Shown here: positions 1-64,000 of the stretch, in pieces
Layout of the letters: each line of letters opens with the position of its first letter
How positions within the stretch are numbered: position 1 is the stretch's first letter
Assembly: GCF_018860825.1 (NCBI RefSeq)
Contig: NZ_JAHKPZ010000015.1
Coordinates: forward strand, 62,001 to 126,000
Length of the DNA stretch: 64,000 nucleotides
Source of the DNA: Lacinutrix sp. C3R15
GTDB lineage: Bacteria > Bacteroidota > Bacteroidia > Flavobacteriales > Flavobacteriaceae
Reading direction: 5' to 3'
Program-made: the position numbers and the translations under genes
Notes under the pieces: model-generated
The model's database searches: none
What the model saw: only the letters and a program-made list of their open reading frames with translations
Told to the model about the DNA's origin: nothing

Positions 1-20
1 CCTCTTTTGAAGGATAAACA

Positions 21-28
21 TATCTTTG
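21..28 (+). promoter_or_regulatory. -7 promoter box of tyrS
   Basis: TATCTTTG matches the Bacteroidota -7 consensus TAnnTTTG and lies 26 bases before the tyrS ATG. No TTG is seen at the usual -33 distance. Confidence 0.6.
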
Positions 29-54
29 CTAGACTTTAGTATAATAAATAAGAA

Positions 55-1362
55 ATGAACTATAATTTAGTAGAAGAATTAACGTGGAGAGGAATGGTAC
101 ATGATATCATGCCAGGAACAGAAGAACAATTAAATAAAGAGATGACCACTGCTTATATTGGTTTTGATCCAACATCAGACTCCTTACATATTGGTAGTTT
201 GGTTCCTATTATTTTATTAATGCATTTAGAAAAAGCAGGACATAAACCAATTGCTTTGGTTGGTGGTGCTACAGGTATGATTGGTGATCCTTCTGGTAAA
301 AGCGATGAGCGTAACCTGCTAGATGAAGCAACTTTAAACCATAATGTTGCAGGAATTAAGCGTGTGTTATCGCGTTTTCTTAATTTTTCTTCGGAAGAAA
401 AAAACGCTCCAATTTTAGTAAACAACTATGATTGGATGAAAACCTTTAGTTTTATAGACTTTGCTCGTGATGTTGGTAAGCGAATTACTGTAAACTATAT
501 GATGGCAAAAGATTCTGTTAAAAAACGTTTGTCTGGCGAAGAAGGAAACGTAGGGATGTCTTTTACAGAGTTTACCTACCAATTAATTCAAGGGTATGAT
601 TTTTATCACTTGTATAAACAACATAACTGTTTATTACAAATGGGAGGAAGCGACCAATGGGGAAACATTACCACAGGAACAGAATTGGTAAGAAGAATGA
701 ACGTTGGTGAAGAAGCAAAAGCCTATGCTATGACTTGTCCTTTAATAACTAAAGCAGATGGGTCTAAATTTGGAAAAAGTGAAGGAGGAAACGTTTGGTT
801 AGATGCAGATAAAACTTCGGTTTATAAATTTTACCAATTTTGGTTAAATACAAGTGATGAAGATGCAGAAAAGTATATTAAAATTTTTACTTTTTTAGAT
901 AAAGATACTATTGATGCTTTAATAGTAGAACACAAACAAATGCCTCACCTACGTATATTACAAAAACGTTTAGCAGAAGAAGTTACTACTTTGGTACATT
1001 CAAAATCAGATTTTGAAAATGCTGAAAAAGCATCTAATATTTTATTTAGCAAGTCTTTTAAAGAAGATATAAATACTTTAGATGAAAATACTTTTTTAGA
1101 TGTTTTTGAAGGTGTACCACAAGCTGAGGTTTCTAAACAAGATATAGAAGCAGGATTAGATATGATTGCTGCACTTGCTGCGCAAACTAACTTTTTGGCT
1201 TCTAATGGTGAAGCTAGAAGAGCTTTAAAAGAAAACTCGGTTTCTGTAAATAAAGAAAAGGTAAAAGAAGATTATAAAATTACAAATCAAGATTTAATTA
1301 ATGATACTTACGTAGTTATTAATAAAGGTAAACGTAATACCTACATTATTAAAGCAGTTTAG
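55..1362 (+). CDS. tyrS: tyrosyl-tRNA synthetase
   Basis: Cytoplasmic class I aminoacyl-tRNA synthetase that charges tRNA-Tyr. The 435-residue length is normal for bacterial TyrS. The class I signature HIGS is at residues 45-48, and the KMSKS-type loop appears as KFGKS at about 238-242. The QWGN segment near 201-204 belongs to the tyrosine-binding site, and the last ~70 residues form an S4-type RNA-binding domain. The ATG at 55 follows a -7 promoter box and there is no Shine-Dalgarno sequence, as is usual in this phylum. It is transcribed alone and ends at a strong hairpin. Confidence 0.97.
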
Positions 1363-1384
1363 TTTATATATTACTTTTTGTTTT

Positions 1385-1420
1385 AAATGCTCCTTACTTT
1401 TATTAAAGTAAGGAGCATTT
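1385..1420 (+). terminator. tyrS terminator
   Basis: A perfect 15-base stem (1385-1399 with 1406-1420) carries a 6-base loop and is followed by a T-rich run, 22 bases after the tyrS stop. Confidence 0.9.
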
Positions 1421-1460
1421 TTCTTTTTATAATAGCATTTGTAGTTTGTAAAAAAATAAA

Positions 1461-1486
1461 AAGCCTGGTTAAAAATAACCAGGCTT
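1461..1486 (-). terminator. terminator facing the YHS/LuxE-like genes
   Basis: A perfect 11-base stem (1461-1471 with 1476-1486) and 4-base loop is followed by a T-run on the minus strand. It lies about 80 bases after the YHS gene stop. Confidence 0.75.
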
Positions 1487-1566
1487 TAAAACTAACCAAT
1501 TAACTAAAAAATTAATCTTTCTTTTTCTAGCATTATTTTAGTCGCTTGTTTATCAAGAAACTTACA

Positions 1567-2007
1567 TTATTTATATTTTATTTTTTCCCAGTTTGTATTT
1601 GCTTTTTCAAGTAATAGGTTTGGGTTTTCATCGTTCCAAAGTTTTAGTGTATTGGTTCCCCAAGCATTATAAAATAGATATAGTTTGTTGTTTATAACTT
1701 GAAATGCTTCAGGATTAATGCCCACTTTTTTAGATTTTAAAGCAATGGCATAAGCACAATAACCACCAAATTGAGGACTGTATTTTTCTGGGTTTTTAAT
1801 AAATGTATTTAAATTTTCTTTAGTAGAAAATAAATAGGTTACACCATTATGTTGTGTTGTGTATGTGTTGTTTCCTTCTAAGGCTTGGTTGTTAAAATAT
1901 GCTACCACATCATAGCCTTCAGCAGCAACCCCTTTATCTGTATTGTAATCTATTTCTTGCGCGTGAATAGTACAAACTGTTATAAAGAATAAGATAAGTG
2001 TTTTCAT
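1567..2007 (-). CDS. secreted YHS-domain protein
   Basis: A 146-residue protein with an N-terminal signal peptide (about residues 1-16, cleaved before a Gln) and a YHS domain over most of the remainder. The YHS signature includes the GYDVVAYF segment and the Gly-Gly-Tyr-Cys motif in the middle. YHS domains are thought to bind metal, and exported versions are common in marine flavobacteria, but no reaction is established. It lies 39 bases after the LuxE-like gene on the same strand and has no clear promoter box, so the two are probably co-transcribed. The function is unknown beyond the family name. Confidence 0.8.
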   Translation of the reverse strand: MKTLILFFITVCTIHAQEIDYNTDKGVAAEGYDVVAYFNNQALEGNNTYTTQHNGVTYLFSTKENLNTFIKNPEKYSPQFGGYCAYAIALKSKKVGINPEAFQVINNKLYLFYNAWGTNTLKLWNDENPNLLLEKANTNWEKIKYK

Positions 2008-2046
2008 ATGTTGCTTTTTTGATAGGTCGAAAAAAACAATATAAAA

Positions 2047-3027
2047 TTACAATACCATTAAATTACAGCCTCTTATGTCGCTATGGTCAAACCTACCAAG
2101 TATTTGAAAAGAACCATCATTGCTTACTTTTCCTAAATCTTGAGTAGCAATAAAAGAGCAAGAATTAACATTTGCTAAATCTATAACATTTATTCCTCCT
2201 GTTTTTCCTGCTGATTGTATGGTTAATGCGTCTTCAATATCACGAGTTACAACTTGCATCCAATTTGGACATTTAAAAACACCATTTCCAGTAGAGTATG
2301 CTTGGCTTAATAATTCGGTCATACCATACTCGCTGTGTATGTTTTGTACGCCAAAACCTTGTTTTAAAATAGCGTGTAATTCTTCTCTTATTAATTCTTT
2401 TCGTCTTCCTTTCATGCCTCCAGTTTCCATAATAATGGTATTGTTTAATTTAAAGGTATGACTTTCTACTAGGTCTAATAATGCAAAAGAAACTCCAATT
2501 AGTAGTACTTTTTCGCCTTGGTTGTCTAAAGTTTCTAATTTGGTTTTTAAATCGGAAAGGTTATTTAAATAAAAACCGCTTTCTGGTTTTTTAGATTTAT
2601 TAATTAAATCGTTAACCATATAGATTAATGAAGAGCCTTCACGTTCTAAATAGTTAGGTAACAAAGCAAGAATGGTATAGTCTTCAATATTACCATAAAA
2701 GTGTTTAAAGCCTTTTAAAAAGCTTTCTTCGTAAATAGAAACATTAGTTACTTGGTGTTTACTTGTAATGCTTCCTGTGGTGCCACTACTGGTAAATGTT
2801 TCTTGAATTTTATCCTTAGTACTTAAAACTTCATGAGTTTTAAAAAATGAAATAGGTAAAAACGGAATGTCTTCAATACGTTTTACATCACTAGGGTGTA
2901 TGTATAACAAATCGCAAAAAGAACGATATATAGCATTGTTTTCAAATTGAAATTTAAAAATTTGTAATGCTACAGTTTTAAAATCTAATTGGGTTTTAAT
3001 ACTAAATATATTGTCTGTGTTAATCAT
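2047..3027 (-). CDS. LuxE-like acyl-protein synthetase / acyltransferase
   Basis: This 326-residue cytoplasmic protein resembles the LuxE family (long-chain-fatty-acid-protein ligase) of the ANL adenylating superfamily. The nucleotide-binding signature TSSGTTGS is at about residues 80-88, followed by a lysine- and histidine-containing segment. A cysteine close to the C-terminus sits where LuxE carries its acyl-accepting Cys, a match made from memory of the family. No lux genes surround it, so bioluminescence is not implied; flavobacteria carry such genes alone. The real substrate is unknown. A TACTTTTG promoter box lies 17 bases upstream of the ATG, which supports the start at 3027. Confidence 0.75.
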   Translation of the reverse strand: MINTDNIFSIKTQLDFKTVALQIFKFQFENNAIYRSFCDLLYIHPSDVKRIEDIPFLPISFFKTHEVLSTKDKIQETFTSSGTTGSITSKHQVTNVSIYEESFLKGFKHFYGNIEDYTILALLPNYLEREGSSLIYMVNDLINKSKKPESGFYLNNLSDLKTKLETLDNQGEKVLLIGVSFALLDLVESHTFKLNNTIIMETGGMKGRRKELIREELHAILKQGFGVQNIHSEYGMTELLSQAYSTGNGVFKCPNWMQVVTRDIEDALTIQSAGKTGGINVIDLANVNSCSFIATQDLGKVSNDGSFQILGRFDHSDIRGCNLMVL

Positions 3028-3044
3028 GACTTTTTAATGAAGAA

Positions 3045-3052
3045 CAAAAGTA
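3045..3052 (-). promoter_or_regulatory. -7 promoter box of the LuxE-like gene
   Basis: TACTTTTG on the minus strand fits TAnnTTTG and lies 17 bases before the ATG at 3027. Confidence 0.5.
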
Positions 3053-3062
3053 TGTAAAATAA

Positions 3063-3093
3063 AAAAGCGTTACTCTATAGAGCAACGCTTTTT
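3063..3093. terminator. hairpin terminator after the lamin-tail T9SS gene
   Basis: The GCGTT/AACGC stem is extended by CTCT/AGAG and is A-rich on one side and T-rich on the other, so it could act in both directions. It lies 19 bases after the minus-strand T9SS gene and just upstream of the LuxE-like gene promoter, separating the two units. Confidence 0.75.
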
Positions 3094-3112
3094 ATATACT
3101 AAAAAAAGGAAA

Positions 3113-3904
3113 TTATTTAATTACTAATTTTTTAGTAGTGCTATTTCCGTTTTGTGTTAATTTTAAAATGTAAACTCCAGCAGTTAAATTAGAAACATTT
3201 AAAGTTTGGTTTGCTACGTTTTGAGCCAATACTTGTTTACCTAAAACATCAAAAACAGAAACTTGAAGAGCTTGGTTGTTGTTTGTTTTAATAGTAACTG
3301 TTCCGTTTGTTACAGGGTTTGGGTATACAAAGAATGTCGTTCTTTCTAATAGGTTTGTTCCTAAAGTAAAACCTTGATTTGAATTAAGTGATCCAAATGA
3401 GCTAGTTGAAGGGGAACTCCAAGTAAAGTCTCCATAAGTAGTACCAGAACCAATAAGTTGTAAAGAGCTTCCAACAGGGGTTGAGCTTGTTTCCGAAACA
3501 CCTATATCTGTAGAAGTCATTTCTTCAGCAGTCCCCTCATTAATTGTTATTACTCCTTCGTAACTTAAAAATTGAATTATAGTATCTGTATTATCTACTA
3601 GAGCTAATCCATCAGGTGCACCATTTTGAATTCCAGCTTTAAAAAAAGCTAGTGTTCCATAACCCATACCTTCATTTGGAATTATTCCAGATAATGTAAC
3701 AGTGTCATACTCGCTTGAATTACTACCATTGTAAAGGACAACTTCCCACCCAGATAAATCTGTTCCAGCAGGACCTGCTATTTCAAACCCTTCGCCTGTA
3801 TCGCTTCCAGTATTGTCATAATGCAATTCGTTAATGAAAACATTTTGAGCAGCTAGGCTTGTTGTAATTAATAGTGTTAATAATAAAAAGTAGATTTTTT
3901 TCAT
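3113..3904 (-). CDS. T9SS-exported lamin-tail-domain protein
   Basis: This 263-residue secreted protein has a signal peptide at 1-19. A lamin-tail (LTD) type domain spans roughly 20-150, opening with FINELHYDN and containing the FEIAGPAGTDLSGW strand. The type A T9SS sorting domain covers about 188-263, with the YPNP motif, a LGKQV core and a terminal KKLVIK. LTD modules are often attached to secreted nucleases and other exoenzymes, but no catalytic domain is present here, so it may be a surface adhesin or structural protein. It ends at its own terminator and is followed by two further T9SS genes with a very similar C-terminus. Confidence 0.8.
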   Translation of the reverse strand: MKKIYFLLLTLLITTSLAAQNVFINELHYDNTGSDTGEGFEIAGPAGTDLSGWEVVLYNGSNSSEYDTVTLSGIIPNEGMGYGTLAFFKAGIQNGAPDGLALVDNTDTIIQFLSYEGVITINEGTAEEMTSTDIGVSETSSTPVGSSLQLIGSGTTYGDFTWSSPSTSSFGSLNSNQGFTLGTNLLERTTFFVYPNPVTNGTVTIKTNNNQALQVSVFDVLGKQVLAQNVANQTLNVSNLTAGVYILKLTQNGNSTTKKLVIK

Positions 3905-3993
3905 AATAAATAATTGAATTTAGTGATTGTTATGCCATTTAATAAATAATAATACGCAGCTTTTTAAGTTGTTTTATCAAATATATTATAAAA

Positions 3994-4025
3994 AAAAGGA
4001 TTGGTGTATTACAACCAATCCTTTT
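3994..4025 (-). terminator. terminator of the 521-aa T9SS gene
   Basis: An 11-base stem (AAAAGGATTGG with CCAATCCTTTT) with an inner TGT/ACA helix is followed by a T-run on the minus strand, 21 bases after the stop codon at 4047. Confidence 0.85.
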
Positions 4026-4044
4026 AACAATAACTTATTATCTA

Positions 4045-4262
4045 TGTTATTTAATTACTAATCTTTTAGTAGAAACGTTTCCGTTTTGAGAAATCTTTAA
4101 AATGTATACACCGCTATTTAAAGAAGCAACGTTTAAAGTGTTGTTAGTTACTGTTTGGTTAAATACTTGTTTTCCAAGAATATCAAAAACAGTAACAGAA
4201 ATAGCTTCGTTAAATTTACTTGTAATATTTACTAAACCGTTTGTAGTTGGGTTAGGGTATAT
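4045..4262 (-). repeat. direct repeat, copy 1: T9SS sorting-domain DNA
   Basis: This 3' end of the 521-aa T9SS gene is closely similar in DNA to 5813-6033. It includes a stretch of 50 identical bases (4111-4160 matches 5875-5924), so the two sorting-domain coding regions are recently duplicated or kept alike by gene conversion. Confidence 0.8.
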
Positions 4263-5612
4263 TGAAAACACATCAGCAGTTGTTTCTGTAGTAGATAGTG
4301 TTGAGCAGTCTGCTGCAGTTCTAGTACCTAATACAGGGCAAGCGCCATAAGTTGCTAATTGTACATTCGATATTTGCCAATCAGAGTATCCGTCTGCACC
4401 ATCATCAAGGTATTGTATACCAATATAAAAGGCTGTTCCTGTTGCTGCAGATAGGTCCACTTCAATGGCACCTTCATCGCTACCTGTTAATGTTTGAGCA
4501 TTGGTCCATGCAGTGTTAGAAGGACAACCATCATAATTACTTGTATAGTTTATTGCTAAAGGAGTATCGCTATAGTTTTCATAAGCATCAAACTGTAATA
4601 GTAATCCAGAAACTGCAGAAATGTCAAGAGGTCCAAAAACTAACCATCCGTTTACAGCTTCTTCACAACCAGAACCACAGTAACCGTTTGCAGAATATAC
4701 ACCGCTGTTTTCTTCCCATACAGTACTAGTTTCAGCATTAAATATTTCAAATTTTTCTGTACCATTACTTATATCAAAACAAGTGTTTAAACTAGGGTCA
4801 CATTGGTTAGCAGGTACAATACCAGATGCAATAATTGCAGCACAGTCACCACCAGTTAGGTTGATGTCCCAACTATCTCCTTCAGATAACCCTGTAATAG
4901 TAATTGTACCGTTTTCAATAATTGCAGGATTATCACCTCCAATAGTACCTGTAGATGTCGTTGTAACATCTGTTATGGCTGCATCTATTCCAGAATATGG
5001 TATGTTAATGATTACGCTATCGTTATTATCTCCAATAGTATTTGTACTACAAGTATAAGTAGTTGTGCCATAAGTTATGCCACAGTTACTGCTAAATCCT
5101 GACCAAGTAAAGTTGTCTATTATAATTCTTTCTGTAGTACCGTTAGATTTAAATCTAATCAAAATATTATCATTAGGATTAGCAATAGTAGCCCCAAAGC
5201 TAACATACTCGTTATCATTGTTTAAAGAGGTATTGTTTATGGTTGCAACTTGTACCCATGAAGTACCTGCATTAACAGAGTATTCTAATGCGAAATCTGG
5301 AGAAGGACTATTGTCCCAAGCTCTAACTTGTACTGAAAAAGCATCTACACCACCAGATGCTATTGTTGCAGTTAATTCTGAACTAGAATTGTTTTGTAGT
5401 CTAGAAGCATATCCAGAACCACCATATGCATTTGAGCCTGATTCACGTAGGTTGTTTACGCTTGTGAAAGAGAATAACCCTTCTTCATAAGTTTTATCAG
5501 AATAACCTGATCCTCCATTTAACCAATTAGCTGCATCATCAAAGTCAATAGTGGTTTGTGCCGAAGCGCTTAAAGCAGTCATTGCAATAAGCAATAAGTA
5601 AATTTTTTTCAT
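4047..5612 (-). CDS. T9SS-exported multidomain surface protein
   Basis: This 521-residue protein has a signal peptide (1-18) and a C-terminal type A T9SS sorting domain (about 445-521). Between them are two beta-sandwich-like regions, about residues 20-175 and 285-425. Both are rich in aromatic and Asp/Asn residues and resemble the choice-of-anchor/jelly-roll modules of extracellular flavobacterial proteins. The middle (175-280) looks like an Ig-like spacer. No catalytic motif was recognised. The sorting-domain DNA is nearly identical to that of the gene at 5811-7484. A likely role is surface binding or adhesion. Confidence 0.75.
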   Translation of the reverse strand: MKKIYLLLIAMTALSASAQTTIDFDDAANWLNGGSGYSDKTYEEGLFSFTSVNNLRESGSNAYGGSGYASRLQNNSSSELTATIASGGVDAFSVQVRAWDNSPSPDFALEYSVNAGTSWVQVATINNTSLNNDNEYVSFGATIANPNDNILIRFKSNGTTERIIIDNFTWSGFSSNCGITYGTTTYTCSTNTIGDNNDSVIINIPYSGIDAAITDVTTTSTGTIGGDNPAIIENGTITITGLSEGDSWDINLTGGDCAAIIASGIVPANQCDPSLNTCFDISNGTEKFEIFNAETSTVWEENSGVYSANGYCGSGCEEAVNGWLVFGPLDISAVSGLLLQFDAYENYSDTPLAINYTSNYDGCPSNTAWTNAQTLTGSDEGAIEVDLSAATGTAFYIGIQYLDDGADGYSDWQISNVQLATYGACPVLGTRTAADCSTLSTTETTADVFSIYPNPTTNGLVNITSKFNEAISVTVFDILGKQVFNQTVTNNTLNVASLNSGVYILKISQNGNVSTKRLVIK

Positions 5613-5641
5613 TAATATTTGTTTATATAATTTAAGTTACG

Positions 5642-5649
5642 CAAAAATA
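5642..5649 (-). promoter_or_regulatory. -7 promoter box of the 521-aa T9SS gene
   Basis: TATTTTTG on the minus strand lies 29 bases before the ATG at 5612 and fits TAnnTTTG. Confidence 0.5.
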
Positions 5650-5758
5650 TACTTTTTAAGTAGTTGACAGTCATTAAAAGAGATGTATTTTCTTTCCTTT
5701 TTAAATGATAAAATTCAGGAGACAATTAATTAATGTAATCTTAAAATTGCGCATAAAA

Positions 5759-5786
5759 AAAGCGCTACTTTTTTAAGTAGCGCTTT
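5759..5786 (-). terminator. terminator of the 557-aa T9SS gene
   Basis: A perfect 12-base stem (5759-5770 with 5775-5786), a 4-base loop, and T residues on the minus strand, 24 bases after the stop. Confidence 0.85.
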
Positions 5787-5810
5787 AGGGTATTAAATAT
5801 CTATACCGAA

Positions 5811-7484
5811 TTATTTAATCACTAATTTCTTAGTAGAAACATTTCCGTTTTGAGATAATTTTACAATATAAATTCCGCTATTTAAAGAAGCAACGTTTAA
5901 AGTGTTGTTAGTTACTGTTTGGTTGATAACTTGTTTTCCAAGAACATCAAAAACAGCAACAGAAATAGCTTGGTTAGATGTGCTAGAAATATTTACTAAA
6001 CCATTAGTAACAGGGTTAGGGTATACTGCAAAAGTATTTTTGTTAAAATTAGAAGTAGATAAAGTAGTTGGTGTTACCTCTGCCCAAAGAGTACCTATTC
6101 TTAATTCATCCATAACAATTCCTGGAGTTTCTGTTGCAGAATCTTGTCTGATTAAAAACTGAGAAAATGTATTTGCAGTTGAAGAAGAAGCTTCTGTAAT
6201 ATCTGCAGTAGGTTCTGCAGCTCCTAAAGTTGGGTTAAGCCATGCACTAACTTGATCGTTGTCGATATCGTAATTAAAAACTACAAATATTTCATCATCA
6301 ATATTAAAGTCTGTTCCAGAAGTAATTTCTGTTAAAGTACCACCATTACTAATACCTATTTGGTAGGTTGTAGCACCAGTTGGTGAAATCCATAATCTAG
6401 ATGCGTAATCGCCTCCATCGGTTCTTAATACAGCAAAATATCCATCTGTTGCACTAGCGTCTAAACTAGTTACTTTAAGCATAAAAGAAGCATAAATAGT
6501 TCCTGTGCTAGTTGGTGTATACTCAACAACAGGGTCTGCACCACTACCATCAAAAGAAATAGAATTTCCAATACCGTTTAATGTAGAGTAAGACAAACTT
6601 CCTGTTTCTACTAATATATCATCACCAGAAAAATAATTAGTCCAAGGTGTTTGTTCTCCTAAAGTTTCAGAAGCTGTATAATCAAAAGAATCTATAAAAG
6701 GAAGTGTTTGTACTTCAATAATAGTAAAAGTAACCGAAGTAGTTACAGGAGTACTAAGAGAGTTATTACTTGTATCTACTAATTCTAGATTTACAGTATG
6801 AGATCCGGCAGCAAGACCTGTTAAAGCAATAGGTGTTGTGTCTGATTTTATGATGTCAGATCCTCCATCAACAGAATATTTTATATTTCCATCTGCAGGT
6901 ATGTCAAAATTTTGAACACTTAATTCCACATCTACATCTGTGGTATAAATATTAGAACCATCTGTAGGAGCAGTAACTGCAATTCCAGGAGTAGATTGTG
7001 CTACAATTTGAAAATTGTCTACAATAATAAAAGAGGAGTCTGTAAATCCTGCAGCATCATAAAAACGTAAACCAAAATCAGCGTCTCCAGTGGTAGTAGC
7101 ATTATACACATAACTTAATGTTTGCCATTCACCTACTAGAGTTTCATCAGAATATCCTTGGTATCCATCTGCATATAATCTAGCTTGACTTAAAGCATCC
7201 ACTTGATAAATCTGTACAGATACATCGTACGCTACACCAGCTACAACTGGTACAGCTTGTCTAAAATCTGTATTCCCTTGTGTTCCTGTTGTAACTTCAA
7301 AGTTTACAGCAGAAGTTCCTTCAGCAACCGTAATTGTTTCTTGTGTTATTGTAGTACCTGACTCAGAAGTCCATGAGTCTACAACACCAGCTGTCCAACT
7401 TTCAAAATCGCCATTAACAGCAATGTTTTGCCCAAAAGATGCGCTAGCAATTAAAGTAAATAATAAAAAGTAAATTTTTCTCAT
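5811..7484 (-). CDS. T9SS-exported protein with CBM-like, Ig-like and LamG-like modules
   Basis: A 557-residue extracellular protein. After a signal peptide (1-18), residues about 20-165 form a carbohydrate-binding-module-like domain starting at NGDFESW. Residues about 170-255 form an Ig/Fn3-like domain, and 262-470 a concanavalin/LamG-like beta-sandwich. A type A T9SS sorting domain occupies about 480-557. No enzyme active site is apparent, so a glycan-binding or adhesive surface protein is the best guess. It has its own promoter box and terminator and is therefore a single-gene unit, the third T9SS gene in a row. Confidence 0.78.
   Translation of the reverse strand: MRKIYFLLFTLIASASFGQNIAVNGDFESWTAGVVDSWTSESGTTITQETITVAEGTSAVNFEVTTGTQGNTDFRQAVPVVAGVAYDVSVQIYQVDALSQARLYADGYQGYSDETLVGEWQTLSYVYNATTTGDADFGLRFYDAAGFTDSSFIIVDNFQIVAQSTPGIAVTAPTDGSNIYTTDVDVELSVQNFDIPADGNIKYSVDGGSDIIKSDTTPIALTGLAAGSHTVNLELVDTSNNSLSTPVTTSVTFTIIEVQTLPFIDSFDYTASETLGEQTPWTNYFSGDDILVETGSLSYSTLNGIGNSISFDGSGADPVVEYTPTSTGTIYASFMLKVTSLDASATDGYFAVLRTDGGDYASRLWISPTGATTYQIGISNGGTLTEITSGTDFNIDDEIFVVFNYDIDNDQVSAWLNPTLGAAEPTADITEASSSTANTFSQFLIRQDSATETPGIVMDELRIGTLWAEVTPTTLSTSNFNKNTFAVYPNPVTNGLVNISSTSNQAISVAVFDVLGKQVINQTVTNNTLNVASLNSGIYIVKLSQNGNVSTKKLVIK
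5813..6033 (-). repeat. direct repeat, copy 2: T9SS sorting-domain DNA
   Basis: Partner of the repeat at 4045-4262. The longest identical run is 50 bases (5875-5924). Confidence 0.8.
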
Positions 7485-7509
7485 AATAGTATAGTTTATT
7501 TATAATATA

Positions 7510-7517
7510 CAAATATA
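7510..7517 (-). promoter_or_regulatory. -7 promoter box of the 557-aa T9SS gene
   Basis: TATATTTG on the minus strand lies 25 bases before the ATG at 7484. Confidence 0.55.
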
Positions 7518-7735
7518 ATGAGAAATTTGGCTATTAGCCATAGGAAAATATATTTATTCACAGTAAGATAACATTATCTATCTGCTTATGTATTAGAATT
7601 ATACTTTGTAATACCTATTTTAAAGGATATAAACTTGTTAGGTGAATTCTTATGTTATTATAATGTTATTTGTATCTTTAAACCTGTGCATCTTTGTGAT
7701 TAATTTTATCTTTACATTAACTTTACTTTAAATAC

Positions 7736-8419
7736 ATGAAGAAGAAAGATATTAAAATATTATTGGTTGATGATGAACCAGACATTCTTGAAATTGTTGG
7801 GTATAATTTAACCACAGAAGGATACCAGGTTATTACCGCAGAAAATGGTATACAAGCAGTAAAAAAAGCTAAAAAAGAAAAACCACAACTTATTATTTTA
7901 GATGTAATGATGCCAGAAATGGATGGTATTGAAGCATGTGAACAAATTAGAAAAATAGATAGTTTAGATAAAACTATAATTACCTTTTTAACTGCTAGAG
8001 GCGAAGATTATTCACAAGTAGCAGGGTTTGATGCTGGAGCAGATGATTATATAACAAAGCCTATAAAACCAAAAGTTTTAGTAAGTAAAGTAAAAGCTTT
8101 ATTAAGACGCTTTAAAGATGAAGAACTAAGTGAAAATATTGTTAAAATAGGTAGTCTTGTTATTAATAGAGATGAATATAAAATAGAGCTTAAAGGAGAA
8201 GAAATTATTTTACCAAGAAAAGAATTTGAGTTATTGTCTTTATTGGCATCTAAACCCGGAAAAGTTTTTAAAAGAGAAGATATTCTAGATAAAGTTTGGG
8301 GAAATGAAGTGGTAGTTGGCGGAAGAACAATAGATGTGCATATAAGAAAACTAAGAGAAAAAATTGGCGATGATTACTTTAAAACCGTTAAAGGTGTTGG
8401 CTATAAGTTTGTAGAATAA
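7736..8419 (+). CDS. OmpR/PhoB-family response regulator
   Basis: A 227-residue two-component response regulator. The receiver domain (1-120) has the acidic pair Asp12-Asp13, the phospho-acceptor Asp56 (ILDVMMPEMDG), a conserved Thr in FLTARG and a Lys in TKPIKP. The winged-helix DNA-binding domain (about 130-227) ends with the typical GVGYKF segment. The stop codon shares its last base with the start of the histidine kinase gene (TAATG), so the two are translationally coupled. It resembles PhoB/RprY-type regulators; its target genes cannot be read from the sequence. Confidence 0.93.
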   Translation: MKKKDIKILLVDDEPDILEIVGYNLTTEGYQVITAENGIQAVKKAKKEKPQLIILDVMMPEMDGIEACEQIRKIDSLDKTIITFLTARGEDYSQVAGFDAGADDYITKPIKPKVLVSKVKALLRRFKDEELSENIVKIGSLVINRDEYKIELKGEEIILPRKEFELLSLLASKPGKVFKREDILDKVWGNEVVVGGRTIDVHIRKLREKIGDDYFKTVKGVGYKFVE

Positions 8420-9462
8420 TGCAAAGAAAATTAAAAAAAACGTACAAGTTTGCTTTTAAAACAGCATTATACATCACTTGTTTTTTAACGCTCTTAATGG
8501 GTGTTTTTTTATATAAATTTTATACTCTAGATTGGGTGCAATTTATATACATAGCAATCACTTGTTTTGTATCTTCATTTATTATTATTCAATATCGAGT
8601 AGAGCAATTTATTTATAAAAGAGTAAAAAAAGTATATGATGAACTTACGCTTTTAGAGTCTTCTACATTAAAAAAAGAAAGAATTACTACAGATATGGCA
8701 ACGCTTACTAAAGAAATAGATAAGTATGCTAAAGACCGTAAGTTAGAAATAGAAATGTTAAAAGTACGTGAGGAATACAGAAAAGAATTTCTTGGTAATG
8801 TATCTCACGAGCTTAAAACTCCTTTGTTTACTGTGCAAGGTTATATTTTAACTCTATTAGATGGTGCTATAAAAGACAAAAATGTACGTGAAAAATATTT
8901 AAATAATGCTAATAAAGGTGTAGATAGACTTATTTATATTGTTAGAGATTTAGATATGATTACCAAATTAGAAATTGGTGATTTAAGTTTAAATATTGAG
9001 ACTTTTGATATTGTAGAATTAATAAAAAGTGTTTTTGAGCTTTTTGAAATGAAAGCAACAAAAAAGCACATTACCTTAACTTTTGATATAGAATATAAAG
9101 AGCCTATTTATGTTGTAGCAGATAAAGAACGTATACAACAAGTATTAACTAACCTTATAGTGAATTCTATTAAATACGGAAGACAACAGGGTACCACAGA
9201 AGTTAGTATAGAAAACCTTATTAAAAATAAAATTATTATTCGCGTAACAGATAATGGCGAAGGCATAGAAAAAAAACACATACCAAGATTATTTGAACGT
9301 TTTTACAGAGTAGATAAAAGTGGTTCGCGAAAAGAAGGTGGTTCCGGATTAGGTTTAGCAATAGTAAAACATATTATTGAAGCACATGATGAAAAAATTT
9401 ATATAGAAAGTGAATTTGAAGTAGGAAGTGAGTTTTCTTTTACTCTAGAAAAGGCTAAATAA
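8419..9462 (+). CDS. PhoR-like sensor histidine kinase
   Basis: This 347-residue inner-membrane kinase has two N-terminal membrane helices (about 11-35 and 41-58) joined by only a few residues, so it has almost no periplasmic sensor and no PAS domain. The HisKA domain contains the phospho-acceptor His130 in NVSHELKTP. The ATPase domain has the N box (NLIVNSIKYG), G1 (DNGEGI), F box (FERFYRVD) and G2 (GSGLGL). It is coupled by overlap to the preceding regulator gene. Its 3' end overlaps the convergent glycosyltransferase gene by 18 bases. The short sensor region suggests it reads a membrane signal or a partner protein. Confidence 0.93.
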   Translation: MQRKLKKTYKFAFKTALYITCFLTLLMGVFLYKFYTLDWVQFIYIAITCFVSSFIIIQYRVEQFIYKRVKKVYDELTLLESSTLKKERITTDMATLTKEIDKYAKDRKLEIEMLKVREEYRKEFLGNVSHELKTPLFTVQGYILTLLDGAIKDKNVREKYLNNANKGVDRLIYIVRDLDMITKLEIGDLSLNIETFDIVELIKSVFELFEMKATKKHITLTFDIEYKEPIYVVADKERIQQVLTNLIVNSIKYGRQQGTTEVSIENLIKNKIIIRVTDNGEGIEKKHIPRLFERFYRVDKSGSRKEGGSGLGLAIVKHIIEAHDEKIYIESEFEVGSEFSFTLEKAK

Positions 9463-10497
9463 TTTTTTATAGTTTACCTCGTAATCAAATTGTTTTAAAC
9501 CAGTACTTAACGTTACGGCTTCTAGTTTGTTTATAGTAAAGTCTTCTTGTTTGCAACAAGGCACAATACCTAAGCTATCAAGTCTTTTTGCTAAATATTC
9601 TTGTTCAAATTGCCCAGGAGTTGGTATAAAAAAAGCTTTCTTTTCTAATTTTGCTAAATCCATTATAGTAGTATAGCCAGAACGCGATACAACCAATGCG
9701 CTTTCATTTATAGTTTGTTCTAGTAAAGTACTAGTCATAAAATTATAAATAGTCATGTTTCCTTCTTGTACTTTTGTTTGTGTTTCTTCCATAACCCCTT
9801 TTACAAAAACAATTTTTCCTTTAAAAGCTTTTAGTTCTTCAATAAGTTTGTTTTCTAAAAGTGTTCGTTGTGGTTCTGGGCCAGATAATAAAACCAGTAA
9901 ATCTGTAGTTATTTTCGTTTCTTTTTTATGAAATCTACTTAAAGGTCCTAGATAGCGTGTTGGTAGTTCTGTCATATCAATATGACCTAGTTTTCCGCTT
10001 AAATTAGGTTCTCCTAAATTATCAGGAACCCAACATACATCAAATTGTTTCATTATTTTTTGATGCATTTTGGTGCTTAGCCAAGTAGTGTTTCCGCTTA
10101 AAACTTGAAGTTGATGGCTTATAAACACACAAGGTACTTTTTTGCTATGTAACCCCAATCTATTATCACTAATAACTCCATCTATAAAATGGGTTTCAAT
10201 AATGGTTTTAATTGCTTTTTTTTCGGCTTTAATTGCTTTCAAAACTTTTGGAGAATCTTTTAATAATTTCCATTTAAACAGCTTTGCATTTTTAGCATAT
10301 TCAATGTTATACGTTGGCAGTTCTATAGCTTCTAGTTTAGGAAATTCTTTTTTTAATAACATTAATGCAACACCATCACTAGCTATAATTACTTCAAAAT
10401 TATTTTTTAACAAAGCATGAATAATTGGTATGCATCGTGTAGCGTGACCAAGTCCCCAATTTAGAGGTGCAATTAAGATTCGTTTTTTTGTATTCAT
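9445..10497 (-). CDS. MurG-like glycosyltransferase (GT-B fold)
   Basis: A 350-residue protein that begins with the Rossmann-type strand RILIAPLNWGLGHATRC, typical of UDP-sugar glycosyltransferases related to MurG (GT28). The C-terminal half carries the donor-binding region with SRSGYTTIMDLA and IPTPGQFEQ, equivalent to the MurG G-loop and PGQ motifs. The reading frame extends upstream to 10551, but the methionine at 10497 starts the conserved domain, and a TATCTTTG promoter box at 10504-10511 lies only 6 bases before it. The longer start is therefore excluded and the transcript may be nearly leaderless. Acceptor unknown; it probably builds a cell-surface glycan or glycolipid. Confidence 0.8.
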   Translation of the reverse strand: MNTKKRILIAPLNWGLGHATRCIPIIHALLKNNFEVIIASDGVALMLLKKEFPKLEAIELPTYNIEYAKNAKLFKWKLLKDSPKVLKAIKAEKKAIKTIIETHFIDGVISDNRLGLHSKKVPCVFISHQLQVLSGNTTWLSTKMHQKIMKQFDVCWVPDNLGEPNLSGKLGHIDMTELPTRYLGPLSRFHKKETKITTDLLVLLSGPEPQRTLLENKLIEELKAFKGKIVFVKGVMEETQTKVQEGNMTIYNFMTSTLLEQTINESALVVSRSGYTTIMDLAKLEKKAFFIPTPGQFEQEYLAKRLDSLGIVPCCKQEDFTINKLEAVTLSTGLKQFDYEVNYKKLFSLF

Positions 10498-10503
10498 AAA
10501 AAA

Positions 10504-10511
10504 CAAAGATA
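10504..10511 (-). promoter_or_regulatory. -7 promoter box of the glycosyltransferase gene
   Basis: TATCTTTG on the minus strand ends 6 bases before the ATG at 10497. Transcription would start at or almost at the start codon. Confidence 0.55.
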
Positions 10512-10539
10512 AGCATAAACTATGCTCATTATATTTCCT

Positions 10540-10547
10540 TAATTTTG
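10540..10547 (+). promoter_or_regulatory. -7 promoter box of trmB
   Basis: TAATTTTG, 18 bases before the GTG start at 10566, in the spacer between the divergent glycosyltransferase and trmB. Confidence 0.55.
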
Positions 10548-10565
10548 CCAAAACATTAAATAATT

Positions 10566-11240
10566 GTGGGAAGTAAAAATAAACTTAAACGCTTTAGAGA
10601 AAACGAAACTTTTAAAAACGTATTTCAACCAACAAGAGAAGCGCTTGTAGATGCAGAATATAAATTAAAAGGAAATTGGAATACTACATTTTTTAAAAAT
10701 AACAATCCTTTAGTTTTAGAGCTAGGTTGTGGTAAAGGCGAGTATAGCGTTGCTTTAGCAAAAAAATATCCAAACAAAAACTTTATAGGTATAGATATTA
10801 AAGGTGCGCGTTTTTGGAGAGGAGCAAAAACAGCTATTGAAGAAAACATACCAAACGTAGCTTTTATTCGTACACAAATAGAGTTGGTAGAATATGTTTT
10901 TGCAGAAAATGAAGTAGATGAAATCTGGATTACTTTTCCAGACCCACAAATAAAATACAAGCGTACTAAGCATAGAATGACAAATTCTCAGTTTTTAAAA
11001 CGTTATAAAACCATTTTAAAGCCAGAAGGAATCATGAATCTTAAAACAGATAGTGAGTTTATGCACGGTTATACTCTAGGTTTGTTACATGGTGAAGGTC
11101 ATGAGGTGTTATACGCAAACCATAACGTGTATAAGCAAGAAGGTAGCCCAGAAGAGGTGACTAGTATTCAAACTTTTTACGAGAGTCAGTACCTTAGTCA
11201 AGATAAGGCAATTACGTATATTCGTTTTAAAATCAAATAG
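10566..11240 (+). CDS. trmB: tRNA (guanine-N7-)-methyltransferase
   Basis: This 224-residue SAM-dependent enzyme makes m7G46 in the variable loop of tRNAs. The SAM-binding motif LELGCGKGEY lies at about 51-60, the acidic GIDIKG strand follows, and the family motif TFPDPQIKYKRTKHR covers the substrate-binding region. It starts with GTG; no in-frame ATG lies closer to the conserved start, and the spacing to the promoter box fits. The LysE gene begins 2 bases after its stop, and the alkyltransferase-like gene follows with an overlap, so all three form an operon. Confidence 0.95.
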   Translation: MGSKNKLKRFRENETFKNVFQPTREALVDAEYKLKGNWNTTFFKNNNPLVLELGCGKGEYSVALAKKYPNKNFIGIDIKGARFWRGAKTAIEENIPNVAFIRTQIELVEYVFAENEVDEIWITFPDPQIKYKRTKHRMTNSQFLKRYKTILKPEGIMNLKTDSEFMHGYTLGLLHGEGHEVLYANHNVYKQEGSPEEVTSIQTFYESQYLSQDKAITYIRFKIK

Positions 11241-11242
11241 TT

Positions 11243-11872
11243 TTGAGCATAACCATTACCTTTTTTTTAGGAGCTTTAGTTGCGCTAATTGGTGTTATTC
11301 CACCAGGATTATTAAATATGACAGCTGCTAAAATTAGTTTAAAAGATGGATACTCTAGAGGTATTACTTTTTCTATAGGTGCTTGTGTGGTCATTTTATT
11401 TCAAACCTATATTGGTGTTTTGTTTGCACGTTATTTAAGCAACCACCAAGATGTTGTAGAGGTTTTACAGCGTGTTGCTTTTGTTTTATTTGTGCTTATT
11501 ACAATTTATTTTTTGGCTATAGCAAAAACCGAAGACAAGCCTAAAGCAGAAATTAAAGTTAAAAGTAAAAAGAGTAGGTTTTTTCAAGGTATGCTGCTTT
11601 CGGCTTTAAACGTATTTCCAATTCCATACCAAGCATATATGAGTATTACTATTGTTTCCTTTGGTTGGATGAATTTTGAAAAATCAATTATTTTCTCATA
11701 CGTAGCAGGAGCAGTAACCGGAAGTTTTGTGGTTTTTTATTTTTATATTTTCTTTTTCGATAAAATTAAAAGCAAAACACTTACCTCTCAAAAAAGTATG
11801 AATTATCTTATTGGTACAGTCACAGGAATAATTTCTATGATTACTTTATTTCAGATTATTAAAGAAATATAA
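11243..11872 (+). CDS. LysE-family membrane transporter
   Basis: A 209-residue inner-membrane protein with about six hydrophobic helices. The N-terminal IPPGLLNMTAAKISLKDGYSRG region is typical of LysE/RhtB-type exporters of amino acids or similar metabolites. A basic cytoplasmic loop rich in Lys lies near the middle. The start is TTG at 11243, two bases after the trmB stop, and the 3' end overlaps the next gene by one base (TAATG). The exported substrate cannot be predicted. Confidence 0.82.
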   Translation: MSITITFFLGALVALIGVIPPGLLNMTAAKISLKDGYSRGITFSIGACVVILFQTYIGVLFARYLSNHQDVVEVLQRVAFVLFVLITIYFLAIAKTEDKPKAEIKVKSKKSRFFQGMLLSALNVFPIPYQAYMSITIVSFGWMNFEKSIIFSYVAGAVTGSFVVFYFYIFFFDKIKSKTLTSQKSMNYLIGTVTGIISMITLFQIIKEI

Positions 11873-12201
11873 TGCAACAAGAAACATTAAATTTTTTCGA
11901 TAAAGTGTATGCTGTAGCAAAGCTAATTCCTTATGGTCGTGTAACTAGTTATGGTGCTATTGCAAAATATTTAGGAGCAGCAAAAAGTGCTAGAATGGTT
12001 GGCTATGCCATGAATGGTTCTTCAGGTAAAGACGTTCCTGCACACCGCGTGGTAAACAGAAAAGGATTGCTTACGGGTAAAATGCACTTTGATGGTACCA
12101 ACCTCATGCAGCAGTTATTAGAAAGTGAAGGTGTGGTGGTGGTAGAGAACCAAATTCAAAATTTTGAAACCTTGTTTTGGGATCCTCAAAAAGAATTATA
12201 A
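11872..12201 (+). CDS. alkyltransferase-like (ATL) protein of the MGMT family
   Basis: A 109-residue protein corresponding to the DNA-binding domain of O6-alkylguanine-DNA alkyltransferases (GRVTSYGAIA helix-turn-helix, then the active-site loop). The catalytic Pro-Cys-His-Arg motif reads Pro-Ala-His-Arg-Val-Val (about residues 61-66), so the alkyl-accepting cysteine is absent. By analogy with known ATL proteins it probably binds O6-alkylguanine and hands the lesion to nucleotide excision repair instead of removing the alkyl group. Known ATLs often have Trp at this position; Ala is also tolerated. It is translationally coupled to the LysE gene. Confidence 0.85.
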   Translation: MQQETLNFFDKVYAVAKLIPYGRVTSYGAIAKYLGAAKSARMVGYAMNGSSGKDVPAHRVVNRKGLLTGKMHFDGTNLMQQLLESEGVVVVENQIQNFETLFWDPQKEL

Positions 12202-12424
12202 TTCATTTTTGGCAACTCTTTTATTACTTCCTAATTGGTATAAAATTTATAAATAATTGTAAGTTAACTATAATAGTTTTCATCAATAATACTATAAAAA
12301 AACTTCCAGCTTCAATCTTCTCACTTACAGCAATATTAATTATATTTGCTGTTTAGAATTAATCTTAATAGAATCTGAAAGTTTAGCCTGTATTTTCAGA
12401 CTATATTTTCAATAGATATAAAAC

Positions 12425-13561
12425 ATGAAACTCAACAAGCAAGACATATTAAAAGCACTAGAAACTATTTCAGCTCCTGGCGAAGGACAAAACATGGTAG
12501 AAAGTGGCGCAGTAACCAATGTAATCACTTTTGGTGATGAGGTAGTTGTAGATATTACTATTACAAACCCAAGTTTACAAGCAAAAAAGAAAACCGAAGT
12601 AGAAATCCTGCAAACCATTCATAAATTAGTCTATGAAAAAGCTAAAATAAAAGTGAATGTAAAAGTAGAAGCACCAACAAAATCTGCTCCTAATGTAATC
12701 AAAGGAAAAAATATTCCTGGCATTCAAAATATAGTAGCAATAGCTTCTGGTAAAGGTGGTGTAGGTAAATCTACAGTTACCGCAAATATTGCAGTAACCC
12801 TTGCAAAAATGGGTTTTAAAGTAGGTATTCTAGATGCAGATATTTATGGTCCTTCTATACCAATTATGTTTGATGTGGTTAATGAAAAACCTCTAGCGGT
12901 AAATGTAGAGGGAAAATCTAAAATGAAACCAGTAGAAAATTACGGCGTAAAAGTATTATCTATTGGCTTTTTTACAAAACCAGACCAAGCAGTAGTATGG
13001 CGTGGACCAATGGCTGCAAAAGCACTAAACCAAATGATTTTTGATGCCGCTTGGGGAGAATTAGATTTCCTGCTTTTAGATTTACCTCCAGGAACAGGAG
13101 ATATTCATTTAAGCATCATGCAATCGCTGCCAATAACTGGCGCAGTAGTAGTAAGTACACCACAAAACGTTGCCTTGGCAGATGCTAAAAAAGGAGTAGC
13201 AATGTTTCAACAAGAAAGCATTAGCGTTCCTGTTTTAGGAATCGTTGAAAATATGGCGTACTTTACACCAGCAGAATTGCCAGAAAACAAATATTATATC
13301 TTTGGTAAACAAGGAGCAAAAAACCTTGCCGAAGACTTAAAAGTACCATTTTTAGGAGAGCTTCCTTTAGTACAAAGCATTCGTGAAGCAGGAGATGTTG
13401 GGCATCCAGCAGCACTACAAACCGCAACACCATTAGAGCAAGAATTTGAAAAAATCACGCAAAATATGGTACAGGAAGTAGTAAAAAGAAATGATAATTT
13501 ACCTCCAACCGAAGCAATTAAAATTACAACAATGGCTGGTTGTTCAGCAGTAAAAAAATAG
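12425..13561 (+). CDS. Mrp/ApbC-type Fe-S cluster carrier ATPase
   Basis: A 378-residue cytoplasmic P-loop ATPase (Mrp/NBP35/ApbC family) that carries or inserts Fe-S clusters. An N-terminal MIP18/DUF59 domain (about 1-85) precedes the deviant Walker A motif GKGGVGKST (about 109-117), with later LDADIYGPS and DLPPGTGD motifs. The canonical paired cysteines (CxxC) after ENMAYF are missing; only one Cys, near the C-terminus (AGCSAVKK), is available there, a pattern I recall from other Bacteroidota members. The NfuA-like gene follows after 3 bases, confirming an Fe-S role for the pair. Confidence 0.9.
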   Translation: MKLNKQDILKALETISAPGEGQNMVESGAVTNVITFGDEVVVDITITNPSLQAKKKTEVEILQTIHKLVYEKAKIKVNVKVEAPTKSAPNVIKGKNIPGIQNIVAIASGKGGVGKSTVTANIAVTLAKMGFKVGILDADIYGPSIPIMFDVVNEKPLAVNVEGKSKMKPVENYGVKVLSIGFFTKPDQAVVWRGPMAAKALNQMIFDAAWGELDFLLLDLPPGTGDIHLSIMQSLPITGAVVVSTPQNVALADAKKGVAMFQQESISVPVLGIVENMAYFTPAELPENKYYIFGKQGAKNLAEDLKVPFLGELPLVQSIREAGDVGHPAALQTATPLEQEFEKITQNMVQEVVKRNDNLPPTEAIKITTMAGCSAVKK

Positions 13562-13564
13562 CAA

Positions 13565-13807
13565 ATGAGCACAGAAGAACTAAGACTAAATGTAGAAAAA
13601 GCGCTAGAAGAAATTCGCCCTTTTTTACAAAGTGATGGAGGCGATATTTCACTACTATCCATAGAAGATGATAAGCTTGTAAAAGTACAATTACAAGGCG
13701 CTTGCGTTGGTTGTAGTGTTAATCAAATGACGCTAAAATCTGGCGTAGAAATGACTATAAAAAAATACGCACCACAAATAGAACAAGTTATTAATATAGA
13801 AGCTTAG
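13565..13807 (+). CDS. NifU C-terminal-domain (NfuA-like) Fe-S scaffold
   Basis: This 80-residue protein consists only of a NifU-type C-terminal domain. The conserved CxxC motif is Cys47-Val-Gly-Cys50, which binds a 4Fe-4S cluster between two subunits. It carries clusters to target enzymes in partnership with the preceding Mrp-type ATPase, with which it forms a tight operon (3-base gap). The stop is followed after 2 bases by the first copy of the dispersed structured RNA element. Confidence 0.93.
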   Translation: MSTEELRLNVEKALEEIRPFLQSDGGDISLLSIEDDKLVKVQLQGACVGCSVNQMTLKSGVEMTIKKYAPQIEQVINIEA

Positions 13808-13809
13808 TA

Positions 13810-13886
13810 GGGCGTGACCACAAGGGTCAGTCTTTCACTACTCGCTCTCTGCGAGGAGCTCAAACAGGCCGTTCAATCCTTCACGC
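13810..13886 (+). ncRNA. dispersed structured RNA element, copy A
   Basis: This is the shortest of four copies. The outer stem is GCGTGA (13812-13817) with TCACGC (13881-13886). Hairpin 2 is GACC (13816-13819) with GGTC (13825-13828), overlapping the end of the outer stem. Hairpin 3 is CTCGC (13841-13845) with GCGAG (13851-13855). The conserved linkers are the CTTTC-ACT segment and the CCGTTCAATCC segment before the outer stem closes. It lies in the 3' untranslated region of the nfu operon, in the same orientation. It is possibly a member of the Flavo-1 RNA family. Confidence 0.65.
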
Positions 13887-13954
13887 AAACTGATAAATGT
13901 CATAAAATATAGGCATTCTATTGCGTAATTTTGAACAAATAAAATAAAGAAAAA

Positions 13955-13986
13955 AAACCTGCAAGACCTTAAAACCTTGTAGGTTT
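13955..13986. terminator. palindrome with minus-strand T-run
   Basis: An 11-base stem (AAACCTGCAAG with CTTGTAGGTTT, one G-T pair) is followed on the minus strand by nine T residues. No minus-strand gene precedes it, so it may be a dispersed palindromic repeat that also blocks antisense transcription ahead of the ferredoxin reductase gene. Confidence 0.4.
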
Positions 13987-14002
13987 ATATTTAAAACAAA
14001 TT

Positions 14003-14016
14003 CCCACTTTCGTGGG
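14003..14016. repeat. small GC-rich palindrome, copy 1
   Basis: CCCAC-TTTC-GTGGG lies just before the reductase start. It is related to the palindromes at 15181-15197 and 21991-22007, with paired substitutions in the stem. Confidence 0.45.
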
Positions 14017-14023
14017 CATTATT

Positions 14024-15085
14024 ATGATTAAAACAGATATACTTATTATAGGTGCTGGTCCAACAGGATTATTTACTGTTTTTGAAGCTGGCTTACTAAA
14101 ATTAAAATGCCATTTAATTGACGCCTTACCACAACAAGGAGGACAATGCTCAGAGCTTTACCCTAAAAAACCTATTTATGATATTCCAGCATATCCAGAA
14201 ATTCTTGCAGGAGATTTAACCCATAAATTAATGGAACAATGTAAGCAATTTGAGCCTGGATTTACCCTTGGTGAACGTGCAGAAACCATAGAAAAACAAG
14301 AAGATGGGTCTTTTATTGTAACCACTAACAAAGGAACAAAACATCAAGCTCCTGTGGTAGCAATAGCAGGAGGATTAGGTAGCTTTGAACCACGTAAACC
14401 ATTAATACACAACATTGCTCACTTTGAAGATAAAGGTGTAGAATACATGATTAAAGAACCAGAAATGTACCGAAATAAAAAAGTGGTAATTGCTGGTGGA
14501 GGAGATTCTGCTCTTGATTGGAGTATTTATTTAAGTGATATAGCTAGTGAGGTAACCTTAATTCATAGAAGAAATGAGTTTCGTGGTCATTTAGATTCTG
14601 TAGAAAAAGTTCAAGAACTTAAAAATGCAGGAAAAATAAACTTAATCACACCAGCTGAAGTAATTGGTATAGTAGGAGATAAAAATGTAAAAGCCGTAGT
14701 TGTAAAACAAGCACAGCATATTGAAAAAGAATTTGAAATACAATGTGACCATTTTATACCGCTTTTTGGGCTTTCACCAAAATTAGGTCCAATAGCAAAT
14801 TGGGGATTAGAAATAGAAAAAAATGCCATTAAAGTAAATAATGCATTAGATTACCAAACCAATATACCTGGTATTTATGCTATTGGTGATGTAAATACGT
14901 ATCCAGGAAAATTAAAATTAATTCTTTGCGGATTTCACGAAGCAACATTAATGTGCCAATCTGCATATCAAATTATAAATCCTGGTAAAAGATTTGTATT
15001 AAAGTACACAACTGTAAGTGGTGTTAATGGTTTTGATGGAACCAGAAAAGAAGCACCAAAAGCAGTAGTGAAGAAAATAGAGTAA
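14024..15085 (+). CDS. ferredoxin--NADP+ reductase, thioredoxin-reductase type
   Basis: A 353-residue flavoprotein of the type 2 (TrxR-like, YumC-type) ferredoxin-NADP reductases. The FAD-binding motif GAGPTG is near the N-terminus (IIGAGPTGLF), and the NADPH-binding motif is AGGGDSALDW near the middle. A final GIYAIGDVNTYPG segment binds FAD. The redox CxxC of true thioredoxin reductases is absent. The frame is open from GTG 14012, but that codon lies in a palindrome; ATG 14024 gives the standard N-terminus. A 2Fe-2S ferredoxin gene follows and is the obvious electron partner. Confidence 0.88.
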   Translation: MIKTDILIIGAGPTGLFTVFEAGLLKLKCHLIDALPQQGGQCSELYPKKPIYDIPAYPEILAGDLTHKLMEQCKQFEPGFTLGERAETIEKQEDGSFIVTTNKGTKHQAPVVAIAGGLGSFEPRKPLIHNIAHFEDKGVEYMIKEPEMYRNKKVVIAGGGDSALDWSIYLSDIASEVTLIHRRNEFRGHLDSVEKVQELKNAGKINLITPAEVIGIVGDKNVKAVVVKQAQHIEKEFEIQCDHFIPLFGLSPKLGPIANWGLEIEKNAIKVNNALDYQTNIPGIYAIGDVNTYPGKLKLILCGFHEATLMCQSAYQIINPGKRFVLKYTTVSGVNGFDGTRKEAPKAVVKKIE

Positions 15086-15180
15086 GCTACATAAGCTATC
15101 CTTACTCCAATTAATAAACGATTCAAACACTGTGAGTCTCTTTGTAAATTAAGAAAATATCAGTGTTAAAATTAAAAAGA

Positions 15181-15197
15181 TTCCCGCTTTCGCGGAA
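15181..15197. repeat. small GC-rich palindrome, copy 2
   Basis: The core CGCTTTCGCGGAAA is identical over 14 bases to copy 3 (21991-22007). It lies in the leader of the ferredoxin gene. Confidence 0.55.
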
Positions 15198-15204
15198 ACT
15201 AAAG

Positions 15205-15537
15205 ATGGAACAAGACATAAATATAAAAATAACAGATAGAGATGGTGTTACACATGATGTGTTAGCACCAACAGATATGGCTATGAATTTAATGGAAGTG
15301 GTTCGTTCTTATGAGCTTGCTCCAGAAGGAACTATTGGTATTTGTGGTGGTATGGCTATGTGTGCTTCTTGTCAATGTTATGTGTTAAGCGATACAGCGC
15401 TTCCAGAAATGCAAGATGACGAAGAGGCAATGCTTAGTGAAGCTTTTGATGTTAAAGAGAATTCGCGTTTAGGTTGTCAAATTCAAATAACCCCAGAAAT
15501 GGAAGGCTTAGAGGTTGAGTTAGCACCAGAGAGTTAA
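15205..15537 (+). CDS. 2Fe-2S ferredoxin, adrenodoxin type
   Basis: A 110-residue soluble electron carrier. The four cluster ligands are Cys47, Cys53, Cys56 and Cys91, a C-x5-C-x2-C-x34-C arrangement typical of adrenodoxin/ISC-type ferredoxins. The open frame reaches an ATG at 15163, but the extra 14 residues are basic and encoded partly by a palindromic repeat, so MEQDIN at 15205 is chosen. It probably receives electrons from the preceding reductase and supports Fe-S cluster assembly or other reductive reactions. Confidence 0.9.
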   Translation: MEQDINIKITDRDGVTHDVLAPTDMAMNLMEVVRSYELAPEGTIGICGGMAMCASCQCYVLSDTALPEMQDDEEAMLSEAFDVKENSRLGCQIQITPEMEGLEVELAPES

Positions 15538-15632
15538 TACGTTTTTACTAGTATAACGTATTCATGTACCTATTTTTATGGTAACTCATTTTAGTTTTAT
15601 TCAGACACATTAAAAAAAATCCTTTTTTATTT

Positions 15633-15678
15633 TTATTTATTCTAAATAAGTATAGATTTGCACTCATATTTAGAATAA
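15633..15678. promoter_or_regulatory. inverted-repeat operator surrounding the porin-operon promoter
   Basis: A perfect 12-base inverted repeat, TTATTCTAAATA (15637-15648) and TATTTAGAATAA (15667-15678), brackets the -7 box. The left arm is part of a smaller dyad, TTATTTA-TTC-TAAATAA (15633-15649). Arms this close to the -7 box would block RNA polymerase when occupied. Given the imelysin gene downstream, a Fur-type iron repressor is the likely ligand. This is an inference. Confidence 0.6.
15653..15660 (+). promoter_or_regulatory. -7 promoter box of the porin-imelysin operon
   Basis: TAGATTTG fits TAnnTTTG, 19 bases before the porin ATG, inside the inverted repeat 15637-15678. Confidence 0.65.
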
Positions 15679-15679
15679 A

Positions 15680-17023
15680 ATGAAAAAGAGTATCATAATT
15701 CTTCTAGTATTTTTTACTGCTAGAATGCATGCGCAAGTAAAACAGGATTCTATAACTTTAAGTCAGCTTAAAGAAGAAATTAAGCAAGAGCTTAGAGAAG
15801 AGTTTAAAATTCAGGAAGAATCTAAAAAAGAACCATTGCTAAGATGGAGTAACTTTAGTCTACGAGGTTACGGAGTTATTAACTACTACAATAACGATTA
15901 TGATACCGATCCTACACTAAAAGATAAGTTTGATGCAGAACGCTTAAACCTATATTTAGAATATAAATTTACAGACAAAATAAGCTTAAAAACAGAGATT
16001 GAGTACGAGCATGGTGGTACAGCCTCTGCTGTTGATTTAGATACTCAAGAAGAGTTTGGTGAGTTTGAACAAGAAATTGAAACAGGTGGTGGTGTTAAGC
16101 TAGAACAAGTGCATATTAATTTTAAAATTAAACCTTATTTTAATGTGCGTGCAGGTAAAATGAAAATGTATTTTGGTTTACACCAAAGTTTAGATACACC
16201 TGTACAATATTTTACTACTACACGTCAAGAAATGGAAAATGCCATTTTGCCTTTAGGTTGGTATGAAACAGGAATTGAGGTTTATGGTACTTTTGCAAAA
16301 AGATTTAACTATAGAGCTTATATTGTTAGCGGGTTAGATGCCTCTGGTTTTTCTTCAAGAGGATGGATTAAAGAAGGGTACCAACAACGTTTCGAAATGG
16401 CAAATGCAGAATCTTTAGCTTTTTCAGCACGATTAGATTATAAATTTGGTACACATAAAGATACTTATGTTGGTGTTGCAGCTTATATTAATGATGCAGC
16501 AGCAAATAGACCTAAAGATGATATGAGTGAGAGCGCTTATGTTACCATTGTAGAAGGGCATGTAACTTATAACGAAAATAACTTAAGATTTAATGCAATC
16601 GCTTTATACGGAAACCTTGAAAATTCTAATATTGTTTCTACTCGCAACGCAAATTTATCTAATAATTTAGGTGTAAAAAGAACTCCAGTGGGTAAAAATG
16701 CACTAGGTGTCTCTGCCGAAATAGGATATAACATCTTACCGTTAATTACAGAAAATACTACACAACAATTATTCCCTTTTGTACGCTATGACTATTATGA
16801 TACCATGCAAGACGTAGAAGGTAGCATTGTAGATAATCCGCGTTGGGAACGCAGTACTATTACAGGAGGAATAAATTGGTTTGTGCATCCTCAAATTGTA
16901 GTAAAAGCACAATATGCAGATAGACAATTAGGTTCAGAAAACTACGACTTATCAACCTTAGAATATACAGGAGAAAAACAACACGACAAAACCTTTTCTG
17001 CTGGAATAGGATTTAAATTTTAA
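15680..17023 (+). CDS. outer-membrane porin
   Basis: A 447-residue outer-membrane beta-barrel. A signal peptide (1-18) is followed by a short coiled segment rich in Glu/Lys (about 22-50) and then amphipathic strands to a C-terminal Phe (GIGFKF), the usual signal for barrel assembly. It resembles the phosphate-selective-porin (OprO/OprP-like) group common in Bacteroidota, although the solute is not known. It is the first gene of an operon with the imelysin gene (20-base gap) and probably the di-heme gene. Confidence 0.8.
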   Translation: MKKSIIILLVFFTARMHAQVKQDSITLSQLKEEIKQELREEFKIQEESKKEPLLRWSNFSLRGYGVINYYNNDYDTDPTLKDKFDAERLNLYLEYKFTDKISLKTEIEYEHGGTASAVDLDTQEEFGEFEQEIETGGGVKLEQVHINFKIKPYFNVRAGKMKMYFGLHQSLDTPVQYFTTTRQEMENAILPLGWYETGIEVYGTFAKRFNYRAYIVSGLDASGFSSRGWIKEGYQQRFEMANAESLAFSARLDYKFGTHKDTYVGVAAYINDAAANRPKDDMSESAYVTIVEGHVTYNENNLRFNAIALYGNLENSNIVSTRNANLSNNLGVKRTPVGKNALGVSAEIGYNILPLITENTTQQLFPFVRYDYYDTMQDVEGSIVDNPRWERSTITGGINWFVHPQIVVKAQYADRQLGSENYDLSTLEYTGEKQHDKTFSAGIGFKF

Positions 17024-17043
17024 TACAATAAACATTAATAAAA

Positions 17044-18123
17044 ATGAAAAAAAGCACCTTATTTTTAAGTTTAATAACTTTATCATTAGCAGGTTTTACT
17101 AGCTGTAGCGATAATGATGCAAGTTCAGAAACAACAGACCCTAACGCAAGTGTATATTCCGAAGTATTAACAGACTTATCTATAGACGTAATTACAGAAA
17201 CATATAATAGTTTATACACAAACGCTGTAGCTTTAGAAACTGCAGCTGGCAATTTAACTATTGGAGATGAATCTGCTTTAGATGCTGTAAAAACAGCATG
17301 GCAAAATACTAGAGCTCCTTGGGAGAAATCAGAAGGATTTTTATATGGTCCTGTAGATACAGACGGAATTGATCCAGCTATTGATTCTTGGCCTGTAGAC
17401 GTTAATGCTATTGATAATATTTTAAGCAGTAACAATGAAATTACTTCTACTTTATTAGAAAGTAATAACGAAGCTAGAGGGTTTCATACTATTGAGTATT
17501 TTGTTTGGGGATTAGAAGGAAATAAAACAGCTTCAGAATTAACAACAAGAGAGCTTGAATATTTGGTAGCTGCAACACAAAATTTAAAAAGTAAAACTCA
17601 AGAATTATATTATGGTTGGTTAAGCTCTGAAGGTGATTTTGCTTCAAACTTTGTTAATGCTGGAGAATCAGGATCTATTTATACCTCTCAAAAAGGTGCA
17701 TTAGAAGAAATTGTTGAAGGTTTAGTAATTATTGCAGATGAGGTTGCAAATGGTAAAATTGAAGAACCTTTAAATGGTAATAATGGAGGACCAAAACCAG
17801 AAGCAGAAGAATCTAGATTTAGCAACAATTCTAAATTAGATTTTGCAAATAATATTAGAAGTATTCAAAATATCTATTTAGGAGACTATAATGGCAATAA
17901 TGGAAATGGTATAACTAATGTTGTAGCATTAACAAACACAACATTAGATACCGAAATAACAACAGCTATCTCTGCTGCTATTTTAGCAATTGAAGCCATT
18001 CCTGGTACGTTTACAGATGCTATTGTTAATAATAGAACAGCAGTAGAAAATGCACAAACTAAAGTAGCAGAATTACTAGTTGTTTTAGAGTCAGATTTAA
18101 CACCATTTATCACTGGTTTATAG
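17044..18123 (+). CDS. imelysin-family (IrpA-like) lipoprotein
   Basis: This 359-residue protein has a lipoprotein signal (Cys near residue 20, in FTSCSD). The imelysin domain spans about 35-355. The family motif GxHxxE appears as GFHTIEYFVWG near residue 145. Imelysin proteins (IrpA, p75, EfeO/Algp7 relatives) are iron-regulated and placed in the envelope; the old peptidase label is doubtful. The downstream Asn/Gly-rich stretch (about 238-250) is a family-typical loop. Porin upstream and di-heme lipoprotein downstream form the conserved neighbourhood of this family. Confidence 0.9.
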   Translation: MKKSTLFLSLITLSLAGFTSCSDNDASSETTDPNASVYSEVLTDLSIDVITETYNSLYTNAVALETAAGNLTIGDESALDAVKTAWQNTRAPWEKSEGFLYGPVDTDGIDPAIDSWPVDVNAIDNILSSNNEITSTLLESNNEARGFHTIEYFVWGLEGNKTASELTTRELEYLVAATQNLKSKTQELYYGWLSSEGDFASNFVNAGESGSIYTSQKGALEEIVEGLVIIADEVANGKIEEPLNGNNGGPKPEAEESRFSNNSKLDFANNIRSIQNIYLGDYNGNNGNGITNVVALTNTTLDTEITTAISAAILAIEAIPGTFTDAIVNNRTAVENAQTKVAELLVVLESDLTPFITGL

Positions 18124-18140
18124 AGTGATTATCAATTAAA

Positions 18141-18166
18141 AAGAAGCATGTGTATACATGCTTCTT
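18141..18166 (+). terminator. hairpin between the imelysin and di-heme genes
   Basis: A perfect 11-base stem with a 4-base loop (GTAT) is followed by TTATAAAT. The short T-run suggests partial termination inside the operon. Confidence 0.6.
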
Positions 18167-18185
18167 TTATAAATAAATTTCAGTT

Positions 18186-19577
18186 TTGAAAAGTTGTATT
18201 AATAAAGTAGGATTATTTGTTTTTGTTTTAGCGTTGTTTACATCTTGCTCAGAGGATGTTTCTGAAGATTATGTAGATTTACCTGATTTAGAAAATCGTT
18301 TGCTAGCAGGAGGTGATACTACTATATTTTTAACCTCTAGCAATGCATTTAGTACTCCTGCAGCTAATTTAAACGGAAGTGATTTAGATATGCATCTAGA
18401 TGGTGATTTTCAGTTTGAAGCTGCGTTTGTAACAGCTCCAGCAGATGTTAATGAAGGTATAGGTCCTATTTTTAATAATACATCTTGTATAAGCTGTCAT
18501 CCTAAAGACGGAAGAGCTCCTTTTCCAGACAATTTAAATAGTTTAAGTGGTTTTTTTCTAAGATCCAGTATTCCTGGTCAAGATGTAAACGGAGGACCTG
18601 TTCCTGCTCCTGGTTTTGGGTTGCAAATACAAAATCAAGCTATTTTTGGTTATGAACCAGAAGCAAAGTTTCAGGTTAATTATACTACAATTGTTGAAAC
18701 TTTGGCAGACGGAACAGAAATAACACTTCAAAAACCAGATTATACATTAATAGATACCTATGTTGCTGCACCAAGTAACATATTGTTATCTCCAAGACTC
18801 GCACCTCCTGTTTTTGGATTAGGTTTATTAGAGGCAATTCCAGAATCTGAAATTTTAATGTATCAGGATGTTGATGATATCGATCAAGATGGAATTTCAG
18901 GAAAAGCTAATTATGTGTTTGATGTTGTTTCTGGTACTACACAAATTGGTCGTTTTGGATGGAAAGCAAATACGGCAACTATTTTAGAACAATGTGCTGG
19001 AGCTTATCTACATGATATGGGAATTACAAACTCTTTGTTTTCACAAGAAACAGGCTTTGGGCAAACAAACGGAAGTGATGGGTTAGCAGATGATCCTGAA
19101 TTGACCGAAGAAATTTTAAATCAAGTTGTTTTTTATTGTCAAACACTTGCAGTTCCTGCTCCAAGAGATATAGAAGATGATTCTGTTAGAAGAGGAGCAC
19201 AACTTTTTGAAGACTTACAATGTGCTTCTTGTCATGTGCCAAGTATGACTACTTCTAGTAATACAATTTCAGCAATATCTAACCAAACTATTTATGCGTA
19301 TTCAGATATGCTTTTACATGATATGGGAGAAGGTTTAGCAGATAACAGACCTGATTATTTAGCAAATGGTAGTGAGTGGAAAACAAGACCACTTTGGGGT
19401 ATTGGTTTAACACAAGTAGTAAATGGACATACCGATTTTTTACATGACGGAAGAGCAAAAAATATAACAGAAGCTATATTGTGGCATGGAGGAGAAGCTG
19501 AAAACGCTAAGAGTATGTTTAAAGATTTAACAACAGACCAACGTGAAGACTTGCTAAATTTTGTAAACTCCCTTTAA
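18186..19577 (+). CDS. di-heme oxidoreductase-like lipoprotein (DUF1111 family)
   Basis: A 463-residue envelope lipoprotein (Cys in FTSCSED, about residue 21). It has two c-type heme sites: CISCH at about residue 100 and CASCH at about 344. The family is annotated as di-haem oxidoreductase or thiol oxidoreductase. Its genes regularly follow imelysin genes and are thought to take part in iron acquisition, possibly by redox changes of iron; the reaction is not proven. It starts with TTG at 18186, directly ahead of a good lipoprotein signal. Its stop codon is part of the shared terminator at 19570-19587. Confidence 0.88.
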   Translation: MKSCINKVGLFVFVLALFTSCSEDVSEDYVDLPDLENRLLAGGDTTIFLTSSNAFSTPAANLNGSDLDMHLDGDFQFEAAFVTAPADVNEGIGPIFNNTSCISCHPKDGRAPFPDNLNSLSGFFLRSSIPGQDVNGGPVPAPGFGLQIQNQAIFGYEPEAKFQVNYTTIVETLADGTEITLQKPDYTLIDTYVAAPSNILLSPRLAPPVFGLGLLEAIPESEILMYQDVDDIDQDGISGKANYVFDVVSGTTQIGRFGWKANTATILEQCAGAYLHDMGITNSLFSQETGFGQTNGSDGLADDPELTEEILNQVVFYCQTLAVPAPRDIEDDSVRRGAQLFEDLQCASCHVPSMTTSSNTISAISNQTIYAYSDMLLHDMGEGLADNRPDYLANGSEWKTRPLWGIGLTQVVNGHTDFLHDGRAKNITEAILWHGGEAENAKSMFKDLTTDQREDLLNFVNSL

Positions 19578-19587
19578 CTTTAAAGGG
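19570..19587. terminator. shared terminator between convergent genes
   Basis: CCCTTTAA (19570-19577) pairs with TTAAAGGG (19580-19587) and is followed by TTTTAT on the plus strand. The stem contains the stop region of both the di-heme gene and the convergent phosphoesterase gene, an unusually compact arrangement. Confidence 0.65.
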
Positions 19588-20479
19588 TTTTATAATCTAA
19601 TAATTTTTTTGGACCTTCTAATAACACACGAACTATTTTTAGTGTGCCATCTTCAGTTGTGGCAATTTGCCATTTAATTAATGAAATCTTACCTTTTTCA
19701 ATTTCAATACCTGTAATACTTCTTGGGTGTACGCAGCTACCATCGTTAAAAAAAGGGATGTCACCAGGTTCGGGAAAACGTGGTCTATGGGTATGGCCAA
19801 CAATAGTAATTAAGTTATTATTCTCTGAAATCCAATTTTTAGTTTTTCGTTCTACTTTTATTAATTCTTTGTAATTTTTTGCAGGACTTGTAGGGTCTGC
19901 AATTCCCATCACGTTTAAGGGTTTCCAAAGTACTCGAACTAAAAACCTACTCCATTTCCAAAAGGTATAATTCCACCAATCTGCTTGGTGACCATGTGTT
20001 AAAAAGACTTCTTGTTGGGTTTTGGTATGTTTTAAAATAATACCTTCATGGTAGGTTAAATCACAAAATAAGGCAACTTCTTCGCCAATTTTAGGGTCAA
20101 AATAAGTAGATAGGTTTCTTTTTACATATTCAGGGTCTCGATATACCATGTCATGGTTTCCCCAAATCATATGCAATCTGTTTTGTTCATGAAAAAGTTT
20201 CATGAGTTCATACACATTTTTATGAGCTTCTAAAATAGGTGTAAATGATAAGTTTTCCCAAAGTTCATCACCATCTCCAATTTCGGCATAGGTAAAACCT
20301 TCGGCATAGTAATGTTTTAAGGCGTGAAAATAAATGTTTCTGTTGTTTGCAAAATCATCTGCAAAACTATTATCACCACGATGGCAATCACTAAAAAAAA
20401 TATATTTAGAATCATTATCAAAAGCTACAACTTTAGCTTCTTTATACGCTTTGTCTAATCGTTTTTTTGCTGAAAACAT
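19580..20479 (-). CDS. calcineurin-like metallophosphoesterase
   Basis: A 299-residue protein with all metal-binding motifs of the family: a DxH-type motif (FSDCHRGDN), GDGDE, GNHD, a histidine in THGHQ and GHTHRPRF. The double Gly-Asp motif and size place it near the UDP-2,3-diacylglucosamine pyrophosphatase-like group, but a lipid A role cannot be assigned because another LpxH-type enzyme may exist in the genome. It is convergent with the di-heme gene and shares a terminator with it. Confidence 0.85.
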   Translation of the reverse strand: MFSAKKRLDKAYKEAKVVAFDNDSKYIFFSDCHRGDNSFADDFANNRNIYFHALKHYYAEGFTYAEIGDGDELWENLSFTPILEAHKNVYELMKLFHEQNRLHMIWGNHDMVYRDPEYVKRNLSTYFDPKIGEEVALFCDLTYHEGIILKHTKTQQEVFLTHGHQADWWNYTFWKWSRFLVRVLWKPLNVMGIADPTSPAKNYKELIKVERKTKNWISENNNLITIVGHTHRPRFPEPGDIPFFNDGSCVHPRSITGIEIEKGKISLIKWQIATTEDGTLKIVRVLLEGPKKLLDYKTL

Positions 20480-20505
20480 ATAGTAAATGTAAACAAATTT
20501 TTAAT

Positions 20506-20539
20506 AAAAAATGCTTCCCAATAATTGAGAAGCATTTTT
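20506..20539 (-). terminator. acyl-CoA dehydrogenase terminator
   Basis: A stem AAAATGCTTC/GAAGCATTTT with a loop of 11 bases and a T-run on the minus strand, 68 bases after the stop. Confidence 0.8.
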
Positions 20540-20607
20540 GTGAATTTTAATTTTAAATAGGTTACACGCTGCTGTAATAATCAAACGTTGTTTAGTAATT
20601 TTGGTTA

Positions 20608-21786
20608 CTATTTAAAGGCGTTTAAGCCAGTAACATCTAATCCTGTAATAAGTAAATGTATGTCGTGAGTACCTTCATAAGTAACCACACTTTCCAGGTT
20701 CATCATGTGTCTCATAATACTATATTCGCCACTAATTCCCATTCCTCCTAACATTTGTCTGGCATCACGTGCAATTTTTAAAGCCATATCTACATTATTT
20801 CTTTTAGCCATAGATATTTGTGCAGAAGTAGCGGTTCCGTTTTCACGCATTACACCAAGTCGCCAAGCTAATAATTGGGCTTTGGTAATTTCGGTAATCA
20901 TTTCGGCTAATTTCTTTTGTTGTAATTGAAACTGCCCAATAGGTTTTCCAAATTGTAAACGTTCCTTACTGTAACGTAAAGCTGTATCATAACAATCCAT
21001 AGCAGCACCAATAGCTCCCCAAGCAATACCAAAACGAGCAGAATCTAAACATCCTAAAGGAGCTCCAAGACCCGATTTGTTAGGTAGTAGGTTTTCTTTA
21101 GGTACTTTTACATTATCAAAAATTAATTCTCCAGTAGCAGAAGCTCTAAGGGACCATTTGTTATGAGTTTCTGGTGTGGTAAAGCCTTCCATACCGCGTT
21201 CTACCACTAAACCGTGAATACGTCCTTCTTCATTTTTAGCCCAAACTACAGCCACATTACAAAAAGGAGCATTTGAAATCCACATTTTTGCACCATTTAA
21301 AAGATAATGATCTCCCATATCTTTAAAATTGGTAACCATGCCACCAGGATTACTACCATGGTCTGGTTCTGTTAGTCCAAAACTACCAATCCATTCTCCA
21401 GACGCTAGTTTAGGTAAGTATTTATTGCGTTGTTCTTCGTTTCCATATTTCCAGATTGGGTACATCACTAAAGAAGATTGTACAGAAGCTGTACTACGTA
21501 CTCCAGAGTCTCCTCGCTCTATCTCTTGCATGATTAAACCATAAGAAATTTGGTCTAAACCAGCACCACCATATTCAACCGGAATATAAGGTCCAAAAGC
21601 ACCTATTTCTGCTAAACCTTTAACTATTTGTGTAGGAAATTCTGCTTTTTGAGCATACTCTTCAATAATTGGTGAAACATCACGTTTTACCCATTCTCTT
21701 GCTGCATCACGTACTAATCTGTGTTCTTCGGTAAGTAATTCGTCAAGGTTATAATAATCTGGTGCTTCGAATAAATCTGGTTTCAT
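20608..21786 (-). CDS. acyl-CoA dehydrogenase (glutaryl-CoA dehydrogenase-like)
   Basis: A 392-residue flavoenzyme. It has the N-terminal helical domain, the FAD/substrate segment with GLTEPDHGSNP (about residue 138), the WISNAP signature, and a C-terminal helical domain with GGMGISGEYSI. The catalytic base is the Glu in TYEGTHDIH (about residue 370). The sequence is closest in style to the glutaryl-CoA dehydrogenases, which oxidise and decarboxylate glutaryl-CoA in lysine and tryptophan breakdown. The frame is open to 21831, but MKPDLF at 21786 is the usual family start. It appears to be monocistronic. Confidence 0.88.
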   Translation of the reverse strand: MKPDLFEAPDYYNLDELLTEEHRLVRDAAREWVKRDVSPIIEEYAQKAEFPTQIVKGLAEIGAFGPYIPVEYGGAGLDQISYGLIMQEIERGDSGVRSTASVQSSLVMYPIWKYGNEEQRNKYLPKLASGEWIGSFGLTEPDHGSNPGGMVTNFKDMGDHYLLNGAKMWISNAPFCNVAVVWAKNEEGRIHGLVVERGMEGFTTPETHNKWSLRASATGELIFDNVKVPKENLLPNKSGLGAPLGCLDSARFGIAWGAIGAAMDCYDTALRYSKERLQFGKPIGQFQLQQKKLAEMITEITKAQLLAWRLGVMRENGTATSAQISMAKRNNVDMALKIARDARQMLGGMGISGEYSIMRHMMNLESVVTYEGTHDIHLLITGLDVTGLNAFK

Positions 21787-21898
21787 TCTAATTATGATAT
21801 TTAAGGCTTCTAAATTTTGAGAATTAATCAAAATAGAAGGCGTTATTTTATAAGTTTAACAAAAGTAACGAAATCGTTTTCATTGCCAAATTTAAATA

Positions 21899-22612
21899 TC
21901 ACATTTTAAGATAAAAATCTTTGGTTAAATTTATGTAGTCTTCTGTATATTGGTGTCTTGTTGTTTCAATAATAAGAGCCTCTTTTTTTATTTCGCTTTC
22001 GCGGAAAGAAAATTCTAATAGGCTTCGTTTTATTTCTGAAGTAGGTGTTCCTTTTACGTGTAAAATTTTATTTGGAAATAATTTTACTTTTGAAGCTAAT
22101 TCAATAAGTTTATGTTCTTCTTTAAACGGTATAATAACAGAAAAGATACCATCTTCAGCTAATAATGTAGCTACACTTTCTATTAAATGTTGCAAAGGCA
22201 TGGCATCTTGAAACCTTGCTAAATCACGTTGGTTACTTTCTGTTTTAAAGTCTTCAGAATAAAAAGGAGGATTTGAAATAATAAGATCGTATTTGTCTTC
22301 AATTTCTTCGGTGAACTCTTCTAAAGACGCGTGGTAACAAAAGAGTCTGTCACTCCATGGTGCATTTTCAAAATTATCTACACATTGCTCATAAGCGGCA
22401 TCGTCAATTTCTAAAGCATCTACTACTTGGGCAAAACAACGTTGTGCTAGCATAAGAGACAAAACACCAGTTCCTGCACCAATATCCAGAATTGCAAAAG
22501 GGTTTTGTTGTATAGATGTCCAAGCGCCAAGTAATACAGCATCTGTACCAATTTTCATGGCACATTGATCTTGATTTACTTCAAATTCTTTAAATTGAAA
22601 GGGTTTGTTCAT
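21899..22612 (-). CDS. trmN6: tRNA1(Val) (adenine(37)-N6)-methyltransferase
   Basis: A 237-residue SAM-dependent methyltransferase of the YfiC/TrmN6 family that modifies A37 of tRNA-Val. Motif I is ILDIGAGTGVLSL (about 42-54), and the N6-adenine catalytic motif is NPPFYSED (about 117). The segment FRESEIKK near residue 205 is encoded by a copy of a small palindromic repeat (21991-22007), so this part is probably an insertion that the protein tolerates. It is the last gene of a probable rpsP-rimM-trmN6 group on the minus strand (41 bases after rimM). Confidence 0.9.
   Translation of the reverse strand: MNKPFQFKEFEVNQDQCAMKIGTDAVLLGAWTSIQQNPFAILDIGAGTGVLSLMLAQRCFAQVVDALEIDDAAYEQCVDNFENAPWSDRLFCYHASLEEFTEEIEDKYDLIISNPPFYSEDFKTESNQRDLARFQDAMPLQHLIESVATLLAEDGIFSVIIPFKEEHKLIELASKVKLFPNKILHVKGTPTSEIKRSLLEFSFRESEIKKEALIIETTRHQYTEDYINLTKDFYLKM
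21991..22007. repeat. small GC-rich palindrome, copy 3 (inside trmN6)
   Basis: CGCTTTCGCGGAAA is identical to copy 2 in a different gene leader. Here it is in frame within trmN6 and encodes the FRESE stretch. Confidence 0.55.
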
Positions 22613-22653
22613 AAGAGTAAAAGTCCTTCCTTTTGTGAAGGAGTTAGATGGGC

Positions 22654-23184
22654 TTATTCTTCTAAGTATAAATCAATCAATCCTTCAGGCGTTTCTACAA
22701 GAATTACCTTGTTTTTTTTATCTACTTTTTTAATAAAGTGATCATTCATTGGTATTAAAATTTCAATACCATCTCTATCTATTTCAAAAAGAGCTTGTGC
22801 AGTAGTATCGTTGACTCCTGTTATAGTACCTACATCACCAAAGTTTATATCTTTTACTGTAAAACCAATGATTTCATGAAAGTAAAATTTGTCATCCTCT
22901 AGTTTTGGCAAAAAGGATAATGGCAAATATAAATTGCTTTTTAGTATAGCATCTGCATCATCTTCTGTATCTACATCTTCAAATTTAATGCGCAGTAGTT
23001 CTGATTTATGTAATTGTGCATTTTCAATAAAAAAAGGAACCAAGTTACCTCTTAAATCTACAAAAACAGAATCTAACCCATCATAAATTTCTGGTTCATC
23101 TGTATCTAGTTTTACTAGAATTTCACCTTTAAAACTGTACTTTTTTACAATTTTACCTAGAAAAAAACAATCTTCTTTTTTCAT
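22654..23184 (-). CDS. rimM: ribosome maturation factor RimM
   Basis: A 176-residue 16S rRNA processing factor for the 30S head. The N-terminal RimM beta-barrel starts with LGKIVKKYSFKGE, and the C-terminal PRC-barrel carries the family ILIPMNDHFI and VETPEGLIDLY segments. It assists S19 and S13 assembly. It lies downstream of rpsP, a conserved pairing. A terminator-like hairpin between rpsP and rimM probably lowers its expression relative to S16. Confidence 0.95.
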   Translation of the reverse strand: MKKEDCFFLGKIVKKYSFKGEILVKLDTDEPEIYDGLDSVFVDLRGNLVPFFIENAQLHKSELLRIKFEDVDTEDDADAILKSNLYLPLSFLPKLEDDKFYFHEIIGFTVKDINFGDVGTITGVNDTTAQALFEIDRDGIEILIPMNDHFIKKVDKKNKVILVETPEGLIDLYLEE

Positions 23185-23276
23185 TGAAAAATATAATTTT
23201 TCATTTCCGTATCAACGAAAATTTATTTGTAATTATTTAAAGCCTAATGGGATTCCCTTTGGCAAAGGAATAAAAA

Positions 23277-23304
23277 AAACTCCAACACAAAAGTATTGGA
23301 GTTT
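23277..23304 (-). terminator. hairpin between rpsP and rimM
   Basis: A 9-base stem (23277-23285 with 23296-23304) and T-run on the minus strand, 22 bases after rpsP. A second hairpin (ATTCC-CTTTG with CAAAG-GAAT, 23252-23271) lies beyond it. It acts as terminator or attenuator. Confidence 0.75.
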
Positions 23305-23326
23305 AAAAGTATAAAAAAATAATTTT

Positions 23327-23833
23327 CTATTCTTCTTCGTTAGATGCTTCTTCTGCAGGAGCATCTTCAGTAGTTTCTTCTACAACTGGAGTGTTTGCTG
23401 CAATTCTAGCTTCGTTTGCTGCTTTTTCAGCTGCAAAAGCTTTTGCTTTAGCTTCTTCTTCAGCTTTAGCTAAACCATCTGTTTTTGCTCCAACTTTACT
23501 TGCTTTTTCTTCTAACCAAGCAGTAAATTTAGCTTCTGCTTGCTCTTCTGTTAAAGCGCCTTTAGTTACTCCACCTTTTAAATGTTTTTTTAATAAAACA
23601 CCTTTGTAAGATAAAATAGCTCTAGCTGTATCTGTTGGTTGAGCACCATTTTCTAACCATGTTACAGCGCCATCAACGTTTAAATCAATAGTTGCTGGGT
23701 TAGTGTTTGGATTGTAAGCACCTAATTTTTCTAGGTATTTACCATCTCTTTTCGCGCGAGCATCTGCTGCTACGATCCAGTAATAAGGTTTTCCTTTTTT
23801 ACCGTGTCTTTGTAATCTAATTTTTACAGGCAT
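23327..23833 (-). CDS. rpsP: 30S ribosomal protein S16 with C-terminal extension
   Basis: A 168-residue protein. Residues 1-85 are the S16 core ([20 protein letters not shown]). The rest is an extension of about 80 residues rich in Ala, Lys and Glu that is predicted to be helical and ends in an acidic tail. Bacterial S16 is typically 80-90 residues; long Ala/Glu tails are common in Bacteroidota. Its 5' leader contains a small hairpin that may be an autoregulatory site. Confidence 0.96.
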
Positions 23834-23848
23834 AATAATTAATTCATT

Positions 23849-23863
23849 GAGGTTCTCGACCTC
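23849..23863 (-). promoter_or_regulatory. hairpin in the rpsP leader
   Basis: In the mRNA GAGGT-CGAGA-ACCTC forms a perfect 5-base stem, 15 bases ahead of the rpsP ATG and within a leader of roughly 40 bases. It is a candidate site for feedback control by S16. Only one copy is available, so there is no covariation support. Confidence 0.4.
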
Positions 23864-23881
23864 TGGTTATTAATAAGTGTG

Positions 23882-23889
23882 CAAAGATA
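23882..23889 (-). promoter_or_regulatory. -7 promoter box of rpsP
   Basis: TATCTTTG on the minus strand, 48 bases before the rpsP ATG. Confidence 0.6.
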
Positions 23890-23969
23890 CTATAAATAAT
23901 TTATATTCATCTTCTATTGTTAATCATTTTTTTATGCTATTTTTAGGCTCTCAAATTATATAAAAAATT

Positions 23970-24842
23970 ATGAAAAAGTTATTTCTATTTATTGTTTCGG
24001 CTTTATTTATGGTAGGTTGTGGTGAAGACCTAGAATTTAATACACCAGCATTACAAGGTAAAAAAGATAGTGCCTTCTGGAGAGCAGATTATTACACTGC
24101 TGAAATTAATGGTAGTGGACAATTAATTATTAGTGGAGGAAGAGGAAGTGAGAGTATTGTTTTAAAAACGCAATCTGCAAGTGTTGGGTCTTATTTGCTT
24201 GGTGAAGGTAGCTCTAGTGAAGCTACTTTTGTTAGTACGCAAGATATAGCTTATTCTACCAATAATGAACCAGATCCAATTATACAAATATATCCTGCAG
24301 ATGGTGAAATTGTAATAACGGATTATAGTGAGTCTGGTAATGCGGTTTCAGGAACGTTTTGGTTTAATGCTTTTTCAGAATCAGGTTTAAATAAAGTGAA
24401 TTTTAGTCAAGGTGTTTTTTATGAAGTACCTATCTCTAGTGGTGGCTCTAGTGCTGTGGTTGTTTCTTGTGATGATGCTGTTGCTGCATCTGCTGCTGCT
24501 CTGTTAGTTTATCAAGCAACAGATGTTACTAGTTCAGATTATGCTTCTGTTTGTAGCGCGTATGAAGCGGCTTTAACACAACAAATTACTAGTTGTGGTG
24601 ATGATACTGGTGTTTTACAAGGTATTATTGATGGACTTAATTGTGCAGATGGTACTGTGGTAACAGGAACTTGCCAAACTTGTTCAAGTAGTGTTGTTCC
24701 AGAAACAGAATATTGTGATAATCAAGACGGAACAATGACTGTTACCGTTACTGGTTTTCCGTCTAACACAGTAGATTTACAAGGTGTTTCTTTTGAAGAT
24801 TATATTTCTGGATTAGAAACTTCAGGTATGACCTGCAATTAA
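23970..24842 (+). CDS. flavobacterial lipoprotein (DUF6252-like)
   Basis: A 290-residue lipoprotein with the lipobox MVGCGED (Cys17). Residues about 25-155 resemble the DUF6252 domain of small flavobacterial lipoproteins, a beta-rich unit with FWRAD and GTFWF strands. The C-terminal half is rich in Ala, Ser and Cys. It contains eight cysteines, including CQTC, and a closing region beginning EYCDNQDGTMTV. Function unknown. It has its own terminator and is divergent from rpsP. Confidence 0.7.
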   Translation: MKKLFLFIVSALFMVGCGEDLEFNTPALQGKKDSAFWRADYYTAEINGSGQLIISGGRGSESIVLKTQSASVGSYLLGEGSSSEATFVSTQDIAYSTNNEPDPIIQIYPADGEIVITDYSESGNAVSGTFWFNAFSESGLNKVNFSQGVFYEVPISSGGSSAVVVSCDDAVAASAAALLVYQATDVTSSDYASVCSAYEAALTQQITSCGDDTGVLQGIIDGLNCADGTVVTGTCQTCSSSVVPETEYCDNQDGTMTVTVTGFPSNTVDLQGVSFEDYISGLETSGMTCN

Positions 24843-24858
24843 AAAAAATATTCTTTTT

Positions 24859-24893
24859 AAAAAAAGCGCAATCTTACAGGTTGCGCTTTTTTT
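24859..24893 (+). terminator. terminator of the DUF6252-like lipoprotein gene
   Basis: A stem AAAAAAAGCGCAA/TTGCGCTTTTTTT with a 9-base loop, followed by further T residues. Confidence 0.9.
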
Positions 24894-24981
24894 TGTTTAA
24901 AACTGTTTATAACTTTCCATCGCTGAACCCTCTTTTTTTCTTAATTTTAACCCTCTCATTTATTCTGAATAAAACACCTTT

Positions 24982-27900
24982 ATGTACTTAATTTTTGATA
25001 CTGAAACTACTGGTTTACCTAAACGTTGGGATGCTCCAATTACGGATACAGATAATTGGCCTCGATGTATACAAATAGCTTGGCAATTGCACGATGCTAT
25101 GGGTAACTGTATTGAGCATCAGGATTATTTGGTGCAGCCAGAAGGGTTTAATATACCTTATGATGCAGAAAAAATTCATGGAATTTCTACAGAATTAGCA
25201 CAAGAACAAGGTGTGCCTTTAGCTGAAGTTCTTGAAAAATTTAATGAAGCTTTAGGTAAAACCAAATTTGTAGTTGGGCAAAATGTAAAGTTTGACCTTA
25301 ATATTATGGGAGCAGAGTTTGAACGTCAAGCTCTAGGTAATGTGCTACAAGAACTACCTGTTTTAGATACTTGTACTGAAGATACAGCAAACTTATGCCA
25401 AATTCCAGGAGGTAGATATGGTAAGTTTAAATTGCCAACCTTAACAGAATTACACCAGTTTTTGTTTGATGTGCCTTTTGGCGAAGCGCATAATGCAACA
25501 GCAGATGTTGAGGCTACAACGCGTTGCTTTTTTGAACTGATTAGAAGAGAGCAATACACCCAAGAACAGTTAGATGTAGCGCCAGATTATTTTCAGAATT
25601 TTACTAAAGAGAACCCGAAACCTATTCAGTTAATAGGGTTAAAGCATATTAATTTAAAGCAAGAGAGTGCTAAGATTAGTAAAAGAATACAAGAAGAGCA
25701 AACTAGTGACCTTTCTTCACAAGAAATAAAGCAAAATATTGCAAGTCTTGAAACAGTAGAATTTACCCATTTGCATAACCACTCGCAATTTTCGGTGTTA
25801 CAGTCTACTATAAGCATACCTAAATTAGTGGCTTCTGCAGCAGAATATAACATGTCTGCAGTAGCGCTAACCGATCATGCTAATATGATGGGGGCTTTTC
25901 ACTTTGTAAAAGCGGTAAATAACCATAATAAAACAGTACAGGCTAAAAACGCAGAAGCAATTGAAAAAGGAGAGCCTGCTACATTAAACGAAATGAAACC
26001 TATTATTGGTTGTGAGTTTTTTGTTTGTGAAAACCATTTAGATAAAACAAGAAAAGATAATGGGTATCAAATTATACTTATTGCAAAAAATAAAAACGGA
26101 TACCACAATTTAGCTAAACTATCCTCACATGCCTTTGTAAATGGGTTTTACTATTTGCCTAGAATTGATAAAAAACTAATTGAAGAATATAAAGAAGACT
26201 TAATTTGCTTAACAGGAAACTTGTATGGAGAAGTACCAAGTAAAGTACTAAACGTAGGAGAAACGCAAGCAGAAGAAGCGCTATTATGGTGGAAAAATTT
26301 GTTTGGTGATGACCTCTATGTAGAGATAATGCGTCATAATCAAGAAGATGAAAATCGTGTAAATCCTGTACTTATTGATTTTGCTAAAAAGCATGATGTA
26401 AAACTGGTTGCCACTAACAATACTTATTATTGTAAAAAAGAAGATGCAAATGCTCATGATATTTTACTTTGTGTAAAAGATGGTGAAAAGCAAGCAACAC
26501 CAATAGGAAGAGGAAGAGGCTACAGATACGGTTTACCAAATCAGGAATACTACTTTAAGTCTCCTGATGAAATGAAAGCCTTGTTTAAAGATGTTCCTGA
26601 AGCTATTTCAAACATTCAAGAAGTTGTAGATAAAGTAGAAGCATTTCAACTAGCTCGTGATGTATTATTGCCAGCCTTTGATATTCCTGAAGAGTTTGTT
26701 TTTGAAGAAGACAAAGTTGATAATGGTAAACGTGGGGAAAATAAATTTCTTAGACATTTAGTGTATGAAGGAGCTAAAGAACGTTATGGTCAAGAACTTT
26801 CAGAAGAAGTAGTAGATCGTTTAGATTTTGAACTTAGTGTTATTGAAAAAACAGGATATCCTGGATACTTTCTAATTGTAGAAGATTTTATTCGCGAAGC
26901 CAGAAATATGGATGTTTCTGTAGGTCCTGGTCGTGGTTCTGCAGCAGGTTCTGTAGCAGCATATTGTTTAAAAATCACCAATATAGATCCTTTAAAGTAC
27001 AACCTGCTTTTTGAGCGTTTCTTGAATCCTGATCGTGTTAGTATGCCAGATATTGATATCGATTTTGATGATGAAGGTCGTGGTCGTGTAATGGATTATG
27101 TAATTGATAAATACGGAAGCAATCAAGTAGCACAGATTATTACTTATGGTACCATGGCTGCCAAATCTTCTATTCGCGATACTGCTCGTGTACTAGATTT
27201 ACCATTATTTGATGCAGATAGAATTGCTAAGCTAATTCCAAATATGTCTAAACTAAACAAGATTTTTGGTTTAGATGAAAAAGAGTTAGGAAAGAAGTTT
27301 AGAGCCGAAGATTTAGAAAAAGTAAATGAGCTTTTAAATATTTCTGATGGTGATGATTTACAAGCAGAAACGGTAAACCTAGCAAGAACATTAGAGGGCT
27401 CTGTTCGTAATACAGGAATTCACGCATGTGGTGTTATTATTACACCAGATGATATCACTAAGTTTGTACCTGTTTCTGTAGCAAAAGATTCCGATTTATA
27501 TGTTACACAGTTTGATAACTCGGTTGTTGAAGATGCTGGGCTGTTAAAAATGGACTTTTTAGGGTTAAAAACATTAACTCTAATAAAAGATACCGTTAAA
27601 ATTGTAAAAGCAAAACACGATATTCTTTTAGATCCAGATAGTTTTCCACTAGATGACGAAAAAACATATGAGCTCTTTCAAAGAGGAGAAACAGTGGGAG
27701 TGTTTCAATATGAATCTCCAGGAATGCAAAAGCACCTTAAAGATTTAAAGCCAACGGTTTTTGAAGATTTAATTGCAATGAATGCACTCTATCGTCCTGG
27801 ACCAATGGAGTATATTCCAAGTTTTGTTAGAAGAAAACATGGAGACGAAGAAATAGAATATGACCTTCCTGCAATGGAAGAATATTTAAAAGAAACCTAC

Positions 27901-29367
27901 GGTATTACAGTATACCAAGAGCAGGTAATGCTTCTGTCGCAAAAACTAGCAGATTTTACCAAAGGTGAAGCCGATGTACTACGTAAGGCTATGGGTAAAA
28001 AACAAATTGCGGTTTTAGATAAAATGAAACCAAAATTTATAGCCCAAGCAGAAGCTAAAGGTCATGATGCTAAAAAATTAGAGAAAATCTGGAAAGACTG
28101 GGAAGCCTTTGCTAGTTATGCCTTTAATAAATCGCACTCTACCTGTTATGCATGGATTGCCTATCAAACCGCATATTTAAAAGCACACTATCCTGCAGAA
28201 TATATGGCAGCTGTACTTTCTAATAATATGAACGATATTAAATCGGTTACCTTCTTTATGGAAGAATGTAAACGTATGAAACTTAATGTGCTTGGTCCAG
28301 ACGTAAATGAAAGTTTTTACAAATTTTCGGTAAACCAAGATTATGCAGTACGTTTTGGTATGGGAGCCATTAAAGGTGTTGGTCATGGTGCTGTAAAAAC
28401 CATTGTTGAAAATAGAAAAGACGGACCTTATAAATCTATTTTTGACTTAGCAAAACGAATAGATTTACGTGCAGCCAATAAAAAAGCATTCGAAAACTTA
28501 GCACTTGCAGGAGGATTTGATGGTTTTGGAGATACACACAGAGCACAATATTTTCATGATGAAGGTGATGGGGTTACCTTTCTTGAAAAAGCAGTTAAAT
28601 ATGGAGCAAAACACCAAGAAAATGAAAACTCGGCACAAGTAAGTCTCTTTGGCGAAGCTAGTGATGTTCAAATTGAAGAACCAATAGTGCCACCTTGTGA
28701 AGAATGGGGAACCATGGAAAAACTTGCACAAGAAAGAGAAGTAGTTGGTGTTTATATTTCTGGGCATCCTTTAGATGATTTTAAAACCGAAATGAAAACC
28801 TTTTGCAATGCAAACCTTGCATTATTTAATGATTTAGAAACCTATGTAAATAGAGAGCTTACTTTTGGTGGTGTAGTAACAGATGTACAACATAGAGTAA
28901 GTAAACAAGGTAAAGGTTGGGCTATGTTTACTATGGAAGATTATACAGATAGTTTTGAGTTTCGAATTTTTGGTGAAGAATATTTAAAATTCAGACACTT
29001 TTTAATGAAAAACAATTTTGTGTATACCAAAATATTTATTCGTGAAGGTTGGGTAAACAAAGATACAGGAAAGAAAAGCGATCCCAGAATGCAATTTAAT
29101 AATTTTCAGCTCTTGCATGACGTGATGGATACCTATGCTAAAAAATTATCCATACAATTAAACATTAAAGAAATTGAAGCAGAAAAAATTCATGCTCTAA
29201 AACAATTGTTTAATATGCATCCAGGAAGTCAGGCTTTAAACTTTATCGTTTACGATAACGCAGAACAAATAAAATTACCAATGATAAGTAGAAGGCAAAA
29301 AATAAAAGTTAGCCAAGAACTACTAAATGAACTAGATAACCAGCAAGTTTTTTATAAATTAAATTAA
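24982..29367 (+). CDS. dnaE: DNA polymerase III alpha subunit with fused 3'-5' exonuclease domain
   Basis: A 1461-residue replicative polymerase. An extra N-terminal DnaQ-type exonuclease (about 1-195) keeps the full DEDDh set: DTETTGLP, NVKFDLNIM and HNATADVEA. The PHP domain follows (HLHNHSQFSVL, about 260), then the palm with the catalytic PDIDIDFDDEGR motif (about 690) and the fingers with RPGPMEYIPSF. Near residue 1215, QVSLFG resembles a beta-clamp-binding motif. An OB-fold and tail close the protein. Polymerase and proofreading activities are thus in one chain, an arrangement I recall from related Bacteroidota. Confidence 0.95.
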   Translation: MYLIFDTETTGLPKRWDAPITDTDNWPRCIQIAWQLHDAMGNCIEHQDYLVQPEGFNIPYDAEKIHGISTELAQEQGVPLAEVLEKFNEALGKTKFVVGQNVKFDLNIMGAEFERQALGNVLQELPVLDTCTEDTANLCQIPGGRYGKFKLPTLTELHQFLFDVPFGEAHNATADVEATTRCFFELIRREQYTQEQLDVAPDYFQNFTKENPKPIQLIGLKHINLKQESAKISKRIQEEQTSDLSSQEIKQNIASLETVEFTHLHNHSQFSVLQSTISIPKLVASAAEYNMSAVALTDHANMMGAFHFVKAVNNHNKTVQAKNAEAIEKGEPATLNEMKPIIGCEFFVCENHLDKTRKDNGYQIILIAKNKNGYHNLAKLSSHAFVNGFYYLPRIDKKLIEEYKEDLICLTGNLYGEVPSKVLNVGETQAEEALLWWKNLFGDDLYVEIMRHNQEDENRVNPVLIDFAKKHDVKLVATNNTYYCKKEDANAHDILLCVKDGEKQATPIGRGRGYRYGLPNQEYYFKSPDEMKALFKDVPEAISNIQEVVDKVEAFQLARDVLLPAFDIPEEFVFEEDKVDNGKRGENKFLRHLVYEGAKERYGQELSEEVVDRLDFELSVIEKTGYPGYFLIVEDFIREARNMDVSVGPGRGSAAGSVAAYCLKITNIDPLKYNLLFERFLNPDRVSMPDIDIDFDDEGRGRVMDYVIDKYGSNQVAQIITYGTMAAKSSIRDTARVLDLPLFDADRIAKLIPNMSKLNKIFGLDEKELGKKFRAEDLEKVNELLNISDGDDLQAETVNLARTLEGSVRNTGIHACGVIITPDDITKFVPVSVAKDSDLYVTQFDNSVVEDAGLLKMDFLGLKTLTLIKDTVKIVKAKHDILLDPDSFPLDDEKTYELFQRGETVGVFQYESPGMQKHLKDLKPTVFEDLIAMNALYRPGPMEYIPSFVRRKHGDEEIEYDLPAMEEYLKETYGITVYQEQVMLLSQKLADFTKGEADVLRKAMGKKQIAVLDKMKPKFIAQAEAKGHDAKKLEKIWKDWEAFASYAFNKSHSTCYAWIAYQTAYLKAHYPAEYMAAVLSNNMNDIKSVTFFMEECKRMKLNVLGPDVNESFYKFSVNQDYAVRFGMGAIKGVGHGAVKTIVENRKDGPYKSIFDLAKRIDLRAANKKAFENLALAGGFDGFGDTHRAQYFHDEGDGVTFLEKAVKYGAKHQENENSAQVSLFGEASDVQIEEPIVPPCEEWGTMEKLAQEREVVGVYISGHPLDDFKTEMKTFCNANLALFNDLETYVNRELTFGGVVTDVQHRVSKQGKGWAMFTMEDYTDSFEFRIFGEEYLKFRHFLMKNNFVYTKIFIREGWVNKDTGKKSDPRMQFNNFQLLHDVMDTYAKKLSIQLNIKEIEAEKIHALKQLFNMHPGSQALNFIVYDNAEQIKLPMISRRQKIKVSQELLNELDNQQVFYKLN

Positions 29368-29488
29368 TATAATAGACTAAAACAATACGTCAATAAACAG
29401 AACAAATTGGCAGTTTGTAAGCTTTGGCAAAATTTTTGACTAATATTGCATATAAACAAGAAGTAAAATTCAATTAAAACATAAAATT

Positions 29489-29806
29489 ATGGCATTAGAA
29501 ATCACAGATGCAAACTTTGAAGAAACAGTATTAAAAAGCGACAAGCCAGTAATGGTAGACTTTTGGGCAGCTTGGTGTGGACCATGTAGAATGGTAGGAC
29601 CAATCATTGACGAAATTAGCACAGATTACGATGGTAAAGCTGTAGTTGGTAAGTTAGATGTAGATGCTAACCAAGAATTTGCAGCAAAATACGGTGTGCG
29701 TAACATACCTACTGTTTTAGTTTTTCAAAACGGAGAAGTTGTAGGACGTCAAGTAGGAGTTGCTCCTAAAAAAGCATATTCAGATGCAATAGACGCGCTT
29801 TTGTAA
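29489..29806 (+). CDS. trxA: thioredoxin
   Basis: A 105-residue cytoplasmic thioredoxin with the redox motif WCGPC at about 31-35, the buried Asp in MVDFWAAW and the cis-proline in RNIPTVLVF. It reduces protein disulfides using a thioredoxin reductase. It stands alone behind dnaE (121-base gap) and ends at a strong terminator. Confidence 0.96.
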   Translation: MALEITDANFEETVLKSDKPVMVDFWAAWCGPCRMVGPIIDEISTDYDGKAVVGKLDVDANQEFAAKYGVRNIPTVLVFQNGEVVGRQVGVAPKKAYSDAIDALL

Positions 29807-29829
29807 AATAAAACCTAAAAGAAAAGATA

Positions 29830-29856
29830 AAAGGTTTGCTGTAATGGCAAACCTTT
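29830..29856 (+). terminator. trxA terminator
   Basis: A perfect 10-base stem (29830-29839 with 29847-29856) followed by T residues, 23 bases after the stop. Confidence 0.9.
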
Positions 29857-29880
29857 TTTAGTTTAGAGCTATTATAATTG

Positions 29881-29980
29881 GGGCGTTTTTTATTTTGCAG
29901 AAAAAGCAAAATAAAACCAGGCTTTCCGCTAAATCTTTTTTGAAAAAAACAAAAAAGGATATCGCTGCAATCCTTAACGC
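29881..29980 (+). ncRNA. dispersed structured RNA element, copy B
   Basis: The outer stem is GCGTT (29883-29887) with AACGC (29976-29980). Hairpin 2 is a perfect 11-base stem (29888-29898 with 29906-29916). Hairpin 3 is ATCTTTTTT with AAAAAAGGAT (29933-29941 with 29951-29960, one bulged G). The linkers AGGCTTTCCGCT and CGCTGCAATCC match the other copies. It lies after the trxA terminator and just before the DUF58 gene start (22 bases), so unlike the others it could sit in the leader of the next gene. Confidence 0.7.
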
Positions 29981-30002
29981 ACTTCTAAGCAAAACATAAA
30001 CA

Positions 30003-30932
30003 TTGAATTTAAGAGATGAACTAAATAAAGCTGGAGGATTTAAAAACCTTGAATTGCTTGCCAAACAAGTGGTTGAAGGCTTTATTTCTGGTATGCATAA
30101 AAGTCCGTTTCATGGCTTTTCAGCAGAATTTGCAGAACATAAAATCTATAACCAAGGAGAGAGCACCAGACATATAGACTGGAAACTTTTTGCAAAAACA
30201 GACAAGCTATATACGAAACGCTATGATGACGAAACCAATTTACGTTGTCATCTTATTTTAGATAATAGTAGCTCTATGCACTATCCAGAAATGCAAAATT
30301 TTTCTATAGATCATTTAAATAAAATAGCATTCTCTGCTTTAGCATCTGCTTCTTTAATGCATATGTTAAAAAAGCAACGCGATGCTGTAGGATTAAGTAT
30401 TTATAGTGATAACTATGATTTTTATGCACCAGAAAAAGGAAGCGAACGGCACCACCAAATGTTACTGCATCAATTAAGTGATGCCGTAATTACAAAAGCA
30501 TTAAACAAAAAAACAGAAACCTACGACTATTTACATCTTATAGCAGAAAAAATTCACAGACGCTCATTAATATTCCTTTTTACAGATATGTTTCAGGCCA
30601 GTGAAGATGCAGAAAAACTCTTTGAGGCACTTAGGCATTTAAAACACAATAAACATGAGGTAGTGTTGTTTCATGTGTATGATAAGAACAAAGAACTAGA
30701 CTTTAATTTTGATAATAAACCAAAACGTTTTGTAGATGTAGAAACAGGAGAACATATAAACCTCTATTCTGAAACCGTAAAAGACAATTATGAAAAGGCC
30801 GTTTCAGATTATTTTAAACAACTACGATTAAAATGTGGCCAATACCGAATTAAATATGTTGCAGCAGACATAAATAAAAATTTTGATAATATACTGACAA
30901 CGTATATGATAGAGCGGCAAAAATTTATTTAA
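30003..30932 (+). CDS. DUF58 / von Willebrand A-like protein
   Basis: A 309-residue cytoplasmic protein. The N-terminal DUF58 signature is YNQGESTRHIDWKLFAKTDKLYTKRY (partly shown: DIDW-type motif near residue 59). A vWA-like fold follows, with a metal-site motif DNSSSMH at about residue 91 and FLFTDMF near 197. Such proteins usually accompany MoxR ATPases and BatA/BatB membrane proteins in stress or envelope assembly, but no MoxR gene is in this window. It starts with TTG at 30003, just after the element copy B; ATG is absent nearby. It is followed by tRNA-Asp. Confidence 0.85.
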   Translation: MNLRDELNKAGGFKNLELLAKQVVEGFISGMHKSPFHGFSAEFAEHKIYNQGESTRHIDWKLFAKTDKLYTKRYDDETNLRCHLILDNSSSMHYPEMQNFSIDHLNKIAFSALASASLMHMLKKQRDAVGLSIYSDNYDFYAPEKGSERHHQMLLHQLSDAVITKALNKKTETYDYLHLIAEKIHRRSLIFLFTDMFQASEDAEKLFEALRHLKHNKHEVVLFHVYDKNKELDFNFDNKPKRFVDVETGEHINLYSETVKDNYEKAVSDYFKQLRLKCGQYRIKYVAADINKNFDNILTTYMIERQKFI

Positions 30933-30963
30933 CAAAAATATTTTAAAAAAAACTCAAAAAAAC

Positions 30964-30995
30964 TTGTGAGATATTAAATAAGGTGTGTATATTTG
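30964..30995 (+). promoter_or_regulatory. promoter of tRNA-Asp
   Basis: TTG at 30964-30966, 21 bases of spacer, then TATATTTG (30988-30995), matching the Bacteroidota consensus. The tRNA begins 18 bases further on. Confidence 0.75.
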
Positions 30996-31013
30996 CACTC
31001 GCAATAACGCAAC

Positions 31014-31087
31014 GGTCTGGTAGTTCAGCTGGTTAGAATACCTGCCTGTCACGCAGGGGGTCGCGGGTTCGAGTCCCGTCCAGACCG
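31014..31087 (+). tRNA. tRNA-Asp (anticodon GTC)
   Basis: The cloverleaf is complete: acceptor GGTCTGG/CCAGACC with discriminator G, an anticodon loop CTGTCAC giving anticodon GTC, and a T arm with GGTTCGAGTCC. It is 74 bases long, with the 3' CCA not encoded. It has its own promoter and a terminator. Confidence 0.97.
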
Positions 31088-31097
31088 CTAAAATTGC

Positions 31098-31123
31098 AAA
31101 AGCTCCGAGAGATTGGAGCTTTT
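31098..31123 (+). terminator. tRNA-Asp terminator
   Basis: AAAAGCTCC (31098-31106) pairs with GGAGCTTTT (31115-31123), followed by T residues. Confidence 0.88.
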
Positions 31124-31552
31124 TTTGGCAATAAAATTTAGTTGTGTTGTTTGATAGATGTTAAAGTCTATCAATGGTTTAAGTAGTTAAACCGATGGAA
31201 AGCTTTCCTTTTTTCTGTGAAGAAAATTGTGAAGCTTTTTTGTTTTTAGACCTTTTTTGAAGTGTATTCTTACAGCTAATGTGCTTTATATTTGGTAGTT
31301 ATGTATTTAAATTATACCTTTAATCGGTAAAAAACGTGTTTAATCGTGTTTTTTAATATGTTGATTCGGATTTATGTTGTTGATAATCAATTGGTTGTAG
31401 TTTTAATCCATTTTATTTATTCCCTCAATAAATTCAAAATAGGCTAAAAGTCTGTTTTGTTATTATAGCAAATTTTCTATTTATTCTACTATAAACATAA
31501 ATACGTGTAAATAGTTTAACTAAAAATAATATTAACTATAAATTTAAATAAA
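31124..31552. other. AT-rich intergenic region
   Basis: Between the tRNA-Asp terminator and the small-peptide gene I see no convincing open frame, repeat or RNA gene. It must contain the promoter of the small-peptide gene, but no clear TAnnTTTG box was found. Confidence 0.5.
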
Positions 31553-31720
31553 ATGAAATCCCTAAAAATTACCTTATTAGTAGCTGTAGTATGTGCAATA
31601 TTTGCATCTTTAACACCACAACAAAATCCAACTGAAGAAAAAGATAAGAATGATCAAACCATTGTGAAAGTTACCTTTAAAAAAGAAAAGAAAGGAATAA
31701 AAATACCACAACAAGGTTAA
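31553..31720 (+). CDS. small exported peptide, 55 aa
   Basis: An open frame of 55 codons with an ATG and a clear signal-peptide-like N-terminus: two Lys, then a hydrophobic core of about 16 residues (ITLLVAVVCAIFASL). The mature part is short and strongly charged (EEKDKNDQ, KKEKKG), ending in KIPQQG. A strong terminator follows after 14 bases, so it is a separate transcript. It stands directly ahead of a TPR-histidine kinase and NarL-type regulator. It may be a peptide sensed by, or controlled by, that system; this is only inference from position. No family was recognised. Confidence 0.65.
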   Translation: MKSLKITLLVAVVCAIFASLTPQQNPTEEKDKNDQTIVKVTFKKEKKGIKIPQQG

Positions 31721-31733
31721 AAAATACCATAAT

Positions 31734-31771
31734 AAAAAAAGCGTTTCCAAGAATATTGAAACGCTTTTTTT
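31734..31771 (+). terminator. terminator of the small-peptide gene
   Basis: A stem AAAAAAAGCGTTTC/GAAACGCTTTTTTT with an inner CAA/TTG helix, followed by a long T-run. Confidence 0.92.
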
Positions 31772-31836
31772 TTATTTTACTTATCTAAGTTTTTTTAAAT
31801 TATATTTAATGAAAAATTATAAATTTGATTTATAAT

Positions 31837-33858
31837 ATGATAAAATCATTAAATAAATTACTTCCTTTAGTAATACTCTGTCTTATTAGCTCTAGTTTGT
31901 TTGCGCAAAATAAAGCGTTAGATAGTATCCTTACTTTACGTAGTCTTGCTAATGATAATAACACCCAGTTAGCACAACGTTTTGAATACGCTAGAAAGGC
32001 TATTAAAATGTCTACTAAGCTATCTCAAGATTCTACTTTGTTAGCTAGTAAAAGAGTGCTTTCTTATTTGTTTCTTATTCAGGGAGACTATGACTCGGTA
32101 TTTAAAATTAACCATGAAAATGTAAAATTGGCAAAAAAAGTTAAAGACACTTTTGCTATTGCTAATGCAGAGAACATACTAGGGCTATATCATCATATTT
32201 ATGAAGCACACGATAGTGCTTACTTCTACTATTTTAAAGCAGTTAAATTGTTTGAAGTATTACAAAACATAAAAAGTCAAGGTGAAGTATTAGCTAATAT
32301 GGCAGATATACAAGAAACCGAAAGAGATTATATAGGCTGTGAAAGTAATGCTATCAAATCTATTGCACTAATAGAGCAGCTGCCAGAAAATGATTATAAT
32401 CTTGAAACTTTATGGAACGCTAATAATTTAATTGCCATTGTTTCTGCAGAATTAGAACAATATGATAAAGCTTTAGAGTATTATGATAAGACGCTTGACA
32501 TTTGTAATAGAATGGAAGACTCTTATGAAAAAACATTGTTTTCTAATATAAATATAGCTGCATTATATAGAAGAAAAGGAGATTATGTTACTGCAGAGCG
32601 ACTTTATAAAAAACTTTATGAAGATGCGTCTATTCTAGATTTTGACCCAACTTCATATTCTATTATTTTATCCGGATTGGCACATGCAAAATTTAAAAAT
32701 AATACAGCTAGTGCACCTGAAATTAAATCACTATTTAATAAAGCCTACCAAATAAGTGAAAAAGAAGACGATGAGGTAGGGCTTTTGTCTATTAGTATGG
32801 ATATGGCAGATTTTTATTTTGAAACCAAAAATAAAGATAGCGCTAGGCATTATGTAGATAAGGCATATGCAATAGGAAAGGATTTAGTAGCCAATGAAAC
32901 CATATTAGAAGCTCTTTTGCTAAAGTCTAAAATAGAGACAGGAGAACAAGCAACAAGTAGTTTAAATGCTTACATTAAATTAAGCGATAGTTTACAAAAA
33001 GCAGAACGATCTATACGAAATAAGTTTGCTAGAATTGATTATGAAACAGACCAAATAAGGGCAGAAAAAGAAAAAGTATCTAAAGAAAGGTTCTTGTTTT
33101 TATTGCTTTCTATAGGTTTGTTTGTTACACTAGCATTAATATATATAATTTTTACGCAAATCTCTAAAAACAAAGAATTAACCTTTAAACAGCAACAACA
33201 AGAGACAAATGAAGAAATCTATAATTTGATGCTATCTCAGCAAAACAAAATAGATGAAGCTAGAAGTACAGAAAAAAGAAGAATTTCTGAAGAACTTCAT
33301 GATGGTATTTTAGGAAGGCTTTTTGGTACCAGATTAAGTTTAGATAGTTTAAACAATAGTAATACTGAAGAAGCTATTCAATCTAGAGAAAGTTATATTG
33401 ATGAGCTACAAGCTATAGAGCAGGAAATTAGAAAGGTGTCTCATGAGTTAAATACCGATTTTATTTCAAATTCTAGATTTATAGATATTGTAAAAACATT
33501 ATTAGAAACACAAACAAAAGCATATCAATTAGAGTATAAGCTTAAAAATGACGATTCTATACATTGGGATGCTATAACCAATAAAACCAAAATTCATATT
33601 TATAGAATTCTGCAAGAATCGCTTCAAAATATATATAAGCATGCTAAAGCTTCCAAAGTAGAAATTAGTTTTAGTATTAAAAAAAATGTAATTTGTCTAA
33701 CGATTACAGATGATGGTTCTGGTTTTGAAATTAACAAATCTAAAAAAGGAATTGGTATTAAAAACATTACCTCAAGAGTAAAAGAAATTTTTGGAGAATT
33801 AAAAATTAAATCACAAATAAATAAAGGAACAAACATTACCATTAAAATTCCAATCTAG
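31837..33858 (+). CDS. TPR-containing sensor histidine kinase (HisKA_3/NarX-like)
   Basis: A 673-residue membrane kinase. A signal peptide (1-23, ending SLFAQ) places the following tetratricopeptide-repeat region (about 30-380) in the periplasm. A coiled segment precedes a single membrane helix at about 419-441. The HisKA_3 dimerisation domain has the phospho-acceptor His488 in ISEELHDG, and the ATPase domain has LQESLQNIYKHAKA (N box) and DDGSGF. TTG 31825 is open in frame, but ATG 31837 gives a proper signal peptide. The cognate regulator follows after 17 bases. The TPR domain suggests it senses a peptide or protein in the periplasm. Confidence 0.9.
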   Translation: MIKSLNKLLPLVILCLISSSLFAQNKALDSILTLRSLANDNNTQLAQRFEYARKAIKMSTKLSQDSTLLASKRVLSYLFLIQGDYDSVFKINHENVKLAKKVKDTFAIANAENILGLYHHIYEAHDSAYFYYFKAVKLFEVLQNIKSQGEVLANMADIQETERDYIGCESNAIKSIALIEQLPENDYNLETLWNANNLIAIVSAELEQYDKALEYYDKTLDICNRMEDSYEKTLFSNINIAALYRRKGDYVTAERLYKKLYEDASILDFDPTSYSIILSGLAHAKFKNNTASAPEIKSLFNKAYQISEKEDDEVGLLSISMDMADFYFETKNKDSARHYVDKAYAIGKDLVANETILEALLLKSKIETGEQATSSLNAYIKLSDSLQKAERSIRNKFARIDYETDQIRAEKEKVSKERFLFLLLSIGLFVTLALIYIIFTQISKNKELTFKQQQQETNEEIYNLMLSQQNKIDEARSTEKRRISEELHDGILGRLFGTRLSLDSLNNSNTEEAIQSRESYIDELQAIEQEIRKVSHELNTDFISNSRFIDIVKTLLETQTKAYQLEYKLKNDDSIHWDAITNKTKIHIYRILQESLQNIYKHAKASKVEISFSIKKNVICLTITDDGSGFEINKSKKGIGIKNITSRVKEIFGELKIKSQINKGTNITIKIPI

Positions 33859-33875
33859 CCAAAAGACCTAACAAA

Positions 33876-34550
33876 ATGCAAGAAACAATTAGAATATTAA
33901 TGACAGATGATCATCCTATGATTATTGAAGGGTATCAAAACACATTATTAGCTACAAAAAAGGAAACACAAGAATTACAAATTGATATTGCAAATACCTG
34001 TGACCAATCTATGCAATTAATGCAAAAGTCTATTGAGGAAGAAAATCCTTATGATGTGCTATTTATGGATATAAGCTTGCCACCTTCAGCAGATGAAACA
34101 ATAACTTCTGGCGAAGATCTTTCTAAATATGCAAGAGAAATTTTACCAGAAGCAAAAATAGTTATTCTTACCATGTTTAATGAGCCTTATAGAATACATA
34201 ATATCATTAAAGAAATTAAACCTGAAGGTTTTGTTGTTAAAAGTGATTTAACATCAAGAGAACTTGCTAGTGCGTTTCAGGCAGTAGTTAATAATCCACC
34301 ATTTTATAGTACTACTGTGAGTAGGTTTTTAAGAGTAACTTTAGAATCTGAAATTGAAATTGATGATATAGACAGAAAAATTTTATACCTCTTATCTCAA
34401 GGTGTAAAAACAAAAAGTTTAACTAATCATTTGGGTGTTTCTACTAGCTCTATTGAAAAAAGAAAAAAGAATTTGAAAGAGGTTTTTTCTGTTTTAGATA
34501 GTCAAGATGAAACTCTATTAAATGAGGCTAGAAAAAAAGGATTTCTATAA
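33876..34550 (+). CDS. NarL/FixJ-family response regulator
   Basis: A 224-residue regulator. The receiver domain (about 5-130) has the DDHP acidic start and the phospho-acceptor Asp65 (FMDISLPP). The C-terminal LuxR-type helix-turn-helix (about 165-222) includes the recognition region LGVSTSSIEKRKKNLKEVF. It forms a pair with the preceding kinase. A perfect palindrome TTACGG-5-CCGTAA 110 bases downstream could be one of its DNA targets (low confidence). Confidence 0.92.
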   Translation: MQETIRILMTDDHPMIIEGYQNTLLATKKETQELQIDIANTCDQSMQLMQKSIEEENPYDVLFMDISLPPSADETITSGEDLSKYAREILPEAKIVILTMFNEPYRIHNIIKEIKPEGFVVKSDLTSRELASAFQAVVNNPPFYSTTVSRFLRVTLESEIEIDDIDRKILYLLSQGVKTKSLTNHLGVSTSSIEKRKKNLKEVFSVLDSQDETLLNEARKKGFL

Positions 34551-34660
34551 AATAAGAGTGGTCTATGTTTTTATAAATAGTAGATTTAAAAAAAATCATT
34601 TTTTTTTACAGCTTTTAAACCCTTGAATAGCTTGAATAGTACAGTTTTATGGAAGTTTCT

Positions 34661-34677
34661 TTACGGAAAAACCGTAA
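34661..34677. promoter_or_regulatory. palindrome TTACGG-N5-CCGTAA
   Basis: A perfect 6-base inverted repeat with a 5-base A spacer in the non-coding region after the NarL-type regulator gene. The size fits a dimeric HTH regulator site. Only one copy was found in the window. Confidence 0.35.
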
Positions 34678-34773
34678 GTGAGTTTTATAGATTATAACTA
34701 TATTAGAGGTATCAACAAAAGCATAGTTAATTAATCCCCTCAAATTAAAATAAGTTGATTTATAGCATGTATT

Positions 34774-34811
34774 AAGCCTTATTATTTCATTTTTTATGAA
34801 ACTATAAGGCT
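34774..34811 (+). terminator. long hairpin after the two-component genes
   Basis: A 17-base stem with two mismatches (AAGCCTTAT..ATTTCAT with ATGAAA..ATAAGGCTT) is followed by TTTTTCTGTTTT on the plus strand. It lies 220 bases after the regulator stop and 20 bases past the stop of the convergent DUF456 gene. Confidence 0.65.
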
Positions 34812-34831
34812 TTTTCTGTTTTATATAGTAT

Positions 34832-35341
34832 TTAAAAAGCAAAAATAGATGCTTTATATTCCCAAAAAGTCATGATGAAGAAACCTAAATAAACTATGGC
34901 TACAATAAACTTTAAAAAGGTTCCTGTTAAAAAGCCTAAAAAAGAACCAAAAGCAGCTTTAATAGCAGTTTGAGAATCTGCTTTATTAATTAACTCCCCT
35001 ACTAGCGCTCCAATAAAAGGCCATATTATTATACCAAAAGCACCAAATATTGGAAAAAATATAGAAATTAATAAACCTACAGTAGTACCAATCATACCCA
35101 TTTTGCTACCACCAAATTTTTTAGTACCAAGTGCTGGTATTATATAATCTAAAGCAAAAACCAATAGAGCAACTACTAAAGTAACAACTAAAAACCAGGT
35201 GTCATTAGGTACAGCTTTGGTGAGATATAAAAGTAAAAGCCCAACCCAGCTCATTGGTGGGCCAGGAAGTATAGGGAGAAAACTACCTATAAGTCCAATA
35301 ATTATAAAAAGGAAGCCTAAAAGAGCTAAAAATATATCCAT
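34832..35341 (-). CDS. DUF456 membrane protein
   Basis: A 169-residue integral membrane protein with about five or six hydrophobic helices, Gly- and Pro-rich near the N-terminus (LIGSFLPILPGPP), typical of the DUF456 family. A GTKKFGGSKMG loop follows the second hydrophobic block. The function of the family is unknown. It is transcribed alone, convergent with the two-component genes. Confidence 0.85.
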   Translation of the reverse strand: MDIFLALLGFLFIIIGLIGSFLPILPGPPMSWVGLLLLYLTKAVPNDTWFLVVTLVVALLVFALDYIIPALGTKKFGGSKMGMIGTTVGLLISIFFPIFGAFGIIIWPFIGALVGELINKADSQTAIKAAFGSFLGFLTGTFLKFIVAIVYLGFFIMTFWEYKASIFAF

Positions 35342-35802
35342 ACATTTTTTAATATAAGACGAAACTCATTTCATAATGTTACATTTTTTAACGCAAAATG
35401 CTATAGAAGTTAAATAATTAAATTTTACTAGAATGCTTTATAAGTATATTTCAACGAATAGAAATAAAAATAGAATGTTTTTGTTTTAAATAGTTGCAAA
35501 TTAGTGTTTTGTTCGTTTTTATATGTCTTTGTAAAACCTCAAAAAAACTCAAACAAAATTTATTAAATCAGTATAAAAACAGCACTTTTTTATATATTTA
35601 ACTTAAACCAAATTCATTTTTTTAACTTTGAAGCCAAAACCATAAATAGTCCTTTTTTTTATCCATTCATTTTTAAAATTGATAAAAAGTAGTGTTGCTT
35701 TTAAAAGATTAATAAGTTTATAAGAGGTATTCTAATCTGTTTGTTATAAACAAGTAAGGATTTTAAATATAAAATTGTACATTTCGGTTTCTTAATAATA
35801 GT
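35342..35802. other. AT-rich intergenic region, 461 bases
   Basis: No open frame was found on either strand. A TAACTTTG promoter box (35623-35630) lies 172 bases before the lipoprotein ATG, and no ATG occurs on the plus strand between them. The region could hold a long leader or a small RNA. A second near-match, TACATTTC (35778-35785), lies close to the gene and may be the true promoter. Confidence 0.45.
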
Positions 35803-36279
35803 ATGCATAGAATTTTTATTTTTTTTATTCTTATAAGTTTCACTTCGTGTAGCTATTTTAATGTGAAGAAAACATCTTCAGAAGCTATTCTTGAAGAAGA
35901 GCTACAAGCATTTAATTGGAATGAAGTAGATGTTTACCCAAGTTTTGAAACTTGTGATTTGTTATTAGATAATGCTGGTAAGAAAAAGTGTTTTCAAACC
36001 ACAATAACCAATACTATTTATAAAACCTTGTCTTCAGAAAAAATAGTAGTAACTCAAGACATTCAAGATACGGTTAAGGTGCGTTTTCAAATCTCAGAAA
36101 AAGGAGAACTACAACTAGTAGATGCAGAAATAGATTCTGTTACCATGGCAGAAATACCAAATCTTGAAATCTTACTACATCAAGGTTTAATTTTTTTGCC
36201 CAAAATATATCCAGCTATTAAAAGAGGGCAACAAGTAAAAACGCAATTTACTTTACCTATACGTATTGAAGTAAATTAG
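35803..36279 (+). CDS. lipoprotein with TonB C-terminal-like fold
   Basis: A 158-residue lipoprotein (lipobox SFTSCSY, Cys16). Residues about 75-158 resemble the TonB C-terminal domain, with pattern VRFQISEKGELQLVDAE, a middle helix and a final LPAI-like FLPKIYPAIKRGQQV region ending in LPIRIEV. There is no membrane anchor helix or proline-rich spacer, so it is not an energy transducer by itself. Two cysteines (Cys44 and Cys53 region) could form a disulfide. Role unknown; envelope-located. Confidence 0.65.
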   Translation: MHRIFIFFILISFTSCSYFNVKKTSSEAILEEELQAFNWNEVDVYPSFETCDLLLDNAGKKKCFQTTITNTIYKTLSSEKIVVTQDIQDTVKVRFQISEKGELQLVDAEIDSVTMAEIPNLEILLHQGLIFLPKIYPAIKRGQQVKTQFTLPIRIEVN

Positions 36280-36322
36280 TCTGTTTAAGTTTTTTAAACT
36301 TGTTTTAAAGTGATTAAATAGT

Positions 36323-37051
36323 CTATCTAATCGCGAATTTTTTCATTAATCGTAAAATTTCTACGTACAGCCAAACCAAAGAAACTAAAAGTCCCCAAGT
36401 GGCTAACCATTCTTTGTTTTTAGTTGCTTTGTTTTTTTGTCTTTCTATATATTGAAAATCTAAAAGAAGTGTAAGTGAGGCTACAATTGCAGCAATAATA
36501 TTAAAAGCAATGGCTATAAGTGAGGTTCCACCAATAAAAGATTGAATTCCAAAAAAGCTTAAAATCCAGGAAATAATATAAACTAAAAATATACTGGCAG
36601 CAGCAGTAATAATAATGCTTTTTAGTTTTTGTGTTACTACTATAATTCTGGTTTGGTACAAAAAAAGTATCGTAAAAAAGGTAATAATAGTAACGCCAAT
36701 GGCTTGGTATGGCATATTGGGGAATTTGGCATGCGCAAAACTACTTATTCCACCTAAAAAACAGCCCTTAGCAATAGCGTAAACAGGTACTAAAAAAGGA
36801 GCCCAATTGTTTTTGTAAGAGATAACTATGCTAATTAGTATAGAAGAAATGATGCCTCCATATAAAAACCATTCTATGTCGTATCCTACGCTATATAGTT
36901 TCCAGATGCCTACAGTAATTGCAGCAATTATAGCAATGCATAAAAGCGATTTAAAAATGATGCCTGTAACTGTCATTTTTGCGGCAGATGATTTTCTGTC
37001 ATTCCAAAAATAATCTGTAAAAGCTGGGTTTGAAGTTTTGTTTAACCGCAT
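36323..37051 (-). CDS. Bax inhibitor-1/YccA-family membrane protein
   Basis: A 242-residue inner-membrane protein with about seven hydrophobic helices after a basic, Asn/Ser-rich N-terminus (SNPAFTDYFW is typical of flavobacterial members). It belongs to the TMBIM/BI-1 family; some members conduct Ca2+ ions, others regulate membrane proteases, but the role of this one is unknown. Its ATG overlaps the stop of the upstream barrel-protein gene by one base (TAATG), so the two are translationally coupled. Confidence 0.85.
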   Translation of the reverse strand: MRLNKTSNPAFTDYFWNDRKSSAAKMTVTGIIFKSLLCIAIIAAITVGIWKLYSVGYDIEWFLYGGIISSILISIVISYKNNWAPFLVPVYAIAKGCFLGGISSFAHAKFPNMPYQAIGVTIITFFTILFLYQTRIIVVTQKLKSIIITAAASIFLVYIISWILSFFGIQSFIGGTSLIAIAFNIIAAIVASLTLLLDFQYIERQKNKATKNKEWLATWGLLVSLVWLYVEILRLMKKFAIR

Positions 37052-37887
37052 TATAAATTCATCTTATAACCAACAGCAAAATCTATTGGAAAATTGCCTT
37101 GGTTATCAATAAAAATAGAGAATAATTCATTGTAAGCAAAAGTTATAAAGCCGTTTTCACAAACTTTAATATCAGTACCTAAGCCAAAAATAAAAGGAGC
37201 ATCAAAAACACCACCACTATCATTTTCTGTATTGGTAATGGTATAGGTTGCAAATTTCACATTGGCATATATATTAAAATTAGATTGGTTAATAAATCTA
37301 TACCTATAACCTAGTGCTATTTGTGTAGCAGCATATTTAAAATCTTTATGCTCTGCTGCATGTCTTACGCCAATAAAACCTGCGTGTCTTGGCATGATTT
37401 TAGAACCAAAAAACTCGAGTTCTGCACCAAATAAAGCAGTAGTTTTATTGTCAGGGTTTTCTACAAAAGGGTTGTTGGTTACACCTCCAAAAACACCAAT
37501 TCTGGTCTTTATTTTTACTCTTTCTGTTTGCTTGTAATTAGCGTCTTGTGAAGCATTGTATAAATCAAAAAAAGATCTTAAACTAGGTAGTGTTAGGTTT
37601 ACCTTTTTGGTAGGTATGCTATTGTTGCTTACTGTGTTTAAAACCGTTTTATATTCTTCTTGGTATTTGTTGTTGCTATCTTTAGTATTTACAAGTTCTA
37701 TAATTGTATTGTCTGTAGTTTTAACAAAATACCTGAATTGGCTGTCAATGGTGTTCCAAAGTAAATCTAAATCACCCTCTATTTCTGTTTTAAGCGTTAG
37801 TTCTTCATTGTTTATCGTGTAGGTATTTTGAGCTATAGCAGAAGTGCTCATGAAAATAATACAAAGTAAAAGTAATAGTTTTTTCAT
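37051..37887 (-). CDS. exported probable outer-membrane beta-barrel protein
   Basis: A 278-residue protein with a signal peptide (1-19). The first half is charged and mixed (about 20-125). The second half (125-278) has alternating hydrophobic strands and ends in FAVGYKMNL, consistent with an eight-stranded outer-membrane barrel. No specific family was recognised. It is coupled to the BI-1 family gene. Confidence 0.6.
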   Translation of the reverse strand: MKKLLLLLCIIFMSTSAIAQNTYTINNEELTLKTEIEGDLDLLWNTIDSQFRYFVKTTDNTIIELVNTKDSNNKYQEEYKTVLNTVSNNSIPTKKVNLTLPSLRSFFDLYNASQDANYKQTERVKIKTRIGVFGGVTNNPFVENPDNKTTALFGAELEFFGSKIMPRHAGFIGVRHAAEHKDFKYAATQIALGYRYRFINQSNFNIYANVKFATYTITNTENDSGGVFDAPFIFGLGTDIKVCENGFITFAYNELFSIFIDNQGNFPIDFAVGYKMNL

Positions 37888-37942
37888 GTTATATTTTTAA
37901 GAAGGTTCTTGTAAAACTACAAAATTTAAAACGGAATTACCA

Positions 37943-39085
37943 TTATTTTTTAAATGCTCTTCCTTTCCATTTATAATTAGTAAACACCGAAACAAAAACC
38001 ACATAAATACTAAAAAATGGATACAAAATACAGCTAAATAAAAAAGAAGATAAAAAAGCTTCTTGTTTATAAAAACGAACGGTTTTAAACACTAATAAAA
38101 AGTCTATACTACATTTTATTAAAAAAAGATAGATAAAAAAATTAAAGTTAATAATACCAGTAATACTTAAAATTAATGCGCAAATTATAGAAGCATTGGT
38201 AAGTAAAACTAACAAGCCAACCACTTTAGCAAAGCTGTTTTTGTAATTAGTAGATTTAGATGCCCAGCGTACGCGTTGCGCAATTAAATTGCTTATTGTT
38301 TTCTCTGCTTCTGTAGTTACAATAGTGTGTTGGCATTTTAAATAGTGTACTTTCTTAGCGTCTTGTTTTAATGCTTTTTCTAATAAAAAAATATCGTCAC
38401 CACTAGCAATATTTGTATTGCCTTTAAAGCCTTTAACTGTGTTAAATAAGTCCTTTTTATAAGCTAGATTAGCACCATTGCATAAAAAGGGTTTTTGTAT
38501 GCCAAAACCGCCAATGGTAGCTCCTTGAAGACTTAAAATATCTAGTAATTGAAAGCGTTTTAAAAAAGAGTTTACCTTGCTGTAAGTAACTGGAGCAACT
38601 ATAAAATGGGTTTCGGTTTTTTGAATAAAAGCATCAAAACTGTCTAGCCAAAATTTAGGTAGTACACAGTCTGCATCTGTAGTAACTATCCAATTGTGGT
38701 TTGCAACTTGTATAGCAGAGGTTATGGCATCTTTTTTTGGAGAAAGGCTGTTACGTATGTTTTTAATAATACGTATATTACTTGAGGCAGATGCCGTTTT
38801 TTTTGTTGAAATATAATCTTTTATAATTGCAACCGAAGCGTCTTCAGAAGCATCATCTACTAAAATAATTTCAAACAAATGTTTTGGGTATTGTAACGTT
38901 TCTATAGATGCTAGAAGTTCGGGTAAATTTTCGGCTTCGTTTCTAAACGGAATTATAACAGAAAAGCCAGTTTTAGCTTCTACATCTTCTAATGTAAAGG
39001 ACTTTACTTTTTCAAAACCAAAGGCTAAACTTCCTATTAAAACCAGGTAACTAATAATTATAGTAACAAAAACTAATAAGATCAT
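37943..39085 (-). CDS. membrane-anchored family 2 glycosyltransferase
   Basis: A 380-residue inner-membrane enzyme. An N-terminal helix is followed by a GT-A catalytic domain: SVIIPFRNEAENL, ILVDDASEDAS, the metal-binding TDADC, SGDDIFLL and the QRVRWASK acceptor motif (a QxxRW variant). Two or three further helices follow. The frame is open to 39166, but ATG 39085 overlaps the stop of the upstream flippase-like gene in an ATGA, giving translational coupling. It probably adds sugars to a lipid carrier or membrane lipid. Confidence 0.87.
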   Translation of the reverse strand: MILLVFVTIIISYLVLIGSLAFGFEKVKSFTLEDVEAKTGFSVIIPFRNEAENLPELLASIETLQYPKHLFEIILVDDASEDASVAIIKDYISTKKTASASSNIRIIKNIRNSLSPKKDAITSAIQVANHNWIVTTDADCVLPKFWLDSFDAFIQKTETHFIVAPVTYSKVNSFLKRFQLLDILSLQGATIGGFGIQKPFLCNGANLAYKKDLFNTVKGFKGNTNIASGDDIFLLEKALKQDAKKVHYLKCQHTIVTTEAEKTISNLIAQRVRWASKSTNYKNSFAKVVGLLVLLTNASIICALILSITGIINFNFFIYLFLIKCSIDFLLVFKTVRFYKQEAFLSSFLFSCILYPFFSIYVVFVSVFTNYKWKGRAFKK

Positions 39086-40053
39086 GCCGTTTTGTTTTTT
39101 TGTGGTGTAAAGGTAAGTACATAATAGCTTCCTACTAGGCTTGGTAACACAAAATTTAAAATCCACATGAGCATTACAATACTTAAAATAGTGAATTCGT
39201 TTACTTGAACAGTTGTAAAAATATACACAGCTACGCTTCCTTTTATAATTACATCAAAAATAAAAATAGAAGGAATTACAGAAGCGAGTAAATACATGCT
39301 TGTAATTGCAACCATGGCATGAAAATAAGAAACTTCAACACCAAAAATGTCTAGTAAAAAGTAAAACTGAAATGAAAAAACCAGGTATCTTACAAGTGAT
39401 AATAAAAAGGAGGAAACCTTGATTTTTATAGCCATATTTTTAATGAAATGGATTACTTTTTCTACAGAAAAACCTTTTATGGTAAAGTGTTTTTGCTTTA
39501 ATCCTATAAACGATAAAATAGAAATTATAACCATAATAAATAAAAACCTGGATGCTTTAAAATTAGCAACATCTACATTGTATTCTACAACAAAAAAATA
39601 CCAACCAACCATACCAAATAGGGTTGTAATACTCATTTGCATTAGGTTACCTAAAAGGTTTAATAGTACAATGCGTTTTCTGTAAATAGAAGTAAAATAT
39701 AAAGCTTTTGCACCATAATCACCTATTCTGTTTGGTGTTAAAAGCGAAGCTGTTAAGGCTCCTAAGCTTTGTTTTGAGGCTTCATAAAAGGATATTGTTT
39801 TTATAGAAGAAACTAAAATTTGCCATTTTTTAATTTCAAATAACCAGTTAAATAGGCTTAAAAAAACTAAAAAAAGTGCATTTTTTAATGAAAAAACATG
39901 GTTTTTGGTTAAAAAAACAATGAATTCATTAAAATTTAAATCGCTATTTGTAGTTAGTTTATTGTAGATAAAATAAAAAGCACCAATTACAATGCTTAAT
40001 TTAATAAGTACAAAAAAGAATTGATTAGTTTTGTAAGGTAGTGCTCTAAACAT
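39082..40053 (-). CDS. lysylphosphatidylglycerol synthase-type membrane protein (flippase-like)
   Basis: A 323-residue polytopic membrane protein of the UPF0104/LPG_synthase_TM group. It has about eight helices, and the family signature lies in ALTASLLTPNRIGDYGAKALYF near residue 95. It lacks the aminoacyl-transferase domain of MprF, so it is likely a lipid flippase partner of the glycosyltransferase gene with which it overlaps by 4 bases. Its start codon is only 38 bases from the divergent barrel-protein gene. Confidence 0.82.
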   Translation of the reverse strand: MFRALPYKTNQFFFVLIKLSIVIGAFYFIYNKLTTNSDLNFNEFIVFLTKNHVFSLKNALFLVFLSLFNWLFEIKKWQILVSSIKTISFYEASKQSLGALTASLLTPNRIGDYGAKALYFTSIYRKRIVLLNLLGNLMQMSITTLFGMVGWYFFVVEYNVDVANFKASRFLFIMVIISILSFIGLKQKHFTIKGFSVEKVIHFIKNMAIKIKVSSFLLSLVRYLVFSFQFYFLLDIFGVEVSYFHAMVAITSMYLLASVIPSIFIFDVIIKGSVAVYIFTTVQVNEFTILSIVMLMWILNFVLPSLVGSYYVLTFTPQKNKTA

Positions 40054-40091
40054 TTTGCGTTAAAATGCGCAAATTAAAACAATATTGCTAT

Positions 40092-40733
40092 ATGATTATG
40101 CGAATAAAAAAAAATAAGTATTCCTTATGCTTTTTACTACTAAGTTTTATGTCTTTTTCTGGTTTTTCGCAAACCGAAACTAGCACATGGAAAGCGCAAT
40201 TTGCGGTAGGAATTAATAGTCCTAGTCAAAGCGCATTTGTAACTAATTTTGAGGCAAAACCTATTAATTTTCCAACGGTTCATATTGGCTTACAACGTAT
40301 GTTTAGCAGAAATTTTGGAGCAAAATTAGATTATGGCTATAACCGAATTTCTAATGCAACAAATAGTGATTCTCCAGAATTTAAAGTCAATTATTCTAGA
40401 ATTAATTTACAGGCTGTATATGATCTTGGTGGTTTAATTAGCGTGCCAAATAGTTATGCAATCATAGCACATGCAGGGCCAGGATATACCTTTGTAAAAC
40501 CTTTAGGGATTTATACAGATAATAATACATCCTTTTTAAACGCGATGGCAGGATTAGAGTTTCATTACGGAATTTCGCAAGGGCTTTCGGTGTTTTTAGA
40601 CACCTCTTATATTTATGCTTTTAGTAGCGATTATGATACCACTTTTGACGGATTTGGTACTTTTAACGGAAACCTTTTAACAGCAACCATAGGTGTTTCT
40701 ATTTCTTTAAGCGGTTGTTACTATTGCCAATAA
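40092..40733 (+). CDS. small outer-membrane beta-barrel protein
   Basis: A protein of about 213 residues. The signal peptide (MIMRIKKNKYS, hydrophobic core, FSQ) is followed by OmpA/OmpW-style alternating strands (AQFAVGINSP, NFGAKLDYGYNRI, GLSVFLDTSYIYAF). It ends in an unusual CYYCQ. The frame is open from ATG 40065, which would leave just 11 bases to the divergent gene; ATG 40092 or 40098 gives a better signal peptide. Its stop overlaps the ruvC start by one base. Confidence 0.7.
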   Translation: MIMRIKKNKYSLCFLLLSFMSFSGFSQTETSTWKAQFAVGINSPSQSAFVTNFEAKPINFPTVHIGLQRMFSRNFGAKLDYGYNRISNATNSDSPEFKVNYSRINLQAVYDLGGLISVPNSYAIIAHAGPGYTFVKPLGIYTDNNTSFLNAMAGLEFHYGISQGLSVFLDTSYIYAFSSDYDTTFDGFGTFNGNLLTATIGVSISLSGCYYCQ

Positions 40734-41287
40734 TGAGCGAAGAAAGAATTATTTTAGGAATAGATCCAGGAACAACCATTATGGGGTTTGGACTCATTAG
40801 AGTGAAGAACAAAAAGATGGAATTCTTGCAATTGAATGAGTTAGATTTAAAAAAATATACAGACCATTATCTTAAACTAAAACTTATTTTTGAGCGTACT
40901 ATCGAGTTAATAGATACACACCATCCAGACGAAATTGCTATTGAAGCACCTTTTTTTGGTAAAAACGTGCAAAGTATGTTAAAGCTTGGTAGAGCACAAG
41001 GAGTTGCTATGGCAGCAGGACTTTCAAGAGAAATACCAATTACAGAATACCTGCCAAAAAAGATAAAAATGGCAATTACAGGTAATGGAAACGCCAGCAA
41101 AGAGCAGGTTGCAAAAATGCTACAAAGTTTACTGGGTTTAAAAACCATACCTAAAAATTTAGATGCTACAGATGGCTTGGCAGCTGCAGTTTGTCATTTT
41201 TATAATTCTGGTAAAGTAACTGTTGGTAAAAGCTATTCTGGTTGGGATAGTTTTGTGAAACAGAATGCAGATCGGGTTAAGAAATAG
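40733..41287 (+). CDS. ruvC: crossover junction endodeoxyribonuclease RuvC
   Basis: A 184-residue Holliday junction resolvase. The acidic active-site residues are visible in GIDPGT (first Asp), AIEAPFFGKN (Glu), and the C-terminal LDATDGLAAAVCH (two Asp). It acts with RuvAB to cut four-way junctions in recombination repair. An in-frame ATG at 40715 lies inside the previous gene; the start at 40733 (TAATG overlap) is the family-standard one. Confidence 0.96.
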   Translation: MSEERIILGIDPGTTIMGFGLIRVKNKKMEFLQLNELDLKKYTDHYLKLKLIFERTIELIDTHHPDEIAIEAPFFGKNVQSMLKLGRAQGVAMAAGLSREIPITEYLPKKIKMAITGNGNASKEQVAKMLQSLLGLKTIPKNLDATDGLAAAVCHFYNSGKVTVGKSYSGWDSFVKQNADRVKK

Positions 41288-41491
41288 TGTTTTTGTCATT
41301 GCTGTAAAAGCAGAAATCTACTTTAAAATAATATAAAAGTAAAATTCAAAAAAAATATAAATGTGATATAACACCTTTTAGCAAAACACTTATAGTTTTG
41401 AGCTTAGAAATTCTTGCAATTTTCAAGGCAGTTATAGTACACTTCATTTAAAAGAAAATTAAAAGTTTAATAATTCATAAAACAAACAATT

Positions 41492-42640
41492 ATCTCAGGC
41501 ATCTACATTCACATACCATTTTGCAAGCAAGCATGTCATTATTGCGATTTTCATTTTTCTACTTCCATGAAAAAGAAAGACGAGTTGGTACACGCATTAA
41601 TTACAGAGCTTGCACTCCGTAAAAATGAGCTGAAAAATCAAGTAGTAGAAACTATTTATTTTGGAGGAGGAACACCATCGTTACTTACCAATAATGAACT
41701 GTTATTATTAATTAACACAGTGCACCAAAACTATAATGTATCTAAAAATACAGAGATTACACTTGAGGCAAATCCAGACGATTTAACCAAAGACAGGATT
41801 GTTCAATTGTCTAAAACACCAATCAACAGATTGAGTATTGGTGTGCAATCTTTTTTTGAAGATGATTTGCAAAGCATGAACAGAGCGCATCATGCAGAAG
41901 AGGCAGAAAAATGTCTTGAATATGCATCGCAATATTACAATAATATTACTATAGATCTTATTTATGGTATTCCTAATATGTCGCTTAAAAAATGGCAGGC
42001 TAACCTAGAAAAAGCATTTTCTTTTGGTGTAAATCATATTTCAAGCTACGCTTTAACTGTAGAACCTAAAACAGCCTTGGCTACTTTTATTGCAAAAGGA
42101 AACTATCCGCCAATAGATGAAGATTTGGCATTGCAACATTTTAATCATTTGGTAGCAGAAACCCAAAAGCAAGGTTTTGTACATTATGAAATTTCAAATT
42201 TTGGTAAACCTAACTTTTTCTCTAAACACAATACAAGCTACTGGCAAGGTAAAAGCTATATTGGTATTGGTCCTTCGGCACATTCGTTTAGTAAAACACA
42301 ACGTAGTTGGAATGTAGCTAACAATACCAAATACATACAAAGTATACAAAATAAGCTGTTGCCAAATACTATAGAAACTTTAAGCCCGCAAGATCAATAT
42401 AACGAGTATGTAATGACAGGCTTACGAACCATTTGGGGAGTTTCATTACAAAAAATAGAAACAAATTTTGGTATAGATTATAAATCTCATATATTAAAAG
42501 TATCTCAAAAATATATAGAAAGCGGTTTATTAAAAACCACTAGTTGTACTTCTGGTCTTATTGAAGAAACTTTTATAATAGCAACCCAAAAAGGAAAATT
42601 TTTGGTAGACGGAATAGCTTCCGAAATGTTTATTGTTTAA
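41492..42640 (+). CDS. hemW: radical SAM heme chaperone HemW (no canonical start codon)
   Basis: HemW-type radical SAM protein, formerly called oxygen-independent coproporphyrinogen oxidase-like. The cluster motif CxxxCxxC is in PFCKQACHYCDFHF (bases 41516-41557); later parts show FGGGTPSLL, EANPDD and IDLIYGIP. The first ATG in frame is 41567, which lies after the cluster motif and would abolish function. The frame is open only from 41474 and contains no ATG, GTG or TTG before the conserved region. Starting at ATC 41492 gives the family-typical (M)SGIYIHIPF; ATT 41489 is an alternative. The true start is therefore uncertain. Confidence 0.8.
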   Translation: MSGIYIHIPFCKQACHYCDFHFSTSMKKKDELVHALITELALRKNELKNQVVETIYFGGGTPSLLTNNELLLLINTVHQNYNVSKNTEITLEANPDDLTKDRIVQLSKTPINRLSIGVQSFFEDDLQSMNRAHHAEEAEKCLEYASQYYNNITIDLIYGIPNMSLKKWQANLEKAFSFGVNHISSYALTVEPKTALATFIAKGNYPPIDEDLALQHFNHLVAETQKQGFVHYEISNFGKPNFFSKHNTSYWQGKSYIGIGPSAHSFSKTQRSWNVANNTKYIQSIQNKLLPNTIETLSPQDQYNEYVMTGLRTIWGVSLQKIETNFGIDYKSHILKVSQKYIESGLLKTTSCTSGLIEETFIIATQKGKFLVDGIASEMFIV

Positions 42641-42772
42641 AACACTTGGTTTTTTTAGTGTATAAAGAGTCTTTACATGCAATTGAAGCTTTAAGGCCTT
42701 ATATAAACAACTTCTTTTACTTATATTTGAAATAATAGAATTTTAGAAAATCTCTGAAAAAATTCAGTATTA

Positions 42773-43531
42773 ATGATAGCAACTATAGAAACCAATTCTC
42801 AAAAATATAAAATAGATTTATCTAAACCTTTAGATATTTCTATTCCTTTAATAGCATCAAAAAACAACGTAAATGCTTGGTATTTAAAAGAACCAACGAT
42901 AGAACCATTTCAAGATCAGGGCTGGACAGCAAGTGTAAAAGAAGGAGCATGTATCAATTTTAATAATATCTTTTTTAATCCGCATGCACATGGTACACAT
43001 ACAGAATGTGTTGGTCATATTACAGAAAAAGTACACTCTTTAAATAAAAATTTAAAAAAGTTTTTCTTTTTAGCAGAGGTAATAACGGTTGCTCCAGAAA
43101 AGCTAGGAGAAGATTTTGTGATTTCTAAAAAACAAATACAATTTGCTTTAGGAAACAAAAAAAGAAAAGCAGTAGTTATAAGAACTTTGCCAAATACAAA
43201 TGAAAAATTATCTAGGCAATATTCACATACCAACCCTCCTTATTTGTTAGAAGAAGCTGCTACGTATTTAAAAACAAAAGGCGTAGACCACTTATTAATA
43301 GATTTACCAAGTGTTGATAAAGAAAAAGATGAAGGAGCGCTTTTAGCACACAATGCTTTTTGGAACACAAAAGGAAAAGGAAAAACACGCCTTAATGCAA
43401 CCATTACAGAACTTATTTTTGTGCCAAATACGGTGGAAGATGGTACCTATTTTCTAAATTTACAAATAGCACCTTTTGAAAATGATGCTTCGCCAAGTAA
43501 GCCTATTTTATATGCGCTATTAAGCGATTAA
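42773..43531 (+). CDS. cyclase-family (kynurenine formamidase-like) hydrolase
   Basis: A 252-residue protein of the metal-dependent cyclase/arylformamidase family. The metal-binding motif reads HAHGTHTECVGHI near residue 66, equivalent to HxGTHxDxPxH with changes (Glu for Asp, Gly for Pro). A later DLPSVDKEKDEG segment is family-typical. The substrate is unknown; members hydrolyse cyclic or formylated amides. It stands between hemW and a DUF4230 gene with gaps of 132 and 46 bases. Confidence 0.8.
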   Translation: MIATIETNSQKYKIDLSKPLDISIPLIASKNNVNAWYLKEPTIEPFQDQGWTASVKEGACINFNNIFFNPHAHGTHTECVGHITEKVHSLNKNLKKFFFLAEVITVAPEKLGEDFVISKKQIQFALGNKKRKAVVIRTLPNTNEKLSRQYSHTNPPYLLEEAATYLKTKGVDHLLIDLPSVDKEKDEGALLAHNAFWNTKGKGKTRLNATITELIFVPNTVEDGTYFLNLQIAPFENDASPSKPILYALLSD

Positions 43532-43577
43532 GTTTTGGTATATAATTTGCTCAATAAAAAATAAACCAAGTAAATAA

Positions 43578-44189
43578 ATGGAAGCATTTTTAGGAATTAT
43601 CATAGGAGTTTTAGCTAGTTTAGGAGTAGTTACTTATGTTAAATCAATTAAAAAAAAGCAATTAGTAAACACACAATCTTTATTGCTTTTAGATAAAATT
43701 AAAACCGTTTGTAAATTTATAACTGTAGAAGGAGATTTTGCAGAAATTTACCATTATGAAGATGTAAAAGAACGTTTTTTAAAACTAGTTACCAGCAAAA
43801 AAAAGGCCTTGGTAGTAATTAATGCCAAAGCACATGTAGGTTATGACTTAAGTAAAATAGAACTAGAGTCAGATAAAGAAAACAAGAAAATTATAATCAA
43901 ATATTTTCCGCAACCAGAAGTCCTTACCGTAGAAACCAACTTAAATTATTACGATAAAAAAGATGGGTATTTTAATAAATTTGAAGCTTCAGATTTAACA
44001 GGATTAAACCAAGAAGCCAAACAACATATTTTAGACAAAGTTCCAGAAAGTGGTTTAATAGAAGTAGCACAAAAAGAAGCCCTAGAAACAATTTTACTTA
44101 TGGAAAATATTGTAGAAACCATTGGTTGGAAATTAGATTATTCGGCTTTAAAATTAGAAGAAAAAAAAGTCAAGCTAATTAAAGAGTAG
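43578..44189 (+). CDS. DUF4230 membrane-anchored protein
   Basis: A 203-residue protein with an N-terminal membrane helix (FLGIIIGVLASLGVVTYV) and a DUF4230 domain over about 30-200 (FITVEGDFAEIYHYED, KKALVVINAKAHVGYDL). The domain faces the outside of the inner membrane. Function unknown. The MmcQ/YjbR-like gene starts 25 bases after its stop. Confidence 0.85.
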   Translation: MEAFLGIIIGVLASLGVVTYVKSIKKKQLVNTQSLLLLDKIKTVCKFITVEGDFAEIYHYEDVKERFLKLVTSKKKALVVINAKAHVGYDLSKIELESDKENKKIIIKYFPQPEVLTVETNLNYYDKKDGYFNKFEASDLTGLNQEAKQHILDKVPESGLIEVAQKEALETILLMENIVETIGWKLDYSALKLEEKKVKLIKE

Positions 44190-44214
44190 GTTTTCATTTT
44201 TGTTGCAATTGAAT

Positions 44215-44577
44215 ATGGATATAGAACAGCTTCGCGAATATTGTTTACATAAAAAAGGAGTTACAGAGCATTTTCCTTTTGATGAAAACACGCTAGTATT
44301 TAAAGTACTTGGTAAAATGTACGCCTTAACTTCCTTAAAAAATTGGGAATCAGGTACGCCTTCTATTAATTTAAAATGCAATCCCGATTATGCACAAGAA
44401 CTTCGTGCAACATATAAAAGTATAGCGCCAGGCTACCACATGAATAAAAAACACTGGAACACCGTACAATTATATCAAAGAGACTTGTCTTCAAAATTTA
44501 TTTTTCAACTTATTGATCATTCTTATGATTTGGTAGTAAGAGGGTTAACCAAGAAACAGCGAGACTCTTTAATTTAA
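44215..44577 (+). CDS. MmcQ/YjbR-family protein
   Basis: A 120-residue cytoplasmic protein of the MmcQ/YjbR (CyaY-like fold) family. It starts IEQLREYCLHKKGVTEHFPF, with the typical FKVLGKMYAL strand and GYHMNKKHWNTV region near the end. It is described as DNA-binding in databases; the function is uncertain. TTG 44200 is also open, but ATG 44215 is the family start. It is probably co-transcribed with the DUF4230 gene. Confidence 0.85.
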   Translation: MDIEQLREYCLHKKGVTEHFPFDENTLVFKVLGKMYALTSLKNWESGTPSINLKCNPDYAQELRATYKSIAPGYHMNKKHWNTVQLYQRDLSSKFIFQLIDHSYDLVVRGLTKKQRDSLI

Positions 44578-44718
44578 TGAATGAATAGTATTACGTTTTC
44601 TTGCATTCAACAATTTATAAAGCATTTTATCGAACATATTAGGCTTGTTTAATAATAAGTCACATCTTTATAGTGATTAATAGCGCATTCCATTTTATAA
44701 TTTTAATACTAATAAAAT

Positions 44719-44997
44719 ATGGCACTAGAAATCACAAATTCACTAAACACGTTTCAAGTAAAAGGAATACTTAATAAAACAAACGTAGAAAAATTTCAAT
44801 CCCATTTTAAAAATATTTTTAATCAAACCAATGAGTTGGTTATAAATATTGACGAATTAAAAAGTATAGATCAAGAAGGTGTATGTGCTTTTGAAATGTT
44901 ATACAAACAATCTTTAAAAACACACAAAGCTTTTTTTATTACAGGAATAGGAAGTAAAGAAATGTTTGACCACTTAAGGACTATTGACGCAGCTTAA
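44719..44997 (+). CDS. STAS-domain protein 1
   Basis: A 92-residue protein consisting only of a STAS domain, the fold of anti-anti-sigma factors such as SpoIIAA/RsbV. In those, a phosphorylated Ser follows the conserved Asp (DSSG); here the loop reads IDQEGV, without Ser or Thr at that position, so control by a serine kinase is not expected. Similar to the next gene in length and layout, showing a tandem duplication. Partner unknown. Confidence 0.8.
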   Translation: MALEITNSLNTFQVKGILNKTNVEKFQSHFKNIFNQTNELVINIDELKSIDQEGVCAFEMLYKQSLKTHKAFFITGIGSKEMFDHLRTIDAA

Positions 44998-45048
44998 AAG
45001 TAAATAATTGGCTATAGCACCAATTCATTTATTAATAAAAGAAAAATT

Positions 45049-45327
45049 ATGAAACTCATTGTTACAAAAAATAATAATACATACAAAGTAAAAGGAAGTC
45101 TGGTTAAGACTAACGTGTCTCTTTTTAAAAAACAATTAAAAGATGCTTTTAGTAAAGCAGATGATGTTGTGCTAAACCTGCAAGAACTTGGTAATATAGA
45201 TAACCAGGGAGTTGTTGCTATTGTACAATTACATAACGAGGCACTCACAAAAAACAAAAAATTATCTATTATAGGTTTAGGTAATGGTCAATTATCTAAC
45301 CATTTTAATTCTAATCAAGTAGCTTAA
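45049..45327 (+). CDS. STAS-domain protein 2
   Basis: A 92-residue STAS-domain paralogue of the preceding gene, 51 bases downstream; shared features are KTNV near residue 20 and a central ID(Q/N)xGV loop (here IDNQGV). It also lacks the phosphorylatable Ser. The two are divergent enough to have different partners. It may regulate sigma factors, transporters or surface behaviour; no linked kinase or phosphatase is seen. Confidence 0.8.
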   Translation: MKLIVTKNNNTYKVKGSLVKTNVSLFKKQLKDAFSKADDVVLNLQELGNIDNQGVVAIVQLHNEALTKNKKLSIIGLGNGQLSNHFNSNQVA

Positions 45328-45392
45328 TACTGTTTCTTCTTGTTGCACTGTTATAATAAATGTATTTTTGTTTTTTCAAAAATATATTTATA

Positions 45393-45971
45393 ATGAGTTT
45401 AGAAAGAGATTTACAAAAACGTAGTGGCTCACAATGTGAGTTGTGTGCTAATCCAGAAAATATTAGCGTTTATACAGTACTTCCTACAAAAAAAGGAGGG
45501 TTAGAAGAAAGCCTTATGGCTTGTAAAACCTGTATTGACCAAATAGAAAATCCAGATACTACAGACGCAAATCATTGGAGGTGTTTAAATGATAGTATGT
45601 GGAGTGAGCATGACGCTGTAAAGGTTGTAGCTTGGCGTATGCTTTCTCGTTTACGAGCAGAAGGCTGGCCACAAGATCTTTTAGACATGATGTACCTTGA
45701 AGAAGATACCTTAGAGTGGGCAAAAGCTACAGGTGAAGGTGAAGACGAGGCAGATAAATTAGTACATAGAGATGTAAATGGTGTGGTGCTAGAAACCGGA
45801 GATTCTGTAGTGCTTATAAAAGACCTTAAAGTAAAAGGGTCTAGTATGGTTGCTAAACAAGGTACAGCAGTAAGAAACATTCGTTTAGACCGTGATAACG
45901 AAACCTATATTGAAGGTAAAGTTGGCCCAACACAAATAGTTATTATTACAGAATACGTAAAGAAAATATAA
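45393..45971 (+). CDS. PhnA-like zinc-ribbon protein
   Basis: A 192-residue protein. The N-terminal zinc ribbon has two Cys pairs, CELC at about 16-19 and CKTC at about 44-47. The C-terminal PhnA domain (about 125-192) contains DVNGVVLETGDSVVLIKDL and a KQGTAVRNIRL strand. The family is misnamed after the phn locus; phosphonate use is not implied here. The frame is open to TTG/ATG 45360, but ATG 45393 is the family start. Copy C of the structured RNA element begins 7 bases after its stop. Confidence 0.85.
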   Translation: MSLERDLQKRSGSQCELCANPENISVYTVLPTKKGGLEESLMACKTCIDQIENPDTTDANHWRCLNDSMWSEHDAVKVVAWRMLSRLRAEGWPQDLLDMMYLEEDTLEWAKATGEGEDEADKLVHRDVNGVVLETGDSVVLIKDLKVKGSSMVAKQGTAVRNIRLDRDNETYIEGKVGPTQIVIITEYVKKI

Positions 45972-45978
45972 TATTTTG

Positions 45979-46099
45979 GCGTTTCCTTTTGTAATTTTTT
46001 AAGGAATAAAAAAACCTTAAAAAATTATAAAAGGTCAGGCTATTCACTATATCTTTTTTAAGAAAAATAAAAAAGGATGCCGTTGCTATCCTTAACGCA
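45979..46099 (+). ncRNA. dispersed structured RNA element, copy C
   Basis: The longest copy. The outer stem is GCGTT (45980-45984) with AACGC (46095-46099). Hairpin 2 is a 20-base stem (45986-46005 with 46016-46035) with a single G-U pair, closed by an A-rich loop. Hairpin 3 is ATCTTTTTT (46052-46060) with AAAAAAGGAT (46070-46079), again with a bulged G. The linkers CAGGCTATTCACT and GCCGTTGCTATCC match copies A and B. Confidence 0.75.
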
Positions 46100-46397
46100 G
46101 CTGTATCATAGTAAACAAGCAATTGCAAAACCAACACACTTGTAAACATAGTAGCCTAACTATGCGTTGACCATTAGGTCAATGAAATTATAATTCGTTC
46201 TTTCGTTTTAGCCTTTACACTACATATTTATTAAAAGGTTCAAAAAAAACAGGTCTACATGATGTTGTTAGTTTTACTTAAAAACCAACAACACATTTAA
46301 ACATACGCACACTATATTTAGTCTTACCAAATAAGACTTAAAAGACGTATCAATACAAAAACTACTTAATTTTTTTATCTATACAGAAGCATCTAAT
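46100..46397. other. intergenic region without gene
   Basis: No coding frame or RNA gene was recognised. An imperfect hairpin (GTTGTT-A-GTTTT with AAAAC-C-AACAAC, 46264-46292) has no T-run. The region presumably holds the promoter of the aminopeptidase genes. Confidence 0.4.
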
Positions 46398-47696
46398 ATG
46401 AGATACCAAACAATTCCCAATACTTTATTTCAAGAAAACAGAAGTCGCTTTACTTCAAAAATGAAACCCAATACCATTGCTATTCTTACCTCAAATGATG
46501 TCAAGCATAACAATGCCGATGATATTATGGCATTTACACAAAACAATGATTTGTTTTACCTATCAGGAATAGACCAAGAAGAAACCATTTTGGTATTATA
46601 TCCAGATGCATATAAAAAAGAAAATAAAGCCATTTTATTTATAAAAGAAAGCACCGAGCAAGAAAAAATTTATGATGGCGAAAAATTAAGTAAACAACAA
46701 GCAACACAAATTTCAGGAATAGAACGTGTAGCTTCAACTTCAGATTTTGAAATGCTGCTACAATACATGGCTTTTGAAGCAGATGGCTTTTATCTTGGGC
46801 ATAATGAACACCTTAAACGGGTTACAAAAGACCAAGAAACACAACAAGACAGAATGATACAATGGTGTAAACAAAAATATCCCTTACATCAATATTATAG
46901 AGCGGCAAAAATAACCAGAGATTTAAGGCCAATAAAAGCTAAAGAAGAAGTTGCGCTTATACAAAAAGCAGCAGACATAAGTGTTGCTGGTTTTAAAAGG
47001 GTTCTGCAAACAGTAGCACCAAATATTAAAGAGTATGCGCTAGAAGCAGAATTAACCTATAATTTAATAAAGTCTGGTGCAACAAGACATGCGTTTAAAC
47101 CTATTGTAGCTTCCGGTAAAAATGCCTGTGCATTACATTATAACGCTAATGATGCTGTTTGCAAAGATGGCGAAATGGTTCTTATGGATTTTGGTGTTTG
47201 TTATGCAAACTATAATAGTGATACCACGCGTTGTTTTCCTGTAAACGGTACATTTAGCCCAAGACAAAAAGAAGTCTATAATGCTGTTTTGCATTGTTTA
47301 AAAGAAGGAAGCAAACTAATACAACCTGGTGTGTTTCCTGCAGATTACGAAAAAAGTATAGCAAGTTTAGTAGAAGCCGAATTAATAAAATTAGGTTTAT
47401 TAGATGCGGAGGCAGTAAAAAATCAAGACCCAGAAAAACCATTATACAAAAAATACTTTATGCATGGTACAGCACACCATATGGGCTTAGATGTGCATGA
47501 TGTAGGGCTTTATTCTCGTCCTTTTGAAATAGGAATGGTGCTTACCTGCGAGCCTGGAATTTATATTCCAGAAGAAGGTATAGGTTGCAGATTAGAAAAT
47601 GATTATCTAATCACAGAAAACGGAAATATTAATTTAACAGCAGCAATGCCTATTGAAATAGAAGACATTGAAGCTTTAATACAAAATAAAAAATAA
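46398..47696 (+). CDS. Xaa-Pro aminopeptidase (M24, PepP-type)
   Basis: A 432-residue cytoplasmic metallopeptidase removing N-terminal residues before proline. An N-terminal AMP_N domain (about 1-150) is followed by the pita-bread catalytic domain. The five metal ligands are visible: Asp in MDFGVCY, Asp in NSDTTRCF, His in GTAHHMGLD, Glu in CEPGIY and Glu in RLENDYLI. A second M24 gene follows after one base. Confidence 0.9.
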   Translation: MRYQTIPNTLFQENRSRFTSKMKPNTIAILTSNDVKHNNADDIMAFTQNNDLFYLSGIDQEETILVLYPDAYKKENKAILFIKESTEQEKIYDGEKLSKQQATQISGIERVASTSDFEMLLQYMAFEADGFYLGHNEHLKRVTKDQETQQDRMIQWCKQKYPLHQYYRAAKITRDLRPIKAKEEVALIQKAADISVAGFKRVLQTVAPNIKEYALEAELTYNLIKSGATRHAFKPIVASGKNACALHYNANDAVCKDGEMVLMDFGVCYANYNSDTTRCFPVNGTFSPRQKEVYNAVLHCLKEGSKLIQPGVFPADYEKSIASLVEAELIKLGLLDAEAVKNQDPEKPLYKKYFMHGTAHHMGLDVHDVGLYSRPFEIGMVLTCEPGIYIPEEGIGCRLENDYLITENGNINLTAAMPIEIEDIEALIQNKK

Positions 47697-47697
47697 T

Positions 47698-48915
47698 ATG
47701 ATAGGAATAGGAGGGTCAACAATAGAAGCCGAATTAGCGGCAATTAAACCAATAGCACATTTAGTGCCACCAATACAAAAAGAAGAGTTTCAGCAAAGAA
47801 TGGATAAGGCATGTAAACTTATGCAAGAGCAAAACATACCAGCAATGTATTTAAATGCAGGCACCAATTTGTTTTACTTTACAGGAATGAAATGGAGTGC
47901 TAGCGAACGTATGGTTGGTGCTGTGTTATTTGCTAACGGAACACTAATTTATATCGCTCCAGAATTTGAAAAAGGAACTATTTATGAATTTATGCTTATA
48001 GATGGCGATATTAAAGGCTGGGAAGAGCATGAGTCTCCACACCAATTATTCGTATCTATTTTAAAAGAAAATGGTGTAACTTCTGGTAATGTAGCAATGG
48101 ATGAAGCAACTCCTTTTTTTATTATAGATGGTATTAAAAACTGTCAAAACAATTATGAGTTAGTAAATGCCAAGCCCATTTCTGCAGGATGTAGAATGAT
48201 AAAGTCGGAAGCAGAAATTGCTATCATGCAACATGCTATGAATATTACTTTAGAGGTACATAAGGCAGTAGCAAGAATATTATACGTAGGTATTTCTGCA
48301 CAAGAAGTAACCAATTTTATTCATGAAGCACATAAAAAATACGGAGCAACCGCTGGGTCGTATTTCTGTATTGTACTGTTTGGTGTAGATTCTTCTTTTC
48401 CACATGGTGTAAAATCGCCTAAAAATTTAGAAGAAAACGATGTGGTATTGGTAGATACTGGTTGTATGGTACACGATTATATTTCAGATATTACTAGAAC
48501 TTATGTTTTTGGGGAAGCAAATGAAGAACAAAAACGTTTTTGGAATATAGAAAAAGAAACCCAACAAGCAGCTTTTGATGCAGCGCAATTAGGAAACACT
48601 TGTGCAGATATAGATAATGCTTCTAGAGTGGTTCTTGAATCTCATGGATTAGGACCAGATTATACATTACCAGGATTACCACACAGAACAGGACATGGTA
48701 TTGGCTTAGGTATTCATGAGTGGCCATATATTGTAAGCAATGATAAGACCGTTTTAAAAGAAGGTATGACCTTTAGTAATGAACCTATGATTTGTGTTCC
48801 AGATCAATTTGGAATTCGATTAGAAGATCATATTTATATGACTAAAGAGGGTCCTAAATGGTTTACAGAGCCTATGCATAGTATAGACAATCCTTTTGGA
48901 TATACAGATGTATAA
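47698..48915 (+). CDS. M24 aminopeptidase, second paralogue
   Basis: A 405-residue M24 peptidase with the creatinase N-terminal domain (about 35-170) and the catalytic domain after it. Metal ligands: Asp in VDTGCMVHD, Asp in SDITRTY, His in GHGIGLGIHE, Glu in SNEPMI and Glu in RLEDHIYM. It differs clearly from the upstream PepP-type paralogue, suggesting a different proline-containing substrate (for example dipeptides). The two genes are separated by one base and surely co-transcribed. Confidence 0.88.
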   Translation: MIGIGGSTIEAELAAIKPIAHLVPPIQKEEFQQRMDKACKLMQEQNIPAMYLNAGTNLFYFTGMKWSASERMVGAVLFANGTLIYIAPEFEKGTIYEFMLIDGDIKGWEEHESPHQLFVSILKENGVTSGNVAMDEATPFFIIDGIKNCQNNYELVNAKPISAGCRMIKSEAEIAIMQHAMNITLEVHKAVARILYVGISAQEVTNFIHEAHKKYGATAGSYFCIVLFGVDSSFPHGVKSPKNLEENDVVLVDTGCMVHDYISDITRTYVFGEANEEQKRFWNIEKETQQAAFDAAQLGNTCADIDNASRVVLESHGLGPDYTLPGLPHRTGHGIGLGIHEWPYIVSNDKTVLKEGMTFSNEPMICVPDQFGIRLEDHIYMTKEGPKWFTEPMHSIDNPFGYTDV

Positions 48916-48952
48916 AGTGTTTGCTTTTTACAATTTTTTATAACTTATATAT

Positions 48953-48995
48953 AAACAGACTAAGCTATTGTAACTTACAATATTTTAGTCTGTTT
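48953..48995. terminator. long hairpin overlapping the DUF4407 3' end
   Basis: AAACAGACTAA (48953-48963) pairs with TTAGTCTGTTT (48985-48995), and an inner ATTGTAA/TTACAAT helix extends the stem. A T-run follows on both strands. It ends the aminopeptidase operon and contains the stop codon of the convergent DUF4407 gene. Confidence 0.75.
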
Positions 48996-50075
48996 TGCAT
49001 AAAAAGCTTCTTGTTGTTTTTGTATTAACTCGCGAGCCATTTTCTTTTTATATGCATAAAGAGCTTCTTCTTGAGCAAGGTCTTTATACACTTTATCATT
49101 AAGAGCATTATCTGCTTCAAGCATCCTTTTTTCCTGATATATTTGTTGTGTAGTCCAGGTTTTTACTTTGTGTTCTTGGTTTTCATACTTAAAATCGTAC
49201 TCTCCTTTACTTGCTAATAGCTTTGCTATAATTGGCGAAGTTTCAATAGCTAAAAACAATAAAAAGATAAACAGACTAGGTAACCAAGGTAGTTTATTTA
49301 AGGCATTTATTCTTGCCATTAAGCCATCAAATCCATCAATAATAGGTTGTGTGCTTGCAACTTCTGTTTGGTAATCTAATTTAAGTTGTACAATTTCTTT
49401 TTCGGTTGCAGTAATTTTTTCTTTATTCGTGTTTTTTAGTTCTTGCAATTCTGCTAAAGCAGCATCGTGCTTATCGCGTTTTTCTTTGTAAACAGGTCCT
49501 TTGCCTAAAAGTTTTGTTCCAGCAGTTCCTTCGGCTTCATTAATGTAAATAGCGTACAAAGCATTCACTTCGGTTTCTTTGGTTTCTATTTCGGTTTGTA
49601 AGGCTGTAATGTTGTTTTCAAGTGCTTCCATTTTTGGAGTAAACTGTAATGCAATTTGATCTTGATTTGCTAGTGTAAGTTCGTTTTTTTGTTCTAAGAG
49701 TACCTGGTTTATTTCCTTTTCAAAAAGCTTTAATTCTAATGGTTTAGAAATCACTATTGCAATAATAATTGCCAATATGATTCTTGGTGATGCTTGGATA
49801 AATTCATCTTTAAAACGCTCTCTTTTCTTTATGGTAGAAACAATAAACCTATCTAAATTAAAAATAAGTAATCCCCAAATAACACCAAAAAACAGTGCCG
49901 AATACAAGGAGTCAAAAACGGTAAAAAGAGCATAGCTTGAGGCTATAAAAGCCATAACAGCTGTGAAGAAAACGGTAGCACCAATTCCTGCATATTTGTT
50001 TTGCTCGCCATTAGAGCAGTCTTTGAGAATGTTGGTGTCTGCCCCAGAGCAGATAATGAAAAATTGTTTTAACAT
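48975..50075 (-). CDS. DUF4407 membrane protein
   Basis: A 366-residue inner-membrane protein of the DUF4407 family. Helices lie at about 30-50, 58-75 and 95-112. A long Glu/Lys/Gln-rich coiled coil (about 115-245) is followed by a further helix near 258-275 and a helical tail. The N-terminal FFIICSGADTNILKDC is family-typical. Function unknown; the layout suggests a membrane scaffold. It is transcribed alone. Confidence 0.85.
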   Translation of the reverse strand: MLKQFFIICSGADTNILKDCSNGEQNKYAGIGATVFFTAVMAFIASSYALFTVFDSLYSALFFGVIWGLLIFNLDRFIVSTIKKRERFKDEFIQASPRIILAIIIAIVISKPLELKLFEKEINQVLLEQKNELTLANQDQIALQFTPKMEALENNITALQTEIETKETEVNALYAIYINEAEGTAGTKLLGKGPVYKEKRDKHDAALAELQELKNTNKEKITATEKEIVQLKLDYQTEVASTQPIIDGFDGLMARINALNKLPWLPSLFIFLLFLAIETSPIIAKLLASKGEYDFKYENQEHKVKTWTTQQIYQEKRMLEADNALNDKVYKDLAQEEALYAYKKKMARELIQKQQEAFYAKQTKIL

Positions 50076-50149
50076 GATTGATTGATTTGATTGATGATTA
50101 GACTATTAGAACGCGAAAAGCGGTTTTTTGTTACAGTTTTAATAAAAAA

Positions 50150-50174
50150 AAAGCCTCCGAATTTCGAGGCTTTA
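50150..50174 (-). terminator. BlaR1-like gene terminator
   Basis: AAAGCCTC(c)GA pairs with TCGAGGCTTT, followed by a run of nine T residues on the minus strand, 26 bases after the stop at 50201. Confidence 0.88.
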
Positions 50175-50200
50175 ATTTTTAATTATAGTTTTTACAAATT

Positions 50201-52006
50201 TTAATCATCTATAGTTATTCCTTTTGTTGTTATATTAACTACAGAAATATCATTGTTTGTTTTGGTTGAAATGTTTAATTCTTTATTCGCTTTTAAAATT
50301 GCTATTGCTTCATCTGAAGTTATTTTTTTTCCTTCAAAATAAAAAATAGCGCCTTTTTTTTCCATATCAATAACATGATCTAGAGGAGATTTTGGAGGTG
50401 GTGGTGGCGGAATATTAGAAATTTCGCCTTGTAATACTTTAGGTGCTGCAGGAGGAGGAGGAATATCACTTACCTCACCTTTTTTAACCATAGGGGATTG
50501 TGAATAATTCTTATCGTTTTTAGCTACTAAATTAATTAGAATTGGTGGTAATTTATCGGTTTCCGTTTTTAAATTGAATAACTGAACCATCGTTCCAATT
50601 TTTAAATTATTTAATTGGTTTTTAGCTTCTTCATTTAAACTGTTTCCTATTATTTTTACAGTTGATTTACCTGCTATTTTAAAAAGAAAGCTTTCTATTT
50701 TTTGATTGGTAGTTGTTCCTAATATTAGATTTTCAATTCCTTTTTTAGATAGGTTTAATGTACTACCATCACATGTAATACCGTTAATAGTTGGCAATGT
50801 TTCTTGCTTTATATCTCCCTTTTTTAATTGTATTAAAATGTAAGCATCTAAAGTTTCTTTTTTTGTTTTGATATTCAAGATTTGAATGTCTTCATTTGAC
50901 TTGTTTTCATTAAGAAAAGTAATCGCTTTTTTGTTTAAAAAATTACTATGAACCGATAGTGTTGGCTGGCCAGGAAATTTTACTTCAAAATAAATAACTT
51001 CATCTTCAGTAGTTGTGTTAAGTTTTAACTGTGTAAAATCTTTTTCAGAAAGTTCTATCTTACAGTTATTACAACCAATTTTATGATCATTAATGGTTGG
51101 TAATGTTTTCTTGGTTATTTCTGAAAATAGAGGTTCTTTTTCTTTCTCAACCTGTTTTTTAGTGCTAAAACTAAAAATAAGGATTCCTAAAAGAGGCAGT
51201 AGTAGTAAACTACGAAGCCAAAATGTTTGTTTAGATGTTTGTGTTTTCATAATTGTAAATCGTTTTTTGATGGATGAATAATTGATTGCGTGTTCTAAAG
51301 TGAGTTCTTGCTGGTTTGATGAGAACGATAGCAAGGTTTTTAGATAATTTGTACTTTCTATACCATGATTTAAAACGGCTTGATCTGCTAAAAATTCATG
51401 GTTTAATTTTATGTGTTTTTTTAAGAGGTAAACCAGAGGATGAAACCAAAATATAATTTGTAGTAACTCTATAAATAGTATATCTGCACTGTGCTTTTGT
51501 TGTGCATGTGTTTGTTCATGAAGCAAAACTTCTTCAGGTATTTTCTTATTTTTAAATGTTGTTTTATTTAAAAAAATATAACTAAAAAAAGTATGCGGAA
51601 TTACAAGTTCTTTTAATAATACATGTGTGTAATTGGTAGATTTTTGTTTTGGGTTTCTTTTTATTTTTAATAGAATAGAAGTAAGATTGTAAATAAATCG
51701 TGTTAAAAATAAAAGTACTCCTATACCATAAATACTCCATAAAACCATAGGTGTATAGTTTGTTGTTTCTTTAATGGTTGGTTTTTTGGTTTTAGAAAAA
51801 TCTGTTAGTTCTTGAAAATTGGCTATGGTATTTTGAGGCTCTATATACTCTATAACTGTTATAAACGGAATGCCTATAGAAATTACAATAACTGCTAATA
51901 GGTAGAAACGTTTAAATATATGGTTACTGGTTCTTTCTAAAAATACTTTATAAAAAGTAAGAAAGGCAAGTAAACATAGACTGGATTTTAATAGAGCGAT
52001 TTCCAT
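50201..52006 (-). CDS. BlaR1/MecR1-like M56 sensor metallopeptidase
   Basis: A 601-residue membrane protein. Helices lie at about 5-20, 35-53 and 88-108; the M56 zinc protease motif HEQTH is at 163-167, with the third ligand in HEFLADQAVL. A fourth helix (about 267-283) precedes a periplasmic region that holds repeated strands and two proline-rich stretches (IPPPP, then six prolines). The penicillin-binding sensor of staphylococcal BlaR1 is absent, so the signal is probably not a beta-lactam. It lies 2 bases after the BlaI-type repressor gene. On activation it likely triggers cleavage of that repressor. Confidence 0.88.
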   Translation of the reverse strand: MEIALLKSSLCLLAFLTFYKVFLERTSNHIFKRFYLLAVIVISIGIPFITVIEYIEPQNTIANFQELTDFSKTKKPTIKETTNYTPMVLWSIYGIGVLLFLTRFIYNLTSILLKIKRNPKQKSTNYTHVLLKELVIPHTFFSYIFLNKTTFKNKKIPEEVLLHEQTHAQQKHSADILFIELLQIIFWFHPLVYLLKKHIKLNHEFLADQAVLNHGIESTNYLKTLLSFSSNQQELTLEHAINYSSIKKRFTIMKTQTSKQTFWLRSLLLLPLLGILIFSFSTKKQVEKEKEPLFSEITKKTLPTINDHKIGCNNCKIELSEKDFTQLKLNTTTEDEVIYFEVKFPGQPTLSVHSNFLNKKAITFLNENKSNEDIQILNIKTKKETLDAYILIQLKKGDIKQETLPTINGITCDGSTLNLSKKGIENLILGTTTNQKIESFLFKIAGKSTVKIIGNSLNEEAKNQLNNLKIGTMVQLFNLKTETDKLPPILINLVAKNDKNYSQSPMVKKGEVSDIPPPPAAPKVLQGEISNIPPPPPPKSPLDHVIDMEKKGAIFYFEGKKITSDEAIAILKANKELNISTKTNNDISVVNITTKGITIDD

Positions 52007-52008
52007 GA

Positions 52009-52374
52009 CTATTTATTTTTTATTTCTTGGTCTATAATACTTCTTAAATCTTCTAATTCTTTTTTAGATAGATTGGTTTCTTTGGTAAAAAAGGAAGCGA
52101 ATTGTGAACTGCTATTGTCAAAAAAATTCTTTATTAATCCGTTAACATGTTTAGAGAAATAATCTTTTTTCTTTACTAAAGGATAATATTCACGAGAATT
52201 GCCAAACAAGGTGTAGGCAATAAAACCTTTATCTGTCATACGTTTTAATAGCGTTGCAACGGTTGTGTTAGCTGGTTTTGGCTCTGGGTAGGCTTCTAGT
52301 AAATCTTTCATAAAAGCTTTTTCTAGTTTCCAAAGATGGTTCATTAAATCTTCTTCTGTTTTTGATAATTGCAT
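52009..52374 (-). CDS. BlaI/MecI/CopY-family repressor
   Basis: A 121-residue winged-helix repressor: HTH in the first 75 residues (LSKTEEDLMNHLWKLEKAFMKD..TTVATLLKRM), followed by a dimerisation helix region. In this family the repressor is cleaved after a BlaR1 signal. The frame is open to 52422 but would cover the operators; ATG 52374 is the family start. Two operators of the family consensus lie immediately upstream and include its promoter, so it is autoregulated. The BlaR1-like gene follows 2 bases later. Confidence 0.92.
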   Translation of the reverse strand: MQLSKTEEDLMNHLWKLEKAFMKDLLEAYPEPKPANTTVATLLKRMTDKGFIAYTLFGNSREYYPLVKKKDYFSKHVNGLIKNFFDNSSSQFASFFTKETNLSKKELEDLRSIIDQEIKNK

Positions 52375-52396
52375 CTCTACATATTTAGATTGTTCT

Positions 52397-52408
52397 CTAC
52401 AAATGTAG
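52397..52408. promoter_or_regulatory. BlaI-type operator, proximal, containing the -7 box
   Basis: CTACAAATGTAG fits the family operator core TACANNTGTA. On the minus strand it contains TACATTTG (52407 down to 52400), a perfect TAnnTTTG -7 box, 25 bases before the repressor ATG. Confidence 0.8.
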
Positions 52409-52424
52409 AATAAAAATATCAATT

Positions 52425-52436
52425 CTACAAATGTAG
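52425..52436. promoter_or_regulatory. BlaI-type operator, distal, containing the -33 TTG
   Basis: A second copy, identical over 12 bases to the proximal one and centred 28 bases from it. On the minus strand its TTG lies 20 bases before the proximal TACATTTG, inside the normal -33/-7 spacing range. Both promoter elements are thus within operators. Confidence 0.78.
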
Positions 52437-52493
52437 AGGAGATAAAACAGTATAATTGTATTACCTTTACACTTAAATTATGCTATTTATTTT

Positions 52494-53867
52494 ATGAAAA
52501 AGTTATCGTTTATTTTGGTATTCTTATTGTTTGCAAGCTCTTTGGTGCAGGCGCAATCTATTTCAGAAATTATAAATAAAATGGATTTAGATTCTTTGCA
52601 ACTTACCTTAAGAGAGTTTTCTGGAGAGCAACCTACTACAATTAATGGAGACGAGGTTACAATAACCAATAGGGTGTATTCTAATAATGAACTTGCTGCA
52701 GATTATTTATATCAGAAATTAAATAACTTAAATAATATAACTGTTACCAACCAATTAATTAATGGGGAAACAGGAAGAAGAAACATTATTGCTACACAGT
52801 TAGGGAAAACAAATCCGGATAACATTTACATAATTTGTGCACATTATGATACTGTTGCAGATTATTGCGCAGATGATAACGCATCAGGAACAGCTACTGT
52901 TTTAGAGATAGCAAGAATTTTATCTACACAATGTTTAGATAATACTATTGTTTATGCTCTTTGGGATGAAGAGGAAATAGGTTTAGTAGGTGCTGGATAC
53001 TATGCCAATCAAGCTGCTACAAATAATGACAATATTTTAGGTGTTTTAAATATTGACATGATGGGTTATGATGGAAATAATGATAATAACTTTGATATTG
53101 ATGTTAGAGATGTTGCTAATTCTTTAACCATGAAAGATGATATTATCTCTATTTTAAATACTCCCGAATACGGTTTTACTTTAGAGGTTAACGTTGTAAA
53201 TCCTGGTACTACTGCTAGTGATCATTCTCGCTTTTGGAATCAAGATTATTCTGCGGTATTGGTTGGTGAGTCTTGGGAAACAAATGACCAAACACCTTTT
53301 TACCATAGCTCAAGTGATACCTATAATACACTAAATTTTCCGTATTATTTTGAGCTTTCTAAGCTTATAATGGGGTATATGGTAACTAAAGCAGGACTTG
53401 TAAATGTTGATAATACCGTTACTCAGAGTACAAATACTTTAGTTGCTAATCAAGATGCTGTTTCTTACCAATGGGTGAATTGTGATACAAATACTGCTAT
53501 TGCAGGAGCAACAAACCAAAGTTTTACACCAACCATAAATGGTACCTATGCTGTAGAAATTACTTCGGGTTCTTGTATTGAAAAAAGTGAATGTATTGTT
53601 TTTGATTCTCTTGGTTTACAGGAATTTGATGCAGCAGAGATTTTATTTTATCCTAACCCTGTACAAGAAAATTTGGTTGTAGAAATGTTTAACCAACAAG
53701 AAGATGTCGTGTTAGAACTGTATGATATTACTGGAAAATTGGTGCTAAGTGAAACTTCTTCAAAAAATAAAACAATTTTAAATTTAAGTGATTTAGCTAG
53801 TGGTGTTTATTTTTTAAAAGCAAATACAAGTACTAGATCTAGTCTTGCTAAAATACTTAAAGATTAA
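52494..53867 (+). CDS. secreted M28-family zinc peptidase with T9SS sorting domain
   Basis: A 457-residue exported peptidase. A signal peptide (1-20) precedes an M28 aminopeptidase domain (about 30-300): zinc ligands His in CAHYDTVAD, Asp in DDNASGTA, the DEEEIGL pair, Asp in NIDMMGYD, and a His in ASDHSRFW or FYHSSSD. A short Ig-like segment (310-375) precedes a type A T9SS sorting domain (about 385-457). It is divergent from the BlaI/BlaR1 pair, with the two operators 58-97 bases upstream, so it may belong to that regulon. Its last 4 bases overlap the convergent EamA gene. Confidence 0.88.
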   Translation: MKKLSFILVFLLFASSLVQAQSISEIINKMDLDSLQLTLREFSGEQPTTINGDEVTITNRVYSNNELAADYLYQKLNNLNNITVTNQLINGETGRRNIIATQLGKTNPDNIYIICAHYDTVADYCADDNASGTATVLEIARILSTQCLDNTIVYALWDEEEIGLVGAGYYANQAATNNDNILGVLNIDMMGYDGNNDNNFDIDVRDVANSLTMKDDIISILNTPEYGFTLEVNVVNPGTTASDHSRFWNQDYSAVLVGESWETNDQTPFYHSSSDTYNTLNFPYYFELSKLIMGYMVTKAGLVNVDNTVTQSTNTLVANQDAVSYQWVNCDTNTAIAGATNQSFTPTINGTYAVEITSGSCIEKSECIVFDSLGLQEFDAAEILFYPNPVQENLVVEMFNQQEDVVLELYDITGKLVLSETSSKNKTILNLSDLASGVYFLKANTSTRSSLAKILKD

Positions 53868-54733
53868 ATAGTTTTTTTCTGCTTCGATCTAAAACTCTCT
53901 ATTAAAACGGTAGCTATAATTAAAGAACCACCAATATAGGTGTTAAGAGTAGGTATTTCGTTTAAAAAAATGTAGGCCAATAGTATACCAAAAACAGGTT
54001 GTGTACTACTTATAATACTTGCTGTGCTTACTTTAAAATAGTTCAAACTTTTAATAAATAAAGTATGACCTATTGCTGTGGTTATAAGTGCAAGCATGAT
54101 AACAAAAGGGTATTGTGTTTTGATGTTGCTGGTATCCATAAAAAACAATACAGGAGCAAGAACAATGGTAAGAATAAAAATTTGATACAGCATTAATGCA
54201 GTGCCATCATATTTTGCAACGTGCTGTTTTAAAATTAGGGTTCTAATGGCATAACAAAATGCAGAAAGAAGTCCTAATAAAACTCCCTTTACATGTGTGT
54301 TTTCTAAATTAAATTCTGGCGAAAGAATATAAAGGCCTAATAGTACTAGTGCTCCTAAAACAATATGCATGGGGTCGAACTTTACTTGTATAAACAAGGG
54401 TTCTAAAAGAGCAATTATTATTGGAAAGGTAAACAAGGAAAGCATGCCTAAGGCAACGTTAGATAATTTAAGCGCATAAAAATACGATATCCAATGTCCT
54501 CCCATAAAAAAAGCGCTTATAACAAAGGTAAGCATGTCTTTTTTAGAGTTTATTTTTAGGTTTACTTTTTTGTATTTACAATAAATAAAAAGAATAATAA
54601 GCGCTAAAGCGCTTCGCCACCAAACGATTACTTCTGTTGGCATGTCTATATATTTACCTAATACACCAGAGGTGCTAATAAGTAGTGTTGCAAACGTGAG
54701 CTCTAATAGGTGATTTACGTGATTGTTTTTCAT
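53864..54733 (-). CDS. EamA-family (DMT) transporter
   Basis: A 289-residue inner-membrane protein with about ten helices arranged as two EamA repeats (about 8-137 and 147-280). Drug/metabolite transporter members export amino acids, nucleobases or similar small molecules; the substrate here is unknown. The dipeptidase gene upstream on the same strand is separated by 140 bases that hold element copy D. Confidence 0.87.
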   Translation of the reverse strand: MKNNHVNHLLELTFATLLISTSGVLGKYIDMPTEVIVWWRSALALIILFIYCKYKKVNLKINSKKDMLTFVISAFFMGGHWISYFYALKLSNVALGMLSLFTFPIIIALLEPLFIQVKFDPMHIVLGALVLLGLYILSPEFNLENTHVKGVLLGLLSAFCYAIRTLILKQHVAKYDGTALMLYQIFILTIVLAPVLFFMDTSNIKTQYPFVIMLALITTAIGHTLFIKSLNYFKVSTASIISSTQPVFGILLAYIFLNEIPTLNTYIGGSLIIATVLIESFRSKQKKTI

Positions 54734-54754
54734 GTAATGGTTAGGGTTGCTCTT

Positions 54755-54868
54755 GTGTTAGCGATTGAAATGACATCCTTTTTTTGCTTCCATATAAGGC
54801 AAAAAAAGATATAATGGAAAGCGCGACCACCTTTTGCTTACTTAAAAAAGCAAAAGGTGGTAACACCC
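54755..54868 (-). ncRNA. dispersed structured RNA element, copy D
   Basis: The outer stem in the RNA is GTGTTA (54861-54866 side) with TAACAC (54755-54760 side), whereas copies B and C have GCGTT/AACGC: a paired change. Hairpin 2 is a perfect 14-base stem (54826-54839 with 54848-54861). Hairpin 3 is ATCTTTTTTTGC with GCAAAAAAAGGAT (54799-54810 with 54775-54787), with the same bulged G. The GCGCTTTCC linker and CAATCGC segment also match. It starts 5 bases after the dipeptidase stop on the minus strand. Confidence 0.75.
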
Positions 54869-54873
54869 AAATA

Positions 54874-56262
54874 TTATTTATTTAGTTCTGTAAAATAGTG
54901 ATAGAAGTAAGGAATGGTTTCTATACCTTTTAAGTAGTTCCAAACGCCAAAGTGTTCGTTTGGTGAGTGAATGGCATCACTATCTAAACCAAAGCCCATA
55001 AGTATGGTTTTGCTTTTTAATTCTTGCTCAAAAAGAGAAACAATAGGAATACTACCTCCACTACGTTGCGGAATTGGAGTTTTTCCAAAAGTATCTGCAT
55101 AGGCTTTGCTAGCAGCTTGGTAGCCAACACTGTCAATTGGTGTTACATAACCTTGGCCTCCATGATGCGGTGTTACTTTTACTTTTACACCTTCTGGAGC
55201 AATACTTTCAAAGTGTTTTTTAAAGAGTTCTGTAATTTCTTTCCAGTCTTGGTTTGGTACTAAACGCATTGATATTTTTGCAAATGCTTGGCTTGCAATT
55301 ACTGTTTTTGCGCCTTCACCTGTGTAACCTCCCCAAATTCCGTTTACGTCTAGGGTTGGTCTTATAGAGTTTCTCTCGTTAGTAGAGTAGCCCGCTTCAC
55401 CATAAACGGCGTCTATATCTAATGCTTTTTTATAGTTATCAAGAGAGAATGGTGCTTTTGCCATTTCTGCTCTTTCTTCTTTACTTAGTTCTTCTACCTT
55501 ATCATAAAAACCAGGAATAGTAATGTGGTTGTTTTCGTCGTGCAAAGAAGCAATCATTTTAGTTAGCACGTTTATTGGATTTGCTACGGCACCACCATAT
55601 AAACCAGAGTGTAAATCTCTGTTTGGTCCTGTGATTTCTACTTCAACATAACTTAAACCACGTAATCCTGTGGTAATAGAAGGAACATCTGGAGCAATCA
55701 TTCCTGTGTCTGAGATTAAAATAACATCATTACTTAGTTTTTCGTGATTTTCTTTTACAAAGTCAGAAAGGCTAGAACTACCCACTTCTTCTTCACCTTC
55801 TATCATGAATTTTACATTACATGGTAGTTGGTTGGTTTGGGTCATTAGCTCCATGGCTTTTACATGCATGTACATTTGCCCCTTGTCATCACAAGCACCA
55901 CGAGCAAAAATAGCACCTTCTGGGTGTAGTTCTGTTTTTTTAATTACAGGCTCAAAAGGAGGAGAGTTCCATAAGTTAATAGGATCTGGTGGTTGCACAT
56001 CATAATGACCATAAACAAGCACTGTTGGTAAGTTTTTATCTATAATTTTATCACCATATACAATAGGATATCCTTTAGTTTCACAAATTTCTACATTTTC
56101 ACAACCCGCTTTTTCTAAACTAGCCTTTATGTGGTCTGCTGTTTTTAAAACATCGTTTTTGTATGCAGAATCTGCGCTAATTGACGGTATTTTAAGTAGT
56201 TCTGTCAATTCGTCTAAGAATCTGTCTTTATGTTGATCGATATATTTTTTAATATTTTGCAT
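54874..56262 (-). CDS. M20-family dipeptidase
   Basis: A 462-residue cytoplasmic metallopeptidase of the M20 family (CNDP-like dipeptidases). The first zinc His is in VYGHYDVQPPDP, the bridging Asp in GACDDKGQM, the catalytic Glu pair in EGEEEVGS, and further ligands in SDTGM and the C-terminal HSPNEHFG. The lid/dimerisation domain spans about 200-370. It likely cleaves small peptides imported or released by the secreted peptidases. The structured RNA element copy D lies in its 3' untranslated region. Confidence 0.92.
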   Translation of the reverse strand: MQNIKKYIDQHKDRFLDELTELLKIPSISADSAYKNDVLKTADHIKASLEKAGCENVEICETKGYPIVYGDKIIDKNLPTVLVYGHYDVQPPDPINLWNSPPFEPVIKKTELHPEGAIFARGACDDKGQMYMHVKAMELMTQTNQLPCNVKFMIEGEEEVGSSSLSDFVKENHEKLSNDVILISDTGMIAPDVPSITTGLRGLSYVEVEITGPNRDLHSGLYGGAVANPINVLTKMIASLHDENNHITIPGFYDKVEELSKEERAEMAKAPFSLDNYKKALDIDAVYGEAGYSTNERNSIRPTLDVNGIWGGYTGEGAKTVIASQAFAKISMRLVPNQDWKEITELFKKHFESIAPEGVKVKVTPHHGGQGYVTPIDSVGYQAASKAYADTFGKTPIPQRSGGSIPIVSLFEQELKSKTILMGFGLDSDAIHSPNEHFGVWNYLKGIETIPYFYHYFTELNK

Positions 56263-56344
56263 AATAAAATTTACGGTTTTTGTAAAAGTACAAAAAGTAA
56301 ATAATTTTCTTTATTGAGATGTTATGAATATTCAAAGTATTGTT

Positions 56345-56352
56345 TATATTTG
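56345..56352 (+). promoter_or_regulatory. -7 promoter box of tRNA-Leu
   Basis: TATATTTG, 24 bases before the tRNA; no TTG in the standard -33 window. Confidence 0.65.
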
Positions 56353-56376
56353 CAGTCCGAAATAATCGGAAAAGTT

Positions 56377-56458
56377 GCAGGCGTGGTGGAATTGGTAGAC
56401 ACGCTAGACTTAGGATCTAGTGCCGCGAGGTGTGAGAGTTCGAGTCTCTCCGCCTGTA
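56377..56458 (+). tRNA. tRNA-Leu (anticodon TAG)
   Basis: A class II tRNA of 82 bases with acceptor GCAGGCG/CGCCTGT (first pair G-U), anticodon stem CTAGA/TCTAG with loop CTTAGGA (anticodon TAG), a long variable arm and a GTTCGAGTC T arm. Discriminator A; CCA not encoded. Confidence 0.97.
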
Positions 56459-56464
56459 CAGACT

Positions 56465-56494
56465 AAAAAGCTTCTCTAATTAGAGAAGCTTTTT
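56465..56494 (+). terminator. tRNA-Leu terminator
   Basis: A 14-base stem (56465-56478 with 56481-56494) followed by more T residues. Confidence 0.92.
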
Positions 56495-56629
56495 TTATGT
56501 AAATTACGTAGGTTTTTATCTTAAAAAATGCGATAATGATAAAGAAAAGGAATAAAAGCATTAATTTTGTTAAGTATTGCCTTTTTTTTAAGACTGAAAA
56601 TATAATTTAAATTTTAAAACTCCCGTTAA

Positions 56630-57622
56630 ATGCCAACCAAAAGAACAACTTTAGCATCTATTGCCCAAGCTTTAGAGATTTCTGTATCTACAGTTTCTAA
56701 AGCCCTTTCTAATAGTCCAGAAATTGGTGTTGAAACAAAAAAAAGAGTTTTAGAATATGCTAAAGCAAATAACTATACACCAAATAGTTTTGCTTCTAGT
56801 TTTAGAAAAGGAACTACTAGTACCATAGGTTTAATTATACCTAACATATTGAATCCGTTTTACGCAAAAGTATTAATAGGTGTAGAAAGTTATTTAGATG
56901 ATAATGGTTACAAATTAATTACTTCTATTTCTAATGATTTTATAGAAAAGGAAACCAAAAATTTGTCTGTTATGTCTAGTGGTTTTGTTGACGGATTAAT
57001 TATTTGCGTTTCTAAAGAAGCAGTAGAAAAAAAAGAGTATGCTCATATAAAACAATTAATTGATAATGGTACACCAGTAGTGCTTTTTGATAGAATTTGT
57101 GATGAGTTAATTTGTGATAAAGTGATTACAGATGATTATCAAGCTGCTTTTGATGCAACTGAATATTTAATAAAAGAAAGAAATTGTAAACATATTGTTA
57201 TTACCTGTAAAACGAATACGTTACAGCATTTAGATTTAAGAAGACAAGGCTTTGAAAAAGCAATTGAAAAATACAAGTCGGATGTGAAATGTAAGGTTAT
57301 AATAGACGATAGATCTAAGGGGTTAAAACAAAAATTGGCAGCTTTATTAAAAAGTGATCCTACTATTGATGGTGTTTTTGGACTAAATGAAAAAAGTGTT
57401 TTAAACGCCATTGTTTTAACAAATAAGTTACAAAAAAAGAATTGTAAGATTTCTATTGCTGGATTTTGTAATGATTTACAATCGAAGTATGACTCTTCAC
57501 TTATTGTAATTAACCAAAATGCTAAAGAAATAGGTAAAGAGACTGCAAAACTTTTATTAGAAAGAATAAAAAGTAAAGATAACACTACTTTTCAAACCAA
57601 AACAATAGCTGTAGATCTTTAG
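56630..57622 (+). CDS. LacI-family transcriptional regulator
   Basis: A 330-residue repressor: N-terminal LacI helix-turn-helix (LASIAQALEISVSTVSKALSN, partly listed here: positions 6-26) with a hinge helix, then a periplasmic-binding-protein-like ligand domain (about 62-325). It is encoded on the opposite strand next to a Sus-type starch locus, the usual position for the maltose/glucose-responsive regulator of such loci in flavobacteria. It likely controls the susC-susD-susE-amylase operon; its operators would lie outside the window, near susC. Confidence 0.9.
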   Translation: MPTKRTTLASIAQALEISVSTVSKALSNSPEIGVETKKRVLEYAKANNYTPNSFASSFRKGTTSTIGLIIPNILNPFYAKVLIGVESYLDDNGYKLITSISNDFIEKETKNLSVMSSGFVDGLIICVSKEAVEKKEYAHIKQLIDNGTPVVLFDRICDELICDKVITDDYQAAFDATEYLIKERNCKHIVITCKTNTLQHLDLRRQGFEKAIEKYKSDVKCKVIIDDRSKGLKQKLAALLKSDPTIDGVFGLNEKSVLNAIVLTNKLQKKNCKISIAGFCNDLQSKYDSSLIVINQNAKEIGKETAKLLLERIKSKDNTTFQTKTIAVDL

Positions 57623-57651
57623 AAAAAAGTAATAGTATAGTAACAGAATAA

Positions 57652-57687
57652 AAAAAAGCGCAATCCAAAAACTGGTTGCGCTTTTTT
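57652..57687. terminator. bidirectional terminator between LacI and the Sus operon
   Basis: AAAAAAGCGCAA pairs with TTGCGCTTTTTT, with an inner CC/GG helix. It has a T-run on the plus strand and the matching A-run gives one on the minus strand. It ends both convergent units. Confidence 0.88.
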
Positions 57688-57722
57688 AATGTGAGAACAT
57701 TATTTTAATTTTAGACTTAAAA

Positions 57723-58640
57723 TTAAATTTTAACTAGTTTAGTGGTGCTTATTTGTCCTGACATATTTTTTATTTTTACTAGATATATACCTTTAGATAA
57801 ATCTGAAACTGAAAAATTTGTGTTTTGTGTATAATCACCCGAAAACGTTTTTACAAGTTTTCCTGTAATATCAAATATTTTAAGATTAGAAATTTCTTTA
57901 TTTATTTTAAAGGAATTATTTGTTGGGTTTGGAGCTAGAGAAACCAATTGCTCTTGTGAAAACTCTGAAGCACTTAGTGTAGTAGCATACACATATTCTG
58001 ATGTTGGTTTCCAGTAAATATTTGCGTTTGCACTACCATTCCAATCATCTGCAAGATATATAGAATACCCTGTTATGTTTGTATTGTTTAAAGTTATAGC
58101 AAATGAATCAGCACCATCATTAATAGATACCAACATTGTTGTTGCAGTTTGTAAGGTAAATGTAAATTTAAAATCTGCATACGTTGTAGATCCGCTAATG
58201 GTAGAAACGTTTACAGTTCCTGCATTTGAAACCACTTCAATAGGGTCATAGCTACCGCCATTACCATTCATGTTTACTTGTACTGCATAGTTATTGTGTC
58301 TGTCTAACCATGTTGCAGTAGAAGTAGGGCTAGATAAAAGCGCAACACCTATTTGGCCATAAGCTCTAGTAGCGCTTAGTGTAATGGTAAAACTATCACC
58401 AATAGCCATAGTTGAAGCAGTTCCTCCTGGTAATCCAGTTTCTGTAAAGTTTCTAAAACCTACCACTTCTTTAGCGTCATAGTTAGCCCACATACCAAGG
58501 TTTTCTGTGCCATCATCATAGACTCCAGCACCATTGGCAACTATTTGATAGTTTTCTTGTCTTTGTGAGTAATTAACTGTTGTTTGTGCATTTAAGTACA
58601 GTGTTGTACATAAAAATAATAAAGTGTATATTTTTTTCAT
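57723..58640 (-). CDS. T9SS-exported protein of the starch locus, function unknown
   Basis: A 305-residue secreted protein with a signal peptide (1-18), a single beta-rich domain (about 20-225, with many Asn, Thr and Gly residues) and a type A T9SS sorting domain (about 233-305). The core was not recognised as a known enzyme or binding module. Being 12 bases after the amylase gene, in the same operon, it probably binds alpha-glucan at the cell surface or in the medium. Confidence 0.72.
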   Translation of the reverse strand: MKKIYTLLFLCTTLYLNAQTTVNYSQRQENYQIVANGAGVYDDGTENLGMWANYDAKEVVGFRNFTETGLPGGTASTMAIGDSFTITLSATRAYGQIGVALLSSPTSTATWLDRHNNYAVQVNMNGNGGSYDPIEVVSNAGTVNVSTISGSTTYADFKFTFTLQTATTMLVSINDGADSFAITLNNTNITGYSIYLADDWNGSANANIYWKPTSEYVYATTLSASEFSQEQLVSLAPNPTNNSFKINKEISNLKIFDITGKLVKTFSGDYTQNTNFSVSDLSKGIYLVKIKNMSGQISTTKLVKI

Positions 58641-58652
58641 GATTTTATGTTT

Positions 58653-61505
58653 TTAGTTAAGAATAAGTCTTTTAGATACTGAAGCAGTATTGGATTCAAT
58701 TTTTACTATATATAAACCTTGAGCTAATGAAGAAACATCAAAGCTGGTATTTTTTGAATACGAACCATAATACTCTTGTACTAGTTTTCCTGATACATCA
58801 AATATTTTTAGACTTGTTATGTCTTTATTTAATTGAAAAGAACTACTTGTAGGATTAGGGTATAATGATAAGGTAGATTCATATTCAAAAGCATCTGTAC
58901 TTAATGTAGAGCTTTGGTTTCCAAAAATTCTAAACTGTCCTGCAGGAATAGTAATAGTTGTTGTTGCATTACTAATTGTAGTGTTTCCTGTTTCGTCCAT
59001 TAAATCATACCAAGTGTTTGTAATACCAGAAGGAAAGCTCGTGTTAATAGTTTGAGAAACCACATCAAAGTTTGCTAATACTATAACATTTCTTAATGCC
59101 GTTGTAGGTATAGAGGTATCATAAATATCGATACGAGGTGTTAAATTTCCTGAAGTAATGGTGTAATCACCTTCAAAAACCGGTTCGTTTATTTTTAATT
59201 CATTAATTCTTGACCAATCGCTATAAATTTGACTTCTAATAGCATCAGATTCCCAGTTTTCTACCCATTGCGGTTGTGGTTTAGTATCTAATTTACAATC
59301 ACCATCTGTGCCACTGGTATCATTTACGGTTCCGTTGTTACAGGTGAAAATGGAATTTTCCATACCCAATTCACCAAAATGCCAAATCATTTTAGGGCCA
59401 GGAATAGTTAAACTTACAGCGCCTAAAGCAGACATTCTAGATAAAGCAGTATTTAAATCTGTAACATTATGTGCGCTGTTAGATGCATTACCATATTGTA
59501 GGTTTTTGTACATTAAACGTTCTTCATCATGACTTTCTGCATAACCAACTAATCTAGGAGCATCAAAACCTCTATTAACATGTCCCATAGCATCAATGTT
59601 ATTATCAGAATTATAACCCATTGTTAATTGGTTATATGGTTCTGTTAATTTTCCCCAAAGCATGATACCTTTAGCTACAGATTCATTAAGGCGGTAATTT
59701 GCCCATTCTGTTTCTTCTTGTGCGCTTCCGCCAAATCCTAAATGTTCAAAAATAACATAATGGGTTTCATCTAGTGACCAAGAATAATCTGCATATTCTT
59801 TTAGTATGGCAACACGGTCTGCTTGGTACGCATTGGTGTTTGTTTCACTACCTTCTGCATTTTGCGTAAATCCTTTGGTTAAATCCCAACGTAAGCCATC
59901 AATTTTAAACTCTTCTATCCAATGTTTTATTACACGCTCTGTGTAATATTGCGTATAGGTAGATTGGTGATTAAAATCTGAACCTACACTATAACTATGC
60001 ATAGCTGTTGTGTTAAAATATGGGTTTTCTGTACTTGGTTCTCCCCAACCATCTCCATCTGCATCATCCATCCACATTCTGTTCATAGGGTTTCTACCAA
60101 AAGCATGGTTTAATGCAACGTCTAAAATTACAGCAATTCCGTTTTGGTGACATAAATCTATAAACTCTTTAAATTTTTCTTCAGTGCCATAAAATTTATC
60201 TAAAGCTAAATGAAAAGAGGTGTTATATCCCCAACTTTCATTGCCTTCAAATTCCATTACAGGCATTAATTGAATTGCATTTACATTTAGGTTTTTAAAA
60301 TAATCTATTTTATCAATTAAATCCTGAAAGTTTCTATCTGCATCAAAATCTCTAATTAAAACTTCATAAATTACTAAATCTTCTTTTTTAGGTTTTTCAA
60401 AATCTGTTACTAGCCAGTTGTATTCATCTTGACCTGTTTGTAAAACTGTTACTTCAAATTCTTGACCTGCTGGGTATGCTGGTAAGTTAGGGTAAGTTGT
60501 CTCTGAAATCCAAGGATCATCAAAAGGAGATAAAACTAAGGTAGAAAAAGGGTCTGCAGTTTTTACCATTGTAGGAGAGTTCGTTATAGGAGATTGATCT
60601 ACAACCCAATATTGATATGTTTCTATTTCATTAGGAGTTAAACCTGTTAATTCTAGCCAAAACTTATCGGAAGCTGTATCTTTTTTCATGGCATAACTAG
60701 CATCTGGATTCCAGTCATTAAAACTACCAGCTACATAAACAAAATCTTTGTTAGGTGCTTCTAAAACCAGTGTTGCAGTAGTGTTGCTTGTGTAGTTTAT
60801 TCCGTTTTCTAATCCGCTAGGTATTGCTTGGTTTTGTGTATTATTTACTAAAATGCTAAAGTACTTACTAACTGTAGCACTTCCTTGCGTTACTATTAAT
60901 TCGCAATTCAGGTTTTCTGTAATATTTGAAATGAAATAATTATAGAAAGAAGTAGTTGAAGTATTAATGGTTGTTCCGTTTGCTTTTAGTTCATAGTCGG
61001 CGTTTCCATTTGTATTTTGAGCTAATATTTGTGTATTAGCACCAGAATTTACAACAATAGTACTATTACTATCACTAGGATTTATCATAGTCACTTGAAA
61101 AGAACCTACTTCGATTGATAAATCTGTGGTTTGTTGTGTACCATCATCACTTCTTAAAACAATATTAATAGCAGTTATAGTGCCAGAATCACTATAGCTA
61201 TAAAAGTTTCTAATGGTAGTAGTTAAATCTAGTTTGTATATGTTTCCAGATACAAGAGTTAAAGCTGGTTGAGAGGCGTTGTCTCCCCAACTACCAATAA
61301 CGTTTTGCCAATCTGTACTGTCATCTATGGTGACACCAGTATGTGCATATATAGTACCTGTATAAGTATCTAAACCTGTTCCTGTTTTATCAAAAAGTAG
61401 TGTTGCAGAATCTGTGTCTTCGGGTGTTGTGCCTCCTTGCCAAGATAATTGAGCATAGCTGCTAAATACACTTAAGAGCAAGGTTAAAAGTAATAGTTTT
61501 TTCAT
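58653..61505 (-). CDS. GH13 alpha-amylase, T9SS-exported
   Basis: A 950-residue extracellular glycoside hydrolase. Signal peptide 1-18; N-terminal beta-domain (about 20-135) as in flavobacterial amylases; an Ig-like spacer; a CBM48/E-set module (about 245-335, VAGSFNDWNPDA); the GH13 barrel (about 375-770); a C-terminal beta domain; and a type A T9SS sorting domain (about 875-950). The catalytic residues are Asp541 (nucleophile, GLRWD), Glu587 (acid/base, FEHLG) and Asp660 (ESHDE). It would cut alpha-1,4-glucans outside the cell to feed the SusCDE uptake system. Confidence 0.93.
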   Translation of the reverse strand: MKKLLLLTLLLSVFSSYAQLSWQGGTTPEDTDSATLLFDKTGTGLDTYTGTIYAHTGVTIDDSTDWQNVIGSWGDNASQPALTLVSGNIYKLDLTTTIRNFYSYSDSGTITAINIVLRSDDGTQQTTDLSIEVGSFQVTMINPSDSNSTIVVNSGANTQILAQNTNGNADYELKANGTTINTSTTSFYNYFISNITENLNCELIVTQGSATVSKYFSILVNNTQNQAIPSGLENGINYTSNTTATLVLEAPNKDFVYVAGSFNDWNPDASYAMKKDTASDKFWLELTGLTPNEIETYQYWVVDQSPITNSPTMVKTADPFSTLVLSPFDDPWISETTYPNLPAYPAGQEFEVTVLQTGQDEYNWLVTDFEKPKKEDLVIYEVLIRDFDADRNFQDLIDKIDYFKNLNVNAIQLMPVMEFEGNESWGYNTSFHLALDKFYGTEEKFKEFIDLCHQNGIAVILDVALNHAFGRNPMNRMWMDDADGDGWGEPSTENPYFNTTAMHSYSVGSDFNHQSTYTQYYTERVIKHWIEEFKIDGLRWDLTKGFTQNAEGSETNTNAYQADRVAILKEYADYSWSLDETHYVIFEHLGFGGSAQEETEWANYRLNESVAKGIMLWGKLTEPYNQLTMGYNSDNNIDAMGHVNRGFDAPRLVGYAESHDEERLMYKNLQYGNASNSAHNVTDLNTALSRMSALGAVSLTIPGPKMIWHFGELGMENSIFTCNNGTVNDTSGTDGDCKLDTKPQPQWVENWESDAIRSQIYSDWSRINELKINEPVFEGDYTITSGNLTPRIDIYDTSIPTTALRNVIVLANFDVVSQTINTSFPSGITNTWYDLMDETGNTTISNATTTITIPAGQFRIFGNQSSTLSTDAFEYESTLSLYPNPTSSSFQLNKDITSLKIFDVSGKLVQEYYGSYSKNTSFDVSSLAQGLYIVKIESNTASVSKRLILN

Positions 61506-61560
61506 TTTTTTGAATTTTAAAGTTGTGAAAAAATATAGGTATAACGTATAGTTGGTTAAA

Positions 61561-61595
61561 AAAGCCTATTTAGGTACAGAACTTAAATAGGCTTT
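61561..61595 (-). terminator. hairpin between susE and the amylase gene
   Basis: A perfect 12-base stem (61561-61572 with 61584-61595) with T residues on the minus strand, in the 126-base spacer. As the genes belong together, it probably acts as an attenuator or mRNA stabiliser that sets more SusDE than amylase. Confidence 0.7.
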
Positions 61596-61631
61596 AGAAT
61601 TCATATAATTAAGGCAACTATATAGGTGGAG

Positions 61632-62672
61632 TTAATTTAATTCTTCTAAAATATAAGTTTGATTAAACAAGTCCATAGTAATTTTATAATTTCCAGTACT
61701 TGTATTCGTAATGATAATATTATCACCACCATTATCTAAAGTACCATCAGCTCCTGAATCCCCATAATTATTTGCCCAATCATTGTTTAATCTAAATTTT
61801 AATTGACCACCATCAATTAAGGTTACATAGGAAACATAGATGTCATTACCTGCAGGATACATTGGCCAGTCTGTTCCATCCCAACCATTAGGTGTAGCGT
61901 CACCAACTAGTCCCCAGATATCATCGGTTGTAGTTTCTAAGGTGTACTCTAGTGTGTTTAAGTTTAGCGTTGCATAATAGGTTCCAGCAGTTACAGGAAT
62001 ATCTGCTCCGCCGCCTTCTAATGTGTTATTTGCACCATCATCACCATAGTTTACAGTCCAATCATTGTTTTCTCTAAATTTTATTAAGCCATCTAATAGA
62101 TATACATATCCCGAAAAAACACCTTCTACATCTGTTTTATATAAAGGAACATCTGGTCCATCCCAAGCATTAGGGGTAGCACTTCCTACAATTCCCCAAG
62201 GAGAACTTAAGTCTGAAAGCGCAGGGTAAGGGGTTACATTTAGTGTCACTGCTTCGGAATAAATACTTTTAAAAGGACTTAAAACAATCTCTACTTTAAT
62301 TTGTACTTGAGATTCTTCATTAGGCGCAAGCTCTAGACCAATTAAAGGCGTGTTCAACTCTTGTACCGTAAATGTTTTTTCAAAAGGCATAGCAGCAGTA
62401 ACGCTTTCTGCACTTGAGAAATCTCCATCTATGGTATCAATTAATACTTTATATGCATCTGGTGCTGCATCAAAACCATAATCTGGTTCTGACCAAGTTA
62501 CAGTAAGTGCATCTAAATCTGCATTGGTTTCGTTTAAAACAACAGTACTTTCTGAAAGTGTTACTTCAGGAATACTAGTACTGTTTAGTACAACAGTTTC
62601 TGTATCATCACAACTTATAAATAAGCTTGTAACGCATAAGAAAAGGATTGATTTGTATAGTATATTTTTCAT
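61632..62672 (-). CDS. SusE/SusF-type outer-membrane starch-binding lipoprotein
   Basis: A 346-residue surface lipoprotein (lipobox LFISC, Cys21). Residues about 30-150 form a SusE-type N-terminal domain. Two repeated binding modules follow (about 155-250 and 255-346), each with WG(I/L)VG-ATPN, a D-P-Y segment, and KFR-N-DW followed by NYGD. Such modules bind alpha-glucan chains at the cell surface. The gene begins 11 bases after susD. The same module occurs a third time inside SusD. Confidence 0.9.
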   Translation of the reverse strand: MKNILYKSILFLCVTSLFISCDDTETVVLNSTSIPEVTLSESTVVLNETNADLDALTVTWSEPDYGFDAAPDAYKVLIDTIDGDFSSAESVTAAMPFEKTFTVQELNTPLIGLELAPNEESQVQIKVEIVLSPFKSIYSEAVTLNVTPYPALSDLSSPWGIVGSATPNAWDGPDVPLYKTDVEGVFSGYVYLLDGLIKFRENNDWTVNYGDDGANNTLEGGGADIPVTAGTYYATLNLNTLEYTLETTTDDIWGLVGDATPNGWDGTDWPMYPAGNDIYVSYVTLIDGGQLKFRLNNDWANNYGDSGADGTLDNGGDNIIITNTSTGNYKITMDLFNQTYILEELN

Positions 62673-62683
62673 TTTAATAGTTA

Positions 62684-64000
62684 TTAATACCCTTCGTTTT
62701 GAGAAAGGTTAGGGTTAACTGTTATAATACTTGTAGGTAAAGGAAATAAATTTCTGAAGGCAGAAACAGAAGTTCCTACAGGGTCATTTCCTTTAAAAGG
62801 CCACACATAAGTATCTGTTGTAAAATAATTGTAACGTATTAAGTCTGTACGTCTTTGCCCTTCCCAATATAATTCCTTAGATCTTTCATCTATAATGAAA
62901 TCTAAAGTTAAATCGCTACTAGATATGTTTGCATTTGTACTGCCAGTAGCTCTTTCTATTAATTCATTTATTTTGTTTGCAGCCAAATTTAAATCACCAC
63001 CACCACCTCTAAGAGCAGCTTCAGCATAGTTAAAATATATTTCTGCTAAACGTATTAAAGGAAAATCGGTATCTACAAAATCTCCAGCAGCATCACTACC
63101 TTGGTTACCAAAGCTGTCAATGTTTTTAAATTTAGTAACGGCATAACCATCTGTAAATTCAGAAATGTCTTCTATTTCTAGGTTTTGACCATCTGTGTAG
63201 AACATAGCACGTTGATCACTTGTAGGTGTAAAAGGTGTAATAGAATAAGTAAGAGCGTCTAAATCAAGAGTGATTTGGTAGGTTCCAGCGGTAACAGGAA
63301 TATTTTCTCCACCAACTTCTAGTGAACCATCTGCTCCGTTATCTCCATAGTTATTACCCCAATCTTCATTAAATCTAAATTTTAAGAAACCATCGGTAAG
63401 TGTAGTATACAAAGTAAATTGGTTTGTACCTGTTTCATACATTTCTGTATCAGGACCTTCCCAACCATTAGGTGTTCCATCTCCAACGATTCCCCAATCT
63501 GATTGTGTTCCTAAATCTGCATTTAAATCGTCAAGGCTTATTTCTGGGAATTTTTCTACTAAAGCTTTAGTAGTTCTTAAGCCTCCCCAGCCACCATTAA
63601 CGCCAAATTCTGTTGCATCCATAGATCCACCTATTGCAGCATGAACTAAAAAAGTTGTACCACCATAAGTTTGTGAAAATAATCCATCAAAATTTAATGT
63701 GAAGATAAATTCGTTTTGTGCGCCATTAGTATCATTATCTGCAAGAAATAATTCATCATATGCTGTTCCATTTCCATTAGCATCATTAGTATTAATAGCG
63801 TAAGTAGAATTAATTACGTTGTTAGAGTATGTAACACAATCTGTATAACGAGGTGTACCTGTATAAACCTCTGCATTTAAATATAATTTAGATAATAATG
63901 CCCAAGCAGCAACTTGATCTACTCTTCCGTATTCATTAGATCTACTAGGTTTTAAGTAGTCTTGAATCTCTAATAATTCTGTTTCTACAAAATCAAATAA
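62684..64000 (-). CDS. SusD/RagB-family glycan-binding lipoprotein with nested SusE-type module (5' end beyond the window)
   Basis: The frame is open from 62684 to the right edge, giving 438 residues of the C-terminal part. It is a SusD-type surface lipoprotein that works as the lid of a SusC importer: the helical N-terminal region continues off the edge, and the end shows the SusD_RagB signature (IRLAEIYFNYAEA, RSKELYWEGQRR, NLFPLPTSII). Between the two halves, a module of about 89 residues (63230-63496) closely resembles the SusE/SusF modules. The ATG at 63622 is internal. susC is presumably beyond 64000. Confidence 0.9.
   Translation of the reverse strand, partial: LFDFVETELLEIQDYLKPSRSNEYGRVDQVAAWALLSKLYLNAEVYTGTPRYTDCVTYSNNVINSTYAINTNDANGNGTAYDELFLADNDTNGAQNEFIFTLNFDGLFSQTYGGTTFLVHAAIGGSMDATEFGVNGGWGGLRTTKALVEKFPEISLDDLNADLGTQSDWGIVGDGTPNGWEGPDTEMYETGTNQFTLYTTLTDGFLKFRFNEDWGNNYGDNGADGSLEVGGENIPVTAGTYQITLDLDALTYSITPFTPTSDQRAMFYTDGQNLEIEDISEFTDGYAVTKFKNIDSFGNQGSDAAGDFVDTDFPLIRLAEIYFNYAEAALRGGGGDLNLAANKINELIERATGSTNANISSSDLTLDFIIDERSKELYWEGQRRTDLIRYNYFTTDTYVWPFKGNDPVGTSVSAFRNLFPLPTSIITVNPNLSQNEGY
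63230..63496 (-). repeat. SusE-type binding module nested within susD
   Basis: WGIVGDGTPNGWEG starts the module, and KFRFNEDWGNNYGDNGAD lies in its middle. It matches, almost word for word, module 1 and module 2 of the adjacent susE (about 61930-62200 and 61635-61920), with IPVTAGTY shared exactly with module 1. Confidence 0.85.

Follow-up and report, generated by a model that had tools for sequence, protein, structure and literature searches.

Flavo-1 elements behind stop codons in Lacinutrix sp. C3R15 and related bacteria: a possible REP-like extragenic element of Bacteroidota

The stretch of the Lacinutrix sp. C3R15 genome analysed here (64,000 nucleotides of contig NZ_JAHKPZ010000015.1, positions 62,001 to 126,000, hereafter the window) contains four dispersed copies of a structured element, each located at the 3' end of a gene, and raises the question of what this element is, which of its strands folds and whether it is read as RNA or as DNA. 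A first-pass annotation had described the copies as a three-way-junction RNA, folded in the orientation of the host genes and acting in mRNA 3' ends, or as a mobile structured repeat, possibly the Flavo-1 RNA motif. Reading the sequence of all four elements confirmed their positions, their placement at gene 3' ends and their nature as a dispersed repeat; the folding strand and the role in mRNA are taken up below.

Copy A extends from position 13810 to 13887 and folds on the minus strand, antisense to a nfu-like gene with a NifU-like domain (13565-13807, plus strand), whose stop codon is 2 nt from the element. Its sequence gives a closing stem of GCGTG (13812-13816) paired with CACGC (13882-13886), a hairpin H2, ACC ACAAG GGT (13817-13827), and a hairpin H3 (13829-13880) with a type II module, the latter also supported by the covariance model R1 described below, which scores the copy at 30.2 bits (E 5.1e-5). 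Copy B (29881-29981, minus strand; 51.9 bits with the Rfam model RF01705 and 54.0 bits with R1) has a closing stem read at 29883-29887/29976-29980, an H2 of about 11 bp (29888-29917) and a type I H3 (29919-29974); it lies 74 nt behind the thioredoxin gene trxA (29489-29806, plus strand), and an intrinsic-terminator-like hairpin is found between the two. Copy C (45979-46099, minus strand; RF01705 58.0 bits, R1 51.7 bits) combines a type I H3 (46037-46092) with a long H2 of about 20 bp (45984-46035), and its closing stem (45979-45983/46094-46098 in the sequence) begins 7 nt after the stop codon of a 203-aa PhnA-domain gene (45360-45971, plus strand). Copy D (54754-54868; RF01705 61.4 bits, R1 54.5 bits) folds on the plus strand, antisense to an M20 peptidase gene on the minus strand (54874-56262) whose stop is 5 nt from the element, and consists of a closing stem (54755-54759/54862-54866 in the sequence), a type I H3 (54761-54824) and an H2 of 14 bp (54826-54861). 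The host genes were delimited as ORFs, and their Pfam matches (NifU, Thioredoxin, PhnA domain and Peptidase_M20) agree with the names nfu, trxA, PhnA-like and M20 given previously, as do the distances of 2-7 bases from the stop for A, C and D. Elsewhere in the window, the S16-Flavobacteria ribosomal protein leader RF03138 matches above its cut-off at 23838-23874 (minus strand), upstream of an ORF at 23327-23833.

The strand of the first-pass annotation is called here the reader strand, and its reverse complement, which is the strand matched by Rfam at B, C and D, the Rfam strand. The unit consists of a 5-bp closing stem, a free-form H2 and an H3 with fixed mismatches, and reads (TTTGG)GCGTT, H2, C, H3, T, AACGC(A) on the reader strand. 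The arms of the closing stem change together, as had been claimed, being GCGTG/CACGC in A, GCGTT/AACGC in B and C, and GTGTT/AACAC in D. H2 ranges from 3 to 20 bp and is free in sequence, commonly of the form ACC...GGT, which is its most frequent foot (67/153). The base of H3 is made of three covarying pairs followed by C-T-x-T-y-C-R-Y opposite R-Y-T-z-C-w-A-T, with covariation at x-w and at both R/Y pairs, weak covariation at y-z and fixed bases in between. On the Rfam strand these fixed positions form A.G, G.A and A.G mismatches, with A in 100, G in 97 and A in 92 of 100 rows on the 5' arm and G in 100, A in 99 and G in 89 on the 3' arm.

Beyond this base, the distal part of H3 is one of several exchangeable modules, of which two are well sampled and two were recognised by eye. 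Type I, the form known to Rfam, is TATATC...GGATGCC with a bulged G, and type II, found in copy A and others, is RGTCGCT...GAGCTYMAACA. The few copies of type III (TACTAGTTTTGG...CCAAAAGCTAACC; L168 and L353, with variants in L352 and L372) and type IV (TACAAGTCC...GGGCTTTCC; L050 and L357) were delimited by eye, the H3 of L050 being drawn from a filtered whole-locus structure scan.

In order to search for the whole unit, the covariance model R1 was built from 21 copies of the window genome with the hairpin tips trimmed; B, C and D were among the training copies and A was not. With filters off and at E <= 1, R1 matched exactly four places in the window, namely A, B, C and D; all four have the closing stem, H2 and H3 of a three-way junction. 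The covariation score of the 21 training copies was 0.358, as compared with 0.149 for shuffled alignments, none of 500 shuffles reaching it, and 12 of 23 pairs varied at both partners; one of five measures, the number of further pair types, showed no excess in these copies (17 against a shuffle mean of 19.3). For 95 distinct rows from nine other genomes the score was 0.389 against 0.128, again reached by 0/500 shuffles, in an alignment that is fitted to the model and for sequences whose kinship can alone exceed all shuffles. In these rows 19 of 23 pairs varied at both partners, and displacing the 3' arms by 1 to 3 columns lowered the paired cells from 95.0% to 41.7-51.4%. Correction of quasi-palindromes is unlikely as the sole source of the covariation, since the A.G/G.A mismatches stay fixed beside the covarying pairs, and may be a contributor. 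Free-energy folding was less clear: C and D are more stable than shuffled sequences, A and B not clearly so, and the optimum for a single sequence does not always show the three-way junction.

The suspected identity with Flavo-1 held for three of the four copies. The Rfam 15 model RF01705 (gathering cut-off 42 bits) matches 54753-54832 (plus), 46029-46106 (minus) and 29911-29995 (minus) with 51.9 to 61.4 bits, corresponding to D, C and B, but gives no match to copy A at E <= 5; A is joined to the others through the common closing stem, H2 and lower H3 captured by R1. The window copies are members of Flavo-1 or, in the case of A, a sister type carrying the second H3 type. Many further covarying copies were found in the window genome (G000) and in related genomes. 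In the former, RF01705 at E <= 0.001 gave at least 25 places (21 above the cut-off) and R1 at E <= 0.1 at least 32; combined by coordinates, 19 were common, 6 Rfam-only and 13 R1-only, making at least 38 places, a lower bound with 150 of 843 and 150 of 7528 candidates scored. Copy A and 12 further R1 places are absent among the RF01705 matches listed at E <= 0.001. Two of the 38, at the end of contig C1 (L019) and the start of C7 (L020), are near-identical long-H3 copies with the same flank, and reflect either a duplication that happened recently or a repeat in the assembly. RF01705 matched 26 of the 40 genomes in a search of relatives, the window genome included, with 0 to 45 matches per genome, and 22 of 148 genomes of the phylum, again with the window genome, under stricter filters.

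The 76-position hairpin of Rfam (Weinberg 2010, PMC2864571) corresponds to the type I H3 on the same strand; the full unit differs in adding the closing stem and H2, and its H3 also occurs with other distal modules. The relevant part of a 2022 review of small RNAs lists Flavo-1 among the most abundant ones and leaves its function column blank (PMC9029176). The passages of the Flavo-1 literature found mention no function, three-way junction or stop-codon rule, although the Weinberg supplement may say more. Within these passages, no account is given of the full unit, its folding strand, the stop anchoring or the exchange of modules.

A G.U pair is tolerated in a folded strand, the complementary A.C less so. 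An alignment-free count over six pairs in 142 type I copies gave 18 G.U for the Rfam strand against a single one for the reader strand (binomial p 8e-5); y-z had been omitted from the script beforehand because it is unpaired in 39/95 rows. This pair alone points in the opposite direction (10 against 19), and with it the count in the 142 copies becomes 28 against 20, which is not significant. The helices of H2 and of the H3 tip, in 156 parsed copies out of 195 model matches, gave 14 against 2 in favour of the Rfam strand (p 0.004), and a model-fitted count gave 27 against 8 without y-z and 9 against 11 for y-z itself. All these counts include orthologous copies, so the wobble events are not independent. 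As a control, 319 terminator hairpins, unscreened for false ones, showed 76 G.U and 41 A.C. Free energy is uninformative as a strand test overall: the two strands are about equal for A and B and equal for D, and for C the reader strand gives the more stable fold (z -6.43, as compared with -3.77 for the Rfam strand).

The preference does not seem to follow the transcription of the host gene. For 112 copies with hosts transcribed along the reader strand, a set in which site loci were assigned wholesale and which thereby includes an inverted copy (L181 of G003), the helices gave 9 against 1 and the lower pairs only 3 against 2; for 25 copies of the other orientation the figures were 2 against 0 and 1 against 0. 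The Rfam strand being favoured in both orientations, the preference seems to be a property of the element rather than of the direction of its host's transcription. The strand that keeps its pairing is the Rfam strand, in most cases antisense to the gene upstream, and not the one in the host gene's orientation as the first-pass annotation had it. Wobbles are rare overall (27/1909 cells) and G-C/A-T swaps common, which is compatible with a DNA structure without being proof of one; since G.T is the better mismatch in DNA too, the wobble test picks the strand and does not separate DNA from RNA.

The element is often anchored to stop codons. Its gene contexts, scored for 136 copies in ten genomes, were ++ in 69 cases, -- in 27, +- in 21, -+ in 9 and +? 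in one, with 9 copies inside called ORFs. In the window genome 20 of the 34 copies with context lie between co-directional genes, and 14 of these 20 are within 9 nt past the upstream stop, where uniform placement within the spacer predicts 3.0 and none of 20000 simulations reached the observed number. Clustering by blastp of the hosts of 158 copies outside ORFs, 10 of which face no gene stop, produced 95 host families, with the reader strand sense in 63, antisense in 31 and both in one; the nearest copy is at most 20 nt from the stop in 32 of the sense and 9 of the antisense families. No theme was seen by eye in the functions of the host genes, and the flanks are not conserved past a few bases.

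Comparison of orthologous sites reveals that many copies have been kept in place. The A and D sites are occupied in 7/7 genomes of the genus each. For 20 further sites of the window genome, two of which (L168 and L171) were unparsed even there, a conservative parser found the element in at least 58 of 84 site-genome pairs in the other six genomes, and the remaining 26 pairs are in part occupied according to R1 or inspection by eye and in part empty. Between G000 and G002, at 13 sites with the same H3 type picked by a parser that favours conserved cores, the core is identical at 630/650 positions and gap-free, as compared with 712/842 in aligned flanks and 176/260 at third codon positions (84/260 differ); between G000 and G001 the values are 684/740 for the core and 830/996 for flanks. 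Changes in place were few among the pairs of the closing stem and the first three of H3: 3/104 changed on both sides with pairing kept between G000 and G002 and none on one side, and the 120 pairs compared between G000 and G001 included 1 two-sided change with pairing kept, 4 one-sided changes to wobble, 1 one-sided change to mismatch and 1 double change without pairing. Empty orthologous sites (L165 in G002; L161, L177, L178, L021 and L022 in G006) mean that copies have been gained and lost.

Some sites are shared more widely. The M20 gene, picked because the window genome carries an element there, was followed in 80 public loci of Flavobacteriaceae, the nearest being from Lacinutrix himadriensis (94%). 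Of the 25 matches that R1 gave in these loci at E <= 0.1, 19 are no more than 150 nt from the M20 3' end and all have the reader's sense; the other 6 are scattered over the remaining 470 kb or so. Inspection of 28 loci by eye added three more ends (L343, which is L. himadriensis, L344 and L355), so that 22/80 carry the element, in Lacinutrix, Algibacter, Tamlana, Mariniflexile, Hyunsoonleella, Aquimarina, Cellulophaga and Flavobacterium. Host families recurring in more than one genus number 13/95. An ancient origin of the nfu site is not supported outside the near relatives: 2 of 29 loci from other genera carry the element there, and the site is younger than that of M20.

The H3 types are exchanged in place. 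Both types occur among orthologues at 5 of 18 parsed sites (L159, L166, L174, L177 and L181); at L177 the copy of G001 has a type I and that of G003 a type II H3, with similar left flank, H2 and right flank. Conversion between dispersed copies would be the simplest cause of these exchanges. In G003 an inverted copy is present at L181. Other dispersed palindromes, CCTGCCTGCCGGCAGGCAGG, CTTGTTCTCGATACAA..CACTCGAACTGACA and CCTGAGCGGAGTCGAA, are inserted in or near the hairpin tips of the element at the nfu site (L197, L198), at L155, L157, L159 and L181 in G001-G003 and at the B site in G002 and G003, and one such palindrome is present in both H3 arms at the nfu site of G001. By eye, an extra hairpin of the CCAAC..GTTGG type abuts the closing stem on the left and shares GTTGGGCG with the element (L155, L159, L161 and L180 in G001; L161 and L180 in G003).

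The interpretation favoured here, to which somewhat less than an even chance is given, is that the window copies represent a REP-like extragenic element in Bacteroidota, broader than the Flavo-1 of Rfam and with a folded strand that is read as DNA. Copies would have arisen by rare insertion after stop codons, and their modules would subsequently have been exchanged by conversion between copies. At gene ends, a dedicated factor may recognise the folded strand in the form of single-stranded or cruciform DNA, and mRNA 3' ends may be affected as well, as they are by REPs. Between DNA and RNA we lean to DNA because the preferred strand does not depend on how the host is transcribed, copies are found in both orientations and promoter motifs are not in excess in the flanks. 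More doubtful, and put forward as a tentative possibility, is the specific proposal that Flavo-1 is not an RNA gene but a folded mark, single-stranded or cruciform, in the antisense DNA strand behind stops, with a constant scaffold and interchangeable modules, recognised by a flavobacterial factor and kept at some of the same genes across genera. If this is true, Flavo-1 would have to be moved out of the RNA genes, among which it is filed, and a structure-reading factor of Bacteroidota would be implied. Against the DNA reading, no protein is known to recognise the Flavo-1 fold. The full three-way unit, its folding strand, the stop anchoring, the H3 swaps and the recurrent hosts make the function of Flavo-1 more readily testable.

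Among known systems the element appears most like the REP elements of Escherichia coli, being extragenic, palindromic, multi-copy (at least 38 places in its own genome) and located at gene 3' ends. It differs from them in its three-way junction, whose mismatches are fixed and whose modules can be swapped, and in having positions common to several genera. REPs carry a conserved GTAG-type tetranucleotide at the hairpin foot. The nearness of Flavo-1 copies to stop codons (14/20) is another likeness: in the accessible part of one study, 446/4,072 E. coli REPs are within 15 nt of the upstream stop and 260/496 in an earlier study cited there, and binding of gyrase and IHF features in its reference list (PMC12306157). 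Pneumococcal BOX repeats, according to the part of the source consulted (PMC3049150), are likewise small dispersed bacterial repeats, of a different host.

Mobilisation by a transposase of the RAYT/Y1 type linked to REPs is not supported for the present genomes. The domain PF01797 has no match in the window genome, G001, G002 and G006, and 1 or 2 weak matches above the cut-off in each of G003, G004 and G005, of the same genus. More broadly, 9 to 45 Flavo-1 matches occur with no PF01797 in eight genomes (G000, G001, G002, G006, G009, G011, G023 and G025), and PF01797 is present with 2, 1 and 0 Flavo-1 matches in G013, G016 and G030. The weak matches in G003-G005 and the presence of both in G012, G019, G020, G022, G028 and G036 point the other way. 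Modular composition is a further likeness between the BOX repeats and Flavo-1.

The strongest counter-argument to the DNA reading is the orientation bias in 63/95 host families with little replication bias, since this fits a role in mRNA. A replication-strand element was rejected for lack of a clear bias: in G001, with replication arms taken from GC skew over 20 sampled 20-kb pieces, the reader strand is leading in 12/16 copies on one arm and 17/34 on the other (29/50). Together, the bias in gene orientation and the weakness of the replication bias suggest something linked to transcription. Moreover, several copies (L177, L157, L022 and L184) are placed after the stop but ahead of an intrinsic terminator, a position in which they are probably transcribed. 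An element of the mRNA 3' end, whose transcribed copy folds behind the stop and influences termination, the release of ribosomes, reinitiation or decay by 3' exonucleases, would account for the distance of 9 nt or less from stops and for the retention at orthologous 3' ends, and has a precedent in E. coli, where ribosome stalling is reported, in the part of the study available, for REPs within 15 nt of the stop (PMC12306157). This reading is nevertheless rather unlikely, since the mRNA of hosts in the common orientation contains the strand that lacks wobble tolerance, and the other orientation is found in 31/95 host families. The RNA acting in mRNA, in the form given by the first-pass annotation, is not supported, the G.U-tolerant strand being antisense to the host in 63/95 host families; the copies in the other orientation and the inverted one at L181 also speak against it. 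A terminator was rejected too, T-runs directly past the element being rare on both strands (5/156 and 13/156).

A separate small or antisense RNA, transcribed as the Rfam strand in the direction of the host gene's 3' end, agrees with the wobble tolerance of that strand and with the Rfam entry type of RF01705 (Gene; sRNA), and is judged improbable. Promoters have the -7 motif TANNTTTG, in the spaced pattern TTG..TANNTTTG. A promoter on the Rfam strand was rejected, as TANNTTTG alone is equally frequent toward and away from the element (14/156 flanks each), with 7/148 and 8/148 on the other flank; the spaced pattern on the Rfam strand occurs in 5/156 flanks toward and 2/156 away, which is too few to judge. 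The conservation of flanks over a few bases only also speaks against a transcribed gene of this kind, and in the part of the Flavobacterium psychrophilum RNA-seq study available, Flavo-1 matches lie in either orientation, many of them outside transcribed regions, giving no clear support for expression as a small RNA (PMC9723704).

A purely selfish or neutral mobile repeat, for which insertion behind a stop is harmless and structure is needed only for movement, has a still smaller probability. The uneven number of copies among genomes (0 to 45 matches), the coexistence of occupied and empty orthologous sites and the nesting of other palindromic repeats in the loops of the element fit such a repeat. 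Against it speak the conservation of the core at orthologous sites, which exceeds that of flanks and third codon positions, and sites common to several genera such as the M20 3' end with 19 of 25 R1 matches, though gene conversion or an insertion hotspot could partly mimic both the conservation and the sharing across genera.

Integron attC sites lie directly after a gene, fold from the antisense strand, conserve structure more than sequence and have a variable terminal part and core boxes RYYYAAC/GTTRRRY. An attC-like recombination site is very improbable here, for while the geometry is the same (a position behind the stop, a folded antisense, or bottom, strand and variable tips), the hosts are dispersed single genes with no cassette arrays around the elements, the core boxes were not seen by eye in the closing region, and none of 40 genomes has a match to the integron integrase TIGR02249 above the cut-off, while the weaker ones present in 39/40 of them and in 14/14 control genomes are other tyrosine recombinases. 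A literature search for integrons of Bacteroidetes found nothing related.

A gene-cassette-like array was seen as a separate observation at L473 (G006, contig C14; 1-2352, minus strand). A tyrosine recombinase of 378 aa matches NF040815 ('site-specific tyrosine recombinase/integron integrase') above the cut-off and TIGR02249 below it, the latter in two pieces. It is followed by two small ORFs on the same strand, each with a hairpin-type site, GTATAACCGC..GCGGTTATAC, after it, the second site being cut by the end of the locus. The best such tyrosine recombinases lie near contig ends in several genomes, that of the window included.
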